Source: Corynebacterium yudongzhengii (GTDB lineage: Bacteria; Actinomycetota; Actinomycetes; Mycobacteriales; Mycobacteriaceae). Taken from it: DNA of 64,000 bases. The stretch's first letter is position 1. Every line of letters begins with the position of its first letter. The notes below the pieces were generated by a model, which searched no databases, was not told where the DNA came from, and worked only from the letters and a program-made list of their open reading frames with translations. Positions 1 through 64,000 of the stretch are shown here, piece by piece. Both the position numbers and the translations under genes were made by a program. The stretch is from NCBI RefSeq assembly GCF_003065405.1, contig NZ_CP026947.1, forward strand, positions 124,001-188,000, in the 5' to 3' direction.

Positions 1-570
1 GACGTCGCGGAAGCGGGTCGCGATGATGCCGAAAAGCATCGTCACCCACACACCGTTGACCACGATGAGAAGCATCGCCGGGATCGCCAGCAGCACCTCC
101 CAGCCGACGTTGATCCGAAAGACCGCTAGCAGTGCCACCCAAATGACCAGGTTGTGGGCCAAAAACAGCGCCTGGCGCCACACCAGCCGGTAGACGTGCA
201 CGCTGAGCGCGGACGGCAGCTGCTTGATGAGTCCCTCGTTCTCGATGAACACGTTCGCCCCGTCTTTGATGCAGCCGGCGATGAATCCCCAGATGATCAG
301 GCCGACGGTGACGTGCGGCAGGAAATCCGCCAGCGGCAGCTGGAAGAGCATCGAATACAAAAGGCCCAGGGCGAGCGCCATCACGCCGGTGGCGATGGTG
401 ATCCACAGCGGGCCGAGCGTGGAGCGGCGGTAGCGCTGCTTGATGTCCTGCCAGCCCAGCTGCAGCCAGAGCTCGTGTTGTCCGGCACCGCGGATCAGGT
501 CGCGGAAGGCGGCGGACATGGTCTGCGAGTCGGAACGCGGGGTGTCCGCTTCGTCGCGCTGGGAAGTCAT
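1..570 (-). CDS. wzm: Galactan/polysaccharide export ABC transporter permease (Wzm-like), C-terminus cut by window edge
   Basis: This is an ABC-2 type membrane permease of the kind that exports lipid-linked galactan during corynebacterial and mycobacterial cell-wall assembly. The 190 visible residues run from a hydrophilic N-terminus into WLQLGWQDIKQRYRRSTLGP, the typical Wzm/TagG motif just before the first membrane helix. Several hydrophobic segments follow, including HVTVGLIIWGFIAGC and ALFLAHNLVIWVALL. Family members are about 280 residues, so roughly 90 lie outside the window. The start is uncertain: ATG at 570 has no clear ribosome-binding site, and an in-frame GTG at 615 would add 15 residues. 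A class-V aminotransferase and quinone oxidoreductase beside it reproduce the M. tuberculosis Rv3783-Rv3777 neighbourhood, which supports the assignment. Confidence 0.8.
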   Translation of the reverse strand, partial: MTSQRDEADTPRSDSQTMSAAFRDLIRGAGQHELWLQLGWQDIKQRYRRSTLGPLWITIATGVMALALGLLYSMLFQLPLADFLPHVTVGLIIWGFIAGCIKDGANVFIENEGLIKQLPSALSVHVYRLVWRQALFLAHNLVIWVALLAVFRINVGWEVLLAIPAMLLIVVNGVWVTMLFGIIATRFRDV

Positions 571-750
571 GCGCGCGACATCGGCACGGAGTTGTTCTGA
601 TCGATGGTGCTGCACGACTTTTAACCCTAGTACCCGGTCGGGGTTGCGTCGGTATCCGGCGCTTTAGGCGCGTGCCTGGTGGGTGGAAGGTGTCCGTACG
701 TTGAGGAATACATAAGAATTTTCTGACTTTTCGCTGGTCGGGGCGGCGAT

Positions 751-766
751 GGCTACGATGGTAGCC
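751..766. promoter_or_regulatory. Short perfect inverted repeat in the divergent wzm/aminotransferase intergenic region
   Basis: GGCTAC and GTAGCC arms surround a GATG spacer. The repeat overlaps TACGAT, a plausible -10 hexamer for the plus-strand gene at 885. It could be an operator or chance. The remaining bases of 601-884 hold no coding potential that I can see. Confidence 0.25.
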
Positions 767-884
767 GTTGCTTACCCGCCCCGAGCGCAGGTCACTGCGC
801 ATACTTGGAGCCCCGGGTAGAGCGGTGGTTGAATTGGGTATTCCATAGCGAACGATCGGTTTCGGCTCAGGAGGATTTTCACGG

Positions 885-2096
885 ATGTCCGACTACGACG
901 TCTATAGCGTGCGTGGCTATTACACCTCCTTAGGAGACGGCTGGACCTACCTCAACGCCCAGGCCGCACCCCAAATTCCGGAAAGGGTCTCGGCGGCGGT
1001 CGCTCGCTCATTTCGCTTATCGACGACCCCACTCACCCCTTCCGGCGGCCGCGGACATCACGCGCAGCGGCCCCGCGCTGGGGCACTCGAGGGGGAGGGG
1101 TTTGTGCAGCAGGCGCGCGTCGCGGTGGCCGACCTGGTCGGCGGGACCGCCGACTGCGTGGTGCTCGGGCCCTCTCTCGAGGTGCTCTATGACAACCTTG
1201 CGCGCTCGCTGGAGCCGATGCTGCGCCGCAACAGCTCGGTAGTCCTCTCCGGGCTGGACTCCGAGCGGCCCAGCGTACCTTTCGCCCGGCTCGGGGCGGA
1301 GGTTCGCTGGGCGCAGCCGGATCTGGGCACCGGGGAGCTGCCGGGCTGGCAGTACCGGGAGCTTGTCGACGGTTCCACCCGCCTCGTCGCCCTCTCCGCC
1401 GCCCACGGCGTACTCGGCACGCTTGCCGATGTAAAGACCATCAGCGACAACACCCGCTCGCGCTCCCGGGCGTGGGTGCTGGCGGATGCGTCGGAATACG
1501 CCCCGCACCGGCTGGTCGATATTGAGGAGATGGACGTCGACATCCTCGGCGTCGACCTAGCGCGCCTCGGCGGGCCGCAGGTGGCGGCGCTGGTGTTTCG
1601 CCATCCGCTGATGTTCAAGCGCCTGCGTAACCCGGAGCTCATCGCCTCGCCCGTCTCGCCGGGACTCGCCGGCGCCGTCAGTGCGACGGTGGACCACTAC
1701 GCGGCGCTCGTCGAGAAGCGGGGGTCGCGCCGGGTGCGGCTCACCGCGTCTTTCGCGGCGCTCGAGGCCTACCTCAAAGAGCTAGGCGACGACCTGCACA
1801 CCTTCTTAGGATCGCTGCCCGCCGTGCACATCTTGGGCGTGACCGGGGAGGCCGCCGCCGGGGCGAACAGCGACCGGCTGCCGCGGCTGTCTTTTGCCGT
1901 CAACGGCGTGCCCGCCGATACCGTGCAGCAGCGCCTGTTCGACAACGGCATCGTGACTTCGCTGGCGCCGAGCTCGCAGCTGCTCACCGACATGGGTGTC
2001 GACGACATCGGCGGCGCCGTCACCGTGGGACTCGGCCCGTTCAACACGAGCCACGACGTCGAACACCTAGTGCGCGTCGTGGCGTCGCTCGCCTAG
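885..2096 (+). CDS. Class-V aminotransferase / cysteine-desulfurase-like protein lacking the PLP lysine
   Basis: This 403-residue protein has the class-V aminotransferase fold of the cysteine-desulfurase-like family. The cofactor-pocket motif DASEYAPHRLVD, matching the family DAVHYAPHRPID, lies at about residues 201-212. In relatives a stretch like SAYKFFGPH follows and carries the lysine that forms the Schiff base with PLP. Here the aligned stretch is DLARLGGPQ, with Arg227 in the lysine position. Desulfurase or aminotransferase chemistry is therefore doubtful, and a non-catalytic or altered role is possible. The ATG start at 885 has a strong AGGAGG about 11 bases upstream. The neighbour order matches the mycobacterial Rv3778c region. 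Function unknown. Confidence 0.75.
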   Translation: MSDYDVYSVRGYYTSLGDGWTYLNAQAAPQIPERVSAAVARSFRLSTTPLTPSGGRGHHAQRPRAGALEGEGFVQQARVAVADLVGGTADCVVLGPSLEVLYDNLARSLEPMLRRNSSVVLSGLDSERPSVPFARLGAEVRWAQPDLGTGELPGWQYRELVDGSTRLVALSAAHGVLGTLADVKTISDNTRSRSRAWVLADASEYAPHRLVDIEEMDVDILGVDLARLGGPQVAALVFRHPLMFKRLRNPELIASPVSPGLAGAVSATVDHYAALVEKRGSRRVRLTASFAALEAYLKELGDDLHTFLGSLPAVHILGVTGEAAAGANSDRLPRLSFAVNGVPADTVQQRLFDNGIVTSLAPSSQLLTDMGVDDIGGAVTVGLGPFNTSHDVEHLVRVVASLA

Positions 2097-2100
2097 GGGG

Positions 2101-3066
2101 TTAGTCCTGCGGGACCTCGAGGACGACCTTGCCGGTGACCTCGCCGGAATCGAGCAGCTCGTGGGCGCGCGCCGCCTCCGGCATCGGGATGGTGGTGTGG
2201 ATGCGGTGGGTGACGCGGCCGTCGTCAAGCAGGGGCCAGACGTTGGCCACCGTGGAGGCGACGATGTTTGCCTTGTCCTCTAAATCGCGGGCGCGCAGGG
2301 TGGCAGCGGTGATCGACTGGCGACGCGGCATCATCCGGCCCAAGTTGATCTGCGCCTTCGGGCCCGACTGCACCGCGATGACGATGAGGTGGCCGTCCTT
2401 GGCCAAAGACTTCATATTGTCCTCGAAGTAGTCGGCGCCGATGATGTCGAGGATGAGATCGCAAGTGCCCTTGAGCTCGTCGACGAAGTTCTGCTCGCGG
2501 TAGTTGATGAGGATATCCGCCCCAAGCTCCCGGCAGGTGGCGAGTTTCTCCTCCGAACCCGCGGTCACCGCCACCTCGGCGCCGAAGGCCTTCGCGATCT
2601 GGATGGCCATCGTGCCGATGCCGCCACCACCGCCGTGGATGAGCACGCGCTGGCCCTCGCGCAGCCCGCCGATCATGCCGAGCGTCGACCACACCGTGCA
2701 CGCGACCTCGACGACCGCGGCCGTCTCCTTCAGCGAATAGCCCTTCGGCACCGGCAGCAGCTGGCCCGCCGGCACGGCGACGTACTCGCCATAGCCGCCC
2801 CCGGCGAGCAGGCAGCCGACCTCCTCGCCGACGGAGCGATCCGTGTCCCCAGCATCCACGATCGTGCCGGCGCACTCTAAGCCGATGATCTCGCTCGCGC
2901 CGGGCGGCGGCGGGTAGTTGCCGTGGGCCTGGACGATGTCACCGCGGTTCACGCCGGCGGCGGCGACCTTGACCAAGACCTCGCCCTCGTTGAGCTGCGG
3001 TCTCTCGGTCTCCTGCCACTCGAGGGAACGGGGGTTGTCACTATCTGTCTGGATGATTGCCTTCAT
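2101..3066 (-). CDS. NAD(P)H:quinone oxidoreductase, zinc-independent MDR family
   Basis: This 321-residue medium-chain dehydrogenase/reductase resembles quinone oxidoreductases of the QorA/PIG3 type. It has an N-terminal GroES-like domain with AAGVNRGDIVQAHGNYP at about residues 36-52. The Rossmann nucleotide-binding loop HGGGGGIGTMAIQIAKAFGA is at about 144-163. The cysteine/histidine ligands of zinc-dependent alcohol dehydrogenases are absent. The start at 3066 gives MKAIIQ, the usual beginning of this family. An in-frame extension upstream runs across the tRNA-Ser gene and is not real. It converges on the aminotransferase-like gene with 4 bases between the stops. Confidence 0.85.
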   Translation of the reverse strand: MKAIIQTDSDNPRSLEWQETERPQLNEGEVLVKVAAAGVNRGDIVQAHGNYPPPPGASEIIGLECAGTIVDAGDTDRSVGEEVGCLLAGGGYGEYVAVPAGQLLPVPKGYSLKETAAVVEVACTVWSTLGMIGGLREGQRVLIHGGGGGIGTMAIQIAKAFGAEVAVTAGSEEKLATCRELGADILINYREQNFVDELKGTCDLILDIIGADYFEDNMKSLAKDGHLIVIAVQSGPKAQINLGRMMPRRQSITAATLRARDLEDKANIVASTVANVWPLLDDGRVTHRIHTTIPMPEAARAHELLDSGEVTGKVVLEVPQD

Positions 3067-3118
3067 GCAGCCCCAGGGTAGGTGAGGATCAGCCCTTAGG
3101 TTAGAATTTTTTCCCGCA

Positions 3119-3203
<85 letters not shown>

Positions 3204-3231
3204 CTCTTTCACTGTGGCTAGTCTGGCGGGC

Positions 3232-3591
3232 ATGAGTGACAACGCACGTGACAAGCAAGGCAGTGAGGTCGTAGTCGAGCAGAACCCCGCGACCGGAAGA
3301 TTCGAGATCAGCTATGTCGACGGCCACGAGCTCGCCGGCTCGGCGCAATATCTCGATCACGGCCAGGAGCGCATCTTTTTTCACACGGAGGTCGACGAGA
3401 AGTTCGGCGGGCGCGGGCTCGCCGGCATCCTCATCGGCCGCGCGCTAGAAGAGACGACGGCTCAGGGCCTGAGGATCGTTGCGGTGTGCCCTTTCGTTAA
3501 GGGGTTCATTGACCAGGTCGGTTATGAGGGCGACTACCGCGGCCCGCAGCAGGCGGATCTGCAGTATTTGGAGCACCATCTGGGGGCCTAG
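3232..3591 (+). CDS. GNAT-family N-acetyltransferase (YjdJ-type small form)
   Basis: This 119-residue protein has the compact GNAT fold. It contains [20 protein letters not shown], in which GGRGLAG is the acetyl-CoA pyrophosphate-binding (R/Q)xxGx(G/A) motif. It then has [23 protein letters not shown], a conserved end of this minimal family (COG2388 type). The acceptor substrate cannot be inferred. The start at 3232 gives MSDNARDKQ; a start 18 bases upstream is possible but adds only hydrophobic residues. It begins 29 bases after tRNA-Ser. Confidence 0.8.
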
Positions 3592-3746
3592 CTGGGGGGT
3601 ATAGAACTTTCGGAGGAGATATTGCCCCCGGTTGGGAATGGTCCCGCTGTCAAGAGGTGGTACTCACAGTAAGAGGACTGCTAGTTTTATATCACAATTA
3701 GCGTTCAAGAAACTGGGAGTCGCGTATATCTTCCACCTCAATTGCT

Positions 3747-5210
3747 GTGGCTTTGCTGCTGTTGGGCGTGCTGGTTCTCATCGGTAAGGGGATCCGCGTT
3801 CAGGTCCCCGTGGTGCAGAAGCTGTTCCTGCCGGTATCCATCATCAGTGGTTTCCTGGCCCTTCTCCTCGGCCCGCAGGTCGCCGGGCGTTTCGTGCCCG
3901 CCCTCGAAGACGGCGGTGTCTTCGGAGAAAACACCCTGGAGGTCTGGGGCGAGCTTCCAGGCCTGCTCATTAGCGTCGTGTTCGCCACAATGTTCCTGGG
4001 CTCCCGGATCCCCAGCTTCACCCGCGCGGCCAAGCTGCTCGGAGTGCAGCTGTCTCTGGGTGTCGCCTTCGCCTCCGGTCAGTACGTCTGGGGCATCCTC
4101 GTCACTGCCCTAGTGCTCGTTCCTTTGTTTACGGTGCCGCCGGTCTTCGCCACCCTCATCGAGATCGGCTTTGAGGGCGGCCACGGCACCGCCGCCGGCA
4201 TGGCCCCGGTCTTCGAGGAGATCGGCCACGCGGATCTCGGCGACTTGGCGTTGGCCATGGCGACCGTCGGCATCGTCTCCGGCGTGATCATCGGCGTGAT
4301 CGCCGTGAACTGGGCGGCGCGCACCGGCAAGTCCGAGGTGCTCGACTCCGCGCACGAGACCCCGAAGTCCACCCTGCAGGGCCTCTACTACGACGACGAA
4401 GAGAAGGAATCCGCGGGCACCCTGACCACGCGTACGGCGTCTGTCGAGACGCTGACCTTCGCCTTCGGTATCGTGGCGCTCGCCGTGTTCATCGGCCAGG
4501 GCATCCTGTCGGGCCTGCAGTACATCGAGCAGCTGCTGTGGGCGGATATCGTCGAGATTTTCGCCTACGTGCCGCTGTTCCCGCTGGCCATGCTCGGTGG
4601 CGTGATCATCCAGATCGTGGCGGACCGTTATGAGCCGCTCGCGAAGCTCATCGACCAGGGCGTCATGCACCGCATCCAGGGCTTCGCCCTCGACCTCCTG
4701 ATCATTGCGGCGCTGGCGACGCTGTCGCTGAACGCGATCGTCGATAACTGGGTGCCGTTCGTCATCCTCGCTGTGGTGGGCCTGGCGTGGAACTGCTTCG
4801 TGCTGTTCTTCCTGGCGCCGCGGTTCATTCCGCGCTTCTGGTTCGAGCGCGGCATCGGTGACTTCGGTCAGTCCATGGGCGTGACCGCCACCGGCCTGCT
4901 GCTCATGCGCATGGCCGACCCAGAGCTCGAGACGCCCGCGTACGAGGCCTTCGGCTACAAGCAGCTCGTCTTCGAGCCCTTCTTCGGCGGTGGCCTCATC
5001 ACCGCGGCGTCGGTGCCGCTGATCATTCAGTTCGGACAGTGGCCGTTCTTCGCCGTGATGCTTTTGGCGCTGATCGCCTCGATTGCGTTCGGCTTCCTCT
5101 TCTTCGGCCGCAGCAAGGACGACGCGATGAACGAAGAATACGACAAGATCGACGGCGGGCCAGAAGCCAGCTCTCCCAGCGCCCAAGCCTCCCACGCGCG
5201 GGAAGAATAG
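3747..5210 (+). CDS. gltS: Sodium/glutamate symporter, GltS (ESS) family
   Basis: This 487-residue polytopic membrane protein carries ESS-family features. The N-terminal helix region KLFLPVSIISGFLALLLGPQ matches the family LxxLxxPASxIGGLLGLLLGP. The glycine-rich re-entrant segment GGHGTAAGMAPVFEEIG lies at about residue 145, and a second GDFGQSMGVTATGLLLMRM lies near 375. It should import glutamate with sodium. The C-terminal ~40 residues are hydrophilic and acidic. No ATG or good ribosome-binding site precedes it. GTG at 3747 is the only plausible start after the in-frame TAG at 3699, so the N-terminus may be slightly short or leaderless. Confidence 0.8.
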   Translation: MALLLLGVLVLIGKGIRVQVPVVQKLFLPVSIISGFLALLLGPQVAGRFVPALEDGGVFGENTLEVWGELPGLLISVVFATMFLGSRIPSFTRAAKLLGVQLSLGVAFASGQYVWGILVTALVLVPLFTVPPVFATLIEIGFEGGHGTAAGMAPVFEEIGHADLGDLALAMATVGIVSGVIIGVIAVNWAARTGKSEVLDSAHETPKSTLQGLYYDDEEKESAGTLTTRTASVETLTFAFGIVALAVFIGQGILSGLQYIEQLLWADIVEIFAYVPLFPLAMLGGVIIQIVADRYEPLAKLIDQGVMHRIQGFALDLLIIAALATLSLNAIVDNWVPFVILAVVGLAWNCFVLFFLAPRFIPRFWFERGIGDFGQSMGVTATGLLLMRMADPELETPAYEAFGYKQLVFEPFFGGGLITAASVPLIIQFGQWPFFAVMLLALIASIAFGFLFFGRSKDDAMNEEYDKIDGGPEASSPSAQASHAREE

Positions 5211-5213
5211 GGG

Positions 5214-5380
5214 CTAGCCTTTCGCGTCGGCTTTTAGTGAGCGCTTCCAGAGCGCGAGGACTCCGAAGAGGATCGCTATTCAGATAACGGTGGTAATAGT
5301 CCAGGACAAAAAGGGGTCACTGTTTACTTCTTCGGGAATGTGTGCCGCATGGGGCCCAGAGTAGTGGACGTTTATTGTTG
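5214..5380 (-). pseudogene. Remnant of a small single-helix membrane protein
   Basis: Read on the minus strand, the region gives AAHIPEEVNSDPFLSWTITT, then an in-frame TGA at 5280-5282, then IAILFGVLALWKRSLK and a short basic tail ending at 5214. This looks like a small membrane protein with one transmembrane helix, broken by a stop inside the helix. No in-frame ATG/GTG start is left. The identity of the intact parent is unknown, and the call rests on the membrane-helix pattern only. Confidence 0.35.
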
Positions 5381-5474
5381 CCGATTAGTCGTCCCATCCG
5401 CCCCAACGGTCACTTCTGTGAGGTTCTCGCGCTCTGCGGATCTACCCTGTTATGCGGATCTACCCTGCCATACC

Positions 5475-5572
5475 GCGCTATCGCTGGTCGAATTCACCCG
5501 CATAGAAAGGAGTGCTCCTTTCGACCTCGCGGGACTCGTTTATGAGCGCCTCCTTTCGACCAGCGCAAGCGC
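5475..5572. repeat. Palindromic repeat, copy A (98 bp)
   Basis: One of seven related intergenic elements in this window. The outer arms are GCGCTATCGCTGGTCGAA and the complement of TTCGACCAGCGCAAGCGC. The interior contains GACCTCGCGGGACTCG and CTCCTTTCGACC. It lies between the converging gltS and moeB-like genes. The rest of 5211-5841 contains copy B and the small remnant at 5214-5380, and otherwise nothing recognisable. Confidence 0.85.
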
Positions 5573-5706
5573 ACTATGGTGGTTGGTCTTGCGGATGCCC
5601 CTGCGAGGAGCTGGCGAGGTTAGGGGTGGGACTGATGGGGCTGGCGGGGCTGATGGGGTGGCCGGACCGTGGCATTGCGCGTCAGTGCCGAACGGCCATT
5701 CATGCC

Positions 5707-5804
5707 ACGCTAACGCTGGTCGAATTCACCCGTATAGAAAGGAGTGCTCCTTTCGGCCGCGTGGGACTCGTTTATGGGCGCCTCCTTTCGACCAGCGCAA
5801 GCGC
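5707..5804. repeat. Palindromic repeat, copy B (98 bp)
   Basis: Same architecture and length as copy A, 134 bases downstream of it in the same orientation. The outer arms are ACGCTAACGCTGGTCGAA and TTCGACCAGCGCAAGCGC. It differs from copy A at scattered positions, for example GGCCGCGTGGGACTCG in the interior. Confidence 0.85.
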
Positions 5805-5841
5805 ACCATGCGTCACCAAAGGCAGCACCAAGCCCAAACCC

Positions 5842-6921
5842 CTACGCCCGTGCCTCGAGCCAGCCGTCGATCCCGCCGTGCAGGCTCACCAGGTCGGTGG
5901 CGCCGAGCTCTTGGAGCTTCGCCACCGCCTTTGCGGAGCGGATTCCGCCGGCGCAGTAGACGACGATGGGTCCGTCGGCACCTGTGATCTCCGCGGGCAG
6001 ATCGGTGGCGTCGAGGACGTCGCCTAGGGGGATGTTCACCGAGTCCGCGAGGGTGAAGGCGGCGTGTTCGTGGGGGTCGCGCACGTCGATGAGCACGGCG
6101 CCGTCGGGGATGGTGGAGGTTTCGGGGACGTCGGGAAGCTCGTCGGCCGGCGTCGGCGCCTGGCGGGCCGGCTCAGAGGTGCGCACGTGCTCGGTGACCT
6201 CGGGGTTGCCGGTGACCGGGATGTATTCCCACATGCCGGTCAGGGAATCGATGTAGCCCAGCTTGCCGATCAGCGGCTCACCCACCCCCGTGATCAGCTT
6301 GATCGCCTCCATCGCCATCGCGGAGCCCACCACGCCGACGATGGGCCCCAAGACCCCGGCCTGCGCGCAGTTCGGCACCACGCCTGGGGCCGGCGGGGTA
6401 GGAAAGAGGTCCTCGTAGATCGGTCCCTTGCCGGCATAAAACACCGACAGCTGCGCCTCGAAGCCCAAGATCGAGGCCCACACGTGCGGAATGCCCAGCC
6501 GCGCGCAGGCGGCAGAGGCGAGGTGGCGGGCGTCGAAGTTGTCGGTGCCGTCGAGGACGACGTCGGCATCCGCCAGCACCTCGCGGGCATTCGACCAGGT
6601 CAGGCGCTCTTCGAAAAGCCGCAGCGACACGTTTGGGTTCAGTGCGCGCACCTGTGCCGCCGCCGATTCGACCTTCGGGGTGCCCACCTTGTCCATCGGG
6701 TGGATGATCTGGCGCTGCAGGTTGGAGACGTCGACGACGTCATCGTCAATCAGCGTGATCGTGCCGATCCCGGCGCCTGCCAGATACAGCAGCGCGGGTG
6801 AGCCGAGGCCTCCGGCACCGATGATGGCGACGTGGCCGTCGAGAAGCGCCTCTTGCCCGGCGGTGCCGAAGCCCGGCAGCGAGATCTGGCGGCGGTAGCG
6901 GGTGATGTCCTCAGGCCTCAT
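5842..6921 (-). CDS. moeB: MoeB/ThiF-type adenylyltransferase with C-terminal rhodanese domain
   Basis: This 359-residue E1-like enzyme should adenylate the C-terminal glycine of a ubiquitin-like sulfur carrier (MoaD here). The N-terminal region has RYRRQISLPGFG, the nucleotide-binding loop IIGAGGLGSPALLYLAGAGI (about residues 33-52), and DDDVVDVSNLQRQI. The C-terminal ~100 residues form a rhodanese domain with the active loop VVYCAGGIRSAKAV, carrying the catalytic Cys that would pass on persulfide sulfur. The zinc CxxC pairs of classic MoeB are not evident. The start at 6921 overlaps the moaE stop by four bases (ATGA), which indicates translational coupling in the molybdenum-cofactor operon. 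Confidence 0.85.
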   Translation of the reverse strand: MRPEDITRYRRQISLPGFGTAGQEALLDGHVAIIGAGGLGSPALLYLAGAGIGTITLIDDDVVDVSNLQRQIIHPMDKVGTPKVESAAAQVRALNPNVSLRLFEERLTWSNAREVLADADVVLDGTDNFDARHLASAACARLGIPHVWASILGFEAQLSVFYAGKGPIYEDLFPTPPAPGVVPNCAQAGVLGPIVGVVGSAMAMEAIKLITGVGEPLIGKLGYIDSLTGMWEYIPVTGNPEVTEHVRTSEPARQAPTPADELPDVPETSTIPDGAVLIDVRDPHEHAAFTLADSVNIPLGDVLDATDLPAEITGADGPIVVYCAGGIRSAKAVAKLQELGATDLVSLHGGIDGWLEARA

Positions 6922-7382
6922 TCGAGACCCACCCAGGTGTTGGTGCCGTCGATGAGTTCCTGCTCCTTCCAGATGGGAACCTCGGCCTTGACCCGATCGG
7001 CGAGGGTGGAGGCGGCGGCGAAAGCGTCCCCGCGGTGGGCGGCGGCGGCCATGACCACGAAGGCATCCTCGCCGATGGTCAAGGCGCCGGTGCGGTGGGC
7101 CGTCCACAGCCGCGTGCGCGGGTGGGCGGCGGAGACCTCGCGGGCGACGCGGGCGATCTCCTCGTCGGCGGTGGGGTGCGCGGTATACGTCAGGTTGGCC
7201 ACGCGCTGGCCACCATCGTGATCGCGCACGATGCCCTCGAAAACCACCAGCGCGCCCATGGCCTCGGTGACGGTCTGCGCGCGGGCCTCGGAATACAGCG
7301 ACTCGAGCGGAGACTCGGTCATGAACGCCGCCAGCACCTTGCCGGTGTGCTCGGCGACGTATGCGGGATCAGCTTTAGTCAC
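6918..7382 (-). CDS. moaE: Molybdopterin synthase catalytic subunit MoaE
   Basis: This 154-residue large subunit of molybdopterin synthase inserts sulfur from thiocarboxylated MoaD into precursor Z. Family landmarks are GALVVFEGIVRDHDGGQRVANLTY, then RTRLWTAHRTGALTIGEDAFVVMAAAAHRGDAFAA (the conserved HR.G.L..GE...V....HR segment), then VPIWKEQEL with the catalytic lysine. It starts with GTG at 7382, overlapping the 3' end of the upstream mog-like gene by 8 bases. The downstream gene overlaps it by 4 bases, so the three are cotranscribed. Confidence 0.9.
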   Translation of the reverse strand: MTKADPAYVAEHTGKVLAAFMTESPLESLYSEARAQTVTEAMGALVVFEGIVRDHDGGQRVANLTYTAHPTADEEIARVAREVSAAHPRTRLWTAHRTGALTIGEDAFVVMAAAAHRGDAFAAASTLADRVKAEVPIWKEQELIDGTNTWVGLE

Positions 7383-7890
7383 GGTCCTCCTCTAGCATGT
7401 CGATGATCGGCACGACTAACTCATCCAACACCGCGCAGCCGTCTTTTACTCCCCCGCGCGAGCCCGGCAGGGTCATCGCGAAGGTATGACCACTCACCCC
7501 GGCGACCGCCCGCGATAGCACGGCGGTGGCGATATTCTTCCGGCCCTTAGTGAAAAACGCCTGCACAACGCCCGGAAGTTCCCGCTCGAGGTGCGGCGTG
7601 AGCGCCTCCACGGTCTGATCGTCCGCGGTGATGCCCGTGCCACCCGAGGTGAGCACCACGTGGGGGACCTGCGGGCGCGCGAAGACCTCGTCGAGGGTGG
7701 CGCGGATGTCGCGGTCGGCGACGACGAGGGCCGCGGGGGTCTCGAAGCCCTTGGAGCGCAAAAACTCCACCGCGATCGGCCCGGATTGGTCTTCGTAGAC
7801 GCCGTCGGCGGCGCGGGTGGAGGCGACGATCACCAGCCCGGTACGCCCAGGCCGGTTCGCCGCCGCGGAGGAATCATGATCATGCGACAC
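7375..7890 (-). CDS. mog: MogA/MoaB-family molybdopterin adenylyltransferase
   Basis: This 171-residue protein belongs to the MoCF-biosynthesis fold that adenylates molybdopterin. It shows VLTSGGTGITADDQTVEAL at about residues 80-98, the TSGGTG substrate loop, and LPGSRGGVKDGCAVLDELVVPI near the C-terminus, typical of MogA/MoaB. The first ~18 residues are hydrophilic and histidine-rich. The start at 7890 lies 19 bases downstream of the moeA stop and overlaps moaE at its own end. MoaB and MogA cannot be separated from sequence alone. Confidence 0.85.
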   Translation of the reverse strand: MSHDHDSSAAANRPGRTGLVIVASTRAADGVYEDQSGPIAVEFLRSKGFETPAALVVADRDIRATLDEVFARPQVPHVVLTSGGTGITADDQTVEALTPHLERELPGVVQAFFTKGRKNIATAVLSRAVAGVSGHTFAMTLPGSRGGVKDGCAVLDELVVPIIDMLEEDRD

Positions 7891-7909
7891 GACAGAAGTC
7901 CTTCACTGT

Positions 7910-9117
7910 TTAAAGCGGGTAGACGGTCACGGCGGCGCCGGGTGTGAGCGCGGCGCGCGCCGGGATGCGGATGAGGCAGTCGGCGGTCGCGGCCTGCGAC
8001 AGCAGGTGAGACGAGGTCCCGCCGGTCGGCGTGGCCACGAGCGTGCCGTCGCGCCGGCTGCTCAGGTGACCGCGCAGCAGCTGATCGCGCTCATCGCTCA
8101 AGCCTTCGCGGGCCTCGGCGAGCTGAGCGGTCACAGGCTGAGGGGCCTGGCCGAGAAGCGGGGCGATGAACATGCGGAAGCTCACCAACGTCGAGACCGG
8201 GTTTCCGGGCAGGCTGATGACGGGGGTGGCGGCGAACGTCGATAAGCCTTGGGGCCCGCCCGGCTGCTGGTCGACGTGCCCGAACCAGCCGTCGCTAAGC
8301 ACTTGGCGCACCACCTCGAACTTGCCGGCCGAGATCCCGCCCGAGGTCACCACGGCGGTGGGGCGGTGCTTATCGACGGCCGCCTGCAACCCCTCCCGCA
8401 AAGCCTCGGGGTCATCGTTGGTGCGCACGAAGCCCGCGACGTCGATGCCGTGGCGCTGACACAGCGCGGCGAGCATGGGGGCATTGGAATCGGGGATCGA
8501 GGCCGCCCCTACAGAGCCGACCTCCGCACCGCCGGTGACGATCAGCACGGAAGCGCGGCGATACACCTCGACGGCCGGGATCGACTGGCTGACCAGCGTC
8601 GCGATCCCCGCCGGAGTGAGCCGTGTGTCCCGGGCGAGGAGCAACTGCCCGCGCGCGATATCCGAGCCGCGCGGGCGCACGAACTGCTGCGGGGTGATCT
8701 CAGGCAAGCGGATGCTCGCGCCGGGATCGACGAACTCAGCCGGCGAGCAATGCTCCACCGCCACGACGGCTGCCGTGCCCCCGGCAGCTTCGCGCCGGTC
8801 ATGACGGGCACGGCCTGATCGTTAAGGCCGTGCGGGTAGAGCTCGTCCGGGTCCGTGCCGGCGGGGATCGTCTCGCCGACGGTGATCTCCTCGGCGCTGC
8901 GGCCGGCGGGTAGGGCGTAGCCGTCCATCTGCGAGTTATCGAAGGGCGGCAGGTCGCTGGCGGCCATGATGTCGGAGGCGAGCGTGCGGCCGGCCAGCTC
9001 AGGGGCCACCGACAGGGTCTCGACGCCCACATCCGGCAGCATGTCACGGGTGGCCGCGAGATGATCCTCAATTGAGCGCACGAAAAATCCTTCCACACTG
9101 GGTTGGTTTGAAACCAT
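7910..9117 (-). pseudogene. moeA: moeA molybdopterin molybdenumtransferase, single-base frameshift
   Basis: MoeA inserts molybdate into adenylated molybdopterin. The first part (9117 to about 8780) reads FDNSQMDGYAL and VPVMTGAKLPG, classic MoeA motifs. The second part, in another frame to 7910, reads AVEHCSPAEFVDPG, then IVTGGAEVGS and VTSGGISAGKFEVV and VISLPGNPVSTLVSF. The break lies at the C5 run 8778-8782 (G5 on the coding strand). One extra base there restores KLPGGTAAVVAVEHC and a continuous ~400-residue protein. It may be a true null mutation, phase variation or an assembly error. The surrounding moa/moe genes look intact. Confidence 0.85.
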
Positions 9118-9163
9118 GATAGCGTCGCGTTAAACGACCCTTTTCCTCCCGACAAGGAGCGTC

Positions 9164-9427
9164 ATGGAGATCCACTACTTCGCCGCGGCGCGCGCCGCCA
9201 CCGGCGTCGGCCTGGAGCAGATCGAGGCGCCGGGAAGGCAAACCACGCTCGGCCAGGTTCTCGACAACCGCGCCGCCTGCCACACCGGCACCACCGATTC
9301 CGGGCTCAGCCTCAAAGACATTCTCCCGCGGTGCACGTTTCTTCTCGACGGCCGCAGCGCCCCACCCGAGACCTTCGTCGGCGACGCCGAGCGTATCGAC
9401 GTCCTGCCCCCGTTCGCCGGCGGCTAG
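9164..9427 (+). CDS. moaD: MoaD/ThiS-family sulfur-carrier protein
   Basis: This 87-residue beta-grasp protein starts MEIHYFAAARAATGV and ends LPPFAGG. The terminal Gly-Gly is the site of adenylation and thiocarboxylation. It would be charged by the MoeB-like enzyme and donate sulfur to MoaE. It is transcribed divergently from moeA with 46 bases between the starts, and AAGGAG precedes the ATG. Genes for the first step of the pathway (moaA, moaC) are not in this window. Confidence 0.85.
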   Translation: MEIHYFAAARAATGVGLEQIEAPGRQTTLGQVLDNRAACHTGTTDSGLSLKDILPRCTFLLDGRSAPPETFVGDAERIDVLPPFAGG

Positions 9428-9450
9428 TTTAGGCGCGCCTTTAGGTGCCT

Positions 9451-9843
9451 TTAGGCGCGGCGCAGCCCCTCGGTGAGGGTGGACAGCGCCCAACGTACGA
9501 GCGCGAGCACGATCGCGCCGAACAGCGCCGGCCAGAAGCCGTCGATGTAGAGCCCCAGCCCGATCTGCTGGGAGATCCACGCCACGGCGGCGAAGACGGC
9601 GGCGTTGATGACCAGCGCGAACAGGCCGAGGGTCAGGCACGTCAGCGGCAGCCCGAGCACCCGCAGAAGCGTCCCGAGCACCGAGTTGACCAGGATGAAC
9701 ACCGCCGCGACGGCCACGAACGTCCACTCCCTAGAGATGTTCGGCCCGCCGGTGATCTCCACGCCCGGCACGAGTGCCGCCACCGCCCACAGGGCGAGGG
9801 CGACGATGATGACATCGAGAATGAGTAGGAAAACACTGCGCAT
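9451..9843 (-). CDS. Phage-holin-family-like four-helix membrane protein
   Basis: This 130-residue protein has four predicted transmembrane helices and matches the pattern of the widespread bacterial membrane family annotated as 'phage holin family' (PF04020 type). Characteristic stretches are PGVEITGG and FILVNSVLGTLLRVLGLPLTCLTLGLFAL. No phage genes are nearby, and the family is a chromosomal housekeeping membrane protein of unknown role. It lies 2 bases from the aminotransferase stop on the same strand, so the two are likely one transcript. Confidence 0.7.
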   Translation of the reverse strand: MRSVFLLILDVIIVALALWAVAALVPGVEITGGPNISREWTFVAVAAVFILVNSVLGTLLRVLGLPLTCLTLGLFALVINAAVFAAVAWISQQIGLGLYIDGFWPALFGAIVLALVRWALSTLTEGLRRA

Positions 9844-9845
9844 AA

Positions 9846-10868
9846 CTAGAGCTGCGCCTCCTTCCAGGCGTTGATGAGGATCTCGGCTTCTGCGCGGTCG
9901 GTCACGGTGATGCGCACCCCCTCGTCGAAGGCGCGCACGAGCACCCCCTCGGCGGCAAGGGCGGTGGCAATGGCCTGCGAGTCCACGTCGGGGAGCCAGA
10001 CGAAGTTGCCTTGGGTCTCGGCGGTCCCCAGCTTATCGACGACCAGCTCCCGCGCCCGCACGGTTTCCTCCACGCGGGCGGCAAGCTCGTCTGGGTGGGA
10101 CAGGCTTTCCAGCGCCGCCGCCTGGGCCAGCGAGGAGACGCCGAAGGGGATCGCCACCTTGTTGAGGGCGTCGATGATGGGCTCAGGGCCAAAGGCGTAG
10201 CCGACGCGCAGGCCCGCCAGCCCGTAGGCCTTGGAAAACGTGCGCAGGGCGACGACGTTGCGATACCGAGCGGTTACGTCGCGGCCGTCGACCGCCTCCG
10301 GGTCGCGGTTGTATTCGTAGTAGGCCTCATCGAGGGCGACGAGGACGTTTTCAGGCACCCGGGTCATGAAGGCGTCGAACTGCGCGGTGGTGGTCACCCG
10401 GCCCGAGGGATTATTCGGCGAGCAGACAAAAATCAGGCGCGTCTTGTCGGTGATCGCGGCGGCCAGGGCGTCGAAATCGTGATGCCCGGTGCTAGTTAGC
10501 GGGATGGCGACGGGCCGTGCGCCGACCACCTGCGCGAAGATCGGGTAGGCCTCGAAGCTGCGCCAGGGGAATAGGACCTCCTCGCCCGGGGAGGTGGTGA
10601 TCTGGACGAGCTGCTGGCACAGCGCCGAGGACCCCGTGCCCACCGCCACCTGTGTCGCGGGGACGTCGAGGTGGGCGGCGAGGCCGTCGCGAAGCGCCGT
10701 GGCGCCCATGTCCGGGTAGCGGTTGGTGGTGGCCAGGGCGTCGGCGAGCGCCTTCTGCACCGCTGTGAGCGGCGGTTGGGTGGTCTCGTTGGAGGAGAGT
10801 TTGAGGGTGTCGTCGACACGCGCGCCGGGCACGTACGACGGGATGTCGTTGAGGTCGGGGCGGATCAT
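9846..10868 (-). CDS. pat: Aromatic amino-acid / histidinol-phosphate-type aminotransferase
   Basis: This 340-residue fold-type I PLP enzyme is of the HisC-like class that corynebacteria use as phenylalanine/aromatic aminotransferase (Pat). It has KLSSNETTQPP near residue 24, then FVCSPNNPSGRVTT (about 163-176), the DEAYYEY aspartate/tyrosine pair, and RTFSKAYGLAGLRVGYAFG with the PLP lysine. Assignment as Pat rather than HisC is an inference from the corynebacterial context: no his genes are adjacent. The start at 10868 gives MIRPDLNDIPSYVPG. Confidence 0.8.
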   Translation of the reverse strand: MIRPDLNDIPSYVPGARVDDTLKLSSNETTQPPLTAVQKALADALATTNRYPDMGATALRDGLAAHLDVPATQVAVGTGSSALCQQLVQITTSPGEEVLFPWRSFEAYPIFAQVVGARPVAIPLTSTGHHDFDALAAAITDKTRLIFVCSPNNPSGRVTTTAQFDAFMTRVPENVLVALDEAYYEYNRDPEAVDGRDVTARYRNVVALRTFSKAYGLAGLRVGYAFGPEPIIDALNKVAIPFGVSSLAQAAALESLSHPDELAARVEETVRARELVVDKLGTAETQGNFVWLPDVDSQAIATALAAEGVLVRAFDEGVRITVTDRAEAEILINAWKEAQL

Positions 10869-10955
10869 GCCAGCAATCCTACGGCCCGGTTTGGTCTGGC
10901 GGGCGCGGCCCCGCTACGATGACTGGAGATATCGAGACACTGACCGTCTTGATCA

Positions 10956-11042
10956 GGAGATGTGCCAGAGCGGCCGATTGGGGCTCCCTGCTAAGGAGTT
11001 GACCTTTCACGAGGTCCGGAGGTTCGAATCCTCTCATCTCCG
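10956..11042 (+). tRNA. tRNA-Ser (anticodon GCU)
   Basis: Acceptor GGAGATG pairs with CATCTCC, with a G discriminator. The anticodon loop CTGCTAA gives GCU. The variable arm is long and the T-arm is GGTTCGAATCC. CCA is not encoded. Confidence 0.95.
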
Positions 11043-11049
11043 CAGAGTG

Positions 11050-11086
11050 CGACACCGCTGGCTGTGTAACCGGCGGTGTCGTTTTT
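11050..11086 (+). terminator. Rho-independent terminator of tRNA-Ser(GCU)
   Basis: CGACACCGC pairs with GCGGTGTCG around a 14-base loop and is followed by TTTTT. It starts 8 bases after the tRNA. Confidence 0.85.
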
Positions 11087-11146
11087 AACTTGGGCTTTAA
11101 CTTCGCTTAAAGGCATCGCAACGCGGCCTGGTTAGGTTCTGGGGCC

Positions 11147-13036
11147 ATGCGCACCTTCCGTATCACCGCATCCAGCGCCACGGCAGTTGCCCTGGCCACC
11201 ACCACTATCTTCGTTCCCACCGCTATCGCCCAGACCGCCCCCGCCGCCGGTGGGGTGGAAATCATCGACAGCGCCGACGGCGAGGTCGACGACGTGCTCA
11301 CCGGCTACGTCTTCGAAGACACCAACGGCAACTCCACCTAGGATGACGACGAGCCCGGCATCCCCGGCGTCGCCGTTTCCAACGGCGCAGACATCGTGAC
11401 CACGGACGACGAGGGCCGTTACGAGATCCCCGTCGACGACAACACCACCGTCTTCATCACCCAGCCCTCCGGTTACCAGGTGCCCGTCGACGAGCACAAC
11501 GTCGCTCAGTTCTACTACAACCACGTGCCCGAGGGCTCGCCTGAGCTGCGCTACGGCGGCCTCGAGGCCACCGGCCCGACCCCGGAGGCCGTGAACTTCC
11601 CGCTGACCGTCTCGGAGCAGGCCGCCGCGCCGGAGCAGAACTGCATCATCGGCGGCGACGTGCAGACCTACGACCAGGACGAGGTCGGCTACGCCGCCAA
11701 CGGCGCGTTCCGCGACCTTGCCGAGCGCGATGACTACACCGAGTGCGGCGCGCTGTTCATCGGCGACGTCGTCGGCGACGACCTCTCCCTCTACCCGGAG
11801 ATCCGCGAACTGACCGCCGGGATCAACGGCCCGGCCCGCTTTTTGCCCGGCAACCACGACCTCGACTTCGACGCCGAGAGCGACGAGCACAAGTTCGCCA
11901 CCTACCGCCAGCAGTTCGGACCCGAATACTACTCCTACGACGTGGGCAACGCCCACATCATCTCCTTAGAGTCGGTCGAATACCCCGTCAGCGACGGCGA
12001 GTACAACGGCGCCATCGACGACGAGCAGATGGAGTGGCTGCGCCAGGACATCGCCAACACCCCGGAAGATAAGCTGATCGTCCTCGCCTCCCACATCCCG
12101 CTGGTCGGTTTCGCCGATTACTCCTCGACCCAGCACCAGATCGACCAGTTCACCGAGATCGCCGAGCTGGTCGAGGGGCGCGAGACCATCGCCGTCAGCG
12201 GCCACGCCCACGCGGTGGCCAACCTGCGCGAGGGCGACAGCCTCAGCGGTTGGAAGGAAGTCCACGGTATCGACGGCCTGCCGTTTACCAACGTCGTCGC
12301 CGGCGGCATCTCCGGCGACTGGTACAGCGGAAAAATGGGTGACGACGGCTACCCGCTCTCCTACGGACGCGACGGCTCCAAGCCCGGCGTGCTCACCCTC
12401 GAGATCAACGACAACCAGGTCAGCGAGTACTTCACCGTCGTCGGCGGCGACCAGTCCGACCAGATGAACATCGGCCTGAACACCCCGGCTTACCGCGAGT
12501 GGTTCGACAAGCACGTCGAATACGAAGACTCCAACGCCGAAAACACCGGGCCCGTCGAACCCTTCGCACACCCGAACGCGGTGCCCGTCGAGGACCTCGC
12601 CGAGACCTACCTGACCACCAACTTCTGGATGGGCTCCACCGGTTCCGAGGTCACCGTCTCGTTCGACGGTGGCGAAGCAGTGCCCGCCGAGCGCACCCAG
12701 CCGATGCAGGGCGAAGAGCAGTACGCAGGTGCCGAGTACTCCGACCCCGTCGCCGTCCAGGAACAGCTGGTCCACGGCGGCAGCATCGCCGACCGCGCCG
12801 CCCACATCTGGTGCATCCCGCTGCCGGAGGGCCTCGAGGAAGGAACCCACACCGCCGAGGTCACCGCGACCGACGTCCACGGGCGCAGCTTCACCGAGAC
12901 CTATGAGTTCACGGTGGGGGCCGAGTCTTCGGATTCTGTGGAGAGCTTCTTGCCGGGGTCTTCTGGGTCTTCTAGTTCTTCCGGTTCTTCTGGTTCTTCC
13001 GGGAGCTCGCTGCTGGGGAGCTCTTTCAGCTCCTAG
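11147..13036 (+). pseudogene. Secreted calcineurin-like phosphoesterase with an in-frame TAG near the N-terminus
   Basis: Read through the stop, this is a ~629-residue exported metallophosphoesterase. It has a signal peptide ending VPTAIAQ, then an N-terminal beta-domain of the MetallophosN type (GYVFEDTNGN...DDDEPGIPGVAVSNG). The catalytic core carries GDVQ, FIGDVVGDD, LPGNHDLDFD, ASHIPLVG and SGHAHAVAN metal-ligand motifs. A C-terminal domain and a serine/glycine-rich tail follow. Codon 65 is TAG (11339-11341) where relatives have a residue between NGN-T and DDDEPG; CAG to TAG is the simplest change. Re-initiation downstream (first GTG at 11396) would lack the signal peptide, so the gene is probably inactive unless the stop is suppressed. 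Confidence 0.8.
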
Positions 13037-13135
13037 AGCTCGCTTGTGGGCTTGAGGGTAGATCTGTTTTTGGATCTGTTCGGCCCGCGATGTAGAGTTT
13101 TCAGCGTTACAGGCTTTCACCTGTGACGCTGCTCA

Positions 13136-13208
13136 GCGCCCGTAGCTCAACGGATAGAGCATCTGACTACGGATCAGAAGGTTGGGGGTTCGAATCCCTC
13201 CGGGCGCA
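13136..13208 (+). tRNA. tRNA-Arg (anticodon ACG), copy 1
   Basis: Acceptor GCGCCCG pairs with CGGGCGC, with an A discriminator. The anticodon loop CTACGGA gives ACG, whose first base would be edited to inosine by TadA, encoded at 22007. CCA is not encoded. The mature sequence is identical to the copy at 17134. Confidence 0.95.
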
Positions 13209-13219
13209 CGCTCTGTATT

Positions 13220-13251
13220 AACTCCCCTGCCGTGGCGGTAGGGGAGTTTTT
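13220..13251 (+). terminator. Terminator of tRNA-Arg copy 1
   Basis: AACTCCCCT pairs with AGGGGAGTT around an 11-base loop and is followed by a T-run. It resembles the terminator after tRNA-Arg copy 2. Confidence 0.85.
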
Positions 13252-13412
13252 GCGTTGAGGTTCTGTTGGGGTTCTGGGACTGGGGTCGATCCGGCTCCGG
13301 TAGGTGACGCGCGAGACTGGTGGGGCGAATGCGTCTGGTGGGGTGGCCGATCGGCGGCGGTGCGCCTTCCTCTGGTGGATCTCTCGTGGTGCCAGGCACG
13401 TAGCGCTATGCG

Positions 13413-13510
13413 GCGCTATCGCTGGTCGAAAGGGACCACCCCTAAAGGAGACCTGCTTTCGACCGCGCGGGACTCGTTTCTATAAGGGTGATTTCGACCA
13501 GCGATACCGC
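13413..13510. repeat. Palindromic repeat, copy C (98 bp)
   Basis: Outer arms are GCGCTATCGCTGGTCGAA and TTCGACCAGCGATACCGC, exactly 98 bp like copies A, B and G. The interior has CTGCTTTCGACCGCGCGG, the closest match in this window to the broken target site of the IS110 element at 41459. The 160 bases between the tRNA terminator and this repeat show nothing recognisable. Confidence 0.85.
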
Positions 13511-13529
13511 GGCATGACTCCGCAGGCGG

Positions 13530-13808
13530 ACTGCCGGCGACTGGCCGCAAGACGGACAGCCCTCAACCACCGCCGTCGGCGACGTTGAGGTGGCCGTGGC
13601 CCCGGTGCACGTGAGCGTCGTCAAGCCTTCCGATGCTGCCGATACCGTCGATGCGGAGGTGATCTCTGTGCTGTATGTGCCTGGCGGGTACTCTCTGACC
13701 GCGCAGACCGCCCGCGGCACCACCCTCCGGGCGTATTGGAGTGGACTGCGCCTGGAAGTGGGGGAGCGGGTTGGGCTGAAGATCAGCAAGCCGTGGATCT
13801 ATTCCTAG
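13530..13808 (+). pseudogene. C-terminal fragment resembling a TOBE/MOP domain of an ABC transporter ATPase
   Basis: The frame ending at 13808 reads VAVAPVHVSVVKPSDAADTV, then VISVLYVPGGYSLTAQTARG and VGERVGLKISKPWIYS. Its pattern is like the C-terminal substrate-sensing domain of iron/sulfate-type ABC ATPases (AVRPEHIRV...V..V...G......G....VGDRV.V.....). No Walker motifs and no good start codon lie upstream, where the palindromic repeat and a stop abut it. It is best read as a leftover 3' end; a small independent gene starting at GTG 13590 is the alternative. Confidence 0.4.
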
Positions 13809-13868
13809 TTGAGCAGGTGGGAAAATCCTCAATGCTCACGTGCGCACATGTCTGAACGGGCAGGGTCC

Positions 13869-13889
13869 GGGGGTAGCTAATTTACCCCC
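13869..13889. promoter_or_regulatory. GGGGGTA/TACCCCC inverted repeat upstream of the dicarboxylate transporter
   Basis: GGGGGTA and TACCCCCC flank a 7-base A/T-rich spacer about 180 bases before the dccT start. Runs of G or C bounded by T resemble the RamA-type binding signature of corynebacteria, and carbon-source control would make sense for a dicarboxylate importer. This is inference only; a weak hairpin is the alternative. Confidence 0.3.
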
Positions 13890-14068
13890 CGCTGAGAGGT
13901 AATACCTAAGCAAAAAAGTGGTGATAACCAGCATGATTGCGCAGGTCAAAAAGCCTTTGACGATGTAACGCAGCTACTTTATTTGCCAAAAACTTCTTCA
14001 TGTCACGTCTGCCGTTCTACGATGAACTACGGCATAGTTGGTGCGGGTGGAAGGAAAGGGTCATACCT

Positions 14069-15649
14069 ATGAGTTCACCGGTGAATACCGAAATTGATTA
14101 CAAAGAGTCTGACTCGGGTGAGGAGCTTGACCGAGGGACGTGGCGTCGTCAGGCGGCGGGCATCATTATCGGCTTGGTGCTTGCTGCGATCGTCTTTTTG
14201 ATATTCCCCGCGGACGCCGTAGACACCGTCGAGCAGTCCATCGGCGCGGATCCGGAGGCCGACTACAACCACCAGGCGCTGCGCGTCGTCGCGGCGGTGA
14301 CCGTGCTCATGGCCACGTGGTGGATGACCGAGGCCATCCCGCTGGCGGCCACGGCGCTGATCCCGATCGCCGTGTTCCCGATCGCGCAGGTCTCCGAGTT
14401 CTCGGACGTCGGGTCGCCGTATGCGTCGTCGACGATCTTCCTCTTCCTCGGCGGCTTCCTGCTGGCGCTGGGCCTGCAGCGCTGGAACATTCACCGAAGG
14501 CTCGCGCTGGCGGTGGTGGCGCTGGTCGGTACGAAGCCGAAACAGCTGATCCTAGGCTTCATGCTCGCCACCGGCTTTTTGTCGATGTGGGTGTCGAACA
14601 CGGCCACGGCCGTCGTTATGCTGCCGATCGGTATTTCCGTGCTCACCCTGACCGCCGATAGCGTCGGCGGCTGGCGCAACCAGAAGAAGTTCGCCACCGC
14701 GCTCATGCTGGCGATCGCGTACTCGGCGTCGATTGGTTCGCTGGGCACCCTGATCGGTACCCCGCCGAACGCCCTGATGGCCGGCTACCTGGAGGGCGCG
14801 CACGGCATCACCATCGGCTTCGGCGAATGGATGATGGTCGGCGTGCCGGTCGCCGTGGTCTTCATGATCATCGCCTGGCTCGTGCTCATCACCATCTTCG
14901 CCCCGGAGATGAAGGAGATCCCGGGCGGCAAGGAGCTGATCCGCAACGAGCGTAAGAAGCTGGGCCCGTGGGAATTCCCGCAGGTCGCGGTCTCGGTGAT
15001 CTTTGTCGCCGCCGCCCTAGCGTGGGTCTTTGTGCCGCTGGCCCTGGATCACTTCGAGATCGAGATCATCTACGAAGATGCCATCATCGGCGTGATCGCC
15101 GGCGTGCTCATGTTCATCCTGCCGGCGTCGTTCAAGACGGGCGAGCGCGTTCTCGACTGGAAGACCGCCAACGAACTGCCGTGGGACGTCCTGCTCCTGT
15201 TCGGCGGTGGCCTCTCGCTGTCGGCCGCCTTCTCCGACTCCGGGTTGTCCCTGTGGATCGGTGAGATGGCTCGCGGCCTCGGCGCTCTGCCGACGATCCT
15301 GCTGGTTATGGCCATCGCCGCCCTCATCCTGGTGCTGACGGAGTTCACCTCGAACACCGCCACGGCCGCGACCTTCCTGCCGATCATGGGTGGTGTGGCC
15401 GTCGGCATCGGCTTGACCGACGGTGGCGAGCAGAACGTCCTGCTGCTGGTCATCCCGGTCGCGCTCGCCGCCACCTGTGCGTTCATGATGCCGGTGGCCA
15501 CCCCGCCGAACGCCATCGCGTACGGCTCCGGCTACGTGCGCATCGGCGACATGATCAAGGGCGGCGTGTTCCTCAACATCATCGCGGTCTTCCTCATTAC
15601 CGCGGCGGTGTACTTCATCGCGATCCCGGTGTTCGGAATCTCGCTCTAG
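14069..15649 (+). CDS. dccT: Divalent anion:Na+ symporter (DASS/SLC13), dicarboxylate uptake
   Basis: This 526-residue polytopic protein belongs to the DASS family, which imports C4-dicarboxylates (succinate, fumarate, malate) with sodium. The two SNT signature loops are visible: MWVSNTATAVVMLPIG at about residues 172-187 and EFTSNTATAATFLPIM in the second half. The helix motif WWMTEAIPLAATAL and the ending MPVATPPNAIAYGSG are also family features. The start at 14069 is chosen for GGAAAGGG about 10 bases upstream; an in-frame start at 14000 lacks a site. C. glutamicum DccT occupies a comparable neighbourhood, so the gene name is an inference from family and position. Confidence 0.8.
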   Translation: MSSPVNTEIDYKESDSGEELDRGTWRRQAAGIIIGLVLAAIVFLIFPADAVDTVEQSIGADPEADYNHQALRVVAAVTVLMATWWMTEAIPLAATALIPIAVFPIAQVSEFSDVGSPYASSTIFLFLGGFLLALGLQRWNIHRRLALAVVALVGTKPKQLILGFMLATGFLSMWVSNTATAVVMLPIGISVLTLTADSVGGWRNQKKFATALMLAIAYSASIGSLGTLIGTPPNALMAGYLEGAHGITIGFGEWMMVGVPVAVVFMIIAWLVLITIFAPEMKEIPGGKELIRNERKKLGPWEFPQVAVSVIFVAAALAWVFVPLALDHFEIEIIYEDAIIGVIAGVLMFILPASFKTGERVLDWKTANELPWDVLLLFGGGLSLSAAFSDSGLSLWIGEMARGLGALPTILLVMAIAALILVLTEFTSNTATAATFLPIMGGVAVGIGLTDGGEQNVLLLVIPVALAATCAFMMPVATPPNAIAYGSGYVRIGDMIKGGVFLNIIAVFLITAAVYFIAIPVFGISL

Positions 15650-15670
15650 TTCCAGGTAGCCTCGGTATTC

Positions 15671-17032
15671 GTGGCTGACGATACCGTGGTGATCGACGAT
15701 CTCGAGCGCATCCTCCTCACCGAGGGGCAGCTCGAACCCCAGCGCGCCGAAGAACTCCAGGCGCTGCTGGGGAAATTGTCGTTGAAAAACACCATCAGCC
15801 TGCTCGAACGCCTAGGCCCCAACCGGGCCGCGCTCGTGCTGCGCCTGCTGCCGCGGGCGCGCTCCTACGACGCCTTCGACGCCCTTGACTCCGCCCACCA
15901 GGCCGAGCTTGTCGACGCCCTCGGCGATGCCCCTATCACCGAATTCTTCGGCTCCCTCGACCCGGATGACCGGGTGGCGCTTCTCGACGAGCTGCCAGCC
16001 GAAATCGCCCAAAGACTCATGCAAACGCTGGCCCAGGGCCAACGTGACGTCACCGGCGTTGTCCTCGGCTATCCGAAGCGCTCCATCGGGCGCCGCATGT
16101 CGCCGCAGGTGCCGATGGTCGGGCTCCACGACACCGTCGCCACCGCCTTAGACAGGCTGCGCGAGCAGGCCGCGGATGCGGAGTCGATCTATACGGTGCC
16201 CGTCGTCACCAGTGACCGCAAGCTCGTCGGCGTGACCAGCCTGCGCACACTGTTTACGGCAGACCCGGACGAGCGCGTCGAAGAGCTGATGAGCGAGCCC
16301 GAATACGCGCACGCCGCCGATAACGATGAAGAGACCGCCCGCTGGTTCCTCCCGCTCGACTACCTGGCGCTGCCGATTGTCGACGACTCCGACCGCCTCG
16401 TCGGCATGCTCACCGTCGACGACGCCTTCGACATCGTCGAGGAGGCCGACAACGAAGACGCCGCCCGCGGTGGCGGTGCCGAGCCGCTGCAACAGCCTTA
16501 TCTGACCACGGCCGTCGTGAAGCTGGTGCGCTCCCGTATCGTCTGGCTGGGCGTGCTCGCGGTGTCTGCGCTGCTGACGGTGCAGGTCCTGGATGCGTTC
16601 GAGGAGGCGCTGCAGGCGGCCGTCGTGCTCAGCCTGTTCATCCCGCTGCTCACCGGCACCGGCGGCAACACCGGCAACCAGGCGGCGACGACGGTCACGC
16701 GTGCGCTGGCGCTGGGCGACGTGCGCAAGAAAGACGTATTCAAAGTGCTCTGGCGCGAGCTGCGCGTCGGCGCCTTGCTGGGGCTGCTGCTCGGCGTCGC
16801 CTTCGGATTGCTGCTGGGGGCGATCTACGGGGCGTCGATAGGCTTAGTGCTGGGGCTGACGCTGACGGCGGTGTGTACGCTCGCGGCGTCGGTCGGCGGG
16901 ATCATGCCGCTGCTGGCGAAAGCAATCGGCGCGGACCCGGCTGTGTTTTCGAACCCGTTCATCACGACGTTCGTCGACGCCACTGGCCTCATCCTCTACT
17001 TCCTCATCGCCCGAGCGGTGCTGGGGATTTAA
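15671..17032 (+). CDS. mgtE: Magnesium transporter MgtE
   Basis: This 453-residue protein has the MgtE domain order. An acidic N-domain comes first (about 1-130, with FFGSLDPDDRVALLDELP). Two CBS domains follow (about 135-260, ending VVDDSDRLVGMLTVDDAFDI), which sense cytoplasmic Mg2+. Five transmembrane helices form the pore, with PLLTGTGGNTGNQAATTVTRALALGDV as its selectivity signature. GTG at 15671 gives a standard MgtE N-terminus. It lies 21 bases after dccT on the same strand and may be cotranscribed. Confidence 0.92.
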   Translation: MADDTVVIDDLERILLTEGQLEPQRAEELQALLGKLSLKNTISLLERLGPNRAALVLRLLPRARSYDAFDALDSAHQAELVDALGDAPITEFFGSLDPDDRVALLDELPAEIAQRLMQTLAQGQRDVTGVVLGYPKRSIGRRMSPQVPMVGLHDTVATALDRLREQAADAESIYTVPVVTSDRKLVGVTSLRTLFTADPDERVEELMSEPEYAHAADNDEETARWFLPLDYLALPIVDDSDRLVGMLTVDDAFDIVEEADNEDAARGGGAEPLQQPYLTTAVVKLVRSRIVWLGVLAVSALLTVQVLDAFEEALQAAVVLSLFIPLLTGTGGNTGNQAATTVTRALALGDVRKKDVFKVLWRELRVGALLGLLLGVAFGLLLGAIYGASIGLVLGLTLTAVCTLAASVGGIMPLLAKAIGADPAVFSNPFITTFVDATGLILYFLIARAVLGI

Positions 17033-17133
17033 GCAGGTTTTCGCTCGGCGTGTAGTTAAACCTATGTTTACCTGCCGTTTTGGTGGTGGGCTTTCGTGGG
17101 TGTAAGGTCGATCCTCGTTGCAGAGAGCAGCAT

Positions 17134-17209
17134 GCGCCCGTAGCTCAACGGATAGAGCATCTGACTACGGATCAGAAGGTTGGGGGTTCGAATCCCTCCG
17201 GGCGCACCA
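17134..17209 (+). tRNA. tRNA-Arg (anticodon ACG), copy 2, CCA encoded
   Basis: The mature sequence is identical to the gene at 13136, but here the discriminator A is followed by a genomic CCA (17207-17209). It also has a following T-run hairpin and a palindromic repeat, as copy 1 does. Confidence 0.95.
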
Positions 17210-17217
17210 TCTGCACT

Positions 17218-17249
17218 AACTCCCTCACCGTGGCGGTGGGGGAGTTTTT
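17218..17249 (+). terminator. Terminator of tRNA-Arg copy 2
   Basis: AACTCCCTCACC pairs with GGTGGGGGAGTT around a 5-base loop (one mismatch), followed by T5. Confidence 0.85.
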
Positions 17250-17315
17250 GCGTCGCGGGGGTTTACCTCCCCGCGTGGCTTCGCTCGGCCTCGCTTGGGT
17301 TTGTACCGCCATACT

Positions 17316-17423
17316 GCGCTTACGCTGGTCGAAAGCACCCTCTCGGAAAGGAGTCCTGCGAAGTCGAAAGGAGGCCTGTTTGTGGGGTCCTTTCGTGTGG
17401 GTGAATTCGACCAGCGCAAGAGC
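17316..17423. repeat. Palindromic repeat, copy D (108 bp, internally diverged)
   Basis: Outer arms are GCGCTTACGCTGGTCGAA and TTCGACCAGCGCAAGAGC. The interior is longer and rearranged compared with the 98-bp copies, including an extra GTCGAAAGGAGG block. Confidence 0.75.
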
Positions 17424-17666
17424 ACTATGAACGCACGGTCGGATGAATGCGCGATTCCACCAGCTGGTCACCCCACCAGTCTCATCAGCCCCTCCCGTGA
17501 GCTCCCCGCAGTCCGCTAGACCCTGAATCGGCGAGCTTCAAGCTGGATTTCGACAGGATACTCTCTTATGCATCGGCAGCCTGCCTGCCGGTTTCCGTGG
17601 TTCATCTCAGCACTCTCCAATCCCTGCCAGCTAGCGTGAAGTAAGGCGAAAGAAGGGAATGACCCC

Positions 17667-17931
17667 ATGAGCACTAACCGCCAGCATGTCCCACTGACTG
17701 CGTGGGTCTCGGTTTTGCTTCGTTCTTGGCTATCGCCTTCCCTTATCGTTTCCCTTCATCCTCCCGGACGGAACGGTGCCGTACTACACAATCACTATCC
17801 CCTTGGGGATTGTGACGGGGATCTTTGCAGCCCGCGCTCGTAATGGTTAGCTCATAACCCTTGCTGTTATTGCGGGTCTCTCATCACTACTCGCGATGTG
17901 GGGAGTGTGGGCCATCTTGATGGTTATTTAG
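17667..17931 (+). pseudogene. Decayed small membrane-protein gene
   Basis: ATG at 17667 begins MSTNRQHVPLTAWVS. Hydrophobic sequence then continues only by changing frame: LGFASFLAIAFPYRFP, then LPDGTVPYYTITIPLGIVTG, then an in-frame TAG, then ITLAVIAGLSSLLAMWGVWA to a TAG at 17929-17931. At least two frameshifts and one stop are needed. The intact form would be a ~90-residue protein with two or three helices of unknown family. Confidence 0.5.
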
Positions 17932-17990
17932 GTTGTGACAGGCGGGCGATACCCCGGACCCGAGTGGCTATAGGGCAAACAATGCACACA

Positions 17991-18022
17991 GAAAGCGGCC
18001 CCCAATCGCGGGAGCCGCTTTC
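17991..18022. terminator. Hairpin, possible terminator
   Basis: GAAAGCGGC and GCCGCTTTC flank a 14-base loop after the decayed gene. The 3' side continues TTTCATAATATC without a clean T-run, so activity is uncertain. Confidence 0.45.
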
Positions 18023-18108
18023 ATAATATCGGGAGAAACAAGGCTTGTGCGGGGATGAAGTCGTATCTAAGATGACGTTTCAGGCTACAAAATGCCAGGT
18101 CGGCTAGT

Positions 18109-18198
18109 GTCAGCCCCGCGCTAGCGGGGATGAGCCGTAGTCGTCGACATCAGGAATGCCAAGGATCGCGGCAGCCCCGCGCGAGCGGGGATGAGCCG
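18109..18198. CRISPR. Two-repeat CRISPR remnant with type I-E geometry
   Basis: Two 29-base repeats (18109-18137 and 18170-18198) share the core CAGCCCCGCG.AGCGGGGATGAGCCG and differ at two positions. They flank one 32-base spacer (18138-18169). The CCCCGCGC-N-AGCGGGGATGA-CCG hairpin repeat is the type I-E form common in actinobacteria, and 29+32 spacing is canonical. No cas gene or leader is recognisable between 17.4 and 20.4 kb, so this is an orphan or decayed array. The rest of 17424-18273 holds the decayed gene and the hairpin described separately. Confidence 0.7.
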
Positions 18199-18273
18199 GG
18201 CTTTTTCATTTAGGTCAAGCGGCTGCTTGCCCTTCACCTAGCCCAGCCACCCCAAACTCAGACCTCCAGAAAC

Positions 18274-19710
18274 CTACATCTTCGACTCGATATAGGTGAC
18301 GTGGGTCTCCACGTACTCCATGATGCCGTGCTTGCCATCGGCACCGCCGATGCCGGAGTTGCGACGGCCCGCGTGGAAGCCCTGCATCGCCTCGAAGTTC
18401 TCGCGGTTGATGTAGGTCTCGCCGTAGAGCAGTTCGCGCGCCGCCTTGTGGGCGTGGTGGATGTTCTCGGTGTAGATCGACGAGGTCAGGCCGTAGTCGG
18501 AGCCGTTGGCGAACTCGATCGCCTCGTCCAGGTCCTTCACCGTCACAATCGGCAGGACGGGGCCGAAGATCTCCTCGCGGGTGATCGGGGCGCCCTTCTC
18601 CACGCCGTCGAGAATCGTGGGCTGGAAGAAGAAGCCGTCGCCCTTGTCCGTGGCGGGCTCACCGCCGCAGACGACGGTGGCGCCCGCCGAGACGGCATCC
18701 TGCACCATCTTCCCGCAGGTCTCGACGCCCGCCTTGTTGATCAGCGGGCCCATATCCAGCTCGTCAGTCTCGGAGGTGTCGCCGTAGCGGGTCGCCTCGA
18801 ACTTCTCCTTCAGCTTCTCGACGAGCTCATCGTGCACCGCCTCTTCCACCAGCACGACCTCGGCGCAGTTGCAGACCTGGCCGGTGTTGATCACGCGGGA
18901 GTTCCAGATGGCGGTGGCGGCGAGGTCAAGGTCGGCGTCGGCAAGCACGATGGCCGGCGCCTTGCCGCCGAGCTCCAGGTTGACGCGGGTGAGGTTCTCC
19001 GCCGCTGCGGCCATGATCTTCTTGCCGGTGCCCACGGAGCCGGTCATGGAGATCATGTCGACGTCCTTGTGCGTCGTCATGGCGTTGCCGATGACCGAGC
19101 CCTTGCCTCCGACCATGTTGAAGACGCCGGCGGGCAGGCCGGTGCCGTCGACAAGCTTGGCGAACTCGAAAGCGTTGATGGGCGTTTCTTCAGACGGCTT
19201 GACGACGATCGTGTTGCCCGTCACCAGCGCCGGCGCCATCTTGCGGGCGATCAGGAAGAAGGGGAAGTTCCACGGCAGGATGCCGCCGACCACGCCGAGC
19301 GGCTGGTAGGTGAGGAAGATCGACTCGTTGGGGCGATCCGAGGGGATGACCTCGCCCTCGATGCGGCGGGCGAAGCCGGCCATGTAGTCGAGGTAATCGG
19401 CGGTGAAGTTGACCTCCACCCCCGCGAGTTCGCGGGTCTTGCCCTGCTCGCGCACGAGGTAATCGGCGAAGCGATCGACGTGCTTGCGCAGCTCCGCGGC
19501 GAGCTTCACCAGGTAGGAGGCGCGCTCGACGGCGGGCAGCTTCGCCCACTCGACCTGGGCGGCCTTGGCGGCGGCGACGGCTTCGTCGACGGCGGAGGCG
19601 TCGGACTCCGGCGCCCGGGTGATCACCTCACCCGTGGAGGGGTTCAGCACGTCGTGGTAGTCGGAGGGATCCACGAACTGGCCGTTGATGTAGTTCTGAT
19701 AGTCAGACAC
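18274..19710 (-). CDS. NAD-dependent aldehyde dehydrogenase (AldA-like)
   Basis: This 478-residue aldehyde dehydrogenase is most like lactaldehyde/glycolaldehyde dehydrogenase AldA. It has PLGVVGGILPWNFPFFLIARK and ITGSVG-type SMTGSVGTGKK loops, the general base in ELGGKAPAIV (about residue 250), and the catalytic cysteine in NTGQVCNCAEVV (about 285). The ending EAMQGFHAGRRNSGIGGADGKHG is typical of AldA-like enzymes. The true aldehyde substrate is not determinable. It is transcribed alone, with 142 bases to the next gene upstream. Confidence 0.85.
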   Translation of the reverse strand: MSDYQNYINGQFVDPSDYHDVLNPSTGEVITRAPESDASAVDEAVAAAKAAQVEWAKLPAVERASYLVKLAAELRKHVDRFADYLVREQGKTRELAGVEVNFTADYLDYMAGFARRIEGEVIPSDRPNESIFLTYQPLGVVGGILPWNFPFFLIARKMAPALVTGNTIVVKPSEETPINAFEFAKLVDGTGLPAGVFNMVGGKGSVIGNAMTTHKDVDMISMTGSVGTGKKIMAAAAENLTRVNLELGGKAPAIVLADADLDLAATAIWNSRVINTGQVCNCAEVVLVEEAVHDELVEKLKEKFEATRYGDTSETDELDMGPLINKAGVETCGKMVQDAVSAGATVVCGGEPATDKGDGFFFQPTILDGVEKGAPITREEIFGPVLPIVTVKDLDEAIEFANGSDYGLTSSIYTENIHHAHKAARELLYGETYINRENFEAMQGFHAGRRNSGIGGADGKHGIMEYVETHVTYIESKM

Positions 19711-19852
19711 AGTGATGCTTCTTAAATTGGGGGTCGGTTAAGCTCTGGCTCTATCTACCAGGCTAGCTACTTCCTGCCGCTGCGAGGCGGTCAATTCGAT
19801 GAAGGGTTCGCCTGTGCCTTGTCGCCCAAAAGTCCTCGCTACGGCTGAATCC

Positions 19853-20317
19853 CTAGGAGCCGTTGATCTGCTGGGTGTAGGCGCCGCGCCCGTCGTTGTA
19901 GGAGACGGTGATCTTGGTCAGCTGCTCGGCGGCCCGCTCGCCCTCGAGGGCGGAGGCGGCTTCGTTGCCGATCTGCTCGGCGGTCTCGACGGCGTCGCCG
20001 TCGTTCGGGTCGAGGTTGGTGTCGATCAGCAGGGTGCTTACATTGACGTCCGTGCCCATCACGTGGCCAGCCCAGCCTTCTTCGGCGTCGGCCCAGTCGG
20101 AGGTGCCGGCGGCGTCGAGAAGCGCTTGGTCGACGTCGGCCTCGATCTCTTGGTCGTCGGAGCCGCCGTAGGCCTGGTTGTCGACCTGGCTGCCGACCGC
20201 GCCCTGGTCCTGCTGCGCGACGGCGCCCGGGGTGTTGTCGTCGCCGACGTTGTCGCTGGTGCAGGCGGCGAGGGCGAGGGCACTCAGGGTGATAGCGGCC
20301 AGGGCGGTCTTGCGCAT
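19853..20317 (-). CDS. Small secreted lipoprotein, unknown function
   Basis: This 154-residue protein begins MRKTALAAITLSALALAACT. That is a lipoprotein signal with lipobox LAAC, so Cys19 should be lipidated and the rest anchored outside the membrane. A low-complexity Asp/Gln/Gly-rich linker follows. The compact C-terminal half (about 65-154) is acidic and contains no motif I recognise. The start at 20317 is chosen for GGAGGAGATCCC immediately upstream; a start 18 bases earlier would bury the signal. Confidence 0.75.
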   Translation of the reverse strand: MRKTALAAITLSALALAACTSDNVGDDNTPGAVAQQDQGAVGSQVDNQAYGGSDDQEIEADVDQALLDAAGTSDWADAEEGWAGHVMGTDVNVSTLLIDTNLDPNDGDAVETAEQIGNEAASALEGERAAEQLTKITVSYNDGRGAYTQQINGS

Positions 20318-20442
20318 GGGATCTCCTCCGGTCACGGTGTTGGGTACTCGTAATTTTAACTAATCCCCCACTCTAGGGATAGCGTGGGGCAGGCGGGAGA
20401 GCGTGCCCCCGATCGAGCCCTACGTCACACCGCGTCGTATGC

Positions 20443-21471
20443 CTAGAAGATCTCGATGCGTCCGCCGATGTCCTCGGTCTGCGACAGCTGGCGCACCCAG
20501 TTCGGCCCGCCCGGGTGCAGGCGCAGGACGGGGCGCGAGGAAATCTTCACCGGCGAGACGGAGTCCTTGCTCGCCCCCGAGCGGGCCTCCAGGCGGATGC
20601 GGGTGCGGTGGCCGGCCTCGATGAGCTCCTTGATCTGCGGGGTCTCGGAGGCCAGGTCGTCGCGGGCCTTGGCGAGCTCCGCGATGAACTCGTCGAGCGC
20701 CCCGACCAGCGCCGTGGCGTTCGACTCGCACATCGCCCGCTGCAGATCCGGGGCGGTGGTGGCGACGCGGGTGGCGGACTTGAAGGAACCCGCCGCCAGC
20801 GACTGGGCGAGCACCCCGCCGTTGTCCCCAACCACCGAGAGCGCCGCGGCGAGCACGTGCGGAAGGTGGGAGACGCGGGCGACGGCGGCGTCGTGGTTGG
20901 TCACCAGCGCCGGCACTGCCTCGGCCTTGAGCTTTTCCACCATCCGCGTCACCGTCTTGAACAGCTCGATCCAGGAGGAATCGATCTCCTCGCCGGCGGC
21001 CTCGCACTCGGCGGCGTAGTCATAGGTAATCACCCACGCGGCGCGCTTGAACATCCCGGTCTCTGAGGCCTTCCAGCCGGAGTGCTGCGTGCCGGCCATG
21101 GGGTGGCCGCCGACGTAGCGGGTCTTGAGCCCGCGCGCGTCGATCTCTTCGTAGACGGCGGTCTTCACTGAGACCACGTCGGTGATCCCGCAGTTCGGGG
21201 CGTATTCGACGACCGCGTCGAGTACCTCGCCGACCGCGTGCATGGGCACGGCCAGCACGATGAGCGCGTGGTCCTCGTTGGCGCGGATGAGGGTCTTGTC
21301 GAGGCGATCGGAGGCGTCGAAGCCCTCTTTGATCGCCGTGCGGGCACCTGAAGTGGAACGGTTATAGCCGTAGACAGTCTCGCCGCGGGCCGCGAGGTCG
21401 CGCATGAGCGAACCGCCGATCAGGCCGAGTCCGATGATGCAGTAGGCAGGGGAAGAGTCGTTCGCAGTCAC
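20443..21471 (-). CDS. tyrA: Prephenate dehydrogenase
   Basis: This 342-residue TyrA catalyses oxidative decarboxylation of prephenate in tyrosine synthesis. The Rossmann motif IIGLGLIGGSLMRDLAARG is at about residues 12-30. VGGHPMAGTQHSGWKAS around 117 carries the conserved active-site histidine region, and LVTNHDAAVARVSHLPHVLA around 200 is the helical dimerisation segment. The gene starts at GTG 21471 and is divergent from the tadA-associated gene, with only 39 bases between the starts. This arrangement is shared with C. glutamicum tyrA-tadA. Confidence 0.9.
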   Translation of the reverse strand: MTANDSSPAYCIIGLGLIGGSLMRDLAARGETVYGYNRSTSGARTAIKEGFDASDRLDKTLIRANEDHALIVLAVPMHAVGEVLDAVVEYAPNCGITDVVSVKTAVYEEIDARGLKTRYVGGHPMAGTQHSGWKASETGMFKRAAWVITYDYAAECEAAGEEIDSSWIELFKTVTRMVEKLKAEAVPALVTNHDAAVARVSHLPHVLAAALSVVGDNGGVLAQSLAAGSFKSATRVATTAPDLQRAMCESNATALVGALDEFIAELAKARDDLASETPQIKELIEAGHRTRIRLEARSGASKDSVSPVKISSRPVLRLHPGGPNWVRQLSQTEDIGGRIEIF

Positions 21472-21510
21472 AGTGACAATTATGCCTGATGGCGACTAAT
21501 CTGACTGAGC

Positions 21511-21990
21511 ATGCAGCCCATGAGCTTCGCGGTGACCGTCACTGCCGGCGACGGCCGGTGGAACGTGCGCTCCTTCCGCGATGATTTCGATACCCCGTCC
21601 GCGGCCATCGGCGCCCTGAGGCGGCTGCGGTCCGAGACCGCCGCGTTCGCTTTGATCTGCGTCGAAGACGAGTACTTCGTGATCGCGCGCCTCGCGCCGG
21701 GTACCGAGCGGGTCTTCATCTCCGATATCACCATGGCGGTGGATGACGACTACGCCACCGGCTGGGCCGCGCACGCGGGCCTGGAGATCCCGGCGATCGA
21801 TCCGGACGAGCTCGACGAGATCGACGGCTGGGCCGACGGCGACTTCGAGCTACTCGCCGATCTCGGCATCACCGCCGAAACGCTCACCGTGCTGGCCGAC
21901 GACCCCGAGACCTGGCCCCACGACGCGCTCATGGCCATCGCCGACGATCTAGGCTTCGCCGACGAGTTCGCCGAGGCCGCCGGCTACTAA
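21511..21990 (+). CDS. tRNA adenosine deaminase-associated protein
   Basis: This acidic 159-residue protein of unknown biochemical role is consistently found immediately upstream of tadA in actinobacteria. The N-terminal half (FAVTVTAGDGRWNVRSF, then DEYFVIARLAPG) looks like a small alpha/beta domain. The C-terminal half is rich in Asp/Glu and leucine. An ATG at 21520 is an equally possible start. It lies 16 bases before tadA and is probably cotranscribed. Confidence 0.75.
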   Translation: MQPMSFAVTVTAGDGRWNVRSFRDDFDTPSAAIGALRRLRSETAAFALICVEDEYFVIARLAPGTERVFISDITMAVDDDYATGWAAHAGLEIPAIDPDELDEIDGWADGDFELLADLGITAETLTVLADDPETWPHDALMAIADDLGFADEFAEAAGY

Positions 21991-22006
21991 CCGGCTCCTT
22001 GTTCCC

Positions 22007-22486
22007 ATGGCTCTGCCCACCCCGCAACCGCAGCGCCGCGCCGAGTCCCGCATGCGCCGCGCACTCGCGGTCGCGCGCGAGACCCCGCCCGGCGATGTGC
22101 CCGTCGGCGCCGTGCTTTTCGACGCCGCCGGCCACGAGCTCGCCGCCGCCACCAACCGCCGCGAGGCCGACCAAGACCCCACCGCGCACGCCGAGGTCCT
22201 CGCGATCCGGCAGGCGGTCCGGCGCCACGGTGACGGCTGGCGGCTGTCGGGGTGCGAGCTCGTCGTCACGCTGGAGCCCTGCGTGATGTGCGCGGGCGCC
22301 GCGGCGGGTGCCCGCGTGGCTTCCGTGGTTTATGGGGCCTATGAGCCGAAGACGGGGGCGTGCGGTTCGCTTATCGACGCCCTGCGCCTGCCCGCGGCCG
22401 TCCACGTCCCGGAACTGAGCGGCGGGGTGCTGGAGAAAGAGTGTGCCGAATTACTTGAAGATTTCTTCAATGAGCTGCGAAAATGA
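22007..22486 (+). CDS. tadA: tRNA-specific adenosine deaminase TadA
   Basis: This 159-residue zinc deaminase converts A34 to inosine in tRNA-Arg(ACG), the tRNA encoded twice in this window. The zinc and catalytic motifs are HAEVLAIRQAV (His and proton-shuttle Glu) and EPCVMCAGA (PCxxC). DVPVGAVLFD precedes them as usual. The C-terminus is complete. No good ribosome-binding site precedes ATG 22007, so translation may be coupled to the upstream gene. Confidence 0.92.
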   Translation: MALPTPQPQRRAESRMRRALAVARETPPGDVPVGAVLFDAAGHELAAATNRREADQDPTAHAEVLAIRQAVRRHGDGWRLSGCELVVTLEPCVMCAGAAAGARVASVVYGAYEPKTGACGSLIDALRLPAAVHVPELSGGVLEKECAELLEDFFNELRK

Positions 22487-22622
22487 ATTCCAGGTTACGA
22501 ATGCGTATCTATTGTTTGGGAGGCTAGCCATAAGCCGGCCATCGGCGATAGCGTAGGGGAAGTCAGGCATTCGCTTGGCGAAGCGAAAACCGCAATTCCG
22601 ATCAGACTAGGCAGGGATGAAC

Positions 22623-22826
22623 ATGTCGAAGGACATCAACGAGAAGGCAGAAGAGCTCGGCGGCAAGGCCAAGGAGGCCTTCGGCGAGGCCACCAACGAT
22701 GAGTCCGTGAAGGACGAGGGCAAGGCCGACCAGGTCAAGTCCGACGTTAAGGAGAAGTTCTCCGACGCTGGCGACGCTGTCAAGGACGGCATCAACAAGA
22801 TCGCCGGCAAGTTCCAGGACAAGTAG
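22623..22826 (+). CDS. CsbD-family stress-response protein
   Basis: This 67-residue protein is highly charged and Lys/Glu/Asp-rich, with the CsbD pattern ELGGKAKEAFGEATNDES and DEGKADQVKSDVKEKFSDAGD. The family is abundant under general stress, and its molecular role is unknown. ATG 22623 is preferred over 22617 for spacing from AGGCAGGG. The 136 bases upstream contain a small hairpin (TTCGCT/AGCGAA at about 22569-22587) but no promoter I can name with confidence. Confidence 0.8.
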   Translation: MSKDINEKAEELGGKAKEAFGEATNDESVKDEGKADQVKSDVKEKFSDAGDAVKDGINKIAGKFQDK

Positions 22827-22874
22827 AGCTGGTGATTTGGTCGCGCCCGCACGCGTCCGTTAGAGTCTTTCGAC

Positions 22875-22962
22875 GGTGGCGTGTCCGAGCGGCCGAAGGT
22901 GTTCGCCTCGAAAGCGAATGTGGGTAAAACCACCGAGGGTTCGAATCCCTCCGCCACCGCCA
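22875..22962 (+). tRNA. tRNA-Ser (anticodon CGA), CCA encoded
   Basis: Acceptor GGTGGCG pairs with CGCCACC; the discriminator is G and a genomic CCA follows. The anticodon loop CTCGAAA gives CGA. A long variable arm is present. Confidence 0.95.
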
Positions 22963-22972
22963 GAGCTTTTGG

Positions 22973-23008
22973 CGCCGTCTCCACAGAACATGCGGAGGCG
23001 GCGTTTTT
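22973..23008 (+). terminator. Terminator of tRNA-Ser(CGA)
   Basis: CGCCGTCTCC pairs with GGAGGCGGCG (one mismatch) around an 11-base loop, followed by T5. Confidence 0.85.
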
Positions 23009-23098
23009 CGCTCTCTAGAGACTCCACACCTACAATGAGTCAGACCCGAAGACACATTTTTCTATCGCGTTTATGACGCGTGAGAGGCGTTTGCATAA

Positions 23099-25546
23099 GT
23101 GGCTGAATTCCTGTTTCGCCTGGGCAAATGGTCGTTCCTGAATAAGTGGAAGGTCATCGCCGCCTGGCTGGTCATCTTCGCGGGGATGACCGTGGCGGCC
23201 CTGACCCTGATGAAGCCATTTACCTCGGAGTTCGAGATTTCTGGCACGCCGGCGATTGAGGCCGTCGAGAAGCTTGACGAGGAGTTCCCCGGCGCCGGCC
23301 AGAGCGTGAACGCCGCTACCGTGAACGTCGTCTTCCAGGCCCCAGAGGGCGAAACCCTCGACGAGCCGCAGAACAGCGCGGCGATGGATGAGACGCTCGC
23401 CTATATCGAGGACAACCTCGACGATAGGCAGGGCACCGAGCGTTTCGGCAACCCGCTTAAGGTCTCGGAGGAGCTCCAGCGCACGGTCTTCGACCTCGAG
23501 ACCGAGATGGGCCTGCCGGAGCCGACCGCGCGGGCGGACGCCGAGAACCTCGCGATGGTCTCCGACGACCGCACCATCGCGTACACCACTTTCACCTTCG
23601 ACGCCGAGTCGGCGCAGGCCGTCACCGAGGACCAGCGCCAGGTGGTCCGCGACGCCATCGAGGTCGGCGAGGACGCCGGCGTGCGCGTCGAGGCCGGGGG
23701 CCCGGGCTTCGGCGAGGCGATCGTCATCAACACCACCAGTGAGATCATCGGCCTGGCGGTGGCGTTCATCGTCTTGATCATCACCTTCGGCTCGCTGATC
23801 TCCGCGATCAAGCCGGTGGTCACCGCCGTGGTCGGCGTGGGCATCGGCGTGCTCACCATCTTGACCTCGACGCACTGGCTCACGCTCAACGACATCACCC
23901 CGGTGCTCGCCGTGATGATCGGCCTGGCCGTCGGCATCGACTACTCGCTGTTCATCCTCTCGCGCTACCGCGCCGAGTACCAGAGGCTCGGCGGGCCGGA
24001 CGCCGCGGGGCTCGCCGCTGGCACGGCCGGGTCCTCGGTGGTCTTTGCTGGCATGACCGTCTTCGTCGCGCTGGCTGCCCTGGTGATCGCGAACATCGAG
24101 TTCCTCACCTGGATGGGTCTTTCGGCCGCGCTGACCGTCGCCATCGCCGTGGTCATCGGACTTACCCTCACCCCTGCGCTTCTGGGCCTGACCCGCTCCA
24201 AGGCCTTCGGCGGCAAGATCCCCGGGCTGGCCGGCAACCCCGGCTGGGGCAAGAAGGAAGAACCGCCGCGCAGCTCCTGGCGTTCGCTGGAAGGCGAGAC
24301 CCTTGGCACCAAGTGGGTGAAGTTGATCCAGCGCGTCCCGGGCCTGGTCATCGCGGTCGTCGTGCTCGGCTTGGGCGCGATGAGCCTGCCGGTCAGCCAG
24401 CTCGAGATGGCGCTGCCTTCGGATGCCACCTCCGGCAAGGAGACCACCCAGCGCCAGTCGGCCGAGCTCATGGCCGAAGGCTTCGGCGAGGGCGTCAACG
24501 CGCCTTTCCTCATGATCGTCGACGCCGACAACGTCAACCCCGACGCCGCCCCGCTGGTGCCGATCAAAAACGCCATCCAGGACGCGGGCGAGGACGTCAA
24601 CGAGCGCGAGGCCGCCGGCCTGGCGTCCTACCTGTACACCGTCAGCCAGGCGAACTCGCTGGTCGACGTCAAACACGCCCAGCTCGTCACCGTCAACGAC
24701 GACAACTCCTCCGCCCAGGTGCTGGTTACCCCGGAGACCGGCCCGGCCGATCAGCGCACCGCGGAGACCGCCAGCGCCCTGCGCAGCATCGGCACCGAGA
24801 TCCAGGACGCCACCGGTGTCTCCATCGGGCTGACGGGGCTGACCGCGGTGCAGATGGACATCACCGAACGCCTCGGCGAGGCCATGCCGCTGTATCTCAG
24901 TGTGGTCGTCGGCCTGGCGATCATCCTGCTGCTGCTTGTGTTCCGCTCGATCATGGTGCCGGTGGTCGCCAGCCTCGGCTTCCTGCTCTCCGTCGGCGCC
25001 TCCTTCGGCCTGACCATCCTGGTGTGGCAGGAGGGGCTGTGGGGGCTCGTCGACACCCCGGCGCCGCTGATCTCTTTCATGCCGATCTTCCTGATCGGCG
25101 TGACCTTCGGCCTGGCGATGGACTACCAGATCTTCCTCGGCACCCGCATGCGCGAGCACTACGTCAAAACCGGCGGCAGCAACGAGCTCTACAACAAATA
25201 CAACGGTGTGGAGGAATCCGTCGTCGTGGGCTTCTCCCGCGGCGTACGCGTGGTCACCGCCGCCGCGGTCATCATGATCGCCGTGTTCGTGGCCTTCATC
25301 AACCAGCCGCTGCCGTTCATCCAGATCTTCGGCTTCGCCCTCGGCTTGAGCGTCTTCTTCGACGCGTTCTTCATCCGCATGGGCCTGGTGCCCGCCGCGA
25401 TGTTCATCCTGGGACGGGCCACCTGGTGGATGCCGAAGTGGATGGATAAGATCCTGCCGAACATCGACATCGAAGGCACCAAGCTCGAGGAGCGCTTCGA
25501 AGGCGTCGATCGCACCAAGGACAACAAGGAATCCCTCGACGCATGA
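23099..25546 (+). CDS. MMPL-family RND transporter
   Basis: This 815-residue RND-superfamily membrane protein has two MMPL domains. Each has one helix, a large extracytoplasmic domain and a block of about five helices. GLAVGIDYSLFILSRYRAE in the first half and GLAMDYQIFLGTRMREHYV in the second carry the Asp-Tyr proton-relay pairs on TM4 and TM10. Relatives in this order export mycolate-type lipids or other hydrophobic compounds; the cargo here is unknown. GTG at 23099 is used as start. Its stop overlaps the tgt start by four bases. Confidence 0.85.
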   Translation: MAEFLFRLGKWSFLNKWKVIAAWLVIFAGMTVAALTLMKPFTSEFEISGTPAIEAVEKLDEEFPGAGQSVNAATVNVVFQAPEGETLDEPQNSAAMDETLAYIEDNLDDRQGTERFGNPLKVSEELQRTVFDLETEMGLPEPTARADAENLAMVSDDRTIAYTTFTFDAESAQAVTEDQRQVVRDAIEVGEDAGVRVEAGGPGFGEAIVINTTSEIIGLAVAFIVLIITFGSLISAIKPVVTAVVGVGIGVLTILTSTHWLTLNDITPVLAVMIGLAVGIDYSLFILSRYRAEYQRLGGPDAAGLAAGTAGSSVVFAGMTVFVALAALVIANIEFLTWMGLSAALTVAIAVVIGLTLTPALLGLTRSKAFGGKIPGLAGNPGWGKKEEPPRSSWRSLEGETLGTKWVKLIQRVPGLVIAVVVLGLGAMSLPVSQLEMALPSDATSGKETTQRQSAELMAEGFGEGVNAPFLMIVDADNVNPDAAPLVPIKNAIQDAGEDVNEREAAGLASYLYTVSQANSLVDVKHAQLVTVNDDNSSAQVLVTPETGPADQRTAETASALRSIGTEIQDATGVSIGLTGLTAVQMDITERLGEAMPLYLSVVVGLAIILLLLVFRSIMVPVVASLGFLLSVGASFGLTILVWQEGLWGLVDTPAPLISFMPIFLIGVTFGLAMDYQIFLGTRMREHYVKTGGSNELYNKYNGVEESVVVGFSRGVRVVTAAAVIMIAVFVAFINQPLPFIQIFGFALGLSVFFDAFFIRMGLVPAAMFILGRATWWMPKWMDKILPNIDIEGTKLEERFEGVDRTKDNKESLDA

Positions 25547-26802
25547 AAGACTTAACCTTCGAGGTGGGCGCGCTTCTCGACGGCGCTCACGGCCGCACCG
25601 GGCGCATCCACACCCCGCACGGTCCCATCGACACCCCGGCGTTTATCCCCGTGGCCACGAAGGCGACGGTGAAAACCCTGACCCCGGAACAGATCCGCGC
25701 CACCGGGGCGCAGGCGATCTTATCGAACGCCTACCATCTCTACCTGCAGCCCGGCGCCGAGATCGTCGACGAGGCCGGGGGAGTGGCCGCCTTCGAAAAC
25801 TGGCACGGGCCCACCTACACCGACTCCGGCGGCTTCCAGGTCATGAGCCTGGGCGCGGGATATAAGAAGGTCCTCGCCATGGACACGGCGGGGCTGACCC
25901 GCAACGATATCCGGGCCGCCGAAAAGGAGCGCCTGGCGATCGTCGACGACGACGGCGTGAACTTCAAGTCGCATCTCGACGGCTCGCGCCACCGCTTCAC
26001 CCCCGAGGTGAGCATGCAGATCCAGCACGCGCTCGGCGCGGACCTCATCTTCGCCTTCGACGAGCTCACCACGCTCGTCGAGCCCCGCGCCTACCAGGAG
26101 ACCTCCGTCGAGCGCACTCGCCGGTGGGCCGAGCGCTGCCTGACAGAGCACGACCGCCTGACCCGCTTGCGCGCCGACAAACCCCGGCAGTCGCTGTGGG
26201 GCGTGGTCCAAGGCGCGCAGTACGAGGACCTGCGCCGCGTGGCCGCCCGCGGGCTCGAGGAGCTGTCCCGACGCGCCGAGGACGAGGGCCGGCGCGGCTT
26301 CGGCGGCTACGGCATCGGCGGAGCGATCGAGAAGGAGAATCTGGGCACGATCGTCGGGTGGGTGTGCGAGGAGTTGCCCGTCGATAAGCCCCGCCACCTG
26401 CTGGGGATCTCCGAACCGGATGACCTCTTCGCCGCCGTCGAGGCCGGCGCCGACACCTTCGACTGTGTGGCGCCCACCCGCCTGGCGCGCCGCGGCGGGG
26501 TGTACACCCTCGACGGGCGGATGAACCTCACGGCCGCGCGCTTCAAGCGGGACTTCCGGGGCGTCGATGAGGAATTCGGCGGCTATGTCAGCGAGAACTA
26601 CTCGCGGGCGTATCTGCACCACCTGCTCAAGGCGAAGGAGTTCCTCGCCGGCACCCTGTGCACCATCCACAACCTGGAGTTCATGATCCGGCTGGTCGAC
26701 GACATCCGCGCCCACCTCAACGCCGGCACCTACCGCGAGTTCCGCGACGCGTTCATGGCCCGCTACTACGCCCACGGCGGCCGGGCGCAGGCTGGTGTCT
26801 AG
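25543..26802 (+). CDS. tgt: tRNA-guanine transglycosylase-like protein lacking the zinc cysteines
   Basis: Tgt exchanges G34 of GUN-anticodon tRNAs for preQ1 or queuine. The 419-residue protein keeps the TIM-barrel landmarks: YTDSGGFQVMSLG (base-binding Asp), LIFAFDELTT, WGVVQGAQYEDLR, FGGYGIGG, and the nucleophile Asp in ADTFDCVAPTRLARRGG. The family zinc site C-x-C-x2-C-x25-H is altered. Residues 345, 347 and 350 are Phe, Gly and Ser, while His376 remains. It is translationally coupled to the MMPL gene and converges on a queuosine-precursor transporter, with gluQ beyond it. Confidence 0.85.
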   Translation: MKDLTFEVGALLDGAHGRTGRIHTPHGPIDTPAFIPVATKATVKTLTPEQIRATGAQAILSNAYHLYLQPGAEIVDEAGGVAAFENWHGPTYTDSGGFQVMSLGAGYKKVLAMDTAGLTRNDIRAAEKERLAIVDDDGVNFKSHLDGSRHRFTPEVSMQIQHALGADLIFAFDELTTLVEPRAYQETSVERTRRWAERCLTEHDRLTRLRADKPRQSLWGVVQGAQYEDLRRVAARGLEELSRRAEDEGRRGFGGYGIGGAIEKENLGTIVGWVCEELPVDKPRHLLGISEPDDLFAAVEAGADTFDCVAPTRLARRGGVYTLDGRMNLTAARFKRDFRGVDEEFGGYVSENYSRAYLHHLLKAKEFLAGTLCTIHNLEFMIRLVDDIRAHLNAGTYREFRDAFMARYYAHGGRAQAGV

Positions 26803-26807
26803 GAGTT

Positions 26808-27479
26808 TTAGTAGTTTTCGTGGCGCTTGACCGCGCCGACGACGGCGTAGGTGATCGGCAGCAGTAGCGCCTCGAGGGCGGTCTTCCAGGCGAAACCGAC
26901 GAGGACGTAGTTGATGAAGTCGCCGGCCGTGGCCACGCCGATGACCGGGGCGGCGATCGCGCAGAACAGTAGGGTGTCGCCGAACTGGCCGATCACGGTC
27001 GAGCCCAAAAGGCGCGCCCACAGCGACTTTTCGCCCGTGCGCTTCTTAATCTGCACCAGGGCCCACGCGTTGAGCAGCTGGCCGACGGCATAACCCGCCA
27101 GGGAGGCGAGGATGATCTGCGGGACCAACCCGAGCACGGAGGCAAACGCCTCCTGGTTGTCGTAGAAGTCCGCCTCCGGCAGCCAGATGGCGATGTAGAA
27201 GCACACCGCGGCTAGGATCGTGATGCCGAAGCTGGTGAAGATCGCCAGCCGGGCGTTGCGGAAGCCATAGACCTCGCTGATCACGTCACCGACGACGTAG
27301 CCCAGCGGGAAGAGGAAGAACGCGGCGTCGAGCACGAAGGGGCCGATCTGGACGCCCTTGGTCGCCGTGATGTTGGAGATCAAAAACACGGCGGCGGACA
27401 CGGCCACGAGCACGGGGAAGATGGTGGTCCCGGTGCGGACGTGGCGGGGTGCTTCTGCTGTCATAGTCACAGCGTTCAT
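26808..27479 (-). CDS. yhhQ: Queuosine precursor transporter (YhhQ/QPTR, VUT family)
   Basis: This 223-residue membrane protein with about six helices belongs to the VUT_1/YhhQ family, which imports queuine or preQ0/preQ1. Signature stretches are [46 protein letters not shown] and [19 protein letters not shown]. It converges on tgt with 5 bases between the stops and is divergent from gluQ with 16 bases between the starts. Adjacency to both supports a salvage role. Confidence 0.88.
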
Positions 27480-27495
27480 CCTAGGCTTAAGGGAT

Positions 27496-28437
27496 ATGAA
27501 TGCTAAAGCTGGTCGCTACGCCCCCTCGCCGAGCGGGGACTTGCATTTCGGCAACCTGCGCACCGCGGTCCTCGCGTGGCTGTTCGCCCGGCTGAGCGGC
27601 CGCAGGTTCTACTTAAGGGTAGAGGATATCGACAGCCAGCGTTCTTCGCGGACGTCCGCCGAGCGCCAGATCGAGGACTTGCAGGCCCTAGGCATCGACT
27701 TCGACGGCGAAGTTATCTACCAGTCCGAGCGCCTCGGCCGCTACGAGGAGGTCTTGGGTGAGCTGGAAGAGCGCGGCCTGATCTACGAGTGCTATTGCAC
27801 CCGCCGGGATATCCAGGTCGCCGCCTCGGCGGCGCATGCGCGCCCCGGGATCTACCCGGGCACGTGCCGTGACTTAAACCCCGCCGAGCGCGAGCGCAAG
27901 CGCGCCGAGACCGCCGCCGCGGGACGCGTGCCCTCGCTGCGCCTGCGCACAGACACCGCTTCTTTCACCGTGCACGACTACTTCGCCGGCGAGTACGCGA
28001 GCGACGTCGACGACTTCATCATCCGCCGCGGCGGCAACATCGGCCAGGCCGGCGATTTCGCCTATAACTTCGTGGTGGTCATCGACGACGGCGACTGCGG
28101 CATCGACCAGATCACGCGTGGCGACGACCTGCTCGACTCCTCCGGCCGCCAGGCCTACCTCGCGGATCTGCTGGGCTTCCAGGTCCCCAGTTACGTCCAC
28201 GTCCCGCTGGTTTTAGGCCCGGAAGGCAAGCGCCTGGCCAAGCGCGACGGCGCGGTGACCTTGCGGGAGATGAGTGCGCAACCCGGTGGGCGCGGAGGCG
28301 TCGTCAAGCGGCTCTGCGCCTCGCTGGGCTACCCGGAGACGGCGACGCTGCAGGAGCTTCTTGAGGTCTTCGATCCCACCGAGATGCCCCGCGAGCCGGT
28401 GGTCTTCGATGATGCTTTCGATCAGGAGCCGCGCTAG
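27496..28437 (+). CDS. gluQ: Glutamyl-queuosine tRNA(Asp) synthetase
   Basis: This 313-residue truncated glutamyl-tRNA synthetase paralogue attaches glutamate to queuosine in the anticodon of tRNA-Asp. It contains [19 protein letters not shown] (HIGH-equivalent HFGN), [10 protein letters not shown], a zinc-type region [10 protein letters not shown], and [12 protein letters not shown] (KMSKS-equivalent). It lacks the anticodon-binding domain of GluRS, consistent with its ~310-residue length. The start at 27496 gives [14 protein letters not shown]. Its presence with tgt and the precursor transporter makes a queuosine-specific role coherent. Confidence 0.9.
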
Positions 28438-28453
28438 GCGTACAAAGGAATAC

Positions 28454-30094
28454 ATGAAGAAAACGTTTTTCTCTCCGGGCAATCCCGCGATCTGGGTGCA
28501 GTCCGCGCTCATTGGGGTGCGCGCGCTCGCAGTCGGGGTGGCGCTGCTGGCGATCGGCAAGATTCTCGGCGCGGCGTTTAGCGACGCCACCCTGCCCACC
28601 GGCTGGGTCATCGCGGGTATCGCCGGGATCATCATGGCGGCGCTGGCGGCCTATGCGGCGGTGCGGGCCTCGGGGAAGAGCCAGTGTGTGGAGTCCGCGC
28701 GCATCCGCGACGGGCTGATGCGCCACGCCTTCGGGCTCGGGCCGGCGCGTTTTCGCGGCCGGGAGACCGGCGCGATGGTCGCGATGTTCACCGACTCGGT
28801 GGAGGCCGTGACCAAGTACCGCCAGGGATATCTGGGCCAGCTCGTCGGCTCGCTGCTGACCCCGCTGATCACCCTGGGGCTCATCGCGGTGTTCGTCGAC
28901 TGGCTGACGGCGTTGATCCTGCTCATCGCCATCCCGTTTGTGCCGCTCGTGGTGGGTGGGTTCCAGAGGTTCTTCTCCTCCGATGCGAGTGCTTCTCGAC
29001 GGATGCGTGGAAAGCTCTCAGCCCAATTCCTCGAAGCCGTCCAGGGCTTGTCGACGCTCGTCGGCATCGGTGCCGCCCAGAAAGTCGGAGACCAACTCGA
29101 AGGCGTGGGCGAGGATAACCGCCAGGCGCTCATGAAGGTGCTGGCCCGCAACCAGCTGCTGCTGTTCGTGATGGAATCCGGCTTCTCGCTGTTTCTCATT
29201 TCGGTGGCCATCACCATGAGCTGGCTGCGCCTGGATGCCGGCGTCATCGGCGTCGGCGAGGCACTCGCGGTGGTGCTTCTGACCTCGCAGCTGACCACGC
29301 CGATCAACTCCGTCGGCGGGTTCTTCTACATCGGCATGGTCGGCCGCGGCGGGCAGAAGGCTATGAGTGCTTTTCTTCAGAGAAGCGCCGGGGCTGGGGA
29401 TTCGGCGGATCAGGCTCGTGCTGATGCTGATGCTGATGCTGATGCTGATTCCGGGGCCGTGGTCACCTTCGATGACGTGCACTTCGCCTATGGCGATAAC
29501 CCGGTCCTTAGGGGCGTCGATCTTAACGTCCAAGGGGCGACGTCGTTGCTGGGGGCGTCGGGAAGCGGCAAGACCACTCTGCTGTCCATCGCCGCCGGGG
29601 ACCTCGTACCCGACCAGGGCTGCGTCAGCGTCAACGGAGTAGCGCTCACCCCGGCGAGCCAGGATCTGGTGCGCGCGCAATCCGCGGTGGTGCAGCAACA
29701 CACCTGGCTCTTCCACGCCAGCTTGGCAGATAACCTGCGACTGGCCCGCCATGACGCCACGGACGAGGAGCTGTGGGCCGCCCTCGAGCAGGTCGATCTG
29801 CGCGAGTGGGCAGAAAGCCTGCCCGAAAAACTCGCTACCCCGGTCGGGGAACGCGGCATGAGTGTCTCGGGCGGTCAGGCGCAGCGCATCTCGATTGCGC
29901 GGGCGATCGTCGCCGGGCGCGACCTCATCATCATGGACGAGCCGACCTCGCAGGTGGACCTGGAATCCGAAGCAGTGATTGAACAATCAGTGGAGAAGCT
30001 CGCAGAACACGCCACCGTGCTGATGGCCACCCACCGCACGTCCATGGCCAAGGGGCGCGTACTCAGCGTTATCGAGGGGAAGGTGAGTGAGTAA
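28454..30094 (+). CDS. ABC exporter half-transporter 1 (permease-ATPase)
   Basis: This 546-residue type-IV ABC half-transporter has about six helices in residues 1-300, followed by an ATPase domain. That domain has GASGSGKTTLLS (Walker A), VSGGQAQRISIARAI (signature), LIIMDEPTSQVD (Walker B with catalytic Glu) and an H-loop ATHRTS. A linker at residues 323-332 is an (Ala-Asp)5 run encoded by a perfect hexanucleotide repeat. ATG 28454 follows AAAGGAA. It lies 2 bases upstream of a second half-transporter and probably forms a heterodimer with it. The layout resembles CydDC, but no cydAB is nearby and the substrate is unknown. Confidence 0.85.
   Translation: MKKTFFSPGNPAIWVQSALIGVRALAVGVALLAIGKILGAAFSDATLPTGWVIAGIAGIIMAALAAYAAVRASGKSQCVESARIRDGLMRHAFGLGPARFRGRETGAMVAMFTDSVEAVTKYRQGYLGQLVGSLLTPLITLGLIAVFVDWLTALILLIAIPFVPLVVGGFQRFFSSDASASRRMRGKLSAQFLEAVQGLSTLVGIGAAQKVGDQLEGVGEDNRQALMKVLARNQLLLFVMESGFSLFLISVAITMSWLRLDAGVIGVGEALAVVLLTSQLTTPINSVGGFFYIGMVGRGGQKAMSAFLQRSAGAGDSADQARADADADADADSGAVVTFDDVHFAYGDNPVLRGVDLNVQGATSLLGASGSGKTTLLSIAAGDLVPDQGCVSVNGVALTPASQDLVRAQSAVVQQHTWLFHASLADNLRLARHDATDEELWAALEQVDLREWAESLPEKLATPVGERGMSVSGGQAQRISIARAIVAGRDLIIMDEPTSQVDLESEAVIEQSVEKLAEHATVLMATHRTSMAKGRVLSVIEGKVSE
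29420..29449 (+). repeat. Perfect hexanucleotide microsatellite (GCTGAT)5 inside the ABC gene
   Basis: Five tandem copies of GCTGAT in frame encode Ala-Asp repeats in the linker between membrane and ATPase domains. Unit number could change by slippage without breaking the frame. Confidence 0.9.
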
Positions 30095-30096
30095 AA

Positions 30097-31806
30097 ATGC
30101 AGCGCGTAACGAGCTGGCTCATCGATGTGACCCGCCCAGTGCTCAGCCCGCTGGTCGGCTCGGTGATCTTTAGGCATCTGTACTTCGCAGCGCACCTGGC
30201 GCTGGTGGGCATCGGAGCGTGGGCTGTGGCCAGCCTCGTGGCCGGCGAGAGCCTGCCGGTGGTGTGGCTCATCCTTGCCTTGGTGGGCTTGACCCTGGCC
30301 AAAGGCCTGTTCAACTACCTGGAGCATTTCCTCGGTCACCTGGTGGCGTTCAAGGCCCTAGAGATCCTGCGCGTCGAGCTGTATCGACGCCTCGTTCCTC
30401 AGGCCACCGAGATGAAGGCCACCTCCGGCGACGTGCTCAACCGGGCGACGAAGGACATCGACCGCATCGAGGTCTTCTTCGCCCACACCCTGCCGCCGGC
30501 GATCACCGCGGCGACCATCCCGCTGGTGACCGTGCTGGCCAGCCTGCCTTTCGTCGGCTTCCAGCCGGTGCTGGTCGCGGCCGTGGGGCTGGTGCTTAGC
30601 GTGGGCGTCGTGCCCGTATTGGGCGCCCGGACGAGCATGCGCGTCGCCCGGAAGAGCGCCGCCCAGCGCGGGGAGCTTACCCAGCACGTCACCGATTCCC
30701 TGCAGGGCATGAGCGAGGTCACCGGCTACGGGCATGTCACGCGCCGGCTGCAGGGGCAGCACGCTATCGACGCCCGCCTGCAGGCCACCGAGGCGCCGCG
30801 TTCGCGCTGGTCGGGCGCCCGCGAGGTCGGCGCCGTGCTGGTGGATGCCGGCACCGTGCTGGCGGTGGCGCTCGTCGGCGCCGCCGTGGGCGTGGAGCCG
30901 GTGGCCTTGGCCGTGTTTGCGGTGTTGGTGTGGGCGCTGTTCAGCGTCACTGAGGGCGTGCGCGGTTTCGCGGCGGTTCTCGACGACTCGATGGCCGCCG
31001 CCGAGCGCGTCTACGAGCTCACCCATGCCCGCCCGGCGGTGAGCGAACCGGAGTCCCCGGTGGCTGTGCCTTCCGGCCCGCTCGGCGTCGAGTTCCACGG
31101 CGTGACCCACTCCTATTCCGCGGGCAGCACGTCTGTGCAGGACGTCACGGTGCGCATCGCGCCTGGTAGCCATACGTGTTTCATCGGCACGTCGGGCTCG
31201 GGTAAGTCGACGGCGCTGTCGTTGATCGCCCGCCACCACGACCCCACTGCGGGCCACGTGAGCCTCGGTGGGGTGGACCTGCGTGAGCTGAAGCTTTCCG
31301 ACGTCCGCTCCGCCGTCCTCTTCGTCGAACAACAAGCCACCCTGTTCAACGGCACGGTGCGCTCCAACCTCGCGCTGGCAGCACCGAAGGCAGGTGACGA
31401 CGAGATGCACCACGCCTTAGAAGTCGTGAGCCTGGATCGCGAACTCGCCGAGCGCGACGGGCTCGACACCGAGGTCGGCGAGGGCGCTCAGTTGCTCTCG
31501 GGCGGCCAGCGCCAGCGCCTCGCTTTGGCGCGCGCGGTGCTGTTGCGCCCGCGCGTGTTGCTTCTCGACGAGTACACCTCCCACCTCGACGACGCCACCG
31601 CTAGCCAAGTGCGCCACAACGTGCGCGCGGAATTCCCGGGCATCACTCTCATCGAGTCCACCCACACCCCCGCCGGCATCGCTGACGCCGACCAGGTCAT
31701 CGTCCTCGATAACGGCATCGTCCGGGCCGCCGGCACACCCGACGAGGTGGCCGACTCCGGGCCGCTGTCCCGTCTCATGGCCCGCGCGGCGGAGCTGCCG
31801 GACTAG
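30097..31806 (+). CDS. ABC exporter half-transporter 2 (permease-ATPase)
   Basis: This 569-residue partner of the preceding gene has an N-terminal six-helix domain with coupling-helix region NRATKDIDRIEVFFAHTLPP. The ATPase domain has GTSGSGKSTALSLIARHH (Walker A), LLSGGQRQRLALARAVL (signature), VLLLDEYTSHLD (Walker B, Glu present) and an H-loop in STHTPAG. Both halves keep catalytic glutamates, so both ATP sites may be active. It starts at ATG 30097, two bases after the upstream stop. It is the last gene of the unit; no terminator was recognised downstream. Confidence 0.85.
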   Translation: MQRVTSWLIDVTRPVLSPLVGSVIFRHLYFAAHLALVGIGAWAVASLVAGESLPVVWLILALVGLTLAKGLFNYLEHFLGHLVAFKALEILRVELYRRLVPQATEMKATSGDVLNRATKDIDRIEVFFAHTLPPAITAATIPLVTVLASLPFVGFQPVLVAAVGLVLSVGVVPVLGARTSMRVARKSAAQRGELTQHVTDSLQGMSEVTGYGHVTRRLQGQHAIDARLQATEAPRSRWSGAREVGAVLVDAGTVLAVALVGAAVGVEPVALAVFAVLVWALFSVTEGVRGFAAVLDDSMAAAERVYELTHARPAVSEPESPVAVPSGPLGVEFHGVTHSYSAGSTSVQDVTVRIAPGSHTCFIGTSGSGKSTALSLIARHHDPTAGHVSLGGVDLRELKLSDVRSAVLFVEQQATLFNGTVRSNLALAAPKAGDDEMHHALEVVSLDRELAERDGLDTEVGEGAQLLSGGQRQRLALARAVLLRPRVLLLDEYTSHLDDATASQVRHNVRAEFPGITLIESTHTPAGIADADQVIVLDNGIVRAAGTPDEVADSGPLSRLMARAAELPD

Positions 31807-32004
31807 GGGCTCAGCGTAGGTTCCAGGTCTTCTCGCGGGCCCAGGACCGATTGTTGAGTGGGCGCTAACTGGTGAAACTACCCCCTCGGAAGAAAAATAC
31901 TTTGTTAGGCCTAGCGAAGCAGGAATTATGACCTACGATTCCTATCGCCCAAGTATTCCCTTAGGGAAGCATTAGTATTCACTGCATATTAAGGGTGGTC
32001 ATCG

Positions 32005-32319
32005 ATGAAGGCTGGCAGGATAGTCGCAGCTACTGTGAGTGCAGTGCTCGCGGTGTGCACTGTGGTGGTCACCGCTTCTGCAGACGTGTTTCACGGTCAC
32101 TGGATCGGCGGGAAGATTGAGGGGGCCTACCACCGCCTCGGCGGGTGGAACACGTTCGGTGATGCGATTACCGCTGAGGGCATAGCCGCCTGGAATGGCC
32201 GGTACCAGGTCTTTCAGCGTGATGCGTCAATCTGCTGGCATCCCAACGCTGATAACGGCACTGCCCATCAGGTTGGTGGGTGTATTCAATCGTGGGGCGT
32301 ACAGCCGGCGTTGGGATAG
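32005..32319 (+). CDS. Small secreted protein with an LGFP-like module
   Basis: This 104-residue protein has a clear signal peptide (helix ending VVVTASA, cleavage before DVFHG). The mature part contains GGKIEGAYHRLGGWNTFGDA and ITAEGIAAWNGRYQVFQRDA followed by ICWHP and VGGCI. This fits the LGFP repeat (G.I...Y..LGG...G...T.E......R...F....I.W.P....V.G.I) found in corynebacterial and mycobacterial wall-associated proteins. Codon use is more A/T-rich than its neighbours, suggesting acquisition. The SUKH immunity-type gene 38 bases downstream suggests it may be the stub of a secreted toxin, but no toxin domain is present. Confidence 0.6.
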   Translation: MKAGRIVAATVSAVLAVCTVVVTASADVFHGHWIGGKIEGAYHRLGGWNTFGDAITAEGIAAWNGRYQVFQRDASICWHPNADNGTAHQVGGCIQSWGVQPALG

Positions 32320-32936
32320 GTCCAACGCTTCCGGACTATTTATAGGGAGAGTTGATTTTGGAAAACTATGCCGACTTTTTCGAGGACCCTGGTGAGCCTG
32401 CCGATGATGTGCGGATCGCGGACATTGAACGAGCGATCGGTCGGCGTTTGCCTGAGGATTATCGGGCGCTGATCCAAGAAACCGGAGGCGGTAGTCTCAA
32501 GCTGTCCAGGTGCGTGATGCCTGGGCTTCCGGGAGCGGCAGAAGGCTTGAGCACTGACAATATTTTCGGCAATGGGAAAATTGCCACCGGTGCCAATGTT
32601 GATTTGGCTGAGTTTGGGGTCTTCTTGATGGAGGAGTGGGAGATTCCTGAAGAAGTCCTTTTGTTTGCTGATACCGAAGACGGTATGCACAACTGTTTCG
32701 TGATCAACTATGACTTGGCGGAGTTTCCACGAGGGGCGATTCTTCACTTGGATACTGATCCGGGTGGGAAGTTGACCAAGGTTGCTGACTCGGTGGCTGA
32801 TTTCCTCAACGCCCTTGAACCTTATAACGACGAAGGGGATCAAGATTACAATCCCAGTGCAGGCCAAGAAGGTGTGGGTATCAAAGGCGTATGGCACGGG
32901 GTTCTTTCTGAGACGCTTACCCGTGCTATTGCGGAA

Positions 32937-34377
32937 GAGGGTGTCAGGAAATTTGTGTGTGAGGCTCTGATCCAGAAGGAGTTTCACCGATAATGACAAC
33001 GGTGACAACGAAGAAAAACCATGACCAGGACAAGGTCAACGAGATCAGCGAGAAGCTGATGGAAAATCCTGAGCTCGCCAAGCTGATTGGCGAGTTGTCG
33101 ACGTCCACCGATAACGCCAGCGACCTGGTCAAAGCCCTGTTGCAGGCATCGATTAACGCTGGTTTTGCAGGCGGAAATGGATGCCCATTTGGGCTACGGT
33201 CATTCCGACCGGACGATGAAGGCCCAGGTTGAACCAACACAGGGTAGTAACCACCGCAACGGGTCGTAGACCAAGACCGTCAATTCTGGGCACGGCGCGT
33301 TGGAAGGGATCGTGCCCAGGGATCGTTCCGGCACGTTTACTGCCCAGATGGTGCCCAAGGGCTCACGCCGGCTGACAGAGCTCGATGACATGATCATCTC
33401 GCTGTACGCCGGTGGGATGACAGTGCGTGATATTCAGCACCATCTTGGCTCCACCCTGGGGGTGGATATGAGCCCGGATACGATCAGCACGATTACCGAT
33501 GCAGTCTTAGACGAGGTGATGATCTGGCAGAACCGTCAACTCGACGAGTTCTACCCAGTAATCTTTTTTGATGCGCTACGCGTGAAGATCCGCGATGGCC
33601 ACCGTGTAGTCAACAAGGCGTGCTACATGGCGGTGGGCATCGACATAGACGGTATCAAGCACATCCTGGGCTTGTGGATTGCTGATAATGAAGGTGCCGC
33701 CTTTTGGGCATCTGTGTGCGCAGATCTGGCCAACCGTGGCGTCCAGGATGTCTTCATCGTCTGCTGTGATGGTCTTAAAGGTCTACCGGAAGCTTGTGGA
33801 GGCAACCTGGCCACATTCGATGGTACAAACCTGCATCGTGCACCTGATCCGGGCGGCGAATAGGTGGGTGTCCTATCAGGACCGAAAACCCGTCTCCAGT
33901 GCGCTACGTGCGATCTAGACGGCCGTAAACGAAGATACCGCCCGTGCCAGCTTAGATGCGTTCGAAACCTCTGAGCTTGGCCAGAAGTACCCGCAGTCGG
34001 TGAATATCTGGCGTGATGCGTGGGAACGGTTCGTGGGGTTTCTGCAGTTCCCGCCAGCGGCGCGCAAGGTGATATACACCACGAATTCAATCGAGTCACT
34101 CAATGCTGAGCTGCGTAAAGCTACCCGAAACCGGGGCCAGTTCCCGAACGATACAGCAGCACTGAAGACGCTTTGGTTGATGATGTGCACCATCGAAGAC
34201 TAACGCGTTGCCAAACGCGCGAAGCAAGCCAAGCGTGCCGTTGAGTGCAACGGGTATGTTCAAGGAGCGAAGGCCAATGGCTGGAAACAAGCCATCAACC
34301 AACTAGCTGTGGCATACCCAGACCGATTCGCGGACTACCTGTAAACCACCCCCGCACACAAACTATCGGACGCTCTC
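32937..34377 (+). mobile_element. Defective IS256-family element, copy 1 (1441 bp)
   Basis: The ends are imperfect inverted repeats of about 28 bp: left GAGGGTGTCAGGAAATTTGT, right complement GAGAGCGTCCGATAGTTTGT. A perfect 8-bp target duplication TTGCGGAA lies at 32929-32936 and 34378-34385. It interrupts the SUKH gene. It is the same as copy 2 at 41764-43205 except for one C in a C-run near the right end. Confidence 0.92.
32993..34344 (+). pseudogene. IS256-family transposase with five inactivating lesions (copy 1)
   Basis: The conceptual product has IS256-family motifs: EMDAHLGYGHSDR, VPRDRSGTF, YAGGMTVRDIQ, FFDALRVKIRDG (first catalytic Asp), CCDGLKGLPEA (second Asp), CIVHLIR and YTTNSIESLNAELRK (catalytic Glu). 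It is broken by an extra T at 33163-33166, TAG at 33267, an extra T at 33794-33795, TAG at 33916 and TAA at 34201. The two TAGs sit where relatives have Tyr (TAC). It cannot make an active transposase. Confidence 0.88.
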
Positions 34378-34707
34378 TTGCGGAAACCCCGACTCCTGAT
34401 ATGGGGTATCTCCTACGTAAAGCAACGGCTCCCATAACAAACTCATTCGGCCCTAATATCCTTCAAGACTTTGAGAAAGGCAAGCGTTTTCTCGATGTGC
34501 TTTATTGGGCAGCTCAGCATGTTAATCCTCACTCGGATGTGGATTCGTTTACGAACTACACCGAAAAAATGCGGGTACCAACATTCAGCGTTTGTTGCGC
34601 GGTTCTTTTCGTGCGGAAGGGCAACGATATGGGTTCGTATGGTTCGTCGGCGTGATCGAGTCGTGGTGGGACGACCGTGTGGAAAAGGGTTTCCTTGTGG
34701 AGACTCC

Positions 34708-36174
34708 GGTCAAGTCCGCGGGAGTGGTGTATCTGTCCTTCCTGAATCATTGGAATCTAGTGGAGGGGGTGTCGGGGACCGGCGCGGGCTGGGTTGCTGT
34801 GCATTAGGCCGCTCCCTCGGTCGTGACGGTGTTGCTCGCGTCGACGGTGTTGGCGACGATAAGCTTTCGGGTTTGTTCCAGGCTTGCCAGTGACATGTAG
34901 CGCTTTTGTTGAATCCAATCATCATGCTGCTCGGCGAGCACTGCCCCGACGAGTCGTACTACCGCGGCCCGATTGGGGAAGATGCCGACAACGTCAGTAC
35001 GCCGGCGGATTTCCCGGTTGAGTCGTTCCGTCGGGTTATTCGACCACACCTTCGTCCACACAGCTTTCGGCGTGTTCGTGAACGCTAAGATCTCATCCAA
35101 CGACTCTTCCACGTATCCGGCTACTTCTGGGAAACGCTGGTGACAGAACTCTACTACTTCCCGGGCTTGGTCCCACGTGGACCTGGCGTCGGCTTGCTGA
35201 AAAATGGAATGAAACATCCCCGACAACGTCGTCCACCCGCGCTTGGAAACTTTCGAGGAAAGGTTCTTGGCAAAATGCGTTCGGCACCGCTGCCAACCGG
35301 CAGTAGGAAGAACTTGGCCGACAGCGGCCTGGATACCCAGGTGGGCATCACTAGTGACGAGGTAGACTTCACCAAGTCCGCGGGCTTTTAAGTCCTGGAA
35401 GAACCCGGTCCAAGATTCCACGGACTCTGATGTTGCTACTTGCATGCCCAAAAGCTCCCGGTAGCCGTCGTTATTGACACCGGTGGCAATAAGCACGCTG
35501 GTCGTGACTACCCGTCCGCCTTCACGAACTTTCATGGTCACCGCATCACAGGACAGGTAGTAGTACGGGCCCTGATCAAGCGGGCGGGTTCGAAACTCCT
35601 CGACCATGATGTCGAGTTCTTTGGCCATGTCAGAGACCTGGGACTTCGACAGGTTGGTGATCCCCAGTGTTGCGACCAGGTCGTTCATCCTGCGGGTGGA
35701 GACACCCTTTAAGTAGCAGGTGGCGATCACTGTGGTCAGGGCCCGTTCGGTTCTGCTGCGTCGTTCCACAAGCCAATCAGGAAAGAAGCTCCCGGTGCGT
35801 AGTTTTGGGATAGCGACGTCAATGGAGCCGACACGGGTGTCGAGTTGGCGGTGACGGTAGCCATTGCGGGTGTTGGTGCGCTGCGGAGAAACAGTGGCGT
35901 AGTCAGCACCGCAGACGCTGTCGGCCTGAGCCGAGAGGATTTGGTTGATGAAGTCCGAGAGCATTTGGCGCATCAAATCTGGGGACGCTTGAGTCAGTAG
36001 CTCTTCGAGATACGCGGTCGGATCGATATGATGAGGGTCAGCGGCCATCGCAGGGTACTTCCTTTCGAGGATAGGTAGAAGTTGATTCGAAAGGTACCCG
36101 CGATGGTCGCCTTCATGCACACCGGCACAAGACTTACCGCGGGCTACAGATACACCACGCTAACGGACGCAACC
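34708..36174 (-). mobile_element. IS256-family element with intact transposase (1467 bp)
   Basis: The terminal repeats are 29 bp with 22 matches, sharing GTCCG and GTGGTGTATCTGT. The inner blocks are at 34724-34736 and 36146-36158. An 8-bp target duplication GAGACTCC flanks it at 34700-34707 and 36175-36182. It is a different IS from the defective pair and inserted in the opposite orientation within the same SUKH gene. Confidence 0.88.
34804..36048 (-). CDS. IS256-family transposase, intact
   Basis: This 414-residue mutator-type DDE transposase contains NTRNGYRHRQLDTRVGSIDV, VPKL-like AIPKLRTGSFFPDWL, YYLSCDAVTMKVREG (first Asp), YLVTSDAHLGIQAAVG (second Asp), RCRTHFAKNL and WSNNPTERLNREIRRRT (catalytic Glu). 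The ATG at 36048 is preferred over one 72 bases upstream because GAAAGGAAG precedes it and homologues begin MxADPHHIDP. It ends 96 bases inside the element. It looks functional and could move its own element, but its ends differ from the defective IS nearby. Confidence 0.92.
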   Translation of the reverse strand: MAADPHHIDPTAYLEELLTQASPDLMRQMLSDFINQILSAQADSVCGADYATVSPQRTNTRNGYRHRQLDTRVGSIDVAIPKLRTGSFFPDWLVERRSRTERALTTVIATCYLKGVSTRRMNDLVATLGITNLSKSQVSDMAKELDIMVEEFRTRPLDQGPYYYLSCDAVTMKVREGGRVVTTSVLIATGVNNDGYRELLGMQVATSESVESWTGFFQDLKARGLGEVYLVTSDAHLGIQAAVGQVLPTAGWQRCRTHFAKNLSSKVSKRGWTTLSGMFHSIFQQADARSTWDQAREVVEFCHQRFPEVAGYVEESLDEILAFTNTPKAVWTKVWSNNPTERLNREIRRRTDVVGIFPNRAAVVRLVGAVLAEQHDDWIQQKRYMSLASLEQTRKLIVANTVDASNTVTTEGAA

Positions 36175-36320
36175 GAGACTCCGGAGGGGTTTGTTTTTGA
36201 TGAGGCTTATATTGCTCGTGTCCTTGAGGAGGAACCGGTCACTGAATTATAGGTCCTATCTTTCCCTTACGGGCCTCCCTTTACATCCATGGCTTCCGCT
36301 TACTTCCCCTAGCAAGAGAA

Positions 36321-36348
36321 AAACGCCTGGCAGCGAACTGCCAGGCGT
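36321..36348 (-). terminator. Terminator of tRNA-Ser(GGA), minus strand
   Basis: ACGCCTGGCAG and CTGCCAGGCGT form a perfect 11-bp stem with a CGAA loop. Reading the minus strand, TTTTT follows the stem. Confidence 0.88.
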
Positions 36349-36359
36349 TTCACCTTTGG

Positions 36360-36445
36360 CGGAGGATGTGGGATTTGAACCCACGAGGGGCGTGAACCCC
36401 GCACGCGTTCCAGGCGTGTGACATAGGCCGCTAGTCGAATCCTCC
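36360..36445 (-). tRNA. tRNA-Ser (anticodon GGA)
   Basis: On the minus strand the acceptor GGAGGAT pairs with ATCCTCC, with a G discriminator. The anticodon loop CTGGAAC gives GGA and the variable arm is long. CCA is not encoded. Its 3' end faces the IS-rich SUKH/LGFP segment, but I found no repeated 3' tRNA end that would mark an att site. Confidence 0.95.
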
Positions 36446-36586
36446 GTGCAAAGACTTTAGCCGATAGTAGGAATGAGCCAAAATCGCCTGGTGAGGCGAG
36501 TTTTCTTCCCGTTTAGAGGCGACACAGCGATGCTGACGGAAATATGGTTTGGTTTCGGGCGGTAGGTGTGGGTTAGAGTAGTCCCA

Positions 36587-36673
36587 GGATCCCACGCGGC
36601 GTCCATCTCGTGAACTCCCCCAGGGCAGGAATGCAGCAAGGGTCAACGGGCTCTGGCGGGTGCGTGGGGTCCC
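36587..36673 (+). ncRNA. ffs: Signal recognition particle RNA (small bacterial 4.5S type)
   Basis: GGATCCCACGC at the 5' end pairs with GCGTGGGGTCC at the 3' end. The apical domain carries the universally conserved CAGGGCAGGAATGCAGCAAG (tetraloop GGAA with the AGCA asymmetric loop) that binds Ffh. Its position between a tRNA-Ser and aspT-dnaX matches the actinobacterial arrangement. Confidence 0.9.
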
Positions 36674-36801
36674 CTTTGTTTTCGCTGGGCGATCAAAGCC
36701 GCGCGGGAAGGCGGTACCATGGTGGGCGTACTAGCGCAGGGGGAGTAGCGATGAGACGCCCGCCTGTGCTCCGCCCCATCCGGTAGGAGGCTAGCCCAGT
36801 A

Positions 36802-38073
36802 ATGTCGCTTCTCGATCTCGACCACGACCAGCGCAAGGAACTCGCAGAACGGGTTCGTCAGGACTACGAGGAGCTGAAGTCGAAGGACCTCCAGCTCAAC
36901 CTGACCCGCGGTAAGCCGTCGTCGGAGCAGCTGGACATCTCCCAGCGCCTGCTCGAGCTGCCCGGCACCGAGGATTTTAAGGATGCCGACGGCACCGATG
37001 TCCGCAATTACGGCAACCTCAAAGGCATCCGCGACATCCGGGAGATCTGGTCGGAGCTGCTTGGCGTGCGTTATGACGAGCTCATCGCCGGTGATGCCTC
37101 GAGCCTGAACATGATGTTCGACCTGGTGATGTACGCCCACACGTTCGGCACCCAGGATTCCGAGCGGCCGTGGAACCAGGAGGAGAAGGTTCGCTGGATT
37201 TGCCCGGTGCCTGGCTACGATCGTCACTTCACCATCACGGAGAAGCTCGGATATGAGATGCTGTCCGTCCCGTGGCTGGACGAGGGCCCTGATATGGACG
37301 CCGTCCGTGAGGCCGTGAAGGACCCGCAGGTCAAAGGCATGTGGCTGGTGCCGACGTTCGCGAACCCCTCCGGCCACACCGTCAGCCAGGACGTTGCCCG
37401 CCAGCTCGCGGAGATGGAGACCGCTGCCCCGGATTTCCGCATCGTGTGGGATAACGCGTATGCGGTGCACACCTTGACGGAGGAGTTCCCGGAGGTGATT
37501 GACATCGTCACCTTGGCCCGCGAAGCCGGCAACCCCAACCGCTTCTGGCACATGACGTCGACGTCGAAGATCACCTTCGCCGGCTCGGGCGTGGCTTTCC
37601 TCAACACCTCCACCGAGAACATCGACTGGTACGCCAGCTACGCCGGCGCCCGCGGCATTGGGCCGAACAAGATCAACCAGCTGGCACACGCGCGTTTCTT
37701 CGGTGACGCGGATGGCGTCCGCCAGGTCATGCGCAAGCACGCGTCGCTGTTGGCGCCGAAGTTCAACCGGGTCCTCGAGATCCTCGAGGCCGAGCTCGGC
37801 GAGTATGACGTTGCCCGCTGGACCACCCCGAGTGGCGGTTACTTCATCTCCTTGGACGTCATCGACGGCACTGCGGCACGCGTCGTGGAGCTGGCGAAGG
37901 GCGCCGGCATCGCGCTGACTGAGGCGGGCTCGTCCTTCCCGCTGCATAAGGACCCCAACGACCGCAACATCCGCCTGGCGCCGACCCTGCCGCCCGTCGC
38001 GGAACTCGAGGAAGCCGTCCGGGGTGTGGCCACCTGTGTGCTGCTTGCGGCCGTCGAGAAGCTGGGAGCCTAA
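36802..38073 (+). CDS. aspT: Aspartate aminotransferase (actinobacterial AspT, class I subgroup)
   Basis: This 423-residue PLP enzyme interconverts aspartate and glutamate, supplying aspartate to the lysC-asd pathway encoded later in the window. Motifs are NLTRGKPSSEQLDIS near the N-terminus, CPVPGYDRHFTI, TFANPSGHTVSQDVA, FRIVWDNAYAVHTL and the PLP lysine in MTSTSKITFAGSGVAF (about residue 255). The subgroup is that of C. glutamicum AspT and M. tuberculosis Rv3722c, and synteny with ffs and dnaX agrees. ATG 36802 follows GGAGG about 15 bases upstream. Confidence 0.9.
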   Translation: MSLLDLDHDQRKELAERVRQDYEELKSKDLQLNLTRGKPSSEQLDISQRLLELPGTEDFKDADGTDVRNYGNLKGIRDIREIWSELLGVRYDELIAGDASSLNMMFDLVMYAHTFGTQDSERPWNQEEKVRWICPVPGYDRHFTITEKLGYEMLSVPWLDEGPDMDAVREAVKDPQVKGMWLVPTFANPSGHTVSQDVARQLAEMETAAPDFRIVWDNAYAVHTLTEEFPEVIDIVTLAREAGNPNRFWHMTSTSKITFAGSGVAFLNTSTENIDWYASYAGARGIGPNKINQLAHARFFGDADGVRQVMRKHASLLAPKFNRVLEILEAELGEYDVARWTTPSGGYFISLDVIDGTAARVVELAKGAGIALTEAGSSFPLHKDPNDRNIRLAPTLPPVAELEEAVRGVATCVLLAAVEKLGA

Positions 38074-38637
38074 TTGGACCTCCCGGAGACCGCGTATTGG
38101 CTCGAGGAGCTTTGTGGCTGCCCGCTGAACTTCCGGAAGGTTCAGCAGTGGCGGGTGGGATCGAGCGCGCGTGACGACGGCACCGCCCTCGCCGCCACCG
38201 CCAACTTCGCGGACCACGACACCGGGCTGGCCCTGCAGGACGATCCTGCGGTCGCGGTGCGCTGCGAGCTGATAGCGCACTCGCCGCTAGGGGAGGCGGA
38301 GGCGGCTGCGGTGGTCGTCAGCGCGGCGGACATGATCTCCGGGATGCGGGGTGTGATCGCGCCGCAGCCGACGGTGATGCTGCCGAATCTCGTGGAGAAC
38401 ACGGCGATCGCCACCGCGCATGAGGGCGCTACCGTCGCCCATGGCCTGCTCATGCCCCCGCGGATGTGGGGTGAAAACACCCCGCATGTTCGCGAAGAAG
38501 CGCGCATGACGCTCCTGCTCGAGGTGCTGCTGCTCACCGATGAGGAGCATTCCATCGGGCATAAGCAGGGGATGGATGTGCTGTTGCGGCGGCTGCGTCG
38601 TCGGGGTGTGGATTTCGACGACTGGTTTCGCGGGTAG
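38074..38637 (+). CDS. SUFU-like (suppressor-of-fused domain) protein, unknown function
   Basis: The 187-residue product starts with TTG directly at the aspT stop and ends 10 bases before dnaX, so it is probably translated by coupling. VRCELIAHSPLG, LPNLVENTAIATAHEGATVAHGLL and LLEVLLLTDEEHSIGHKQGMDVLLRRL follow the pattern of bacterial SUFU domains. These are common as immunity or unknown proteins, but here the gene sits in a conserved housekeeping operon. The family assignment is by pattern only. Confidence 0.55.
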   Translation: MDLPETAYWLEELCGCPLNFRKVQQWRVGSSARDDGTALAATANFADHDTGLALQDDPAVAVRCELIAHSPLGEAEAAAVVVSAADMISGMRGVIAPQPTVMLPNLVENTAIATAHEGATVAHGLLMPPRMWGENTPHVREEARMTLLLEVLLLTDEEHSIGHKQGMDVLLRRLRRRGVDFDDWFRG

Positions 38638-38647
38638 GGTTGGCTGC

Positions 38648-40720
38648 GTGGCTCTTTACCGGACTTACCGCCCCGCGTCTTTCGCCGAGGTCGTCGGCCA
38701 GGAGCAGGTCACCACGCCGCTTTCCCGGGCCCTCGACTCCGGCCATATCAACCATGCCTATCTTTTCTCGGGACCGAGGGGCTGCGGTAAGACGTCGTCG
38801 GCACGCATCCTCGCGCGTTCGCTGAACTGCGTCGAAGGCCCGACCTCCACGCCGTGTGGGCAGTGCGAGTCCTGCCGGGCGCTCGCGCCGGGCGGTCCCG
38901 GCAACCTCGACGTCATGGAGCTGGACGCCGCCAGCCACAATGGCGTCGAAGACATGCGTGAGCTGCGTGAACGCGCCATCTACGCACCGGCGGAGTCGCG
39001 TTATCGCGTGTTTATTATCGACGAGGCGCACATGATCACCCCCGCCGGCTCGAATGCGCTGCTGAAGATCGTCGAGGAGCCGCCGGAGCACCTCATCTTC
39101 ATCTTCGCCACGACGGAGCCGGAGAAGGTCATCGGCACCATCCGCTCGCGCACGCATCACTACCCGTTCCGCCTGCTCGCGCCGCCGGATATGCGCTCGC
39201 TCATCGAGCGCATCGTCGCCCAAGAGGGCGTGCGCATCGAGCCCTCGGTCTACCCGCTGGTCATCCAGGCCGGCGGCGGTTCCCCGCGCGATACGCTGTC
39301 GATCCTCGACCAGCTGCTCGCCGGCGCCGGCGCCGACGGTCTGACCTACCAAGAGGCGCTACCGCTGCTCGGAGTGACGGATCTCGGGCTTCTCGACGAC
39401 GCCGTCACCGCCCTCGCCGAAGGTGACGCCGCGTCGCTGTTCTCGGTGGTCGGCAAGGTGGTCGACTCCGGCCACGAGCCCCGGCGCTTTGCCGAGGACC
39501 TGCTCGATCGGCTGCGCGACCTCATGATCCTGCAGACCGTGCCCACCGCCTTCGACCAAGGGCTTGTCGACACCCCCGCCGACCGCGCCGAGGTCCTAAG
39601 CGATCTGGCGGGTCGCTTCGCCGGCGACCGGCTCGCCCGCCTGGCCGAGACCGTCAACTCCGCGCTGAAAGACATGCGCGGGGCGACCTCGCAGCGCCTC
39701 ATGCTGGAGATCGCGTGCGCGCACATGCTCGTCGACTCCCAGCCGGCGCCCGCGCCCGCGGCGAGCGATCGGGATGCGGCGGCGGCCGCGGCCGTTGCGG
39801 CAGCCACTGCGCGCAGTGCGAAGAAGGATGCGCGGCGCGAAGAAGAGGCGCCGCGTGAGCAGAAGCGGGAGGAGGCTCCGGCGCCGGCACCGTCTGCTGC
39901 GCCTGCGGCGCCGCCCGAGACTACGCGGCAGGAGGCTCCGCGTGAGCCGGAGCCGGCAGAGTCGCCGGAGCCGGCAGAGTCGCCGGAGGATTTGGCCGAG
40001 AGTATCCGCGGATCGTGGCAGAAAGTGCGCAAGGCCGTCGGCAAGCGCAACCGCGTGGCCGAGATCATGCTCACCGAGGCGCGTGTGCTCGGGATGAAGG
40101 ACAACACGCTGGTGCTCGGCCACAACACCGGGGCGCTGGCCCAGCGCATCAACGCGCCGGCGAACAACGCCGACATCGTGGCGGTGCTCAAGGAGCAGAC
40201 CGAGCGCGAGATCGAGGTCACCTGTGTGGTGGGCACCGACCCGGCCGCCGCGGGTTTCGACGCCGCCCCGAAGAAAGAGAAACCGACGTGGAATCCGTCG
40301 GCGCGATCGTCGCAACGCGAATCCAACCACCAGGCCACCGGAAACTCCACGCGGGGAAGTAACGAGGATTCCGATCCTGCGCCGGCCCCCGCGCCCAAAA
40401 ACGCTCCGCCGCAGGACTGGAGGGCGATGGCTGCGGCCGCTGCTCGCCAGGCTGCTGAGCGGGAAAAACAGCACGAGCAGAACACCTTCTCCAACGGTGT
40501 TCCCCTGCCGCCGGAGCCTAGCGACGGGCCCATGCCCGAGCCCGAGATGCCGCCGGAGCCTGCTGAGACTGCTGCGTCTGCTGCGTCGGGAGAATCGCAG
40601 GAAGACGAAGAGAAGTGGATGGCCGATGAGGCGCGGGTGCCGGGGGAGCAGGATCGTCGAGACGCGACCGAAGTGGCGATCGAGCTGCTCGAAGAACACC
40701 TCGGCGCGCGCCGCCTCTAA
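38648..40720 (+). CDS. dnaX: DNA polymerase III subunits gamma/tau
   Basis: This 690-residue clamp-loader ATPase has YRPASFAEVVGQEQVTTPL, Walker A GPRGCGKTSSARIL, a zinc module with CVEG...CGQCESC, DEAHMITPAGSNALLKIVEEPP, and TTEPEKVIGTIRSRTHHY (sensor 1/SRC). Domain III ends near residue 375. An Ala/Pro/Glu-rich linker follows, including two exact 18-bp repeats (39950-39985), then a tau-type C-terminal region. GTG 38648 gives VALYRTYRP, the usual start. No A-run slippage site for a short gamma form was seen. Confidence 0.93.
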   Translation: MALYRTYRPASFAEVVGQEQVTTPLSRALDSGHINHAYLFSGPRGCGKTSSARILARSLNCVEGPTSTPCGQCESCRALAPGGPGNLDVMELDAASHNGVEDMRELRERAIYAPAESRYRVFIIDEAHMITPAGSNALLKIVEEPPEHLIFIFATTEPEKVIGTIRSRTHHYPFRLLAPPDMRSLIERIVAQEGVRIEPSVYPLVIQAGGGSPRDTLSILDQLLAGAGADGLTYQEALPLLGVTDLGLLDDAVTALAEGDAASLFSVVGKVVDSGHEPRRFAEDLLDRLRDLMILQTVPTAFDQGLVDTPADRAEVLSDLAGRFAGDRLARLAETVNSALKDMRGATSQRLMLEIACAHMLVDSQPAPAPAASDRDAAAAAAVAAATARSAKKDARREEEAPREQKREEAPAPAPSAAPAAPPETTRQEAPREPEPAESPEPAESPEDLAESIRGSWQKVRKAVGKRNRVAEIMLTEARVLGMKDNTLVLGHNTGALAQRINAPANNADIVAVLKEQTEREIEVTCVVGTDPAAAGFDAAPKKEKPTWNPSARSSQRESNHQATGNSTRGSNEDSDPAPAPAPKNAPPQDWRAMAAAAARQAAEREKQHEQNTFSNGVPLPPEPSDGPMPEPEMPPEPAETAASAASGESQEDEEKWMADEARVPGEQDRRDATEVAIELLEEHLGARRL

Positions 40721-40786
40721 AACGCGGTGACACGCGAGCTTGTAGACTGGCGCGGGCAAAGAACCCAACAGACGAAAGGCACAAAC

Positions 40787-41140
40787 ATGACCGAGCCGCA
40801 GGGTGGACAGCAGCCCGACATGAACGAGCTCATCGCCCGCGCCACCGAGGTGCAGTCTCAGCTGCAGAAGGCCCAGGAAGAGATTCTGCAGACCGAGGTC
40901 ACCGGTACCGCCGGCAACGGCCTCGTCACCATCACCATGACCGGTGGGGCAGAGGTCAAGGGCATCACGATCGACCCGAAGGTCGTCGATCCCGATGACG
41001 TCGAGACCCTGCAGGACCTCGTGCTCGGCGCCTTCCAGGACGGCCACGCCAAGGCCGGCAAGATGGCCGAGGAGAAGATCGGCCCGTTCGCCCAGGGTGG
41101 CGGCGCGCCGGGCGGTGACCTCGGCTCGCTGTTCGGCTAA
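40787..41140 (+). CDS. YbaB/EbfC-family nucleoid-associated protein
   Basis: This 117-residue small DNA-binding protein has the YbaB core QLQKAQEEILQTEVTGTAGNG, VTITMTGGAEVKGITIDPKV and LQDLVLGAFQDGHAKAGKMAEEKIGP. It lies between dnaX and recR as in most bacteria; here the IS110/IS256 nest separates it from recR. ATG 40787 follows GAAAGG. The following 41141-41410 bases carry a GGGCCC...GGGCCC hairpin just after the stop and no gene. Confidence 0.92.
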   Translation: MTEPQGGQQPDMNELIARATEVQSQLQKAQEEILQTEVTGTAGNGLVTITMTGGAEVKGITIDPKVVDPDDVETLQDLVLGAFQDGHAKAGKMAEEKIGPFAQGGGAPGGDLGSLFG

Positions 41141-41410
41141 ACGTTTCCTTGGGCCCTTTCTGTGGGCCCGCGTTTCGACTCCCGTTGGCGCTTTCGTGGC
41201 GCTGACGGGGGCTTTTGTGGTTTCGGCGCTGGTTTTTGGGCTTATGGGGCATCTGACGTGGGTCCGCCTTGTTGCCGCACAAACCCTTGAAGGAAGATGC
41301 TTGTAGGGCGCGTCCTTCAAGGTTCGCCCTTCAAGCATTTGTGTTCGGAGCGCTACAGAAGGGCCAGGAACCAACCGCGACCCCCACTGAGTCCCCCTCA
41401 TCCGCATAGA

Positions 41411-41458
41411 GCGCTAGCGCTGGTCGAATTCACCCTCATAGAAAGGACTACTGTTTTC
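41411..41458. repeat. Palindromic repeat copy E, left half
   Basis: GCGCTAGCGCTGGTCGAATT and CATAGAAAGGACTACTGTTTTC match the left side of copies A and B. The repeat stops at 41458, where the IS110-family element begins, and resumes at 44308. Confidence 0.85.
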
Positions 41459-41755
41459 ACTATGTTCTTGTGAGGTTTGATCCCCGGCCCCAACCCACCC
41501 GGGTTTACAGGCCAGGGGAACAACCCTCCTAGTGCCCCCTAGTGGTAGCACTAGGTAGGACAGTCAGCCTGACCCAACTGATTTCTAGCGTCACCACCTG
41601 TCGTGACTGCTTTTTGGTCGACCTGTCGACTGACTGTCTCACAGCGTGACAAAGCGGACATCATGTCCTCATAGGAGTTTGAATCCTTGTTCCCAATAGT
41701 GAACTGACTGATGCCCGCTTTGTAACGCACCTTGAAAACAGAAAAACAAGGAGCG
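41459..41755 (+). ncRNA. Candidate IS110 bridge RNA region
   Basis: IS110-type elements encode a structured bridge RNA in the non-coding end next to the transposase, with loops that pair to target and donor DNA. This ~300-base end has no gene. It contains a perfect hairpin CCTAGTGC/GCACTAGG (41528-41535/41548-41555). It also contains a pairable GTCAC/GTGAC segment (41590-41650) enclosing CTGCTTTTTGGTCGACC. GGTCGA there is complementary to TCGACC at the right half-target, and CTGCTTTT resembles CTGTTTTC at the left half-target. Boundaries and folding are inferred by eye. Confidence 0.45.
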
Positions 41756-41763
41756 TCACCGCC

Positions 41764-43205
41764 GAGGGTGTCAGGAAATTTGTGTGTGAGGCTCTGATCC
41801 AGAAGGAGTTTCACCGATAATGACAACGGTGACAACGAAGAAAAACCATGACCAGGACAAGGTCAACGAGATCAGCGAGAAGCTGATGGAAAATCCTGAG
41901 CTCGCCAAGCTGATTGGCGAGTTGTCGACGTCCACCGATAACGCCAGCGACCTGGTCAAAGCCCTGTTGCAGGCATCGATTAACGCTGGTTTTGCAGGCG
42001 GAAATGGATGCCCATTTGGGCTACGGTCATTCCGACCGGACGATGAAGGCCCAGGTTGAACCAACACAGGGTAGTAACCACCGCAACGGGTCGTAGACCA
42101 AGACCGTCAATTCTGGGCACGGCGCGTTGGAAGGGATCGTGCCCAGGGATCGTTCCGGCACGTTTACTGCCCAGATGGTGCCCAAGGGCTCACGCCGGCT
42201 GACAGAGCTCGATGACATGATCATCTCGCTGTACGCCGGTGGGATGACAGTGCGTGATATTCAGCACCATCTTGGCTCCACCCTGGGGGTGGATATGAGC
42301 CCGGATACGATCAGCACGATTACCGATGCAGTCTTAGACGAGGTGATGATCTGGCAGAACCGTCAACTCGACGAGTTCTACCCAGTAATCTTTTTTGATG
42401 CGCTACGCGTGAAGATCCGCGATGGCCACCGTGTAGTCAACAAGGCGTGCTACATGGCGGTGGGCATCGACATAGACGGTATCAAGCACATCCTGGGCTT
42501 GTGGATTGCTGATAATGAAGGTGCCGCCTTTTGGGCATCTGTGTGCGCAGATCTGGCCAACCGTGGCGTCCAGGATGTCTTCATCGTCTGCTGTGATGGT
42601 CTTAAAGGTCTACCGGAAGCTTGTGGAGGCAACCTGGCCACATTCGATGGTACAAACCTGCATCGTGCACCTGATCCGGGCGGCGAATAGGTGGGTGTCC
42701 TATCAGGACCGAAAACCCGTCTCCAGTGCGCTACGTGCGATCTAGACGGCCGTAAACGAAGATACCGCCCGTGCCAGCTTAGATGCGTTCGAAACCTCTG
42801 AGCTTGGCCAGAAGTACCCGCAGTCGGTGAATATCTGGCGTGATGCGTGGGAACGGTTCGTGGGGTTTCTGCAGTTCCCGCCAGCGGCGCGCAAGGTGAT
42901 ATACACCACGAATTCAATCGAGTCACTCAATGCTGAGCTGCGTAAAGCTACCCGAAACCGGGGCCAGTTCCCGAACGATACAGCAGCACTGAAGACGCTT
43001 TGGTTGATGATGTGCACCATCGAAGACTAACGCGTTGCCAAACGCGCGAAGCAAGCCAAGCGTGCCGTTGAGTGCAACGGGTATGTTCAAGGAGCGAAGG
43101 CCAATGGCTGGAAACAAGCCATCAACCAACTAGCTGTGGCATACCCAGACCGATTCGCGGACTACCTGTAAACCACCCCCCGCACACAAACTATCGGACG
43201 CTCTC
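41764..43205 (+). mobile_element. Defective IS256-family element, copy 2 (1442 bp), nested in IS110
   Basis: It is the same sequence as copy 1 at 32937-34377 apart from one extra C in the C-run before the right end. A perfect 8-bp target duplication TCACCGCC lies at 41756-41763 and 43206-43213. It sits between the AAGGAG site (41748-41753) and the ATG (43217) of the IS110 transposase. Confidence 0.93.
41820..43171 (+). pseudogene. IS256-family transposase with the same five lesions (copy 2)
   Basis: It shares every defect of copy 1 at the equivalent positions (offset 8827): two T insertions, two TAG codons and one TAA. The copy therefore spread after the gene was already broken, or the two have been homogenised. 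Confidence 0.88.
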
Positions 43206-43216
43206 TCACCGCCATC

Positions 43217-44302
43217 ATGCCTGAGACCATCACAACGGCACAACCAGTCGCCATCGGCATCGATACACACAAAGACACCCACCACGTTGCCGTGATAACC
43301 ACCATGGGCGAACCCGTCGAAGACTTCACCATCCCTGCAACCGCCGCAGGCTATACCAAAGCCATTGCTGCTATCGGCATCTACGACAGTGTTGAAGCTG
43401 TCGGCATTGAATGCACCGGCACCTACGGGGCAAACATCACCAAAGCCTTCCTTGAGGCTGGCTACCTTGTCTATGAGGTCAACCGGCCTAACCGGTTTGC
43501 CCGGCGCCGCCAAGGCAAAACCGACCAATTCGATGCCTACCACGCCGCAGAAGCCGTACTAAGCCATAGGACCACCGCGATTGCGAAAGCCCGCAACGGA
43601 TTCGTCGAAGCTCTACGCCCCTTGCACGCGTTTCGTCGCCTGGCTGTGAAAAACCGCAGCGCTGAGCTGAACCACCTGCAAGCCCTGTTGGTTTCTGCCC
43701 CGGAAAACATCAAGGCCGCCTACCAGCCGCTGAGTGCTGCTCAAAGGCTTAAAGCGCTCGTGGATGCTGATCCTTCAAGCTTTACCGACACTATCGAGCA
43801 GGAAGCGATGTATGTCTTAAAGCTCGCTGCTGAGCGGATTCAGCGTGCTCATGCGGAAATTAAGGATCTAGAAAAGCGTATTACCAACTTGTTGCGCCAG
43901 TACACCCCGCAACTATTGGATATCTATGGTGCCGGGCCGGATACGATTGCGCAGTTGTTGCTGACTGTGGGGGATAATCCGGAGCGTTTTTACTCTGAGG
44001 CTGGGTTTGCGGCGTTAACAGGGGTGTGTCCGATTCCGGCATCATCAGGTCGAACGAACCGGCATCGGTTAAACCGGGGTGGTGATAGGCAAGCCAACCG
44101 AGCGTTACACACGACCACGCTTGTGCGTATGAGGCATGATCAACGCACCAAGGACTATGTGGCGAGAAGGACTGCGGAAGGTAAAACCACAAAGGAGATC
44201 CAACGTTGTCTGAAACGGGCTATCGCTCGTGAGATGTTTCGTGAGATTCGGGATGCGCTCAATCAGCTCAATAACCACCCCCAACTTGCGGAATCTCTAT
44301 AG
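43217..44302 (+). CDS. IS110-family transposase (DEDD), intact
   Basis: This 361-residue recombinase has an N-terminal RuvC-like DEDD domain: VAIGIDTHKDTHHVAV (Asp), VGIECTGTYGANI (Glu), KTDQFDAYHAAEAV (Asp pair). The C-terminal Tnp20 domain has the catalytic-serine region GVCPIPASSGRTNRHRLNRG. The reading frame is complete and ends 7 bases before the element's right end. The nested IS has separated its ATG from its original ribosome-binding site and promoter, so expression is probably low or depends on IS256 sequence. Confidence 0.92.
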   Translation: MPETITTAQPVAIGIDTHKDTHHVAVITTMGEPVEDFTIPATAAGYTKAIAAIGIYDSVEAVGIECTGTYGANITKAFLEAGYLVYEVNRPNRFARRRQGKTDQFDAYHAAEAVLSHRTTAIAKARNGFVEALRPLHAFRRLAVKNRSAELNHLQALLVSAPENIKAAYQPLSAAQRLKALVDADPSSFTDTIEQEAMYVLKLAAERIQRAHAEIKDLEKRITNLLRQYTPQLLDIYGAGPDTIAQLLLTVGDNPERFYSEAGFAALTGVCPIPASSGRTNRHRLNRGGDRQANRALHTTTLVRMRHDQRTKDYVARRTAEGKTTKEIQRCLKRAIAREMFREIRDALNQLNNHPQLAESL

Positions 44303-44307
44303 GAGTG

Positions 44308-44355
44308 TCGACCGCGCGGGACTCCTTTCGGTACCCCTCCTTTCGACGAGGCGAG
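44308..44355. repeat. Palindromic repeat copy E, right half
   Basis: TCGACCGCGCGGGACTCCTT resumes the repeat exactly where the left half stopped. The outer arm is degenerate (TTCGACGAGGCGAGC in place of TTCGACCAGCGCAAGC). Confidence 0.8.
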
Positions 44356-44481
44356 CACCCACGACCCCAGGAGACCCCAGGAGACCCACCCGCGGGCCTC
44401 GCAAACCCGGCTCACCGAAGCGTCTAGACTCGGAAAGGTTGACCGAGCACAGTGCCGGAGCGAAACGGAAGGGGAGTGGCG

Positions 44482-45138
44482 ATGTTCGAGGGCCCGCTGC
44501 AGGATCTCATCGACGAGTTCGGCCGCCTGCCTGGCATCGGGCCGAAAAGCGCCCAGCGCATCGCGTTCCACCTCATGCGCGTCGAGCCGGATGACATCGA
44601 CCGGCTCCGCGACGCGTTGGCCGCCGTCCGGGACGGGGTGACCTTCTGTCGTATCTGCGCGAACATCTCGCGGGAGTCGGTGTGCCGGATCTGCGCGGAT
44701 TCTGGTCGGGACGCATCGGTGATCTGCGTCGTCGAGGAGGCCAAGGACATTCAGGTCATCGAGCGCACGGGTGAGTACAACGGTCGTTATCACGTCCTCG
44801 GCGGGGCCCTGGACCCGCTGTCGAACGTCGGGCCGAAGGACCTGACGTTCGCTCAGCTGCTGCAGCGCATCGGCGGGGTGCTCAAAGACAAAGAGCTCGC
44901 GGACTCGACCCCGGAGCACCCGCTGTACGCCGACGCCCCCGAGATCAACGAGGTCATCATCGCCACCGACCCGAACACGGAGGGCGAGGCGACCGCCTCG
45001 TACCTGGGAAGGCTGCTGCGGGACTTCCCGGATCTCACCGTGACGCGGCTGGCCTCCGGGATCCCGCTGGGCGGCGATCTCGAGTTCGTCGACGAGCTCA
45101 CGCTCTCCCGGGCGCTCAGCGGCCGTCGCGCGCTCTAA
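44482..45138 (+). CDS. recR: Recombination protein RecR
   Basis: This 218-residue protein acts with RecF/RecO in loading RecA at gaps. Domains in order: helix-hairpin-helix [21 protein letters not shown]4 zinc finger [18 protein letters not shown] (about 56-73), TOPRIM with [14 protein letters not shown], and the [15 protein letters not shown] region. The start at 44482 follows AAGGGGAG and gives [11 protein letters not shown]; an in-frame start 30 bases upstream is less likely. In other corynebacteria recR follows ybaB directly. Confidence 0.95.
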
Positions 45139-45163
45139 CGCGTTCTAACGAACCCCTTAACAG

Positions 45164-45928
45164 CTACTTCTTCGCGGCGTCGAGGCGCTCGATGCGCAGA
45201 CGGTCGATGGCGGCGATTTCGAGGGGCTCGAGCTCGTCGAGACGCTGGCCGGTTGCCTTGGCCAGCAGTAGATCCGCCAGCTGCGGGTTGCGGGCGAGCA
45301 CGGGCCCGTGCATGTAGGTGGCGATCACGTTGCCCTGCACCGCGCCTTCGGCGCTGCGCTGGCGTTGGACGTCGGGAAGGTCTTCGGCGGTGGAGCGATC
45401 AGAGTTGCCGACGCCGTGGGTGATCCGTCCCAGCGGTTCCGCCTCCGAGCCGAGGATCGTGCCGCCGAGGTGATTTTCGAAGCCGGTCAGCGGCTCGGTG
45501 AGCTCGGCGGTGATGCCGGCGCGCGTCGGCTGCGTGGCCACCTCCCCGATGGCGCGTTGCTGCATGGGGGTGGTGGAGGCGTCGAGAAGCCCGACGCCGT
45601 CGACGTACTTGCCGGAGGCTCGGAAGGACTCACCGAGCACCTGCAGGCCGGCGCAGATCGCCAGGATCGGGGCGCCGGCGTCGGCCGCGCGGCTCAAACC
45701 GCCGTCGGCGATGAGGTGCTCCGCGGCGAGGATCTGGGCGGTGTCCTCGCCGCCGCCCATGGTGTAGACGTCGAGGGAGTCAGGCACCGGCTCGCCGAGG
45801 CGGATGGTCACGATCTCCGCGTCGATGTCGCGCATGCGGGCGCGCTGCCTTAAGACGAGGGCGTTGCCGTCGTCGCCATAAGTGCCCAAAACGTCCGGCA
45901 GAACCAGCCCGATCTCGAACTCAGCCAC
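45164..45928 (-). CDS. gatD: Lipid II isoglutaminyl synthase glutamine amidotransferase subunit GatD
   Basis: This 254-residue class-I glutaminase subunit hydrolyses glutamine and passes ammonia to MurT to amidate D-Glu of lipid II. The nucleophile is Cys92 in LAICAGLQVLGESF and the catalytic His is about 207 in ATYMHGPVLARNPQLAD. MGGGEDTAQ is the oxyanion region. It starts at GTG 45928 after GAGGAGG and overlaps the murT stop by 8 bases, so the subunits are coupled. Confidence 0.92.
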   Translation of the reverse strand: MAEFEIGLVLPDVLGTYGDDGNALVLRQRARMRDIDAEIVTIRLGEPVPDSLDVYTMGGGEDTAQILAAEHLIADGGLSRAADAGAPILAICAGLQVLGESFRASGKYVDGVGLLDASTTPMQQRAIGEVATQPTRAGITAELTEPLTGFENHLGGTILGSEAEPLGRITHGVGNSDRSTAEDLPDVQRQRSAEGAVQGNVIATYMHGPVLARNPQLADLLLAKATGQRLDELEPLEIAAIDRLRIERLDAAKK

Positions 45929-47201
45929 GGTAGTCCTCCTCCTTGGTCAGCGCCCGCTTGAGATCGTGCAGGGCGGTGTAGTTAGCCAACACCTCCACGC
46001 GCCCCGGCGGGCAGGCGCGGATCGCGGCGATGGTATCCGGGATGTGCTCGTGGGTGATCCCGGCGTAGACGAGACGCACCGCCAGGTCGGTGGCGCGCTC
46101 GCCGGCGGCCTTGACCTCGAGCTCGCCGAAGTCTTCGAAGCGCACGTCCCACAGCCAGGAGAGGTCCTCGCCGTCGCCCTGCTTCGCGTTGACGGCGATG
46201 ACGAGGCCGTCGGCGCTGCGATCGACCATCGTCAGCGCCTCCTGCCAGCCGGCCGGATTCTTGGCGAGAAGCAGGTGCACCTTATGCTCGCCGAGCTCCA
46301 CGGTGGTGTATCGGCCGGCGACGTTGTCGATGCCCTCGGCGGCGGCCAGCGCCTGGTCGAAGGGCACGTCGAAGGCCTCGACGGCCGCGGCGATGGCCTG
46401 GGTGGCGTTACCGCGATTGGCCCTGCCCGGCAGCTTCAGGCTCAACTCGGCCTGGCCGTTCGGGTGGGTGATGCCATCGTCGGTGACGATCCAGTCGGGG
46501 GTGGGGCGGCGGAACTGGCGGCCGTCGGCAAGAGGTTTGACCGCGTACCAGTCGTCGTCTGTGCGCACGACGTGCCCGCCGGTGCGCGGGCAGGTCACGG
46601 AGTCGCCGAGCCAGCCGGCGCCGGCGGAGACCCACACGACGTTCGGGGCGTCGTAGGCCACCGAGGTCATGAGTACGTCGTCACAGTTGGCGACGACCAG
46701 CATCTCCGGATGCGCCTCCACCGTCGAGCGCAGCGCCCGCTCGATCGAGTTGATCTCGCCGACGCGATCCAGCTGATCGCGGGTGAGGTTGAGCAGCACC
46801 AGCGCCTGCGGCTGCAGCTTGTCGGCCACGGCGGGCACGTGCAGCTCGTCGACCTCCAAGATGATCGCGTCCTTGTCACGGCCGGCCAAGAGAGCGGAGA
46901 TGATGCCGGCGTCCATGTTGTCGCCGCCCTCATTCGTGGCGACGGACTGCGTCTTCGCCACCGCGGCCGCCAGCATCCTCGTGGTGGTCGACTTGCCGTT
47001 CGTGCCGGTGACCAGCGCCGTCGGGCGGCCACCGCCGAGATCCGCCATGATCGTCGGATCGATAGCGTTGGCGATCAGGCCGCCGATCATGCCGCCGGCG
47101 CCGCGGCCGGTGGCGCGGGAGGCCTTGGTGGCGAGAGTCGCGGCGGTCGTCGCCACCGACGACCGCAGACGGCGGATCGGCCCGGGCAATCTCAGATTCA
47201 T
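45921..47201 (-). CDS. murT: Lipid II isoglutaminyl synthase catalytic subunit MurT
   Basis: This 426-residue Mur-ligase-like subunit activates the D-Glu carboxylate of lipid II with ATP. It has the P-loop ALVTGTNGKSTTTRMLAAAV (about residues 62-81), NLTRDQLDRVGEI and the C-terminal DUF1727-type domain for GatD binding (LSWLWDVRFEDFG). Most relatives insert a four-cysteine zinc ribbon after the central domain; here TCPRTGGHVV shows only one of the expected cysteines. ATG 47201 gives MNLRLPGPIRRLRSSVA. Confidence 0.9.
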   Translation of the reverse strand: MNLRLPGPIRRLRSSVATTAATLATKASRATGRGAGGMIGGLIANAIDPTIMADLGGGRPTALVTGTNGKSTTTRMLAAAVAKTQSVATNEGGDNMDAGIISALLAGRDKDAIILEVDELHVPAVADKLQPQALVLLNLTRDQLDRVGEINSIERALRSTVEAHPEMLVVANCDDVLMTSVAYDAPNVVWVSAGAGWLGDSVTCPRTGGHVVRTDDDWYAVKPLADGRQFRRPTPDWIVTDDGITHPNGQAELSLKLPGRANRGNATQAIAAAVEAFDVPFDQALAAAEGIDNVAGRYTTVELGEHKVHLLLAKNPAGWQEALTMVDRSADGLVIAVNAKQGDGEDLSWLWDVRFEDFGELEVKAAGERATDLAVRLVYAGITHEHIPDTIAAIRACPPGRVEVLANYTALHDLKRALTKEEDYRG

Positions 47202-47247
47202 GGGATATAGATTAATACGCCCGCCGGGCAATGCGGGCGCGCGCAAC

Positions 47248-48228
47248 TCATTGAGCGCGCAGCGACTCCGCCAGCTGCAAAAACTCCTCGTCGCTGACCA
47301 AGGCGATCCCCTTGCGGTGGGCGTGCATCGCCTTTCCGCGCAGGTCAGTACGCTCATTGCTCACCACGAGAGAGGTCTCGCGGGTGAGCTTTTCCGAATA
47401 CGCCAGCTCCGCGGCCATGCACGCCGCGATGATCTCGTTGGGATCGATCGCCACCTCTGGGGCGACCACGACCTCCATGCCCTTCTGCGGGCCTTGAGCC
47501 GCATCGTAGCGTCCCGGGTTCTCATGCGGGCGCGGCGCATTCGCCGCCTCAACCCGCACCGTGGAGCGCTGCAGCCCCACCTTGTCCGCCTGCAGCTCCT
47601 GCGGATCCCGGCTCGCGATCCCGCCGCGCTTACGCTGGGCGAAATACAACTCGATGAGCGCCTCAGTCTGTTGACGCGCGAACTCGGCCTCCGCCTGCTG
47701 CGCGCGCTGCACCGACGCCTCAGGCGCGGGCGTATCCAGCCCATAGCGCGCGGCCACGGCGAGCAGTCGCGTATCGACGAGCGACACCCCCTGCCGCCGC
47801 GCCGTCGCCAGCGTGTCGACGATCCGGTCCGGACGGGGTACATGCCCCACCCGGCGGCGCCGTCGCGAGCGTCCCCGGCCGCGCGAGCGGTTCGCCCGCG
47901 CCGCCGCTGTCATCGCGCGCCGCGCCTCAGCCACGATGAAACCCCACGTCTCGGGGCCGCGGTGAGTGATGAGGGTGCGGCCGTCGATAAGCGCATCCAA
48001 CTTCTTGAGCACCCGATTGAAGGGTTGGCCCTGCGCGACTTCGGCGTGGGTGAGTCCGTGCATGTGGCGGGGGCCCGGGTCCGTGCCGGGATCGAACACG
48101 AAGTGATGGTCCTCGCCGCGGTTGCCTTCGGAGTCGAAGGTCACCGCGTCGAGGGTGATCAGGCGGCTGGTCGCCGGGTGGATGCCGCTGGCGTGGGTGA
48201 CGACCGCGACGAAAGGGTAGGAATCCAT
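47248..48228 (-). CDS. DnaQ-like exonuclease fold with degenerate active site, plus C-terminal BRCT domain
   Basis: This 326-residue protein matches the syntenic DNA polymerase III epsilon-like gene next to leuA in actinobacteria. The N-terminal fold is recognisable (FVAVVTHASGIHPATSRLI, HMHGLTHAEV), but the metal-binding DxE of exonuclease motif I is replaced by Val10 and His12. The motif II HN...FD region reads THRGPETWGFIVAEA. An Arg-rich linker follows (about 115-130), and a C-terminal BRCT domain (TRETSLVVSNERTDLRGKAMH). Proofreading activity is therefore unlikely. It starts directly at the leuA stop with no gap. Confidence 0.75.
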   Translation of the reverse strand: MDSYPFVAVVTHASGIHPATSRLITLDAVTFDSEGNRGEDHHFVFDPGTDPGPRHMHGLTHAEVAQGQPFNRVLKKLDALIDGRTLITHRGPETWGFIVAEARRAMTAAARANRSRGRGRSRRRRRVGHVPRPDRIVDTLATARRQGVSLVDTRLLAVAARYGLDTPAPEASVQRAQQAEAEFARQQTEALIELYFAQRKRGGIASRDPQELQADKVGLQRSTVRVEAANAPRPHENPGRYDAAQGPQKGMEVVVAPEVAIDPNEIIAACMAAELAYSEKLTRETSLVVSNERTDLRGKAMHAHRKGIALVSDEEFLQLAESLRAQ

Positions 48229-50070
<1,842 letters not shown>

Positions 50071-50133
50071 TCAACCAGTCCTTTGGGGTGTGTGCGGCTT
50101 AGCGTGTGAGGCGTGCCATCGGTTTATTCTTCC

Positions 50134-50174
50134 ACGGCCGGCGACGACAAACTCCGCGACGGGGTGCCGGCCGT
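50134..50174 (-). promoter_or_regulatory. Hairpin between the leader peptide and leuA (candidate attenuator)
   Basis: ACGGCCGGC (50134-50142) and GCCGGCCGT (50166-50174) form a perfect 9-bp stem around a 23-base loop, 66 bases before leuA. On the minus strand the stem is followed by GGAAGAATAAACC rather than a T-run, so control may act on translation or through alternative pairing rather than a simple terminator. Confidence 0.6.
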
Positions 50175-50185
50175 GTGTGATCCGA

Positions 50186-50254
50186 TCAGGCCCCGCCGCG
50201 GCTAAGAAGGAGGCCGCTAAAAGGCAGCTGGTAAGAGCGCATACCCGGCAGCAT
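50186..50254 (-). CDS. leuL: leuA leader peptide
   Basis: This is a 22-codon frame, MLPGMRSYQLPFSGLLLSRG plus two residues, with CTG at codons 2 and 10 and three consecutive leucine codons (CTC CTT CTT) near its end. The stop lies 12 bases before the hairpin and about 120 bases before leuA. No ribosome-binding site precedes ATG 50254, so it would be leaderless, which is common in corynebacteria, or begin at ATG 50242. Stalling at scarce Leu-tRNA would expose or hide the downstream hairpin. Leu-codon leaders before actinobacterial leuA have been predicted previously. Confidence 0.65.
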   Translation of the reverse strand: MLPGMRSYQLPFSGLLLSRGGA

Positions 50255-50349
50255 AGTGAAGACGGTCACGATTGTCGACTTCGGTGGGGTGCGTGGGGGT
50301 TGTCGATAGTGCGCGCCAGCATTCGAAGCATTCGCCGCAGCACAAACCC

Positions 50350-51201
50350 TCACACCCGTTTCCGCGTCAGCATGAACGTCGCGGCGATCATGCCCACCAA
50401 GGCGAGCCCCATGGCGGCCCATCCGAGCGCAGTCGATACCTGGAACTGCTCGCGCAGCACGGCGTAGCCCAAGCTGAAGGCAACGATCGGCTCGGAGACT
50501 GTCATGGCGGGCAGGCTGTGACGCAGCGCGCCGGCGTTGAAGGAGTACTGCTGCACGGTGGTTCCCAGTGTGGCCCCGAGGATGAGGCCGTAGGTCTCCC
50601 AGTTCGCGATCACACCCCAGGCCCCTTGGGTGAGGGCGATGTCGACGAATGCCTTCGATAGCACCGCCACGTATCCGAACAACGCGCCGGTGACCACACC
50701 CAGCGCCAGGGCCCGCGAGGGCCCGCGCAAAAACTCCGCGAGCACCCATATGCCGCCCAAGACGAGGGCGCCGAGGCCGAAGGCCCACACCCAGCGCTCC
50801 CATGGTGGTTGGGTGTCGCCGGCGGCGGGGCGGCCGAGGAGAACGAGGACGGTGACGGACGCCGTCAAGACCAGTGCCCAGAAGGTTTCATGGGCTCGCA
50901 TGCGCCTCCCGTCGTACCACGTTGCCAGCGGAAGGGTGAACATGAGCGACAGCACCAGAATGGGTTGCACGACCAGCAAGGTGCCGAAGCCGAGTGCCAC
51001 GATCTGGAACCCGTACCCGAGCAGCGCGGTGCCGGTGCCGGCCCACCAGAGGGGCTGGCGGATGGCGTTGATCACCGGCGAGCTCTTGAAGGAGCCGTCG
51101 AGTGTTGCATCAGCCGCGATTCGGTGGCGCACGACGGTTCCCCAGGCGATGGTCAGGGCGGATGCCAGCGCGAAGACCACCGCGAGAAGATTGCTGTGCA
51201 C
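50350..51201 (-). CDS. DMT-superfamily transporter (EamA-like)
   Basis: This ~283-residue membrane protein has about ten helices in two repeats. The first begins LLAVVFALASALTIAWGTVVRHRIA and the last ends GWAAMGLALVGMIAATFMLTRKRV, with a basic C-terminus. It is the DMT protein commonly found between leuA and lysC in corynebacteria; the substrate is unknown. GTG 51201 is chosen to place the first helix at the N-terminus. It lacks a strong ribosome-binding site and a TTG 18 bases upstream is possible. Confidence 0.75.
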   Translation of the reverse strand: MHSNLLAVVFALASALTIAWGTVVRHRIAADATLDGSFKSSPVINAIRQPLWWAGTGTALLGYGFQIVALGFGTLLVVQPILVLSLMFTLPLATWYDGRRMRAHETFWALVLTASVTVLVLLGRPAAGDTQPPWERWVWAFGLGALVLGGIWVLAEFLRGPSRALALGVVTGALFGYVAVLSKAFVDIALTQGAWGVIANWETYGLILGATLGTTVQQYSFNAGALRHSLPAMTVSEPIVAFSLGYAVLREQFQVSTALGWAAMGLALVGMIAATFMLTRKRV

Positions 51202-51340
51202 GGCTTCAGAGGGTACTCGCAAAGTGTGGGGGAGGTGGTAGGGGCACAGGCGGGCGCGGTGGGGGAGGGAGTGGCTAAAGTAGTTGCCTGAGTCTAAAAA
51301 TTCGATTCCCTTGACCCCGAGACCGAAAGGTGGCCGCCAC

Positions 51341-52606
51341 GTGGCACTGGTCGTCCAGAAATACGGAGGCTCCTCGCTCGAGTCCGCGGAGCGTATCCGC
51401 GCGGTCGCGGAGAGGATTGTCGCCACTAAGAAGGCGGGCAATGAGGTCGTCGTCGTGTGCTCCGCTATGGGGGATACGACCGATGAGCTCTTGGACCTCG
51501 CCGAGCAGGTGAACCCTGTCCCGCCGGCGCGTGAGATGGACATGCTCTTAACCGCCGGCGAGCGTATCTCGAATGCTTTGGTGGCCATGGCGATTTCTTC
51601 CTTCGGCGCCGAAGCTCAGTCCTTTACCGGCTCGCAGGCCGGCGTGCTCACCACTGAGCGTCACGGCAACGCCCGCATCGTCGATGTCACCCCGGGGCGT
51701 GTGCGCGAGGCGCTGGATAACGACAAGATCTGCATCGTCGCCGGTTTCCAGGGCGTGAATAAGGATTCCCGCGACGTCACCACCTTGGGCCGCGGTGGCT
51801 CGGACACCACGGCCGTCGCCCTAGCGGCGGCGCTGGATGCGGATGTCTGCGAGATCTACTCGGATGTCGACGGCGTCTACACCGCCGACCCCCGCATCGT
51901 CCCGGACGCGCAGAAGCTGGAGAAGCTGTGCTTCGAGGAGATGCTCGAGCTCGCGGCGTGTGGCTCGAAGATTCTGGTGCTCCGCAGCGTGGAGTACGCT
52001 CGCGCGTTCAACGTCCCGATGCGCGTCCGCTCGTCTTATAGCAACGACCCCGGCACCCTCGTTGCCGGCTCTTTGGAGGATATTCCCGTGGAAGAAGCAG
52101 TCCTGACCGGAGTCTCTACCGACAATTCCGAAGCCAAGATCACCATCCTGGGTGTCCAGGACACCCCCGGCGAGGCCGCCAAGGTGTTCCGCGCGCTGGC
52201 CGATGCCGAGATCAACATCGACATGGTGCTGCAGAACATCTCCTCGGTCGAGGACAACACCACCGACATCACCTTCACGTGCCCGCGTAACGACGGGCCC
52301 CGCGCCCTCGAGCTGCTCAGCAAGCTGCAGGACGAGGGTCGCTGGGCGGACGTTCTGTATGACGACCAGATCGGCAAGGTCTCCCTGGTCGGCGCCGGCA
52401 TGAAGTCGCACCCGGGGGTGACCGCGGAGTTCTCCGAGGCGCTGCGCGATCAGAACATCAACATCGAGATGTTCACCACCTCCGAGATCCGCATCACCGC
52501 CGTCGTCCGCGAGCATGACCTGGCGAACGCCGCCCGCGCGCTGCACGACAAGTTCCGGTTGGGTGGCGACGAAGTCGCTACCGTCTACGCCGGCACCGGT
52601 CGCTAG
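51341..52606 (+). CDS. lysC: Aspartokinase
   Basis: This 421-residue aspartokinase is the entry point to lysine, threonine and methionine. It starts at GTG 51341 with [19 protein letters not shown], the same length and start as C. glutamicum LysC. The kinase domain has [33 protein letters not shown]. Two ACT domains follow from about residue 250, where concerted Lys+Thr feedback acts; [14 protein letters not shown] retains the wild-type residues of the feedback site. The internal beta-subunit start, ATG in C. glutamicum, is TTG here (SLEDIPVEE, about 52074), so a separate beta chain is less certain. Confidence 0.95.
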
Positions 52607-53665
<1,059 letters not shown>

Positions 53666-53687
53666 TACTTAAAGACAGCAGAGCACA

Positions 53688-53719
53688 AAGGCCCCCGAGG
53701 TGAAAACCTCCGGGGCCTT
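53688..53719. terminator. Bidirectional-type terminator hairpin after asd
   Basis: AAGGCCCCCGAGGT pairs with ACCTCCGGGGCCTT (one mismatch) around a GAAA loop. It lies between the converging asd and YkvI-like genes. Confidence 0.8.
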
Positions 53720-53742
53720 ATCTCATGCGCCTGGGATACTGA

Positions 53743-55116
53743 CTACTTGTCCTTGTCGTCGGTATCGAGGGCGGCGGACGAGCCGGACTCGTCGTCCTTG
53801 TCCTCGTAGGGCACGGGGTCGGTGTGGGTGACGTAGGCGACGGTGTTCGGCAGGTCGTCGCGGTCGTAGTCGGGCAGGCTCTCGTCTTCTTCGAGCTTGT
53901 GGTGGACTTCGTCTTCGATGTTCTCGGTGAAGTCCTTGTCCTCGATGTTCGACGAGGCGGTGAGCTTCGCCAGCTCGCGTTCGTTGCGCTTGGAGAAGCG
54001 CAGGCGCGGGTCGTACTTGCGCTCGGTGAGGGCGAAGGCGCGGGCGCGGCGGCGTCCCTCGGAGCGCAGCTTCTGCCCGCCGCGCAGCCAGGCGACGGAG
54101 AGCACGATGATCATGAAGACGCCCATGTAGCCGAGCAGCGGGTACAGGTAGGCGACGAGGGATTCGAAGCCGACGAAGGACAGCACGAAGCCGATGAGGC
54201 AGGCGGCGATGAACACGGGGCGGTACAGGTGCCGACGCTTACGCGTCAGCCGCTTACCCAGTGCGTAGAACATGCCGATCGCGGTGTTGAAGATCATGCC
54301 GAAGACCACGATCGCCATGGCGTAGCCGAGCCAGGGGTGGATGTTGGTGATCAGGGTGAGTACGGGGAGGGCGTCGTCGGCAACTAATTCCACCTCGAGG
54401 AACAGGGCGAGCACCAGAAGCAGCAGCATGCCGAGGAAGAAGGCGCCGCCGAGCACGCCGCCGAAGCCGGCGGCCTTCGTGTCCATCATGTTGCCGCCGA
54501 TGACGATGGTCATGGAGACTGCGGTCATGACGCAGAGGCCGATGTAGTTCAGTGCGGAGATCCACCAGTTGGGCAGGGTGGTGTCCACGTTGGCGGTCAC
54601 GTTGTTGAGGTGGGCGATGTCCCAGTCCGCGGTGACCAGCGTCCAGATGGTCACGAAAGCAATGAACAGGATGACGAAAGGCGTGATCGCGCCGATGACG
54701 GCGGTGACCTTGTTGACGTCGAGCATGCCCGTGATCAGGACCAACACGAGCATGATCAGCGCGCCGACCCAGACCGGGATACCGAACTGCTGCTCCAGGT
54801 TTGAGCCGCCGCCGGCGAACATGACGAAGCCGATGGAAAACAGCGTGATGATCGTGGCGATGTCCAGAATCCAGGCGACCGCTTTATTCGAGATCGACGA
54901 GAGCACGCTTAAGTGCTCGCGGGCCTGGTAGTAGGAGCCGAGCTGGAGCAGGGCGATGCCTGAGATGGTCATGAGGATGGCGGCGACAGCCACACCCGCC
55001 AGGCCCCAGTAACCGAAAGCGACGAAGTACTGCAGAGCCTCCTGGCCGGAGGCGAAGCCCGCACCGACGATAATGCCGGTGAAGGCCAAAGCTATGGATA
55101 AAGCGCGTTTCCACAT
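53743..55116 (-). CDS. YkvI-like membrane protein, LeuT-fold-related transporter of unknown substrate
   Basis: This 457-residue protein has about ten helices in residues 1-345, beginning ALSIALAFTGIIVGAGFASGQEALQYF. The GAGFASGQE motif is the hallmark of the YkvI/APC-related family. A hydrophilic, strongly acidic C-terminal tail of ~110 residues has no recognisable domain. It is the gene typically found between asd and sigC in corynebacteria. No function is established that I can cite. The start at 55116 gives MWKRALSI. Confidence 0.75.
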   Translation of the reverse strand: MWKRALSIALAFTGIIVGAGFASGQEALQYFVAFGYWGLAGVAVAAILMTISGIALLQLGSYYQAREHLSVLSSISNKAVAWILDIATIITLFSIGFVMFAGGGSNLEQQFGIPVWVGALIMLVLVLITGMLDVNKVTAVIGAITPFVILFIAFVTIWTLVTADWDIAHLNNVTANVDTTLPNWWISALNYIGLCVMTAVSMTIVIGGNMMDTKAAGFGGVLGGAFFLGMLLLLVLALFLEVELVADDALPVLTLITNIHPWLGYAMAIVVFGMIFNTAIGMFYALGKRLTRKRRHLYRPVFIAACLIGFVLSFVGFESLVAYLYPLLGYMGVFMIIVLSVAWLRGGQKLRSEGRRRARAFALTERKYDPRLRFSKRNERELAKLTASSNIEDKDFTENIEDEVHHKLEEDESLPDYDRDDLPNTVAYVTHTDPVPYEDKDDESGSSAALDTDDKDK

Positions 55117-55185
55117 AACGGGGAATCTCCCGGAATCCAGTATTCAATAGAGGAACAGATACAACCCATTTATTATAACGTTGGA

Positions 55186-55743
55186 TCACTCTTGTTCCTG
55201 GTGTTGGATGAGATCCCTGCGTGCACGGGCGACGCGCGAGCGGATCGTGCCGATGCGCACCCCGGCGATGCGGGCGGCTTCTTCGTAGGAATAGCCCAGT
55301 ACCTGCGTTAATACGAGTGCTTCTCGACGATCGGCGGGCAGGGCGTCGAGAAGCGCACGAGCGTCGATCATCTCACTCCACTCGCCGGGGTCGGCGCCGC
55401 GGGCGGGGTGCTCGGCGGCGGCATCCTCGTACTCGGTGGCGGATTTGCGCGGGCGGGCGCGCTCGTGGCGGATGTTGTCGATCCAGGTGCGGCGGGCGAG
55501 CGACATGAGCCAGGTGCGTGCCGACGAGCGCGCCGCGAAAGACGACAGCGAACTGATGACCTTGAGGTAGGTCTCTTGCGTGAGGTCGTCGGCGATCTCG
55601 GGTCCGCCGAGGTGGGCGAGCAGGCGCCAGACGTCGTCTTGGGTGGCGCGGATGAACTCATTCAATGCGTTGCGATCGCCGCGACCAGCGCGGAGGGCGA
55701 GTTCAGTGACTCGTTCATCCTCGCGCGCTGAGTGGTACGACAC
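55186..55743 (-). CDS. sigC: ECF RNA polymerase sigma factor SigC
   Basis: This 185-residue group-4 sigma factor has sigma-2 (QDDVWRLLAHLGGPEIADDLTQETYLKVI), a variable linker, and sigma-4 with the helix-turn-helix GYSYEEAARIAGVRIGTIRSRVARA. It lies divergent from katA, the same arrangement as C. glutamicum sigC-katA, which supports the name. It starts at GTG 55743. The 211-base region to katA carries the promoters of both genes. Confidence 0.88.
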   Translation of the reverse strand: MSYHSAREDERVTELALRAGRGDRNALNEFIRATQDDVWRLLAHLGGPEIADDLTQETYLKVISSLSSFAARSSARTWLMSLARRTWIDNIRHERARPRKSATEYEDAAAEHPARGADPGEWSEMIDARALLDALPADRREALVLTQVLGYSYEEAARIAGVRIGTIRSRVARARRDLIQHQEQE

Positions 55744-55921
55744 CTGCTAGACGTTAGCAGGTCAGCGCTTTAAAACGGGCATGCTCGGCCCGGGGGATCA
55801 GGGGGTGCGCGCTCGCGTTCATGAGAAAACTCTGATGCATGCGGCTACCGTGGGAGATGTCACCGTGGTTTTCTTGCGCGGTGCGAGACAGTTCAACTAC
55901 CATCGTTAGACAGCACCGATC

Positions 55922-55935
55922 AATCGTGATCGATT
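55922..55935. promoter_or_regulatory. Short palindrome upstream of katA
   Basis: AATCG and CGATT flank TGAT 20 bases before the katA start, just upstream of the ribosome-binding site AGGAAGG. It could be an operator for a redox regulator; no specific factor can be assigned. Confidence 0.3.
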
Positions 55936-55954
55936 AATAGGAAGGCAGTGACAC

Positions 55955-57511
55955 ATGTCTAACGTCGACGACGTACTGAACCGGGGACTGCAGTCTCCGT
56001 CCACCGACCACACCCAGCGCCACAACGGTGCCGAGGTGGCCTCTGAGAACCACTCCATTACCCAGGGCCGCCAGGGCGCGGTCATCCTCGATGACATCCA
56101 CCTCATCGAGAAGCTGGCCCACTTCAACCGCGAAATGGTGCCGGACCGCATCCCGCACGCCAAGGGCCACGGCGCCTTCGGTGAGCTGCACGTCACCGAG
56201 GATGTCTCGCAGTACACCAAGGCCCAGCTCTTCCAGCCGGGCACCGTCACCCCGATGGCCGGCCGCTTCTCGACGGTCGCCGGCGAGTCCGGCTCCCCGG
56301 ACACCTGGCGCGACGTCCACGGCTTCGCCCTGCGCTTCTACACCGAAGAGGGCAACTACGACATCGTGGGCAACAACACCCCGGTCTTCTTCGTGCGCGA
56401 TCCCATGAAGTTCCCGGACTTCATCCACTCGCAGAAGCGCCACCCGCAGACCGGCCTGCGCGACGCCGACATGCAGTGGGATTTCTGGACCCGCACCCCG
56501 GAGTCCGCACACCAGGTCACCTACCTGATGGGCGGCCGCGGCACCCCGAAGACCACCCGCCACCAGAACGGCTACGGCTCCCACACCTTCCAGTGGATCA
56601 ACAAGGACAACGAGGCCTTCTGGGTGAAGTACCACTTCATCTCCCAGCAGGGCGTGGAGAACTTCACCGACGCCGAGGCCGAGCAGAAGGCCGGCGAAAA
56701 CGCCGACTACCACCGCGAGGACCTGTTCAACGCCATCGAGAACGGCGACTACCCGCGCTGGGACGTCTACGTCCAGGTCATGCCGGTCGACGAAGCGGAG
56801 AACTACCGCTACAACCCGTTCGACCTGACCAAGACCTGGTCCAAGAAGGACTACCCGCGCATCAAGGTCGGCTACTTCGAGCTCAACCGCAACCCGATCA
56901 ACTACTTCGCCCAGATCGAGCAGCTGGCCCTGGACCCGGGCAACCTGGTACCGGGCATCGGATTCTCGCCGGACAAGATGCTGCAGGGTCGCGTCTTCGC
57001 CTACGCCGACCAGCAGCGCTACCGCATCGGGCCGAACTACCGTCAGCTGCCGGTCAACCGTCCGCTCAACGACATCCACAACTACTCGCAGCACGGCCAG
57101 ATGAACTACGAGTTCCAGGCTGCGGACCGCCCGCCGTACACCCCGAACAAGACCCGCTGGGGTGCCGGCTACCTGGATGACGGCGAGACCTCGAACCACG
57201 GAGACTACTTCTCCGAGGAGAACGTCTACGGTGAGCCCACCGACGCCATGCGTGGCGCCGACCACCACGGTGGCGACAAGCTCTACCGCGGGGCCTACGT
57301 CCAGCACGAGGAAGACGGCGACTTCGTCCAGCCGGGCATCCTCTACCGCGAGGTCATGGACGACGAGGAGAAGGAAGCCCTCGCCAACAACATCGCCGGC
57401 GCCATGGCTGGCGTCTCCCCGGAGACCGAGGAGCGCTGCTACTGGTACTGGAGCCAGGTCGACGAGTACCTGGGCAACCGCGTCAAGGAGATCTTCACCT
57501 CCTCGAAGTAA
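55955..57511 (+). CDS. katA: Monofunctional haem catalase
   Basis: This 518-residue small-subunit catalase decomposes H2O2. [20 protein letters not shown] contains the distal catalytic His, [23 protein letters not shown] the conserved Asn/NADPH-side region, and [24 protein letters not shown] the proximal Tyr haem ligand. ATG 55955 follows AGGAAGG. It is divergent from sigC. Confidence 0.95.
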
Positions 57512-57523
57512 GCGGTGATGTTT

Positions 57524-57564
57524 AAGCGCCCGCTGCGGACCGTTGGTTCGTGGCGGGCGCTTTT
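57524..57564 (+). terminator. Terminator after katA
   Basis: AAGCGCCCGC pairs perfectly with GCGGGCGCTT around a 19-base loop, ending in TTTT. Confidence 0.82.
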
Positions 57565-57615
57565 GCGTGTGGGGTGGTTGGGTTGGTTGTTGCGGTCCTG
57601 CGGTCCTGCGGGGAA

Positions 57616-57712
57616 GTCGAAAGGAGGCGGTCGAAAGGGCTGCTGGTTTGGACTTCGTTTCGACCGCGTGGGACTCGTTTCGGTGGGGATGATTTCGACC
57701 AGCGTAAGCGCA
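57616..57712. repeat. Palindromic repeat, copy F (left arm diverged)
   Basis: The right part GACCGCGTGGGACTCG and TTTCGACCAGCGTAAGCGC is clear. The left arm is replaced by repeated GTCGAAAGGA and GGTCGAAAGGG blocks, resembling the rearranged interior of copy D. Confidence 0.7.
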
Positions 57713-57823
57713 ACATGGGGGTCCGGAGGGGCTGGCGCTTATGGTGGTCTGCCGGTCGCCCCATCTGTCCCATCGGTCACTCCTGTGGGGTCCCGCAGTC
57801 CGTCACGTCTACCCGGCCATGTA

Positions 57824-57921
57824 GCGCTATCGCTGGTCGAAAGGAGCCACTCCTAAAGGGCTACTCGTTTCGACCTCGCGAGACTCCTTTCTATGAGGGT
57901 CCTTTCGACCAGCGAAAGCGC
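57824..57921. repeat. Palindromic repeat, copy G (98 bp)
   Basis: Outer arms are GCGCTATCGCTGGTCGAA and TTCGACCAGCGAAAGCGC, with GACCTCGCGAGACTCC inside. It lies 112 bases after copy F between converging katA and mrpG. The bases from 57930 to 58003 are a C/A-rich run of AACCC(A)-type short repeats without a gene. Confidence 0.85.
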
Positions 57922-58003
57922 AACATGAAGCAACCACCAGCGCACCCGCCCCAACACCCCAAAAACCCCAAAAACCCGCAGAACCCAGAAAACCCAGAAA
58001 CCC

Positions 58004-58324
58004 CTACTGCTCGCCAGCGTTATCCACGACAGTCACGCCGTAGATCGAGCGCCCCAGGTAGTAGGAGCCGACGGATGCGACGACCCACACGCCGGCGATG
58101 GCGATCACGGCCCGCAGGGTGTCGTTGAGGTCGAAGCCGACGTGCGCCCAGTCCCACACCAGCTTGGCGATCACCAGCGCCGGCACCGCCACGCACACCA
58201 GCGGGCCCATGAGGTTCGTGCGTGTCAACGCGTCGGGCGCACGCCACTGCGCAACGACGGTGGATAGCGTCATGAACGCGGCGAGCACCACGAGGGCGGC
58301 GACAATGATTTCGATAATGGTCAT
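58004..58324 (-). CDS. mrpG: Na+/H+ antiporter subunit G (MrpG/MnhG)
   Basis: This 106-residue protein has three predicted helices and is the last gene of the mrp operon. It contains RAPDALTRTNLMGPLVCVAVPAL, the family's conserved D..R....N..G pattern. It is required for assembly of the multi-subunit cation/proton antiporter. The start at 58324 lies 4 bases after the mrpF stop. Confidence 0.85.
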   Translation of the reverse strand: MTIIEIIVAALVVLAAFMTLSTVVAQWRAPDALTRTNLMGPLVCVAVPALVIAKLVWDWAHVGFDLNDTLRAVIAIAGVWVVASVGSYYLGRSIYGVTVVDNAGEQ

Positions 58325-58328
58325 GGTT

Positions 58329-58601
58329 TTACCTCCTACCTCGGGAGATGACGCGCGACATGGACAGCGTCGGCATGACGCCGCCGACAAGTGCCGCGAG
58401 GATCGCGATCTCGTAGCTGATGAACGTTTCGTTGGTCACTGACCAGGTGAGATACAGCGCGATCATCGCGTAGAACACGAGGTCCGCGAGGACGGCTCGG
58501 CTGAGCAGGTCGGAGGTTTTGAGGATCATCACCACGCCGGCCAGAAGGCTGAGAGCCATCACGGCCATGCTGATCGTCAGTATCCATTCGAAAGGACTCA
58601 T
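58329..58601 (-). CDS. mrpF: Na+/H+ antiporter subunit F (MrpF/MnhF)
   Basis: This 90-residue, three-helix subunit contains VMILKTSDLLSRAVLADLVFYAMIAL, the typical DR.....D motif region of MrpF. It overlaps mrpE by four bases and is followed closely by mrpG. Confidence 0.85.
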   Translation of the reverse strand: MSPFEWILTISMAVMALSLLAGVVMILKTSDLLSRAVLADLVFYAMIALYLTWSVTNETFISYEIAILAALVGGVMPTLSMSRVISRGRR

Positions 58602-59032
58602 CGCGCCTTACCTTTCTTGTCCGCGCCCGGAGCTGGGCTGGTGTAGTCGAAGAACTCCGGTGCCAGCTCGCGGGCCGAGCCCTGCCCGGGAACGCCGTGG
58701 TCGATGTCGGCGACCCGGGGGCAGAGGCGTTCTTCCATGTCGGCGAGCGAGCGAGTGATGGCCGCCGGGTCATCGCCGAAGGCGTCCTGGACGAGCAGGA
58801 TGCGGGGCCCGCCGGGCTGATCGGGTTCGCGCAGGCCCAGCGAGAGCGTCGACGGGGTGGCGGTGATCGAGGTACTGAACCAGAAGATTTCCCAGTCGCT
58901 CGTCACGCGCAGCGGGTAGCGCACCACCAGCGGGCTGAAGCCGATGCCGGGGGAGAACGCGCGGAACGCGACCTGGAATCCGGCGACGATGATCTCCTTG
59001 ATCAGCCAGGGAATATACGTCACGACGTGCAT
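58598..59032 (-). CDS. mrpE: Na+/H+ antiporter subunit E (MrpE/MnhE)
   Basis: This 144-residue subunit has an N-terminal membrane segment (IPWLIKEIIVAGFQVAFRAF) and the MrpE core STSITATPSTLSLGL, the conserved T.TPGT-like motif. Its C-terminal ~45 residues are hydrophilic. Translational coupling with mrpF (4-base overlap) and mrpD (2-base gap). Confidence 0.85.
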   Translation of the reverse strand: MHVVTYIPWLIKEIIVAGFQVAFRAFSPGIGFSPLVVRYPLRVTSDWEIFWFSTSITATPSTLSLGLREPDQPGGPRILLVQDAFGDDPAAITRSLADMEERLCPRVADIDHGVPGQGSARELAPEFFDYTSPAPGADKKGKAR

Positions 59033-59034
59033 GA

Positions 59035-60567
59035 TCAGCGGTTACCTCCGGTGGGGTTTTCGGGGTCGACGACGCCGACGGCATCGTCACCGAGGACAGC
59101 CGCGGTGTAGGCCTCGACGTTGAGGAGTTGGTCGGTGGCGGTGTGCACGGCGTCGATAAGCGGCCCCGCCGCCACGAACATCCCCGCCGAGATCACCATC
59201 AGTGCCGCCGAGGGCGCCAGAAGCCGCTTGCGTATGCGCAGGCCCGCCGGCACGCCGCGCATCGGGCGACCCCAGAAGACCTTGCGCCAGACGCGCAGCA
59301 TCGCCAGCAGGGCACCGAACGAGGCGACGATGATCGCGGTGATGACCACCACCGAGCGCATATCGCCGGGTTCGGCGGCCGCGATCACTAGGAGCACCTT
59401 GCCCCACAGGCCCGAAAACGGCGGGAAGCCAACCACGGAGTACGCGCCGGCGGCGAAGATGGCGGCGGTCCACGGGTGTCGATGCGCCAAACCCGTCAGC
59501 CGCGCCAAACGCCCAGTGCCGTAGGTCTCTTCGATGGCACCGGCGTTGAGGATGAGCGCGCCGATCGTGATCATGTGGTGCAGCGTGTAGACGATGCCGG
59601 CGCTGAGCGCGGCGTGCGGGTTGTCCGGGGCGAAGGCGAACATCACGAGGATGAACGGCATGCCCGTGACCATCTGGTAGGCGAGGACGCGGCGGATGGT
59701 GTGTTCGGCAAGCCCGGCGAACGCGCCCAGGATCATGGAGACCACCATGAGGATGGTGATCAGCCAGGTGAACCGGTCGTCGAGGTCGAAGATGACCACG
59801 AAGATGCGGAAGAGCATGTAGACCGCGACCTTCGTGTGCAGACCGGAGAACAGCCCCATCACCGCCGCGGAGGACAGCGGGTAGGTGCGCGGCAGCCAGG
59901 TGTGCACCGGGAAGATGCCGGCCTTCGTGATGATCGCGATGACCACCAGCCCCAGCGCCACCAGCGCCGGGCCGCCCGCCGCGCCGACCCCGGCGAGCGC
60001 CGCGATGTTCACCGCGCCGGTGACCCCGTAGACGAAGCCGACGCCGACGAGCAAGAGCGTCGAGGCCGCGAGGTTCGTCAGAATGAACACGCGCGCGCCG
60101 CGCAGGCGGTTGCGCCCGCCGGTCATGGCCACCAGCCCATAAGAGGGTAGGAGCATGACCTCGATCATGACGAAGAAGTTGAACAGGTCAGCGGTCAGCA
60201 GCGCGCCGTTGACACCCGTGACGAGGATCAGGGTCAACGAGGCGTAGAAGCGGGAGTTGGTCTCCCCGGTGGCGGTGGCGAACCAGTTGGCGGTGGCGGC
60301 GACGATCATCGTCGTGACGATCATCAGCGCCGAGAACTGATCCGCCGCGTAAGTGATGCCGACCCCGGCCGGGTACAAACCGATCGTGTGGGCGATAGTG
60401 CCGTTCATGGCGGTGTAGGCGAACAGCCAGCCACCAGCGACGATCCCGACGACCGGCACCGCGATGTGCAGGATGTCGCGCAGGATTTTCCACGGGCTGA
60501 TGACGGCGACCGCTGCCAGAATCAGCGGCGTGGCGACGAACAGCGGCAGCGTAACCTCGGCGTTCAC
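59035..60567 (-). CDS. mrpD: Na+/H+ antiporter subunit D (MrpD/MnhD)
   Basis: This 510-residue NuoM/NuoN-like antiporter subunit has 13-14 helices. Conserved proton-path residues lie in LLTADLFNFFVMIEVMLLPSYGL (Glu on TM5) and AIITKAGIFPVHTWLPRTYPLS (Lys on TM7), with the histidine-bearing YTLHHMITIGALIL further on. It overlaps mrpC by four bases. Confidence 0.92.
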   Translation of the reverse strand: MNAEVTLPLFVATPLILAAVAVISPWKILRDILHIAVPVVGIVAGGWLFAYTAMNGTIAHTIGLYPAGVGITYAADQFSALMIVTTMIVAATANWFATATGETNSRFYASLTLILVTGVNGALLTADLFNFFVMIEVMLLPSYGLVAMTGGRNRLRGARVFILTNLAASTLLLVGVGFVYGVTGAVNIAALAGVGAAGGPALVALGLVVIAIITKAGIFPVHTWLPRTYPLSSAAVMGLFSGLHTKVAVYMLFRIFVVIFDLDDRFTWLITILMVVSMILGAFAGLAEHTIRRVLAYQMVTGMPFILVMFAFAPDNPHAALSAGIVYTLHHMITIGALILNAGAIEETYGTGRLARLTGLAHRHPWTAAIFAAGAYSVVGFPPFSGLWGKVLLVIAAAEPGDMRSVVVITAIIVASFGALLAMLRVWRKVFWGRPMRGVPAGLRIRKRLLAPSAALMVISAGMFVAAGPLIDAVHTATDQLLNVEAYTAAVLGDDAVGVVDPENPTGGNR

Positions 60568-60983
60568 GAGTTATGCGCCTCCTTCTGGTGCGCGGCGTCC
60601 TGGTGCACGGCGTCGCGCCCCAGGGTGGAGAACGGGTCGCCGGCATGGGTGTCCTGGCGGCGGGGGCCTTCGGCGCCTTCGGCGTCATCGGTGTCGTCGT
60701 TACGCCCGAGCGCCGCGGTGGCCAGAAGGATCGTGGTGGTGGCCATCGCGATGACGATGGCGGTGAGCACGAACGCCTGGGGCAGCGGATCGGCGGCGGC
60801 GCTCAAGTTGCGCTCGCCGGCGAAGGCCTCCCCACGCCAGGCGCCGACGCCGGCGGCGAGCAGCATCAGGTTCGCGGCGTGCGAGAGCAACGTCATGCCG
60901 AAGATGATGCGGACCATGCCGCGCTGGAACATCAGGTAGACGGCGCCGGTGATGAGCACGCCGATGGTGAGGGCGATGATCAT
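60564..60983 (-). CDS. mrpC: Na+/H+ antiporter subunit C (MrpC/MnhC)
   Basis: This 139-residue NuoK-like subunit has three helices, beginning LTIGVLITGAVYLMFQRGMVR, then GMTLLSHAANLMLLAAG. AFVLTAIVIAMATTTILLA follows and matches the ALVLTAIVIG pattern of MrpC. The C-terminal tail is hydrophilic. It lies 3 bases downstream of mrpA. Confidence 0.9.
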   Translation of the reverse strand: MIIALTIGVLITGAVYLMFQRGMVRIIFGMTLLSHAANLMLLAAGVGAWRGEAFAGERNLSAAADPLPQAFVLTAIVIAMATTTILLATAALGRNDDTDDAEGAEGPRRQDTHAGDPFSTLGRDAVHQDAAHQKEAHNS

Positions 60984-60986
60984 GGC

Positions 60987-63974
60987 TTAAGCGTCCTCCT
61001 TTCCATGCAGGCCCAGCTCACTGGCTGGGGTAGAGCCGCTTGCCGACGCCGCCTTCGCCCGCCCGCGCGCGAGCACGGAGCGCGGGGCGTCGGCGGGGTT
61101 GATGGGCTCGGGGTAGTCCTCGTCGGTTTCGGTGGTGCCCACCAGGCCCGGCACGAGCGATTTCTCGCCGTCGCCGCGGACGTAGTTGAGGTCCTCGAGG
61201 TAGCTGACGCCGGGGCGCAAGTAGCCGCCGAGGGCGTTGATGGCCATGGTGAGCATGCCGAGCACGGTGAGGTAGATGCCGCCGTCGAAAATCAGCGACG
61301 TGGTCAAATGCTCGCCGAGGATCTCGCCGTGCAGGGCGTAGAGGAAGCCGCCCTCGATCAGCCCGAGGAATCCGGAGGCGATCGCGACGATGATGCCGAT
61401 GCCGGTCAGCCACAGCGGGACGGTGCGGCCGACGACGGGGCGGTCGGAACCCTTGGACATATAGGACAGGCCGAAGGCCGTGGCCAACACCAGCGCGGCG
61501 ACGAAGCCGCCGCCCGGGGCCGTGTGCCCGCGGAAGAAGATGAGCACGGAGAGCACCATGAGCACCGGGATCACCAGGACGGTGACCTTGCGCAGCGGCA
61601 GCGAGTTGAGCTGAGACTGGCCGAAAGGTGCCGGGTGCAGGCCGCGGCTGAAGGGGTAGCGTGGCATCGTCGAGACGAGCGCGGCGAGCACCACCGCACC
61701 CATGCCGAGCACGGAGAGCTCGCCCAAGGTATCGAAGCCACGGAATTCCACGATGATGACCGCGACGATGTTGCTGCCGCCGGTGACATCGGGCGCGTTG
61801 TCGAGATACCACATGGCCAGCTCGGAGCGGTCGCGCCGGCCGAGCAGGGCGACGGTACCGGCGAACGCCGTGAGCCCCGCGGCGACGGCGAGGATGCCGG
61901 CGACGAGTTTGCGGCGGGGTGCGACCGTCGGGAAGTGGATCGGCTGGTGGCGGATGACCAGCATGATGACGATGACCGTCAGCGCCTCCACCAGGAACTG
62001 GGTGAGCGCCACGTCCGGGGCGCCGAGCAGCAGCATCTGCAGGCTCATGCCCACGCCGACGGTGCCGATGAGCACCGCGCCCGTAAGCCGCGAGCGCGAG
62101 AACGCCAGGCCGGCGACGGAGGCGGCGATAAGAAGGAGAGGCACGAGATCGAGGGGGTGCTCGAGGCCTTCAGCACGCGGGGCGGGGGTTACGCCGTCGA
62201 TGCCGGAGGTGGCGAAGGTGGTCACCGTGCCGAGGGCGATGATCAGCACCACGATCCACAGCACGTGCCGCGAAGGGTTGAGCGTATCGGCCATGCCGGC
62301 CAGCCAGCGCCCGCAGCGGCTGAAGAAGCGGTTGAGGCCGTGGAGGACGTCGTTGCCGGTCGCCGGCAGCAGGTCACGGGATTCGGCCGCGGCGAAGATC
62401 CGGCGGCGGGCAAACAGGGCTAAGGTGCCGACGACCAGCACCGCCACCGTAATCAGCAAAGGCGTGGTGATGCCATGCCACAAAGCCAGGTGGACGTGGT
62501 GGTCGGTCGGTGCGGCGATGTCGTTGACCGCGGCGCTAAACGGGGTGTCGAGCACCGGGGCGGCGAAGGCCAGCGGGATCGACATCACACCCGGTAGGGC
62601 AGCGGGCAGCCAGAGGCTGACCGGGGCCTCGTGGACGTTGGGCAGCGGGCGCGGGCCGTCGAAAAACGTGCCGAACACGATCTTCGCGGAGTACAAAAAC
62701 GTCAACAGCGCGGCCACGCCCGCCACCGCGAGCAGCACGGCGGTGCCGACCGAACCCAGCGGGGCATCCGTGAAGGCGGTGAGCATCGACTCCTTCGACA
62801 GGAAGCCGAACAGCGGGGGCACGGCGGCCATCGACAGCGCGGCGATGACGGTGGCCACGAACGTGCACGGCATCTTGCGCCACAGCGGGCCCAGGCGGCG
62901 GATGTCGCGGCTGCCGGCCTCGTGGTCGACGACGCCGATGAGCATGAACAGGCTCGACTTGAACAGCGCGTGCGCCAGCGTGTGCACGAGCGCGGCGGTC
63001 AGCGCCACCGGCGTGCCAATGCCGATCGTGGCGACGATCCACCCGAGGTGAGAGACCGTCGAATACGCGGTCAAATGCTTCAGGTCGGTCTTCTGGATGG
63101 CGAACAGGGCAGAGACAAAGGCCGTGCCCATGCCGACGATCACCAGCAGGAGGTTCCAGGCGGTGACGTCGGCAAAGATCGTCGAAAAGCGCAGCAGCAC
63201 GTAGACGCCCGCCTTGACGACGGCCGCCGCATGCAGAAACGCCGAGACCGGCGTGGCCGCGGCCATCGCCTCCGGCAGCCAGAAGTGGAACGGAAACTGG
63301 GCGGACTTCGTGAACGCCGAGACCGCGACGAGCACCGCCACCAAGGCCGTGAGCTGCGGGTTGTTCTCCCACGCCGGGGAGGCGAGGATCTCGTTGAGAT
63401 CGGTCGAACCCGCGGTCACCGCGGCGATGGCTAGCGCCGCCAGCAGCGTGAGCCCACCGAAGAACGTGAGGATCAACGTGCGCTGGGCGCCGGCCTCGCC
63501 GCTCGAGCCCGAGCGCGCGATGAGCATGAACGACGCCAGCGAGACCAGCTCCCACGCGACGAACAACACCAGCACATCGCCCGCGAACACCAAAAGCAGA
63601 ATCGAGGCGGTAAACGCGGTCATGAGCGTATAGAAGCTCGTATTCGACCGGCCCTTCGGCAGGTACGCGGCGGAATAGACGAAGACCACCGCGCCGATGA
63701 CCAGCGCGAGCAGGCCAAACAGGGCGGAGAGGGTGTCGGCGTGCAGGGATAACGCGACATCGGCACCCGGGCCCAAGACGTCCTTCGCCCAGACAAGGCG
63801 GTATGTCAACGGCTCGCCGGAGATGATTTCCGGCAGGGCACGGGCCAAAATGACCGCGGCGATGGCGAGCAGGCCGGCTAGCGGCCAGCCCGCGGCGCGG
63901 TCGAAAACGCGGACCCCCACTGGGGCGAGCGCGACCGCCAACGCTGCGATGACAACGACGGCTGCAAGCTCCAT
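60987..63974 (-). CDS. mrpA: Na+/H+ antiporter subunit A fused to B (MrpAB/MnhAB)
   Basis: This ~995-residue first gene of the mrp operon has an N-terminal NuoL-like antiporter module. It carries VAWELVSLASFMLIARSGSSGE, SAQFPFHFWLPEAMAAATPVSAFLHAAAVVKAGVYVLLRF (Lys/His proton path) and YSTVSHLGWIVATIGIG. It continues into an MrpA C-terminal domain and then an MrpB domain (VLIFFRGHTAPGGGFVAALVLATAFGL), so no separate mrpB exists. ATG 63974 is preferred, preceded by GAGGTG; GTG 63980 is an alternative. Only 26 bases of upstream sequence are in the window, so the promoter is not visible. Confidence 0.92.
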   Translation of the reverse strand: MELAAVVVIAALAVALAPVGVRVFDRAAGWPLAGLLAIAAVILARALPEIISGEPLTYRLVWAKDVLGPGADVALSLHADTLSALFGLLALVIGAVVFVYSAAYLPKGRSNTSFYTLMTAFTASILLLVFAGDVLVLFVAWELVSLASFMLIARSGSSGEAGAQRTLILTFFGGLTLLAALAIAAVTAGSTDLNEILASPAWENNPQLTALVAVLVAVSAFTKSAQFPFHFWLPEAMAAATPVSAFLHAAAVVKAGVYVLLRFSTIFADVTAWNLLLVIVGMGTAFVSALFAIQKTDLKHLTAYSTVSHLGWIVATIGIGTPVALTAALVHTLAHALFKSSLFMLIGVVDHEAGSRDIRRLGPLWRKMPCTFVATVIAALSMAAVPPLFGFLSKESMLTAFTDAPLGSVGTAVLLAVAGVAALLTFLYSAKIVFGTFFDGPRPLPNVHEAPVSLWLPAALPGVMSIPLAFAAPVLDTPFSAAVNDIAAPTDHHVHLALWHGITTPLLITVAVLVVGTLALFARRRIFAAAESRDLLPATGNDVLHGLNRFFSRCGRWLAGMADTLNPSRHVLWIVVLIIALGTVTTFATSGIDGVTPAPRAEGLEHPLDLVPLLLIAASVAGLAFSRSRLTGAVLIGTVGVGMSLQMLLLGAPDVALTQFLVEALTVIVIMLVIRHQPIHFPTVAPRRKLVAGILAVAAGLTAFAGTVALLGRRDRSELAMWYLDNAPDVTGGSNIVAVIIVEFRGFDTLGELSVLGMGAVVLAALVSTMPRYPFSRGLHPAPFGQSQLNSLPLRKVTVLVIPVLMVLSVLIFFRGHTAPGGGFVAALVLATAFGLSYMSKGSDRPVVGRTVPLWLTGIGIIVAIASGFLGLIEGGFLYALHGEILGEHLTTSLIFDGGIYLTVLGMLTMAINALGGYLRPGVSYLEDLNYVRGDGEKSLVPGLVGTTETDEDYPEPINPADAPRSVLARGRAKAASASGSTPASELGLHGKEDA

Positions 63975-64000
63975 CGGCACCTCAACTATCCACTTATTAC

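Follow-up and report, generated by a model that had tools for sequence, protein, structure and literature searches.

A putative bridge RNA in an IS110-group element of Corynebacterium yudongzhengii, with guides resembling a dispersed host palindromic repeat

Insertion sequences of the IS110 group carry a bridge RNA in their left end, with a left guide of nine bases and, in some relatives, longer right guides; zero to two guide mismatches are usual, and IS621 targets REP sequences, as set out in parts of two reports (PMC11208160, PMC11208158). Earlier, in 2006, the IS110 elements ISPa11, ISPpu9, ISPpu10 and ISRm19 were listed, in one part of a further report, as inserting in extragenic palindromes (PMC1525189). 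Here, we describe a locus of C. yudongzhengii, whose single-contig genome comprises 2,511,302 bases. The window, i.e., the whole 64 kb stretch of DNA that was analysed, corresponds to bases 124001-188000 of this genome, and all coordinates below refer to the window unless a genome position is evident. Our analyses make it highly probable that positions 41459-44307 constitute an IS110-group insertion sequence and that the guides of a bridge RNA in its left end describe a TC-core site in a palindromic repeat of the host.

Boundaries and coding content of the element

The element (41459..44307, + strand) sits between a YbaB-family gene (40727-41140) and recR (44452-45138) and divides one copy of the host repeat into a left part (41340..41458, +) and a right part (44308..44356, +), both of which were recognized by their matches elsewhere in the genome. 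When the own genome was searched with the flanks, the repeat matches of the left flank never extended past 41458 (...CTGTTTTC, 41451-41458), and those of the right flank mostly started at 44305-44308, with TCGACC from 44308; thus, the element spans 41459-44307 with TC at both junctions, in agreement with the original prediction that TC is the shared core. When the two flanks are joined, their alignment with other copies of the repeat continues across the centre. The insertion point reads ...ACTGTTTTC/GACCG..., i.e., TTTC/GACC within the dispersed palindromic repeat, so that the TC core forms the final two bases of the left target ACTGTTTTC (41450..41458, +) and the first two bases of the right target TCGACCG (44308..44314, +). 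A two-base core at both junctions, with no need for terminal inverted repeats, is characteristic of the IS110 group, as is a left non-coding end longer than the right one with the RNA to the left of the gene. The right end finishes approximately 5 bases past the recombinase stop codon, and the long, RNA-bearing right end of the IS1111 group was not found, as the sole match of the RNA model in the window lies in the left end. A second palindrome (CACAAACCCTTGAAGG...CTTCAAGCATTTGTG) was observed at 41278-41343, to the left of the repeat copy, and a similar one lies beside the relic at 2239.7k (L062) described below. In addition, several relatives (L003, L004, L006 and the elements of G027, G110, G119 and G220) have CC or AC before the left end and TC at the right junction, which would fit a core whose second base alone is fixed.

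The recombinase gene (43217..44302, +) is an open frame of 361 aa with both domains expected of the IS110 group above the Pfam cut-off, the DEDD/RuvC-like PF01548 (6e-27) and the C-terminal serine domain PF02371 (6.2e-19), and its sequence matches that of IS621 with an E value of 1.6e-11. When the protein is aligned with IS621, the motifs containing D16, E65, D103, D106 and S277 correspond, and we take these residues to have the DEDD and serine roles of an IS110-type recombinase. An IS256/Mutator-type element (41764..43205, +) with imperfect inverted ends lies inside the left end of the IS110 element and is flanked by the 8-base repeat TCACCGCC at 41756-41763 and 43206-43213. Its transposase gene is broken: no open frame spans 41764-43205, and the piece matching Pfam (PF00872) is only 187 aa long. 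This insert separates the bridge-RNA region from the recombinase gene while interrupting neither, and it would place them at a large distance from each other in any transcript. The IS110 relic at 2239.7k crosses the corresponding insertion point without an insert.

The left-end RNA and its guides

A covariance model was built from the left ends of seven relatives, aligned without the window, with a structure from RNAalifold. As anticipated by the original prediction of a bridge RNA upstream of the recombinase, this model matched 41558..41729 (+) with 98.2 bits (E 5.8e-18), which was its only match in the 64 kb window at E up to 10. Among 37 sources, i.e., the window, two relic loci and 34 relatives (seven of which had trained the model), 36 contained a match at E up to 1, and none was found at this threshold in L169. 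In the 33 aligned matches (32 distinct), 90.0% of the pair cells were standard, against 36-42% with slid partners, and two-sided changes were found in 228 pair cells, against a shuffled mean of 71.3; these figures are favoured by the alignment itself having been fitted to the structure. A Rfam search of 40900-44700 returned two weak matches to unrelated families, both below the gathering score. Two of the matching loci have an unusual arrangement. The IS110 locus of Rhodococcoides kyotonense (L012) contains two bridge-RNA matches, at 1984-2160 and 2310-2486, with 90.7 bits each. In a contig labelled Vibrio cholerae (L020), the IS110 recombinase is 49% identical to that of the window, and the strong bridge-RNA match is on the other strand and not upstream of the recombinase match; this is possibly a foreign contig within the V. 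cholerae assembly.

Two stem-loops make up the matched region. The target-binding stem-loop (41560..41637, +) was recognized from the fold and from a consensus structure with two-sided changes, and the donor-binding stem-loop (41644..41728, +) from its fold, with a z value of -5.75 for 41640-41732 and 20-base arms that are 90% complementary. The donor loop matches the joined ends of the element, as in described bridge RNAs: the left donor guide ATAGGAGT (41671..41678, +) is identical in 8/8 letters to the right end at 44299-44306, and the right donor guide AATAGTGA (41695..41702, +) agrees in 7/8 with CATAGTGA, the complement of the core plus the left end. The original prediction placed the target guides in the loops of the folded RNA. 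This held for the family consensus structure, where both are unpaired, but not entirely when the window sequence was folded by itself: its minimum-energy structure has both stem-loops, with parts of the two target guides weakly paired to each other in a five-pair helix. When the pieces of the C. hylobatis RNA were folded as single sequences, no clear loops emerged, and 128/200 and 157/200 shuffles folded equally well.

The positions of the target guides were fixed on the C. hylobatis element. Its left guide, the nine bases starting one after GACCC, is CGGCTCTTC, identical in 9/9 to its own left target, and its right guide, the seven bases before CCTGTCG, is ATCCGGA, the reverse complement of its right target TCCGGAT. 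At the homologous positions, the window element carries the putative left guide ACTGATTTC (41577..41585, +) and the putative right guide TGGTCGA (41615..41621, +). Both fit the occupied site, as expected of a target-binding loop: the left guide is identical to the left target in 8/9, and the right guide is complementary to the right target in 6/7, the seventh pair being a G-U wobble. The pairing of GGTCGA with TCGACC, on which the original prediction was built, is recovered here: GGTCGA, at 41616-41621, falls within the right target guide, and TCGACC is its reverse complement. The longer string CTGCTTTTTGGTCGACC reported for the region upstream of the recombinase was located at 41607-41623, its single occurrence in the 2,511,302-base genome.

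The correspondence between guides and targets extends across the relatives. Guide rules were applied to 60 loci, namely 19 genome-contig, 28 other-genome and 12 plasmid loci and the window. The right-guide rule, whose anchor was too narrow in a first version and was widened for this test, yielded a guide and a right end from 16 of the 60 loci (13 distinct pairs), and the guides matched their own targets at a mean of 4.23 of 5 variable positions, compared with 1.45 when swapped; 0 of 100,000 permutations did as well. With the left-guide rule (34/60 loci, 25 distinct pairs, a count that includes the misplaced left-end anchors of L005, L008/L009/L013, L018, L021 and L092, with scores of 0-3), the mean was 6.8 of 9 for own targets and 3.6 for others, again with 0 of 100,000 permutations. 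Reading the guides from the model columns in the 33 matches needs no anchors. By this reading, the flank immediately upstream contained the left guide at 7/9 or better in 22 of 23 distinct cases (95/506 with swapped guides), and the right guide reached 6/7 or better in 19 of 27 distinct pairs (13/694 with swapped guides). The poor fits were 1/7 in L018 and 4/7 in L168 and L172 for the right guide, and 6/9 in L010 and L015 for the left guide; in the R. kyotonense locus, the left guide was present at 9/9 in the flank of the first match and at best at only 5/9 in that of the second. All of these tests overstate the significance somewhat, as related elements are not independent.

The right end ATAGGAGTGTC is common to the elements of C. 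hylobatis, a Rhodococcus pyridinivorans plasmid and a Kocuria rosea plasmid. In all three of these relatives the left guide is CGGCTCTTC, the left targets match it in 9, 9 and 7 of 9, and the right guides match in 7, 6 and 7 of 7, respectively. The Kocuria element has the left end ATTATG instead of ACTATG, and its donor loop carries the matching change. The window element differs from these three nearest relatives in guide and target together. Since the three share another guide and another target, the window lineage appears to have been reprogrammed, and their common guide suggests that the switch would have started from a CGGCTCTTC-type guide.

The host repeat and the other copies of the element

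Together, the target guides spell ACTGATTTCGACCA, a 14-mer equivalent to ACTGATTTC/GACCA with the core TC. With at most 2 mismatches, the 14-mer was found at 193 genomic sites (104 and 89 by strand), and the reversed pattern at 2. No perfect site occurs anywhere in the genome, and the one-mismatch sites numbered 14 and 16 among the 189 of the 193 sites listed. The surroundings of 186 of these 189 sites were compared with the repeat: 180 of the 186 align through the site to at least 5 other repeat places, and the other six (genome positions 395147, 462594, 1778765, 749753, 341116 and 1718747) do not. The dispersed repeat family is in this sense the landing pad that the guides describe, as originally proposed. 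Inside the window there are two such sites, at 13487 and 57688, with 2 mismatches each, and the joined empty site likewise has 2.

The repeat itself is abundant. Its sequence CTGNTTTCGACC has 146 exact matches genome-wide, against 0 for the reversed control, and among 242 Corynebacterium genomes, including the own one, it is abundant only in its own genome, the next highest counts being 13 (G018) and 6 (G009 and G227). The repeat matches to the flanks, together with the place in the window itself, form 65 clusters among the matches listed, and 120 alignments in these repeat stretches pass through the centre of the joined empty site (E up to 1), some of them overlapping at the same place. It had also been claimed that the target core recurs in the centre of other repeats, and the example given, CTGCTTTCGACC in 'copy C', was indeed found at 13453-13464; with at most 1 mismatch this sequence has 6 matches in the window, where 0.42 would be expected, a number that none of 100 shuffles attained. 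In the fold of the copy at 13400-13520, which is a long hairpin, TTTCGACC is found close to the centre and also in the outer arm; the empty site folds into a hairpin that is less clean. Within the window, repeat places were noted at 5485-5790, 13400-13520, 17326-17410 and 57688-57880; three of the four lie outside frames of at least 200 aa, and 5485-5790 overlaps a 215-aa frame. In places, the copies are arranged in tandem, with units of approximately 200-211 bases.

Apart from one intact copy of the element, identified by a single recombinase match at E up to 1e-60, the genome contains two non-coding relics. The relic at 687.65k retains the left end, which is preceded by GATGTTTTC at the downstream TTTC of one of the repeat copies; thus, each of the two left junctions present in the genome falls at a repeat TTTC. 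This relic has a shortened target loop, with a guide that agrees poorly with the site it occupies (approximately 4/9 by eye), which we take to reflect decay, although it lends no support to the guide model. The relic at 2239.7k is partial and has lost the left end; since nothing but the 3' portion of the RNA and the beginning of the gene remains, it is uninformative on the target. An insertion of the same element at a site unrelated to the repeat, which would have spoken against the original prediction, was not encountered, with just these two left junctions, both at repeat TTTC, to judge by. With only one intact copy, target choice cannot be demonstrated from many insertions.

Proposed mechanism, alternatives and relation to known systems

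The homology and covariation of the RNA, the match between guides and target, the repeat family and the position of the element within the repeat were all established by computation. We infer that the RNA is probably made, bound by the recombinase and responsible for targeting. According to this explanation, the left guide ACTGATTTC would pair with the bottom strand of the target and the right guide TGGTCGA with the top strand, the two describing the repeat site to within one or two bases; the donor loop would read the joined ends of the element (ATAGGAGTG-TC-ACTATG); and, guided by the RNA, the recombinase would join the circular element to the repeat at the TC core. Counted against guide targeting are the single intact copy, the imperfect fit to the occupied site, the lack of a perfect site in the genome, the ill-fitting relic at 687.65k, the paired guides in the single-sequence fold and the poor guide fits in some of the relatives.

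An alternative that is compatible with guide targeting, and that we consider about evenly balanced, is that the element is now dead and its guides record a past insertion, movement having been stopped by the nested IS256-type element and the TTGCGG box. The single intact copy despite 193 near-matching sites, the insert between RNA and recombinase gene, and the right-end box TTGCGG, where relatives carry (by eye) TTGAC-type boxes ahead of ATAGGAG, all favour an immobile element; the box may weaken the promoter that would form at the circle junction. However, the RNA region is complete by the covariance model and the recombinase frame is open. It is very unlikely, by comparison, that the recombinase itself selects the target by recognizing the repeat, either as a palindromic shape or by its sequence, with the guide match being due to chance or a leftover. 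This reading is favoured by the palindromic nature of the target and by the suggestion, in a previous report, that REP-targeting transposases recognize REP palindromes through the protein (PMC1525189); however, the guide positions were determined on other elements and the matching letters fall exactly there, and from relative to relative the guide changes along with the target.

The original prediction took CTGCTTTT at 41607-41614 as the left guide, with the right guide directly after it. We regard this reading as extremely improbable, although 6/8 of the letters agree with CTGTTTTC: both guides would share one strand of the loop, ACTGATTTC fits better (8/9) at the homologous position, and the model aligns 41607-41614 with a conserved TG[CT]CTT-like stretch common to relatives with other targets. 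CTGCTTTT was therefore rejected as the left guide, being contradicted by the comparison with relatives, and 41607..41614 (+) is more likely a conserved structural stretch. Of the interval 41590..41650 originally assigned to the target loop, the right guide lies inside and the left guide at 41577-41585 outside. It is scarcely credible that the left end captured a piece of a repeat and that its repeat-like letters are therefore not guides, as might be imagined in so repeat-rich a genome, since the loop separates the matching stretches in the same way as it does in relatives with guides for other targets.

Returning to guide targeting, the reprogramming of this lineage may have a wider meaning. 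We tentatively propose, leaning slightly towards doubt, that retargeting to any palindromic repeat of the host is a recurrent route by which IS110 elements reach many harmless sites, and that this lineage switched from the CGGCTCTTC-type guide of its three nearest relatives to a repeat abundant in one of 242 Corynebacterium genomes, with both guides now close to that repeat, independently of the proteobacterial REP-targeting elements. In any case, the guide, the target and the repeat share one genome and the other guides of the relatives serve as controls, and the locus therefore shows with unusual readability how an RNA-guided recombinase can be reprogrammed in nature. It suggests host adaptation of such elements through reading of an abundant repeat of that host, and it makes an IS110 system from an actinobacterium, with TC as its core, available for testing. 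Among the titles and abstract openings of the literature matches listed, with most subscription journals outside the scope of the search, no paper on a Corynebacterium bridge RNA or on this repeat was found.

Insertion of IS110 elements into REP-like repeats is already known from IS621; new here are the different host repeat and the clear natural retargeting. The window element resembles IS621 of E. coli in its recombinase family, in a left-end RNA with target and donor loops, in the nine-base left guide and the two-base core, and in its insertion into dispersed palindromic repeats, as described for IS621 in parts of the reports cited above (PMC11208160, PMC11208158). However, the core is TC instead of the CT of IS621, the right guide fits up to seven bases instead of four, the host is actinobacterial, the repeat is, as far as seen, unrelated to the E. 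coli REP, and the recombinases are only weakly similar in sequence. ISPa11, ISPpu9, ISPpu10 and ISRm19 are likewise palindrome-inserting IS110 elements, with other hosts and other repeats, and were compared by their insertion sites. The seekRNA of IS1111 and IS110 elements (ISEc11, ISEc21) is also an IS-encoded RNA matching both target strands, a likeness drawn from its description in part of one report (PMC11187229). Closer in sequence is the IS110 element of C. hylobatis (L002, identical over 3,675 bases to locus L068 of the Corynebacterium genome G077), which has a recombinase 55-56% identical to that of the window, the ends ACTATG... and ATAGGAGTGTC, a TC core, and the same RNA layout and guide positions; however, its guides CGGCTCTTC and ATCCGGA describe another target, and its genome contains 0 exact copies of CTGNTTTCGACC.
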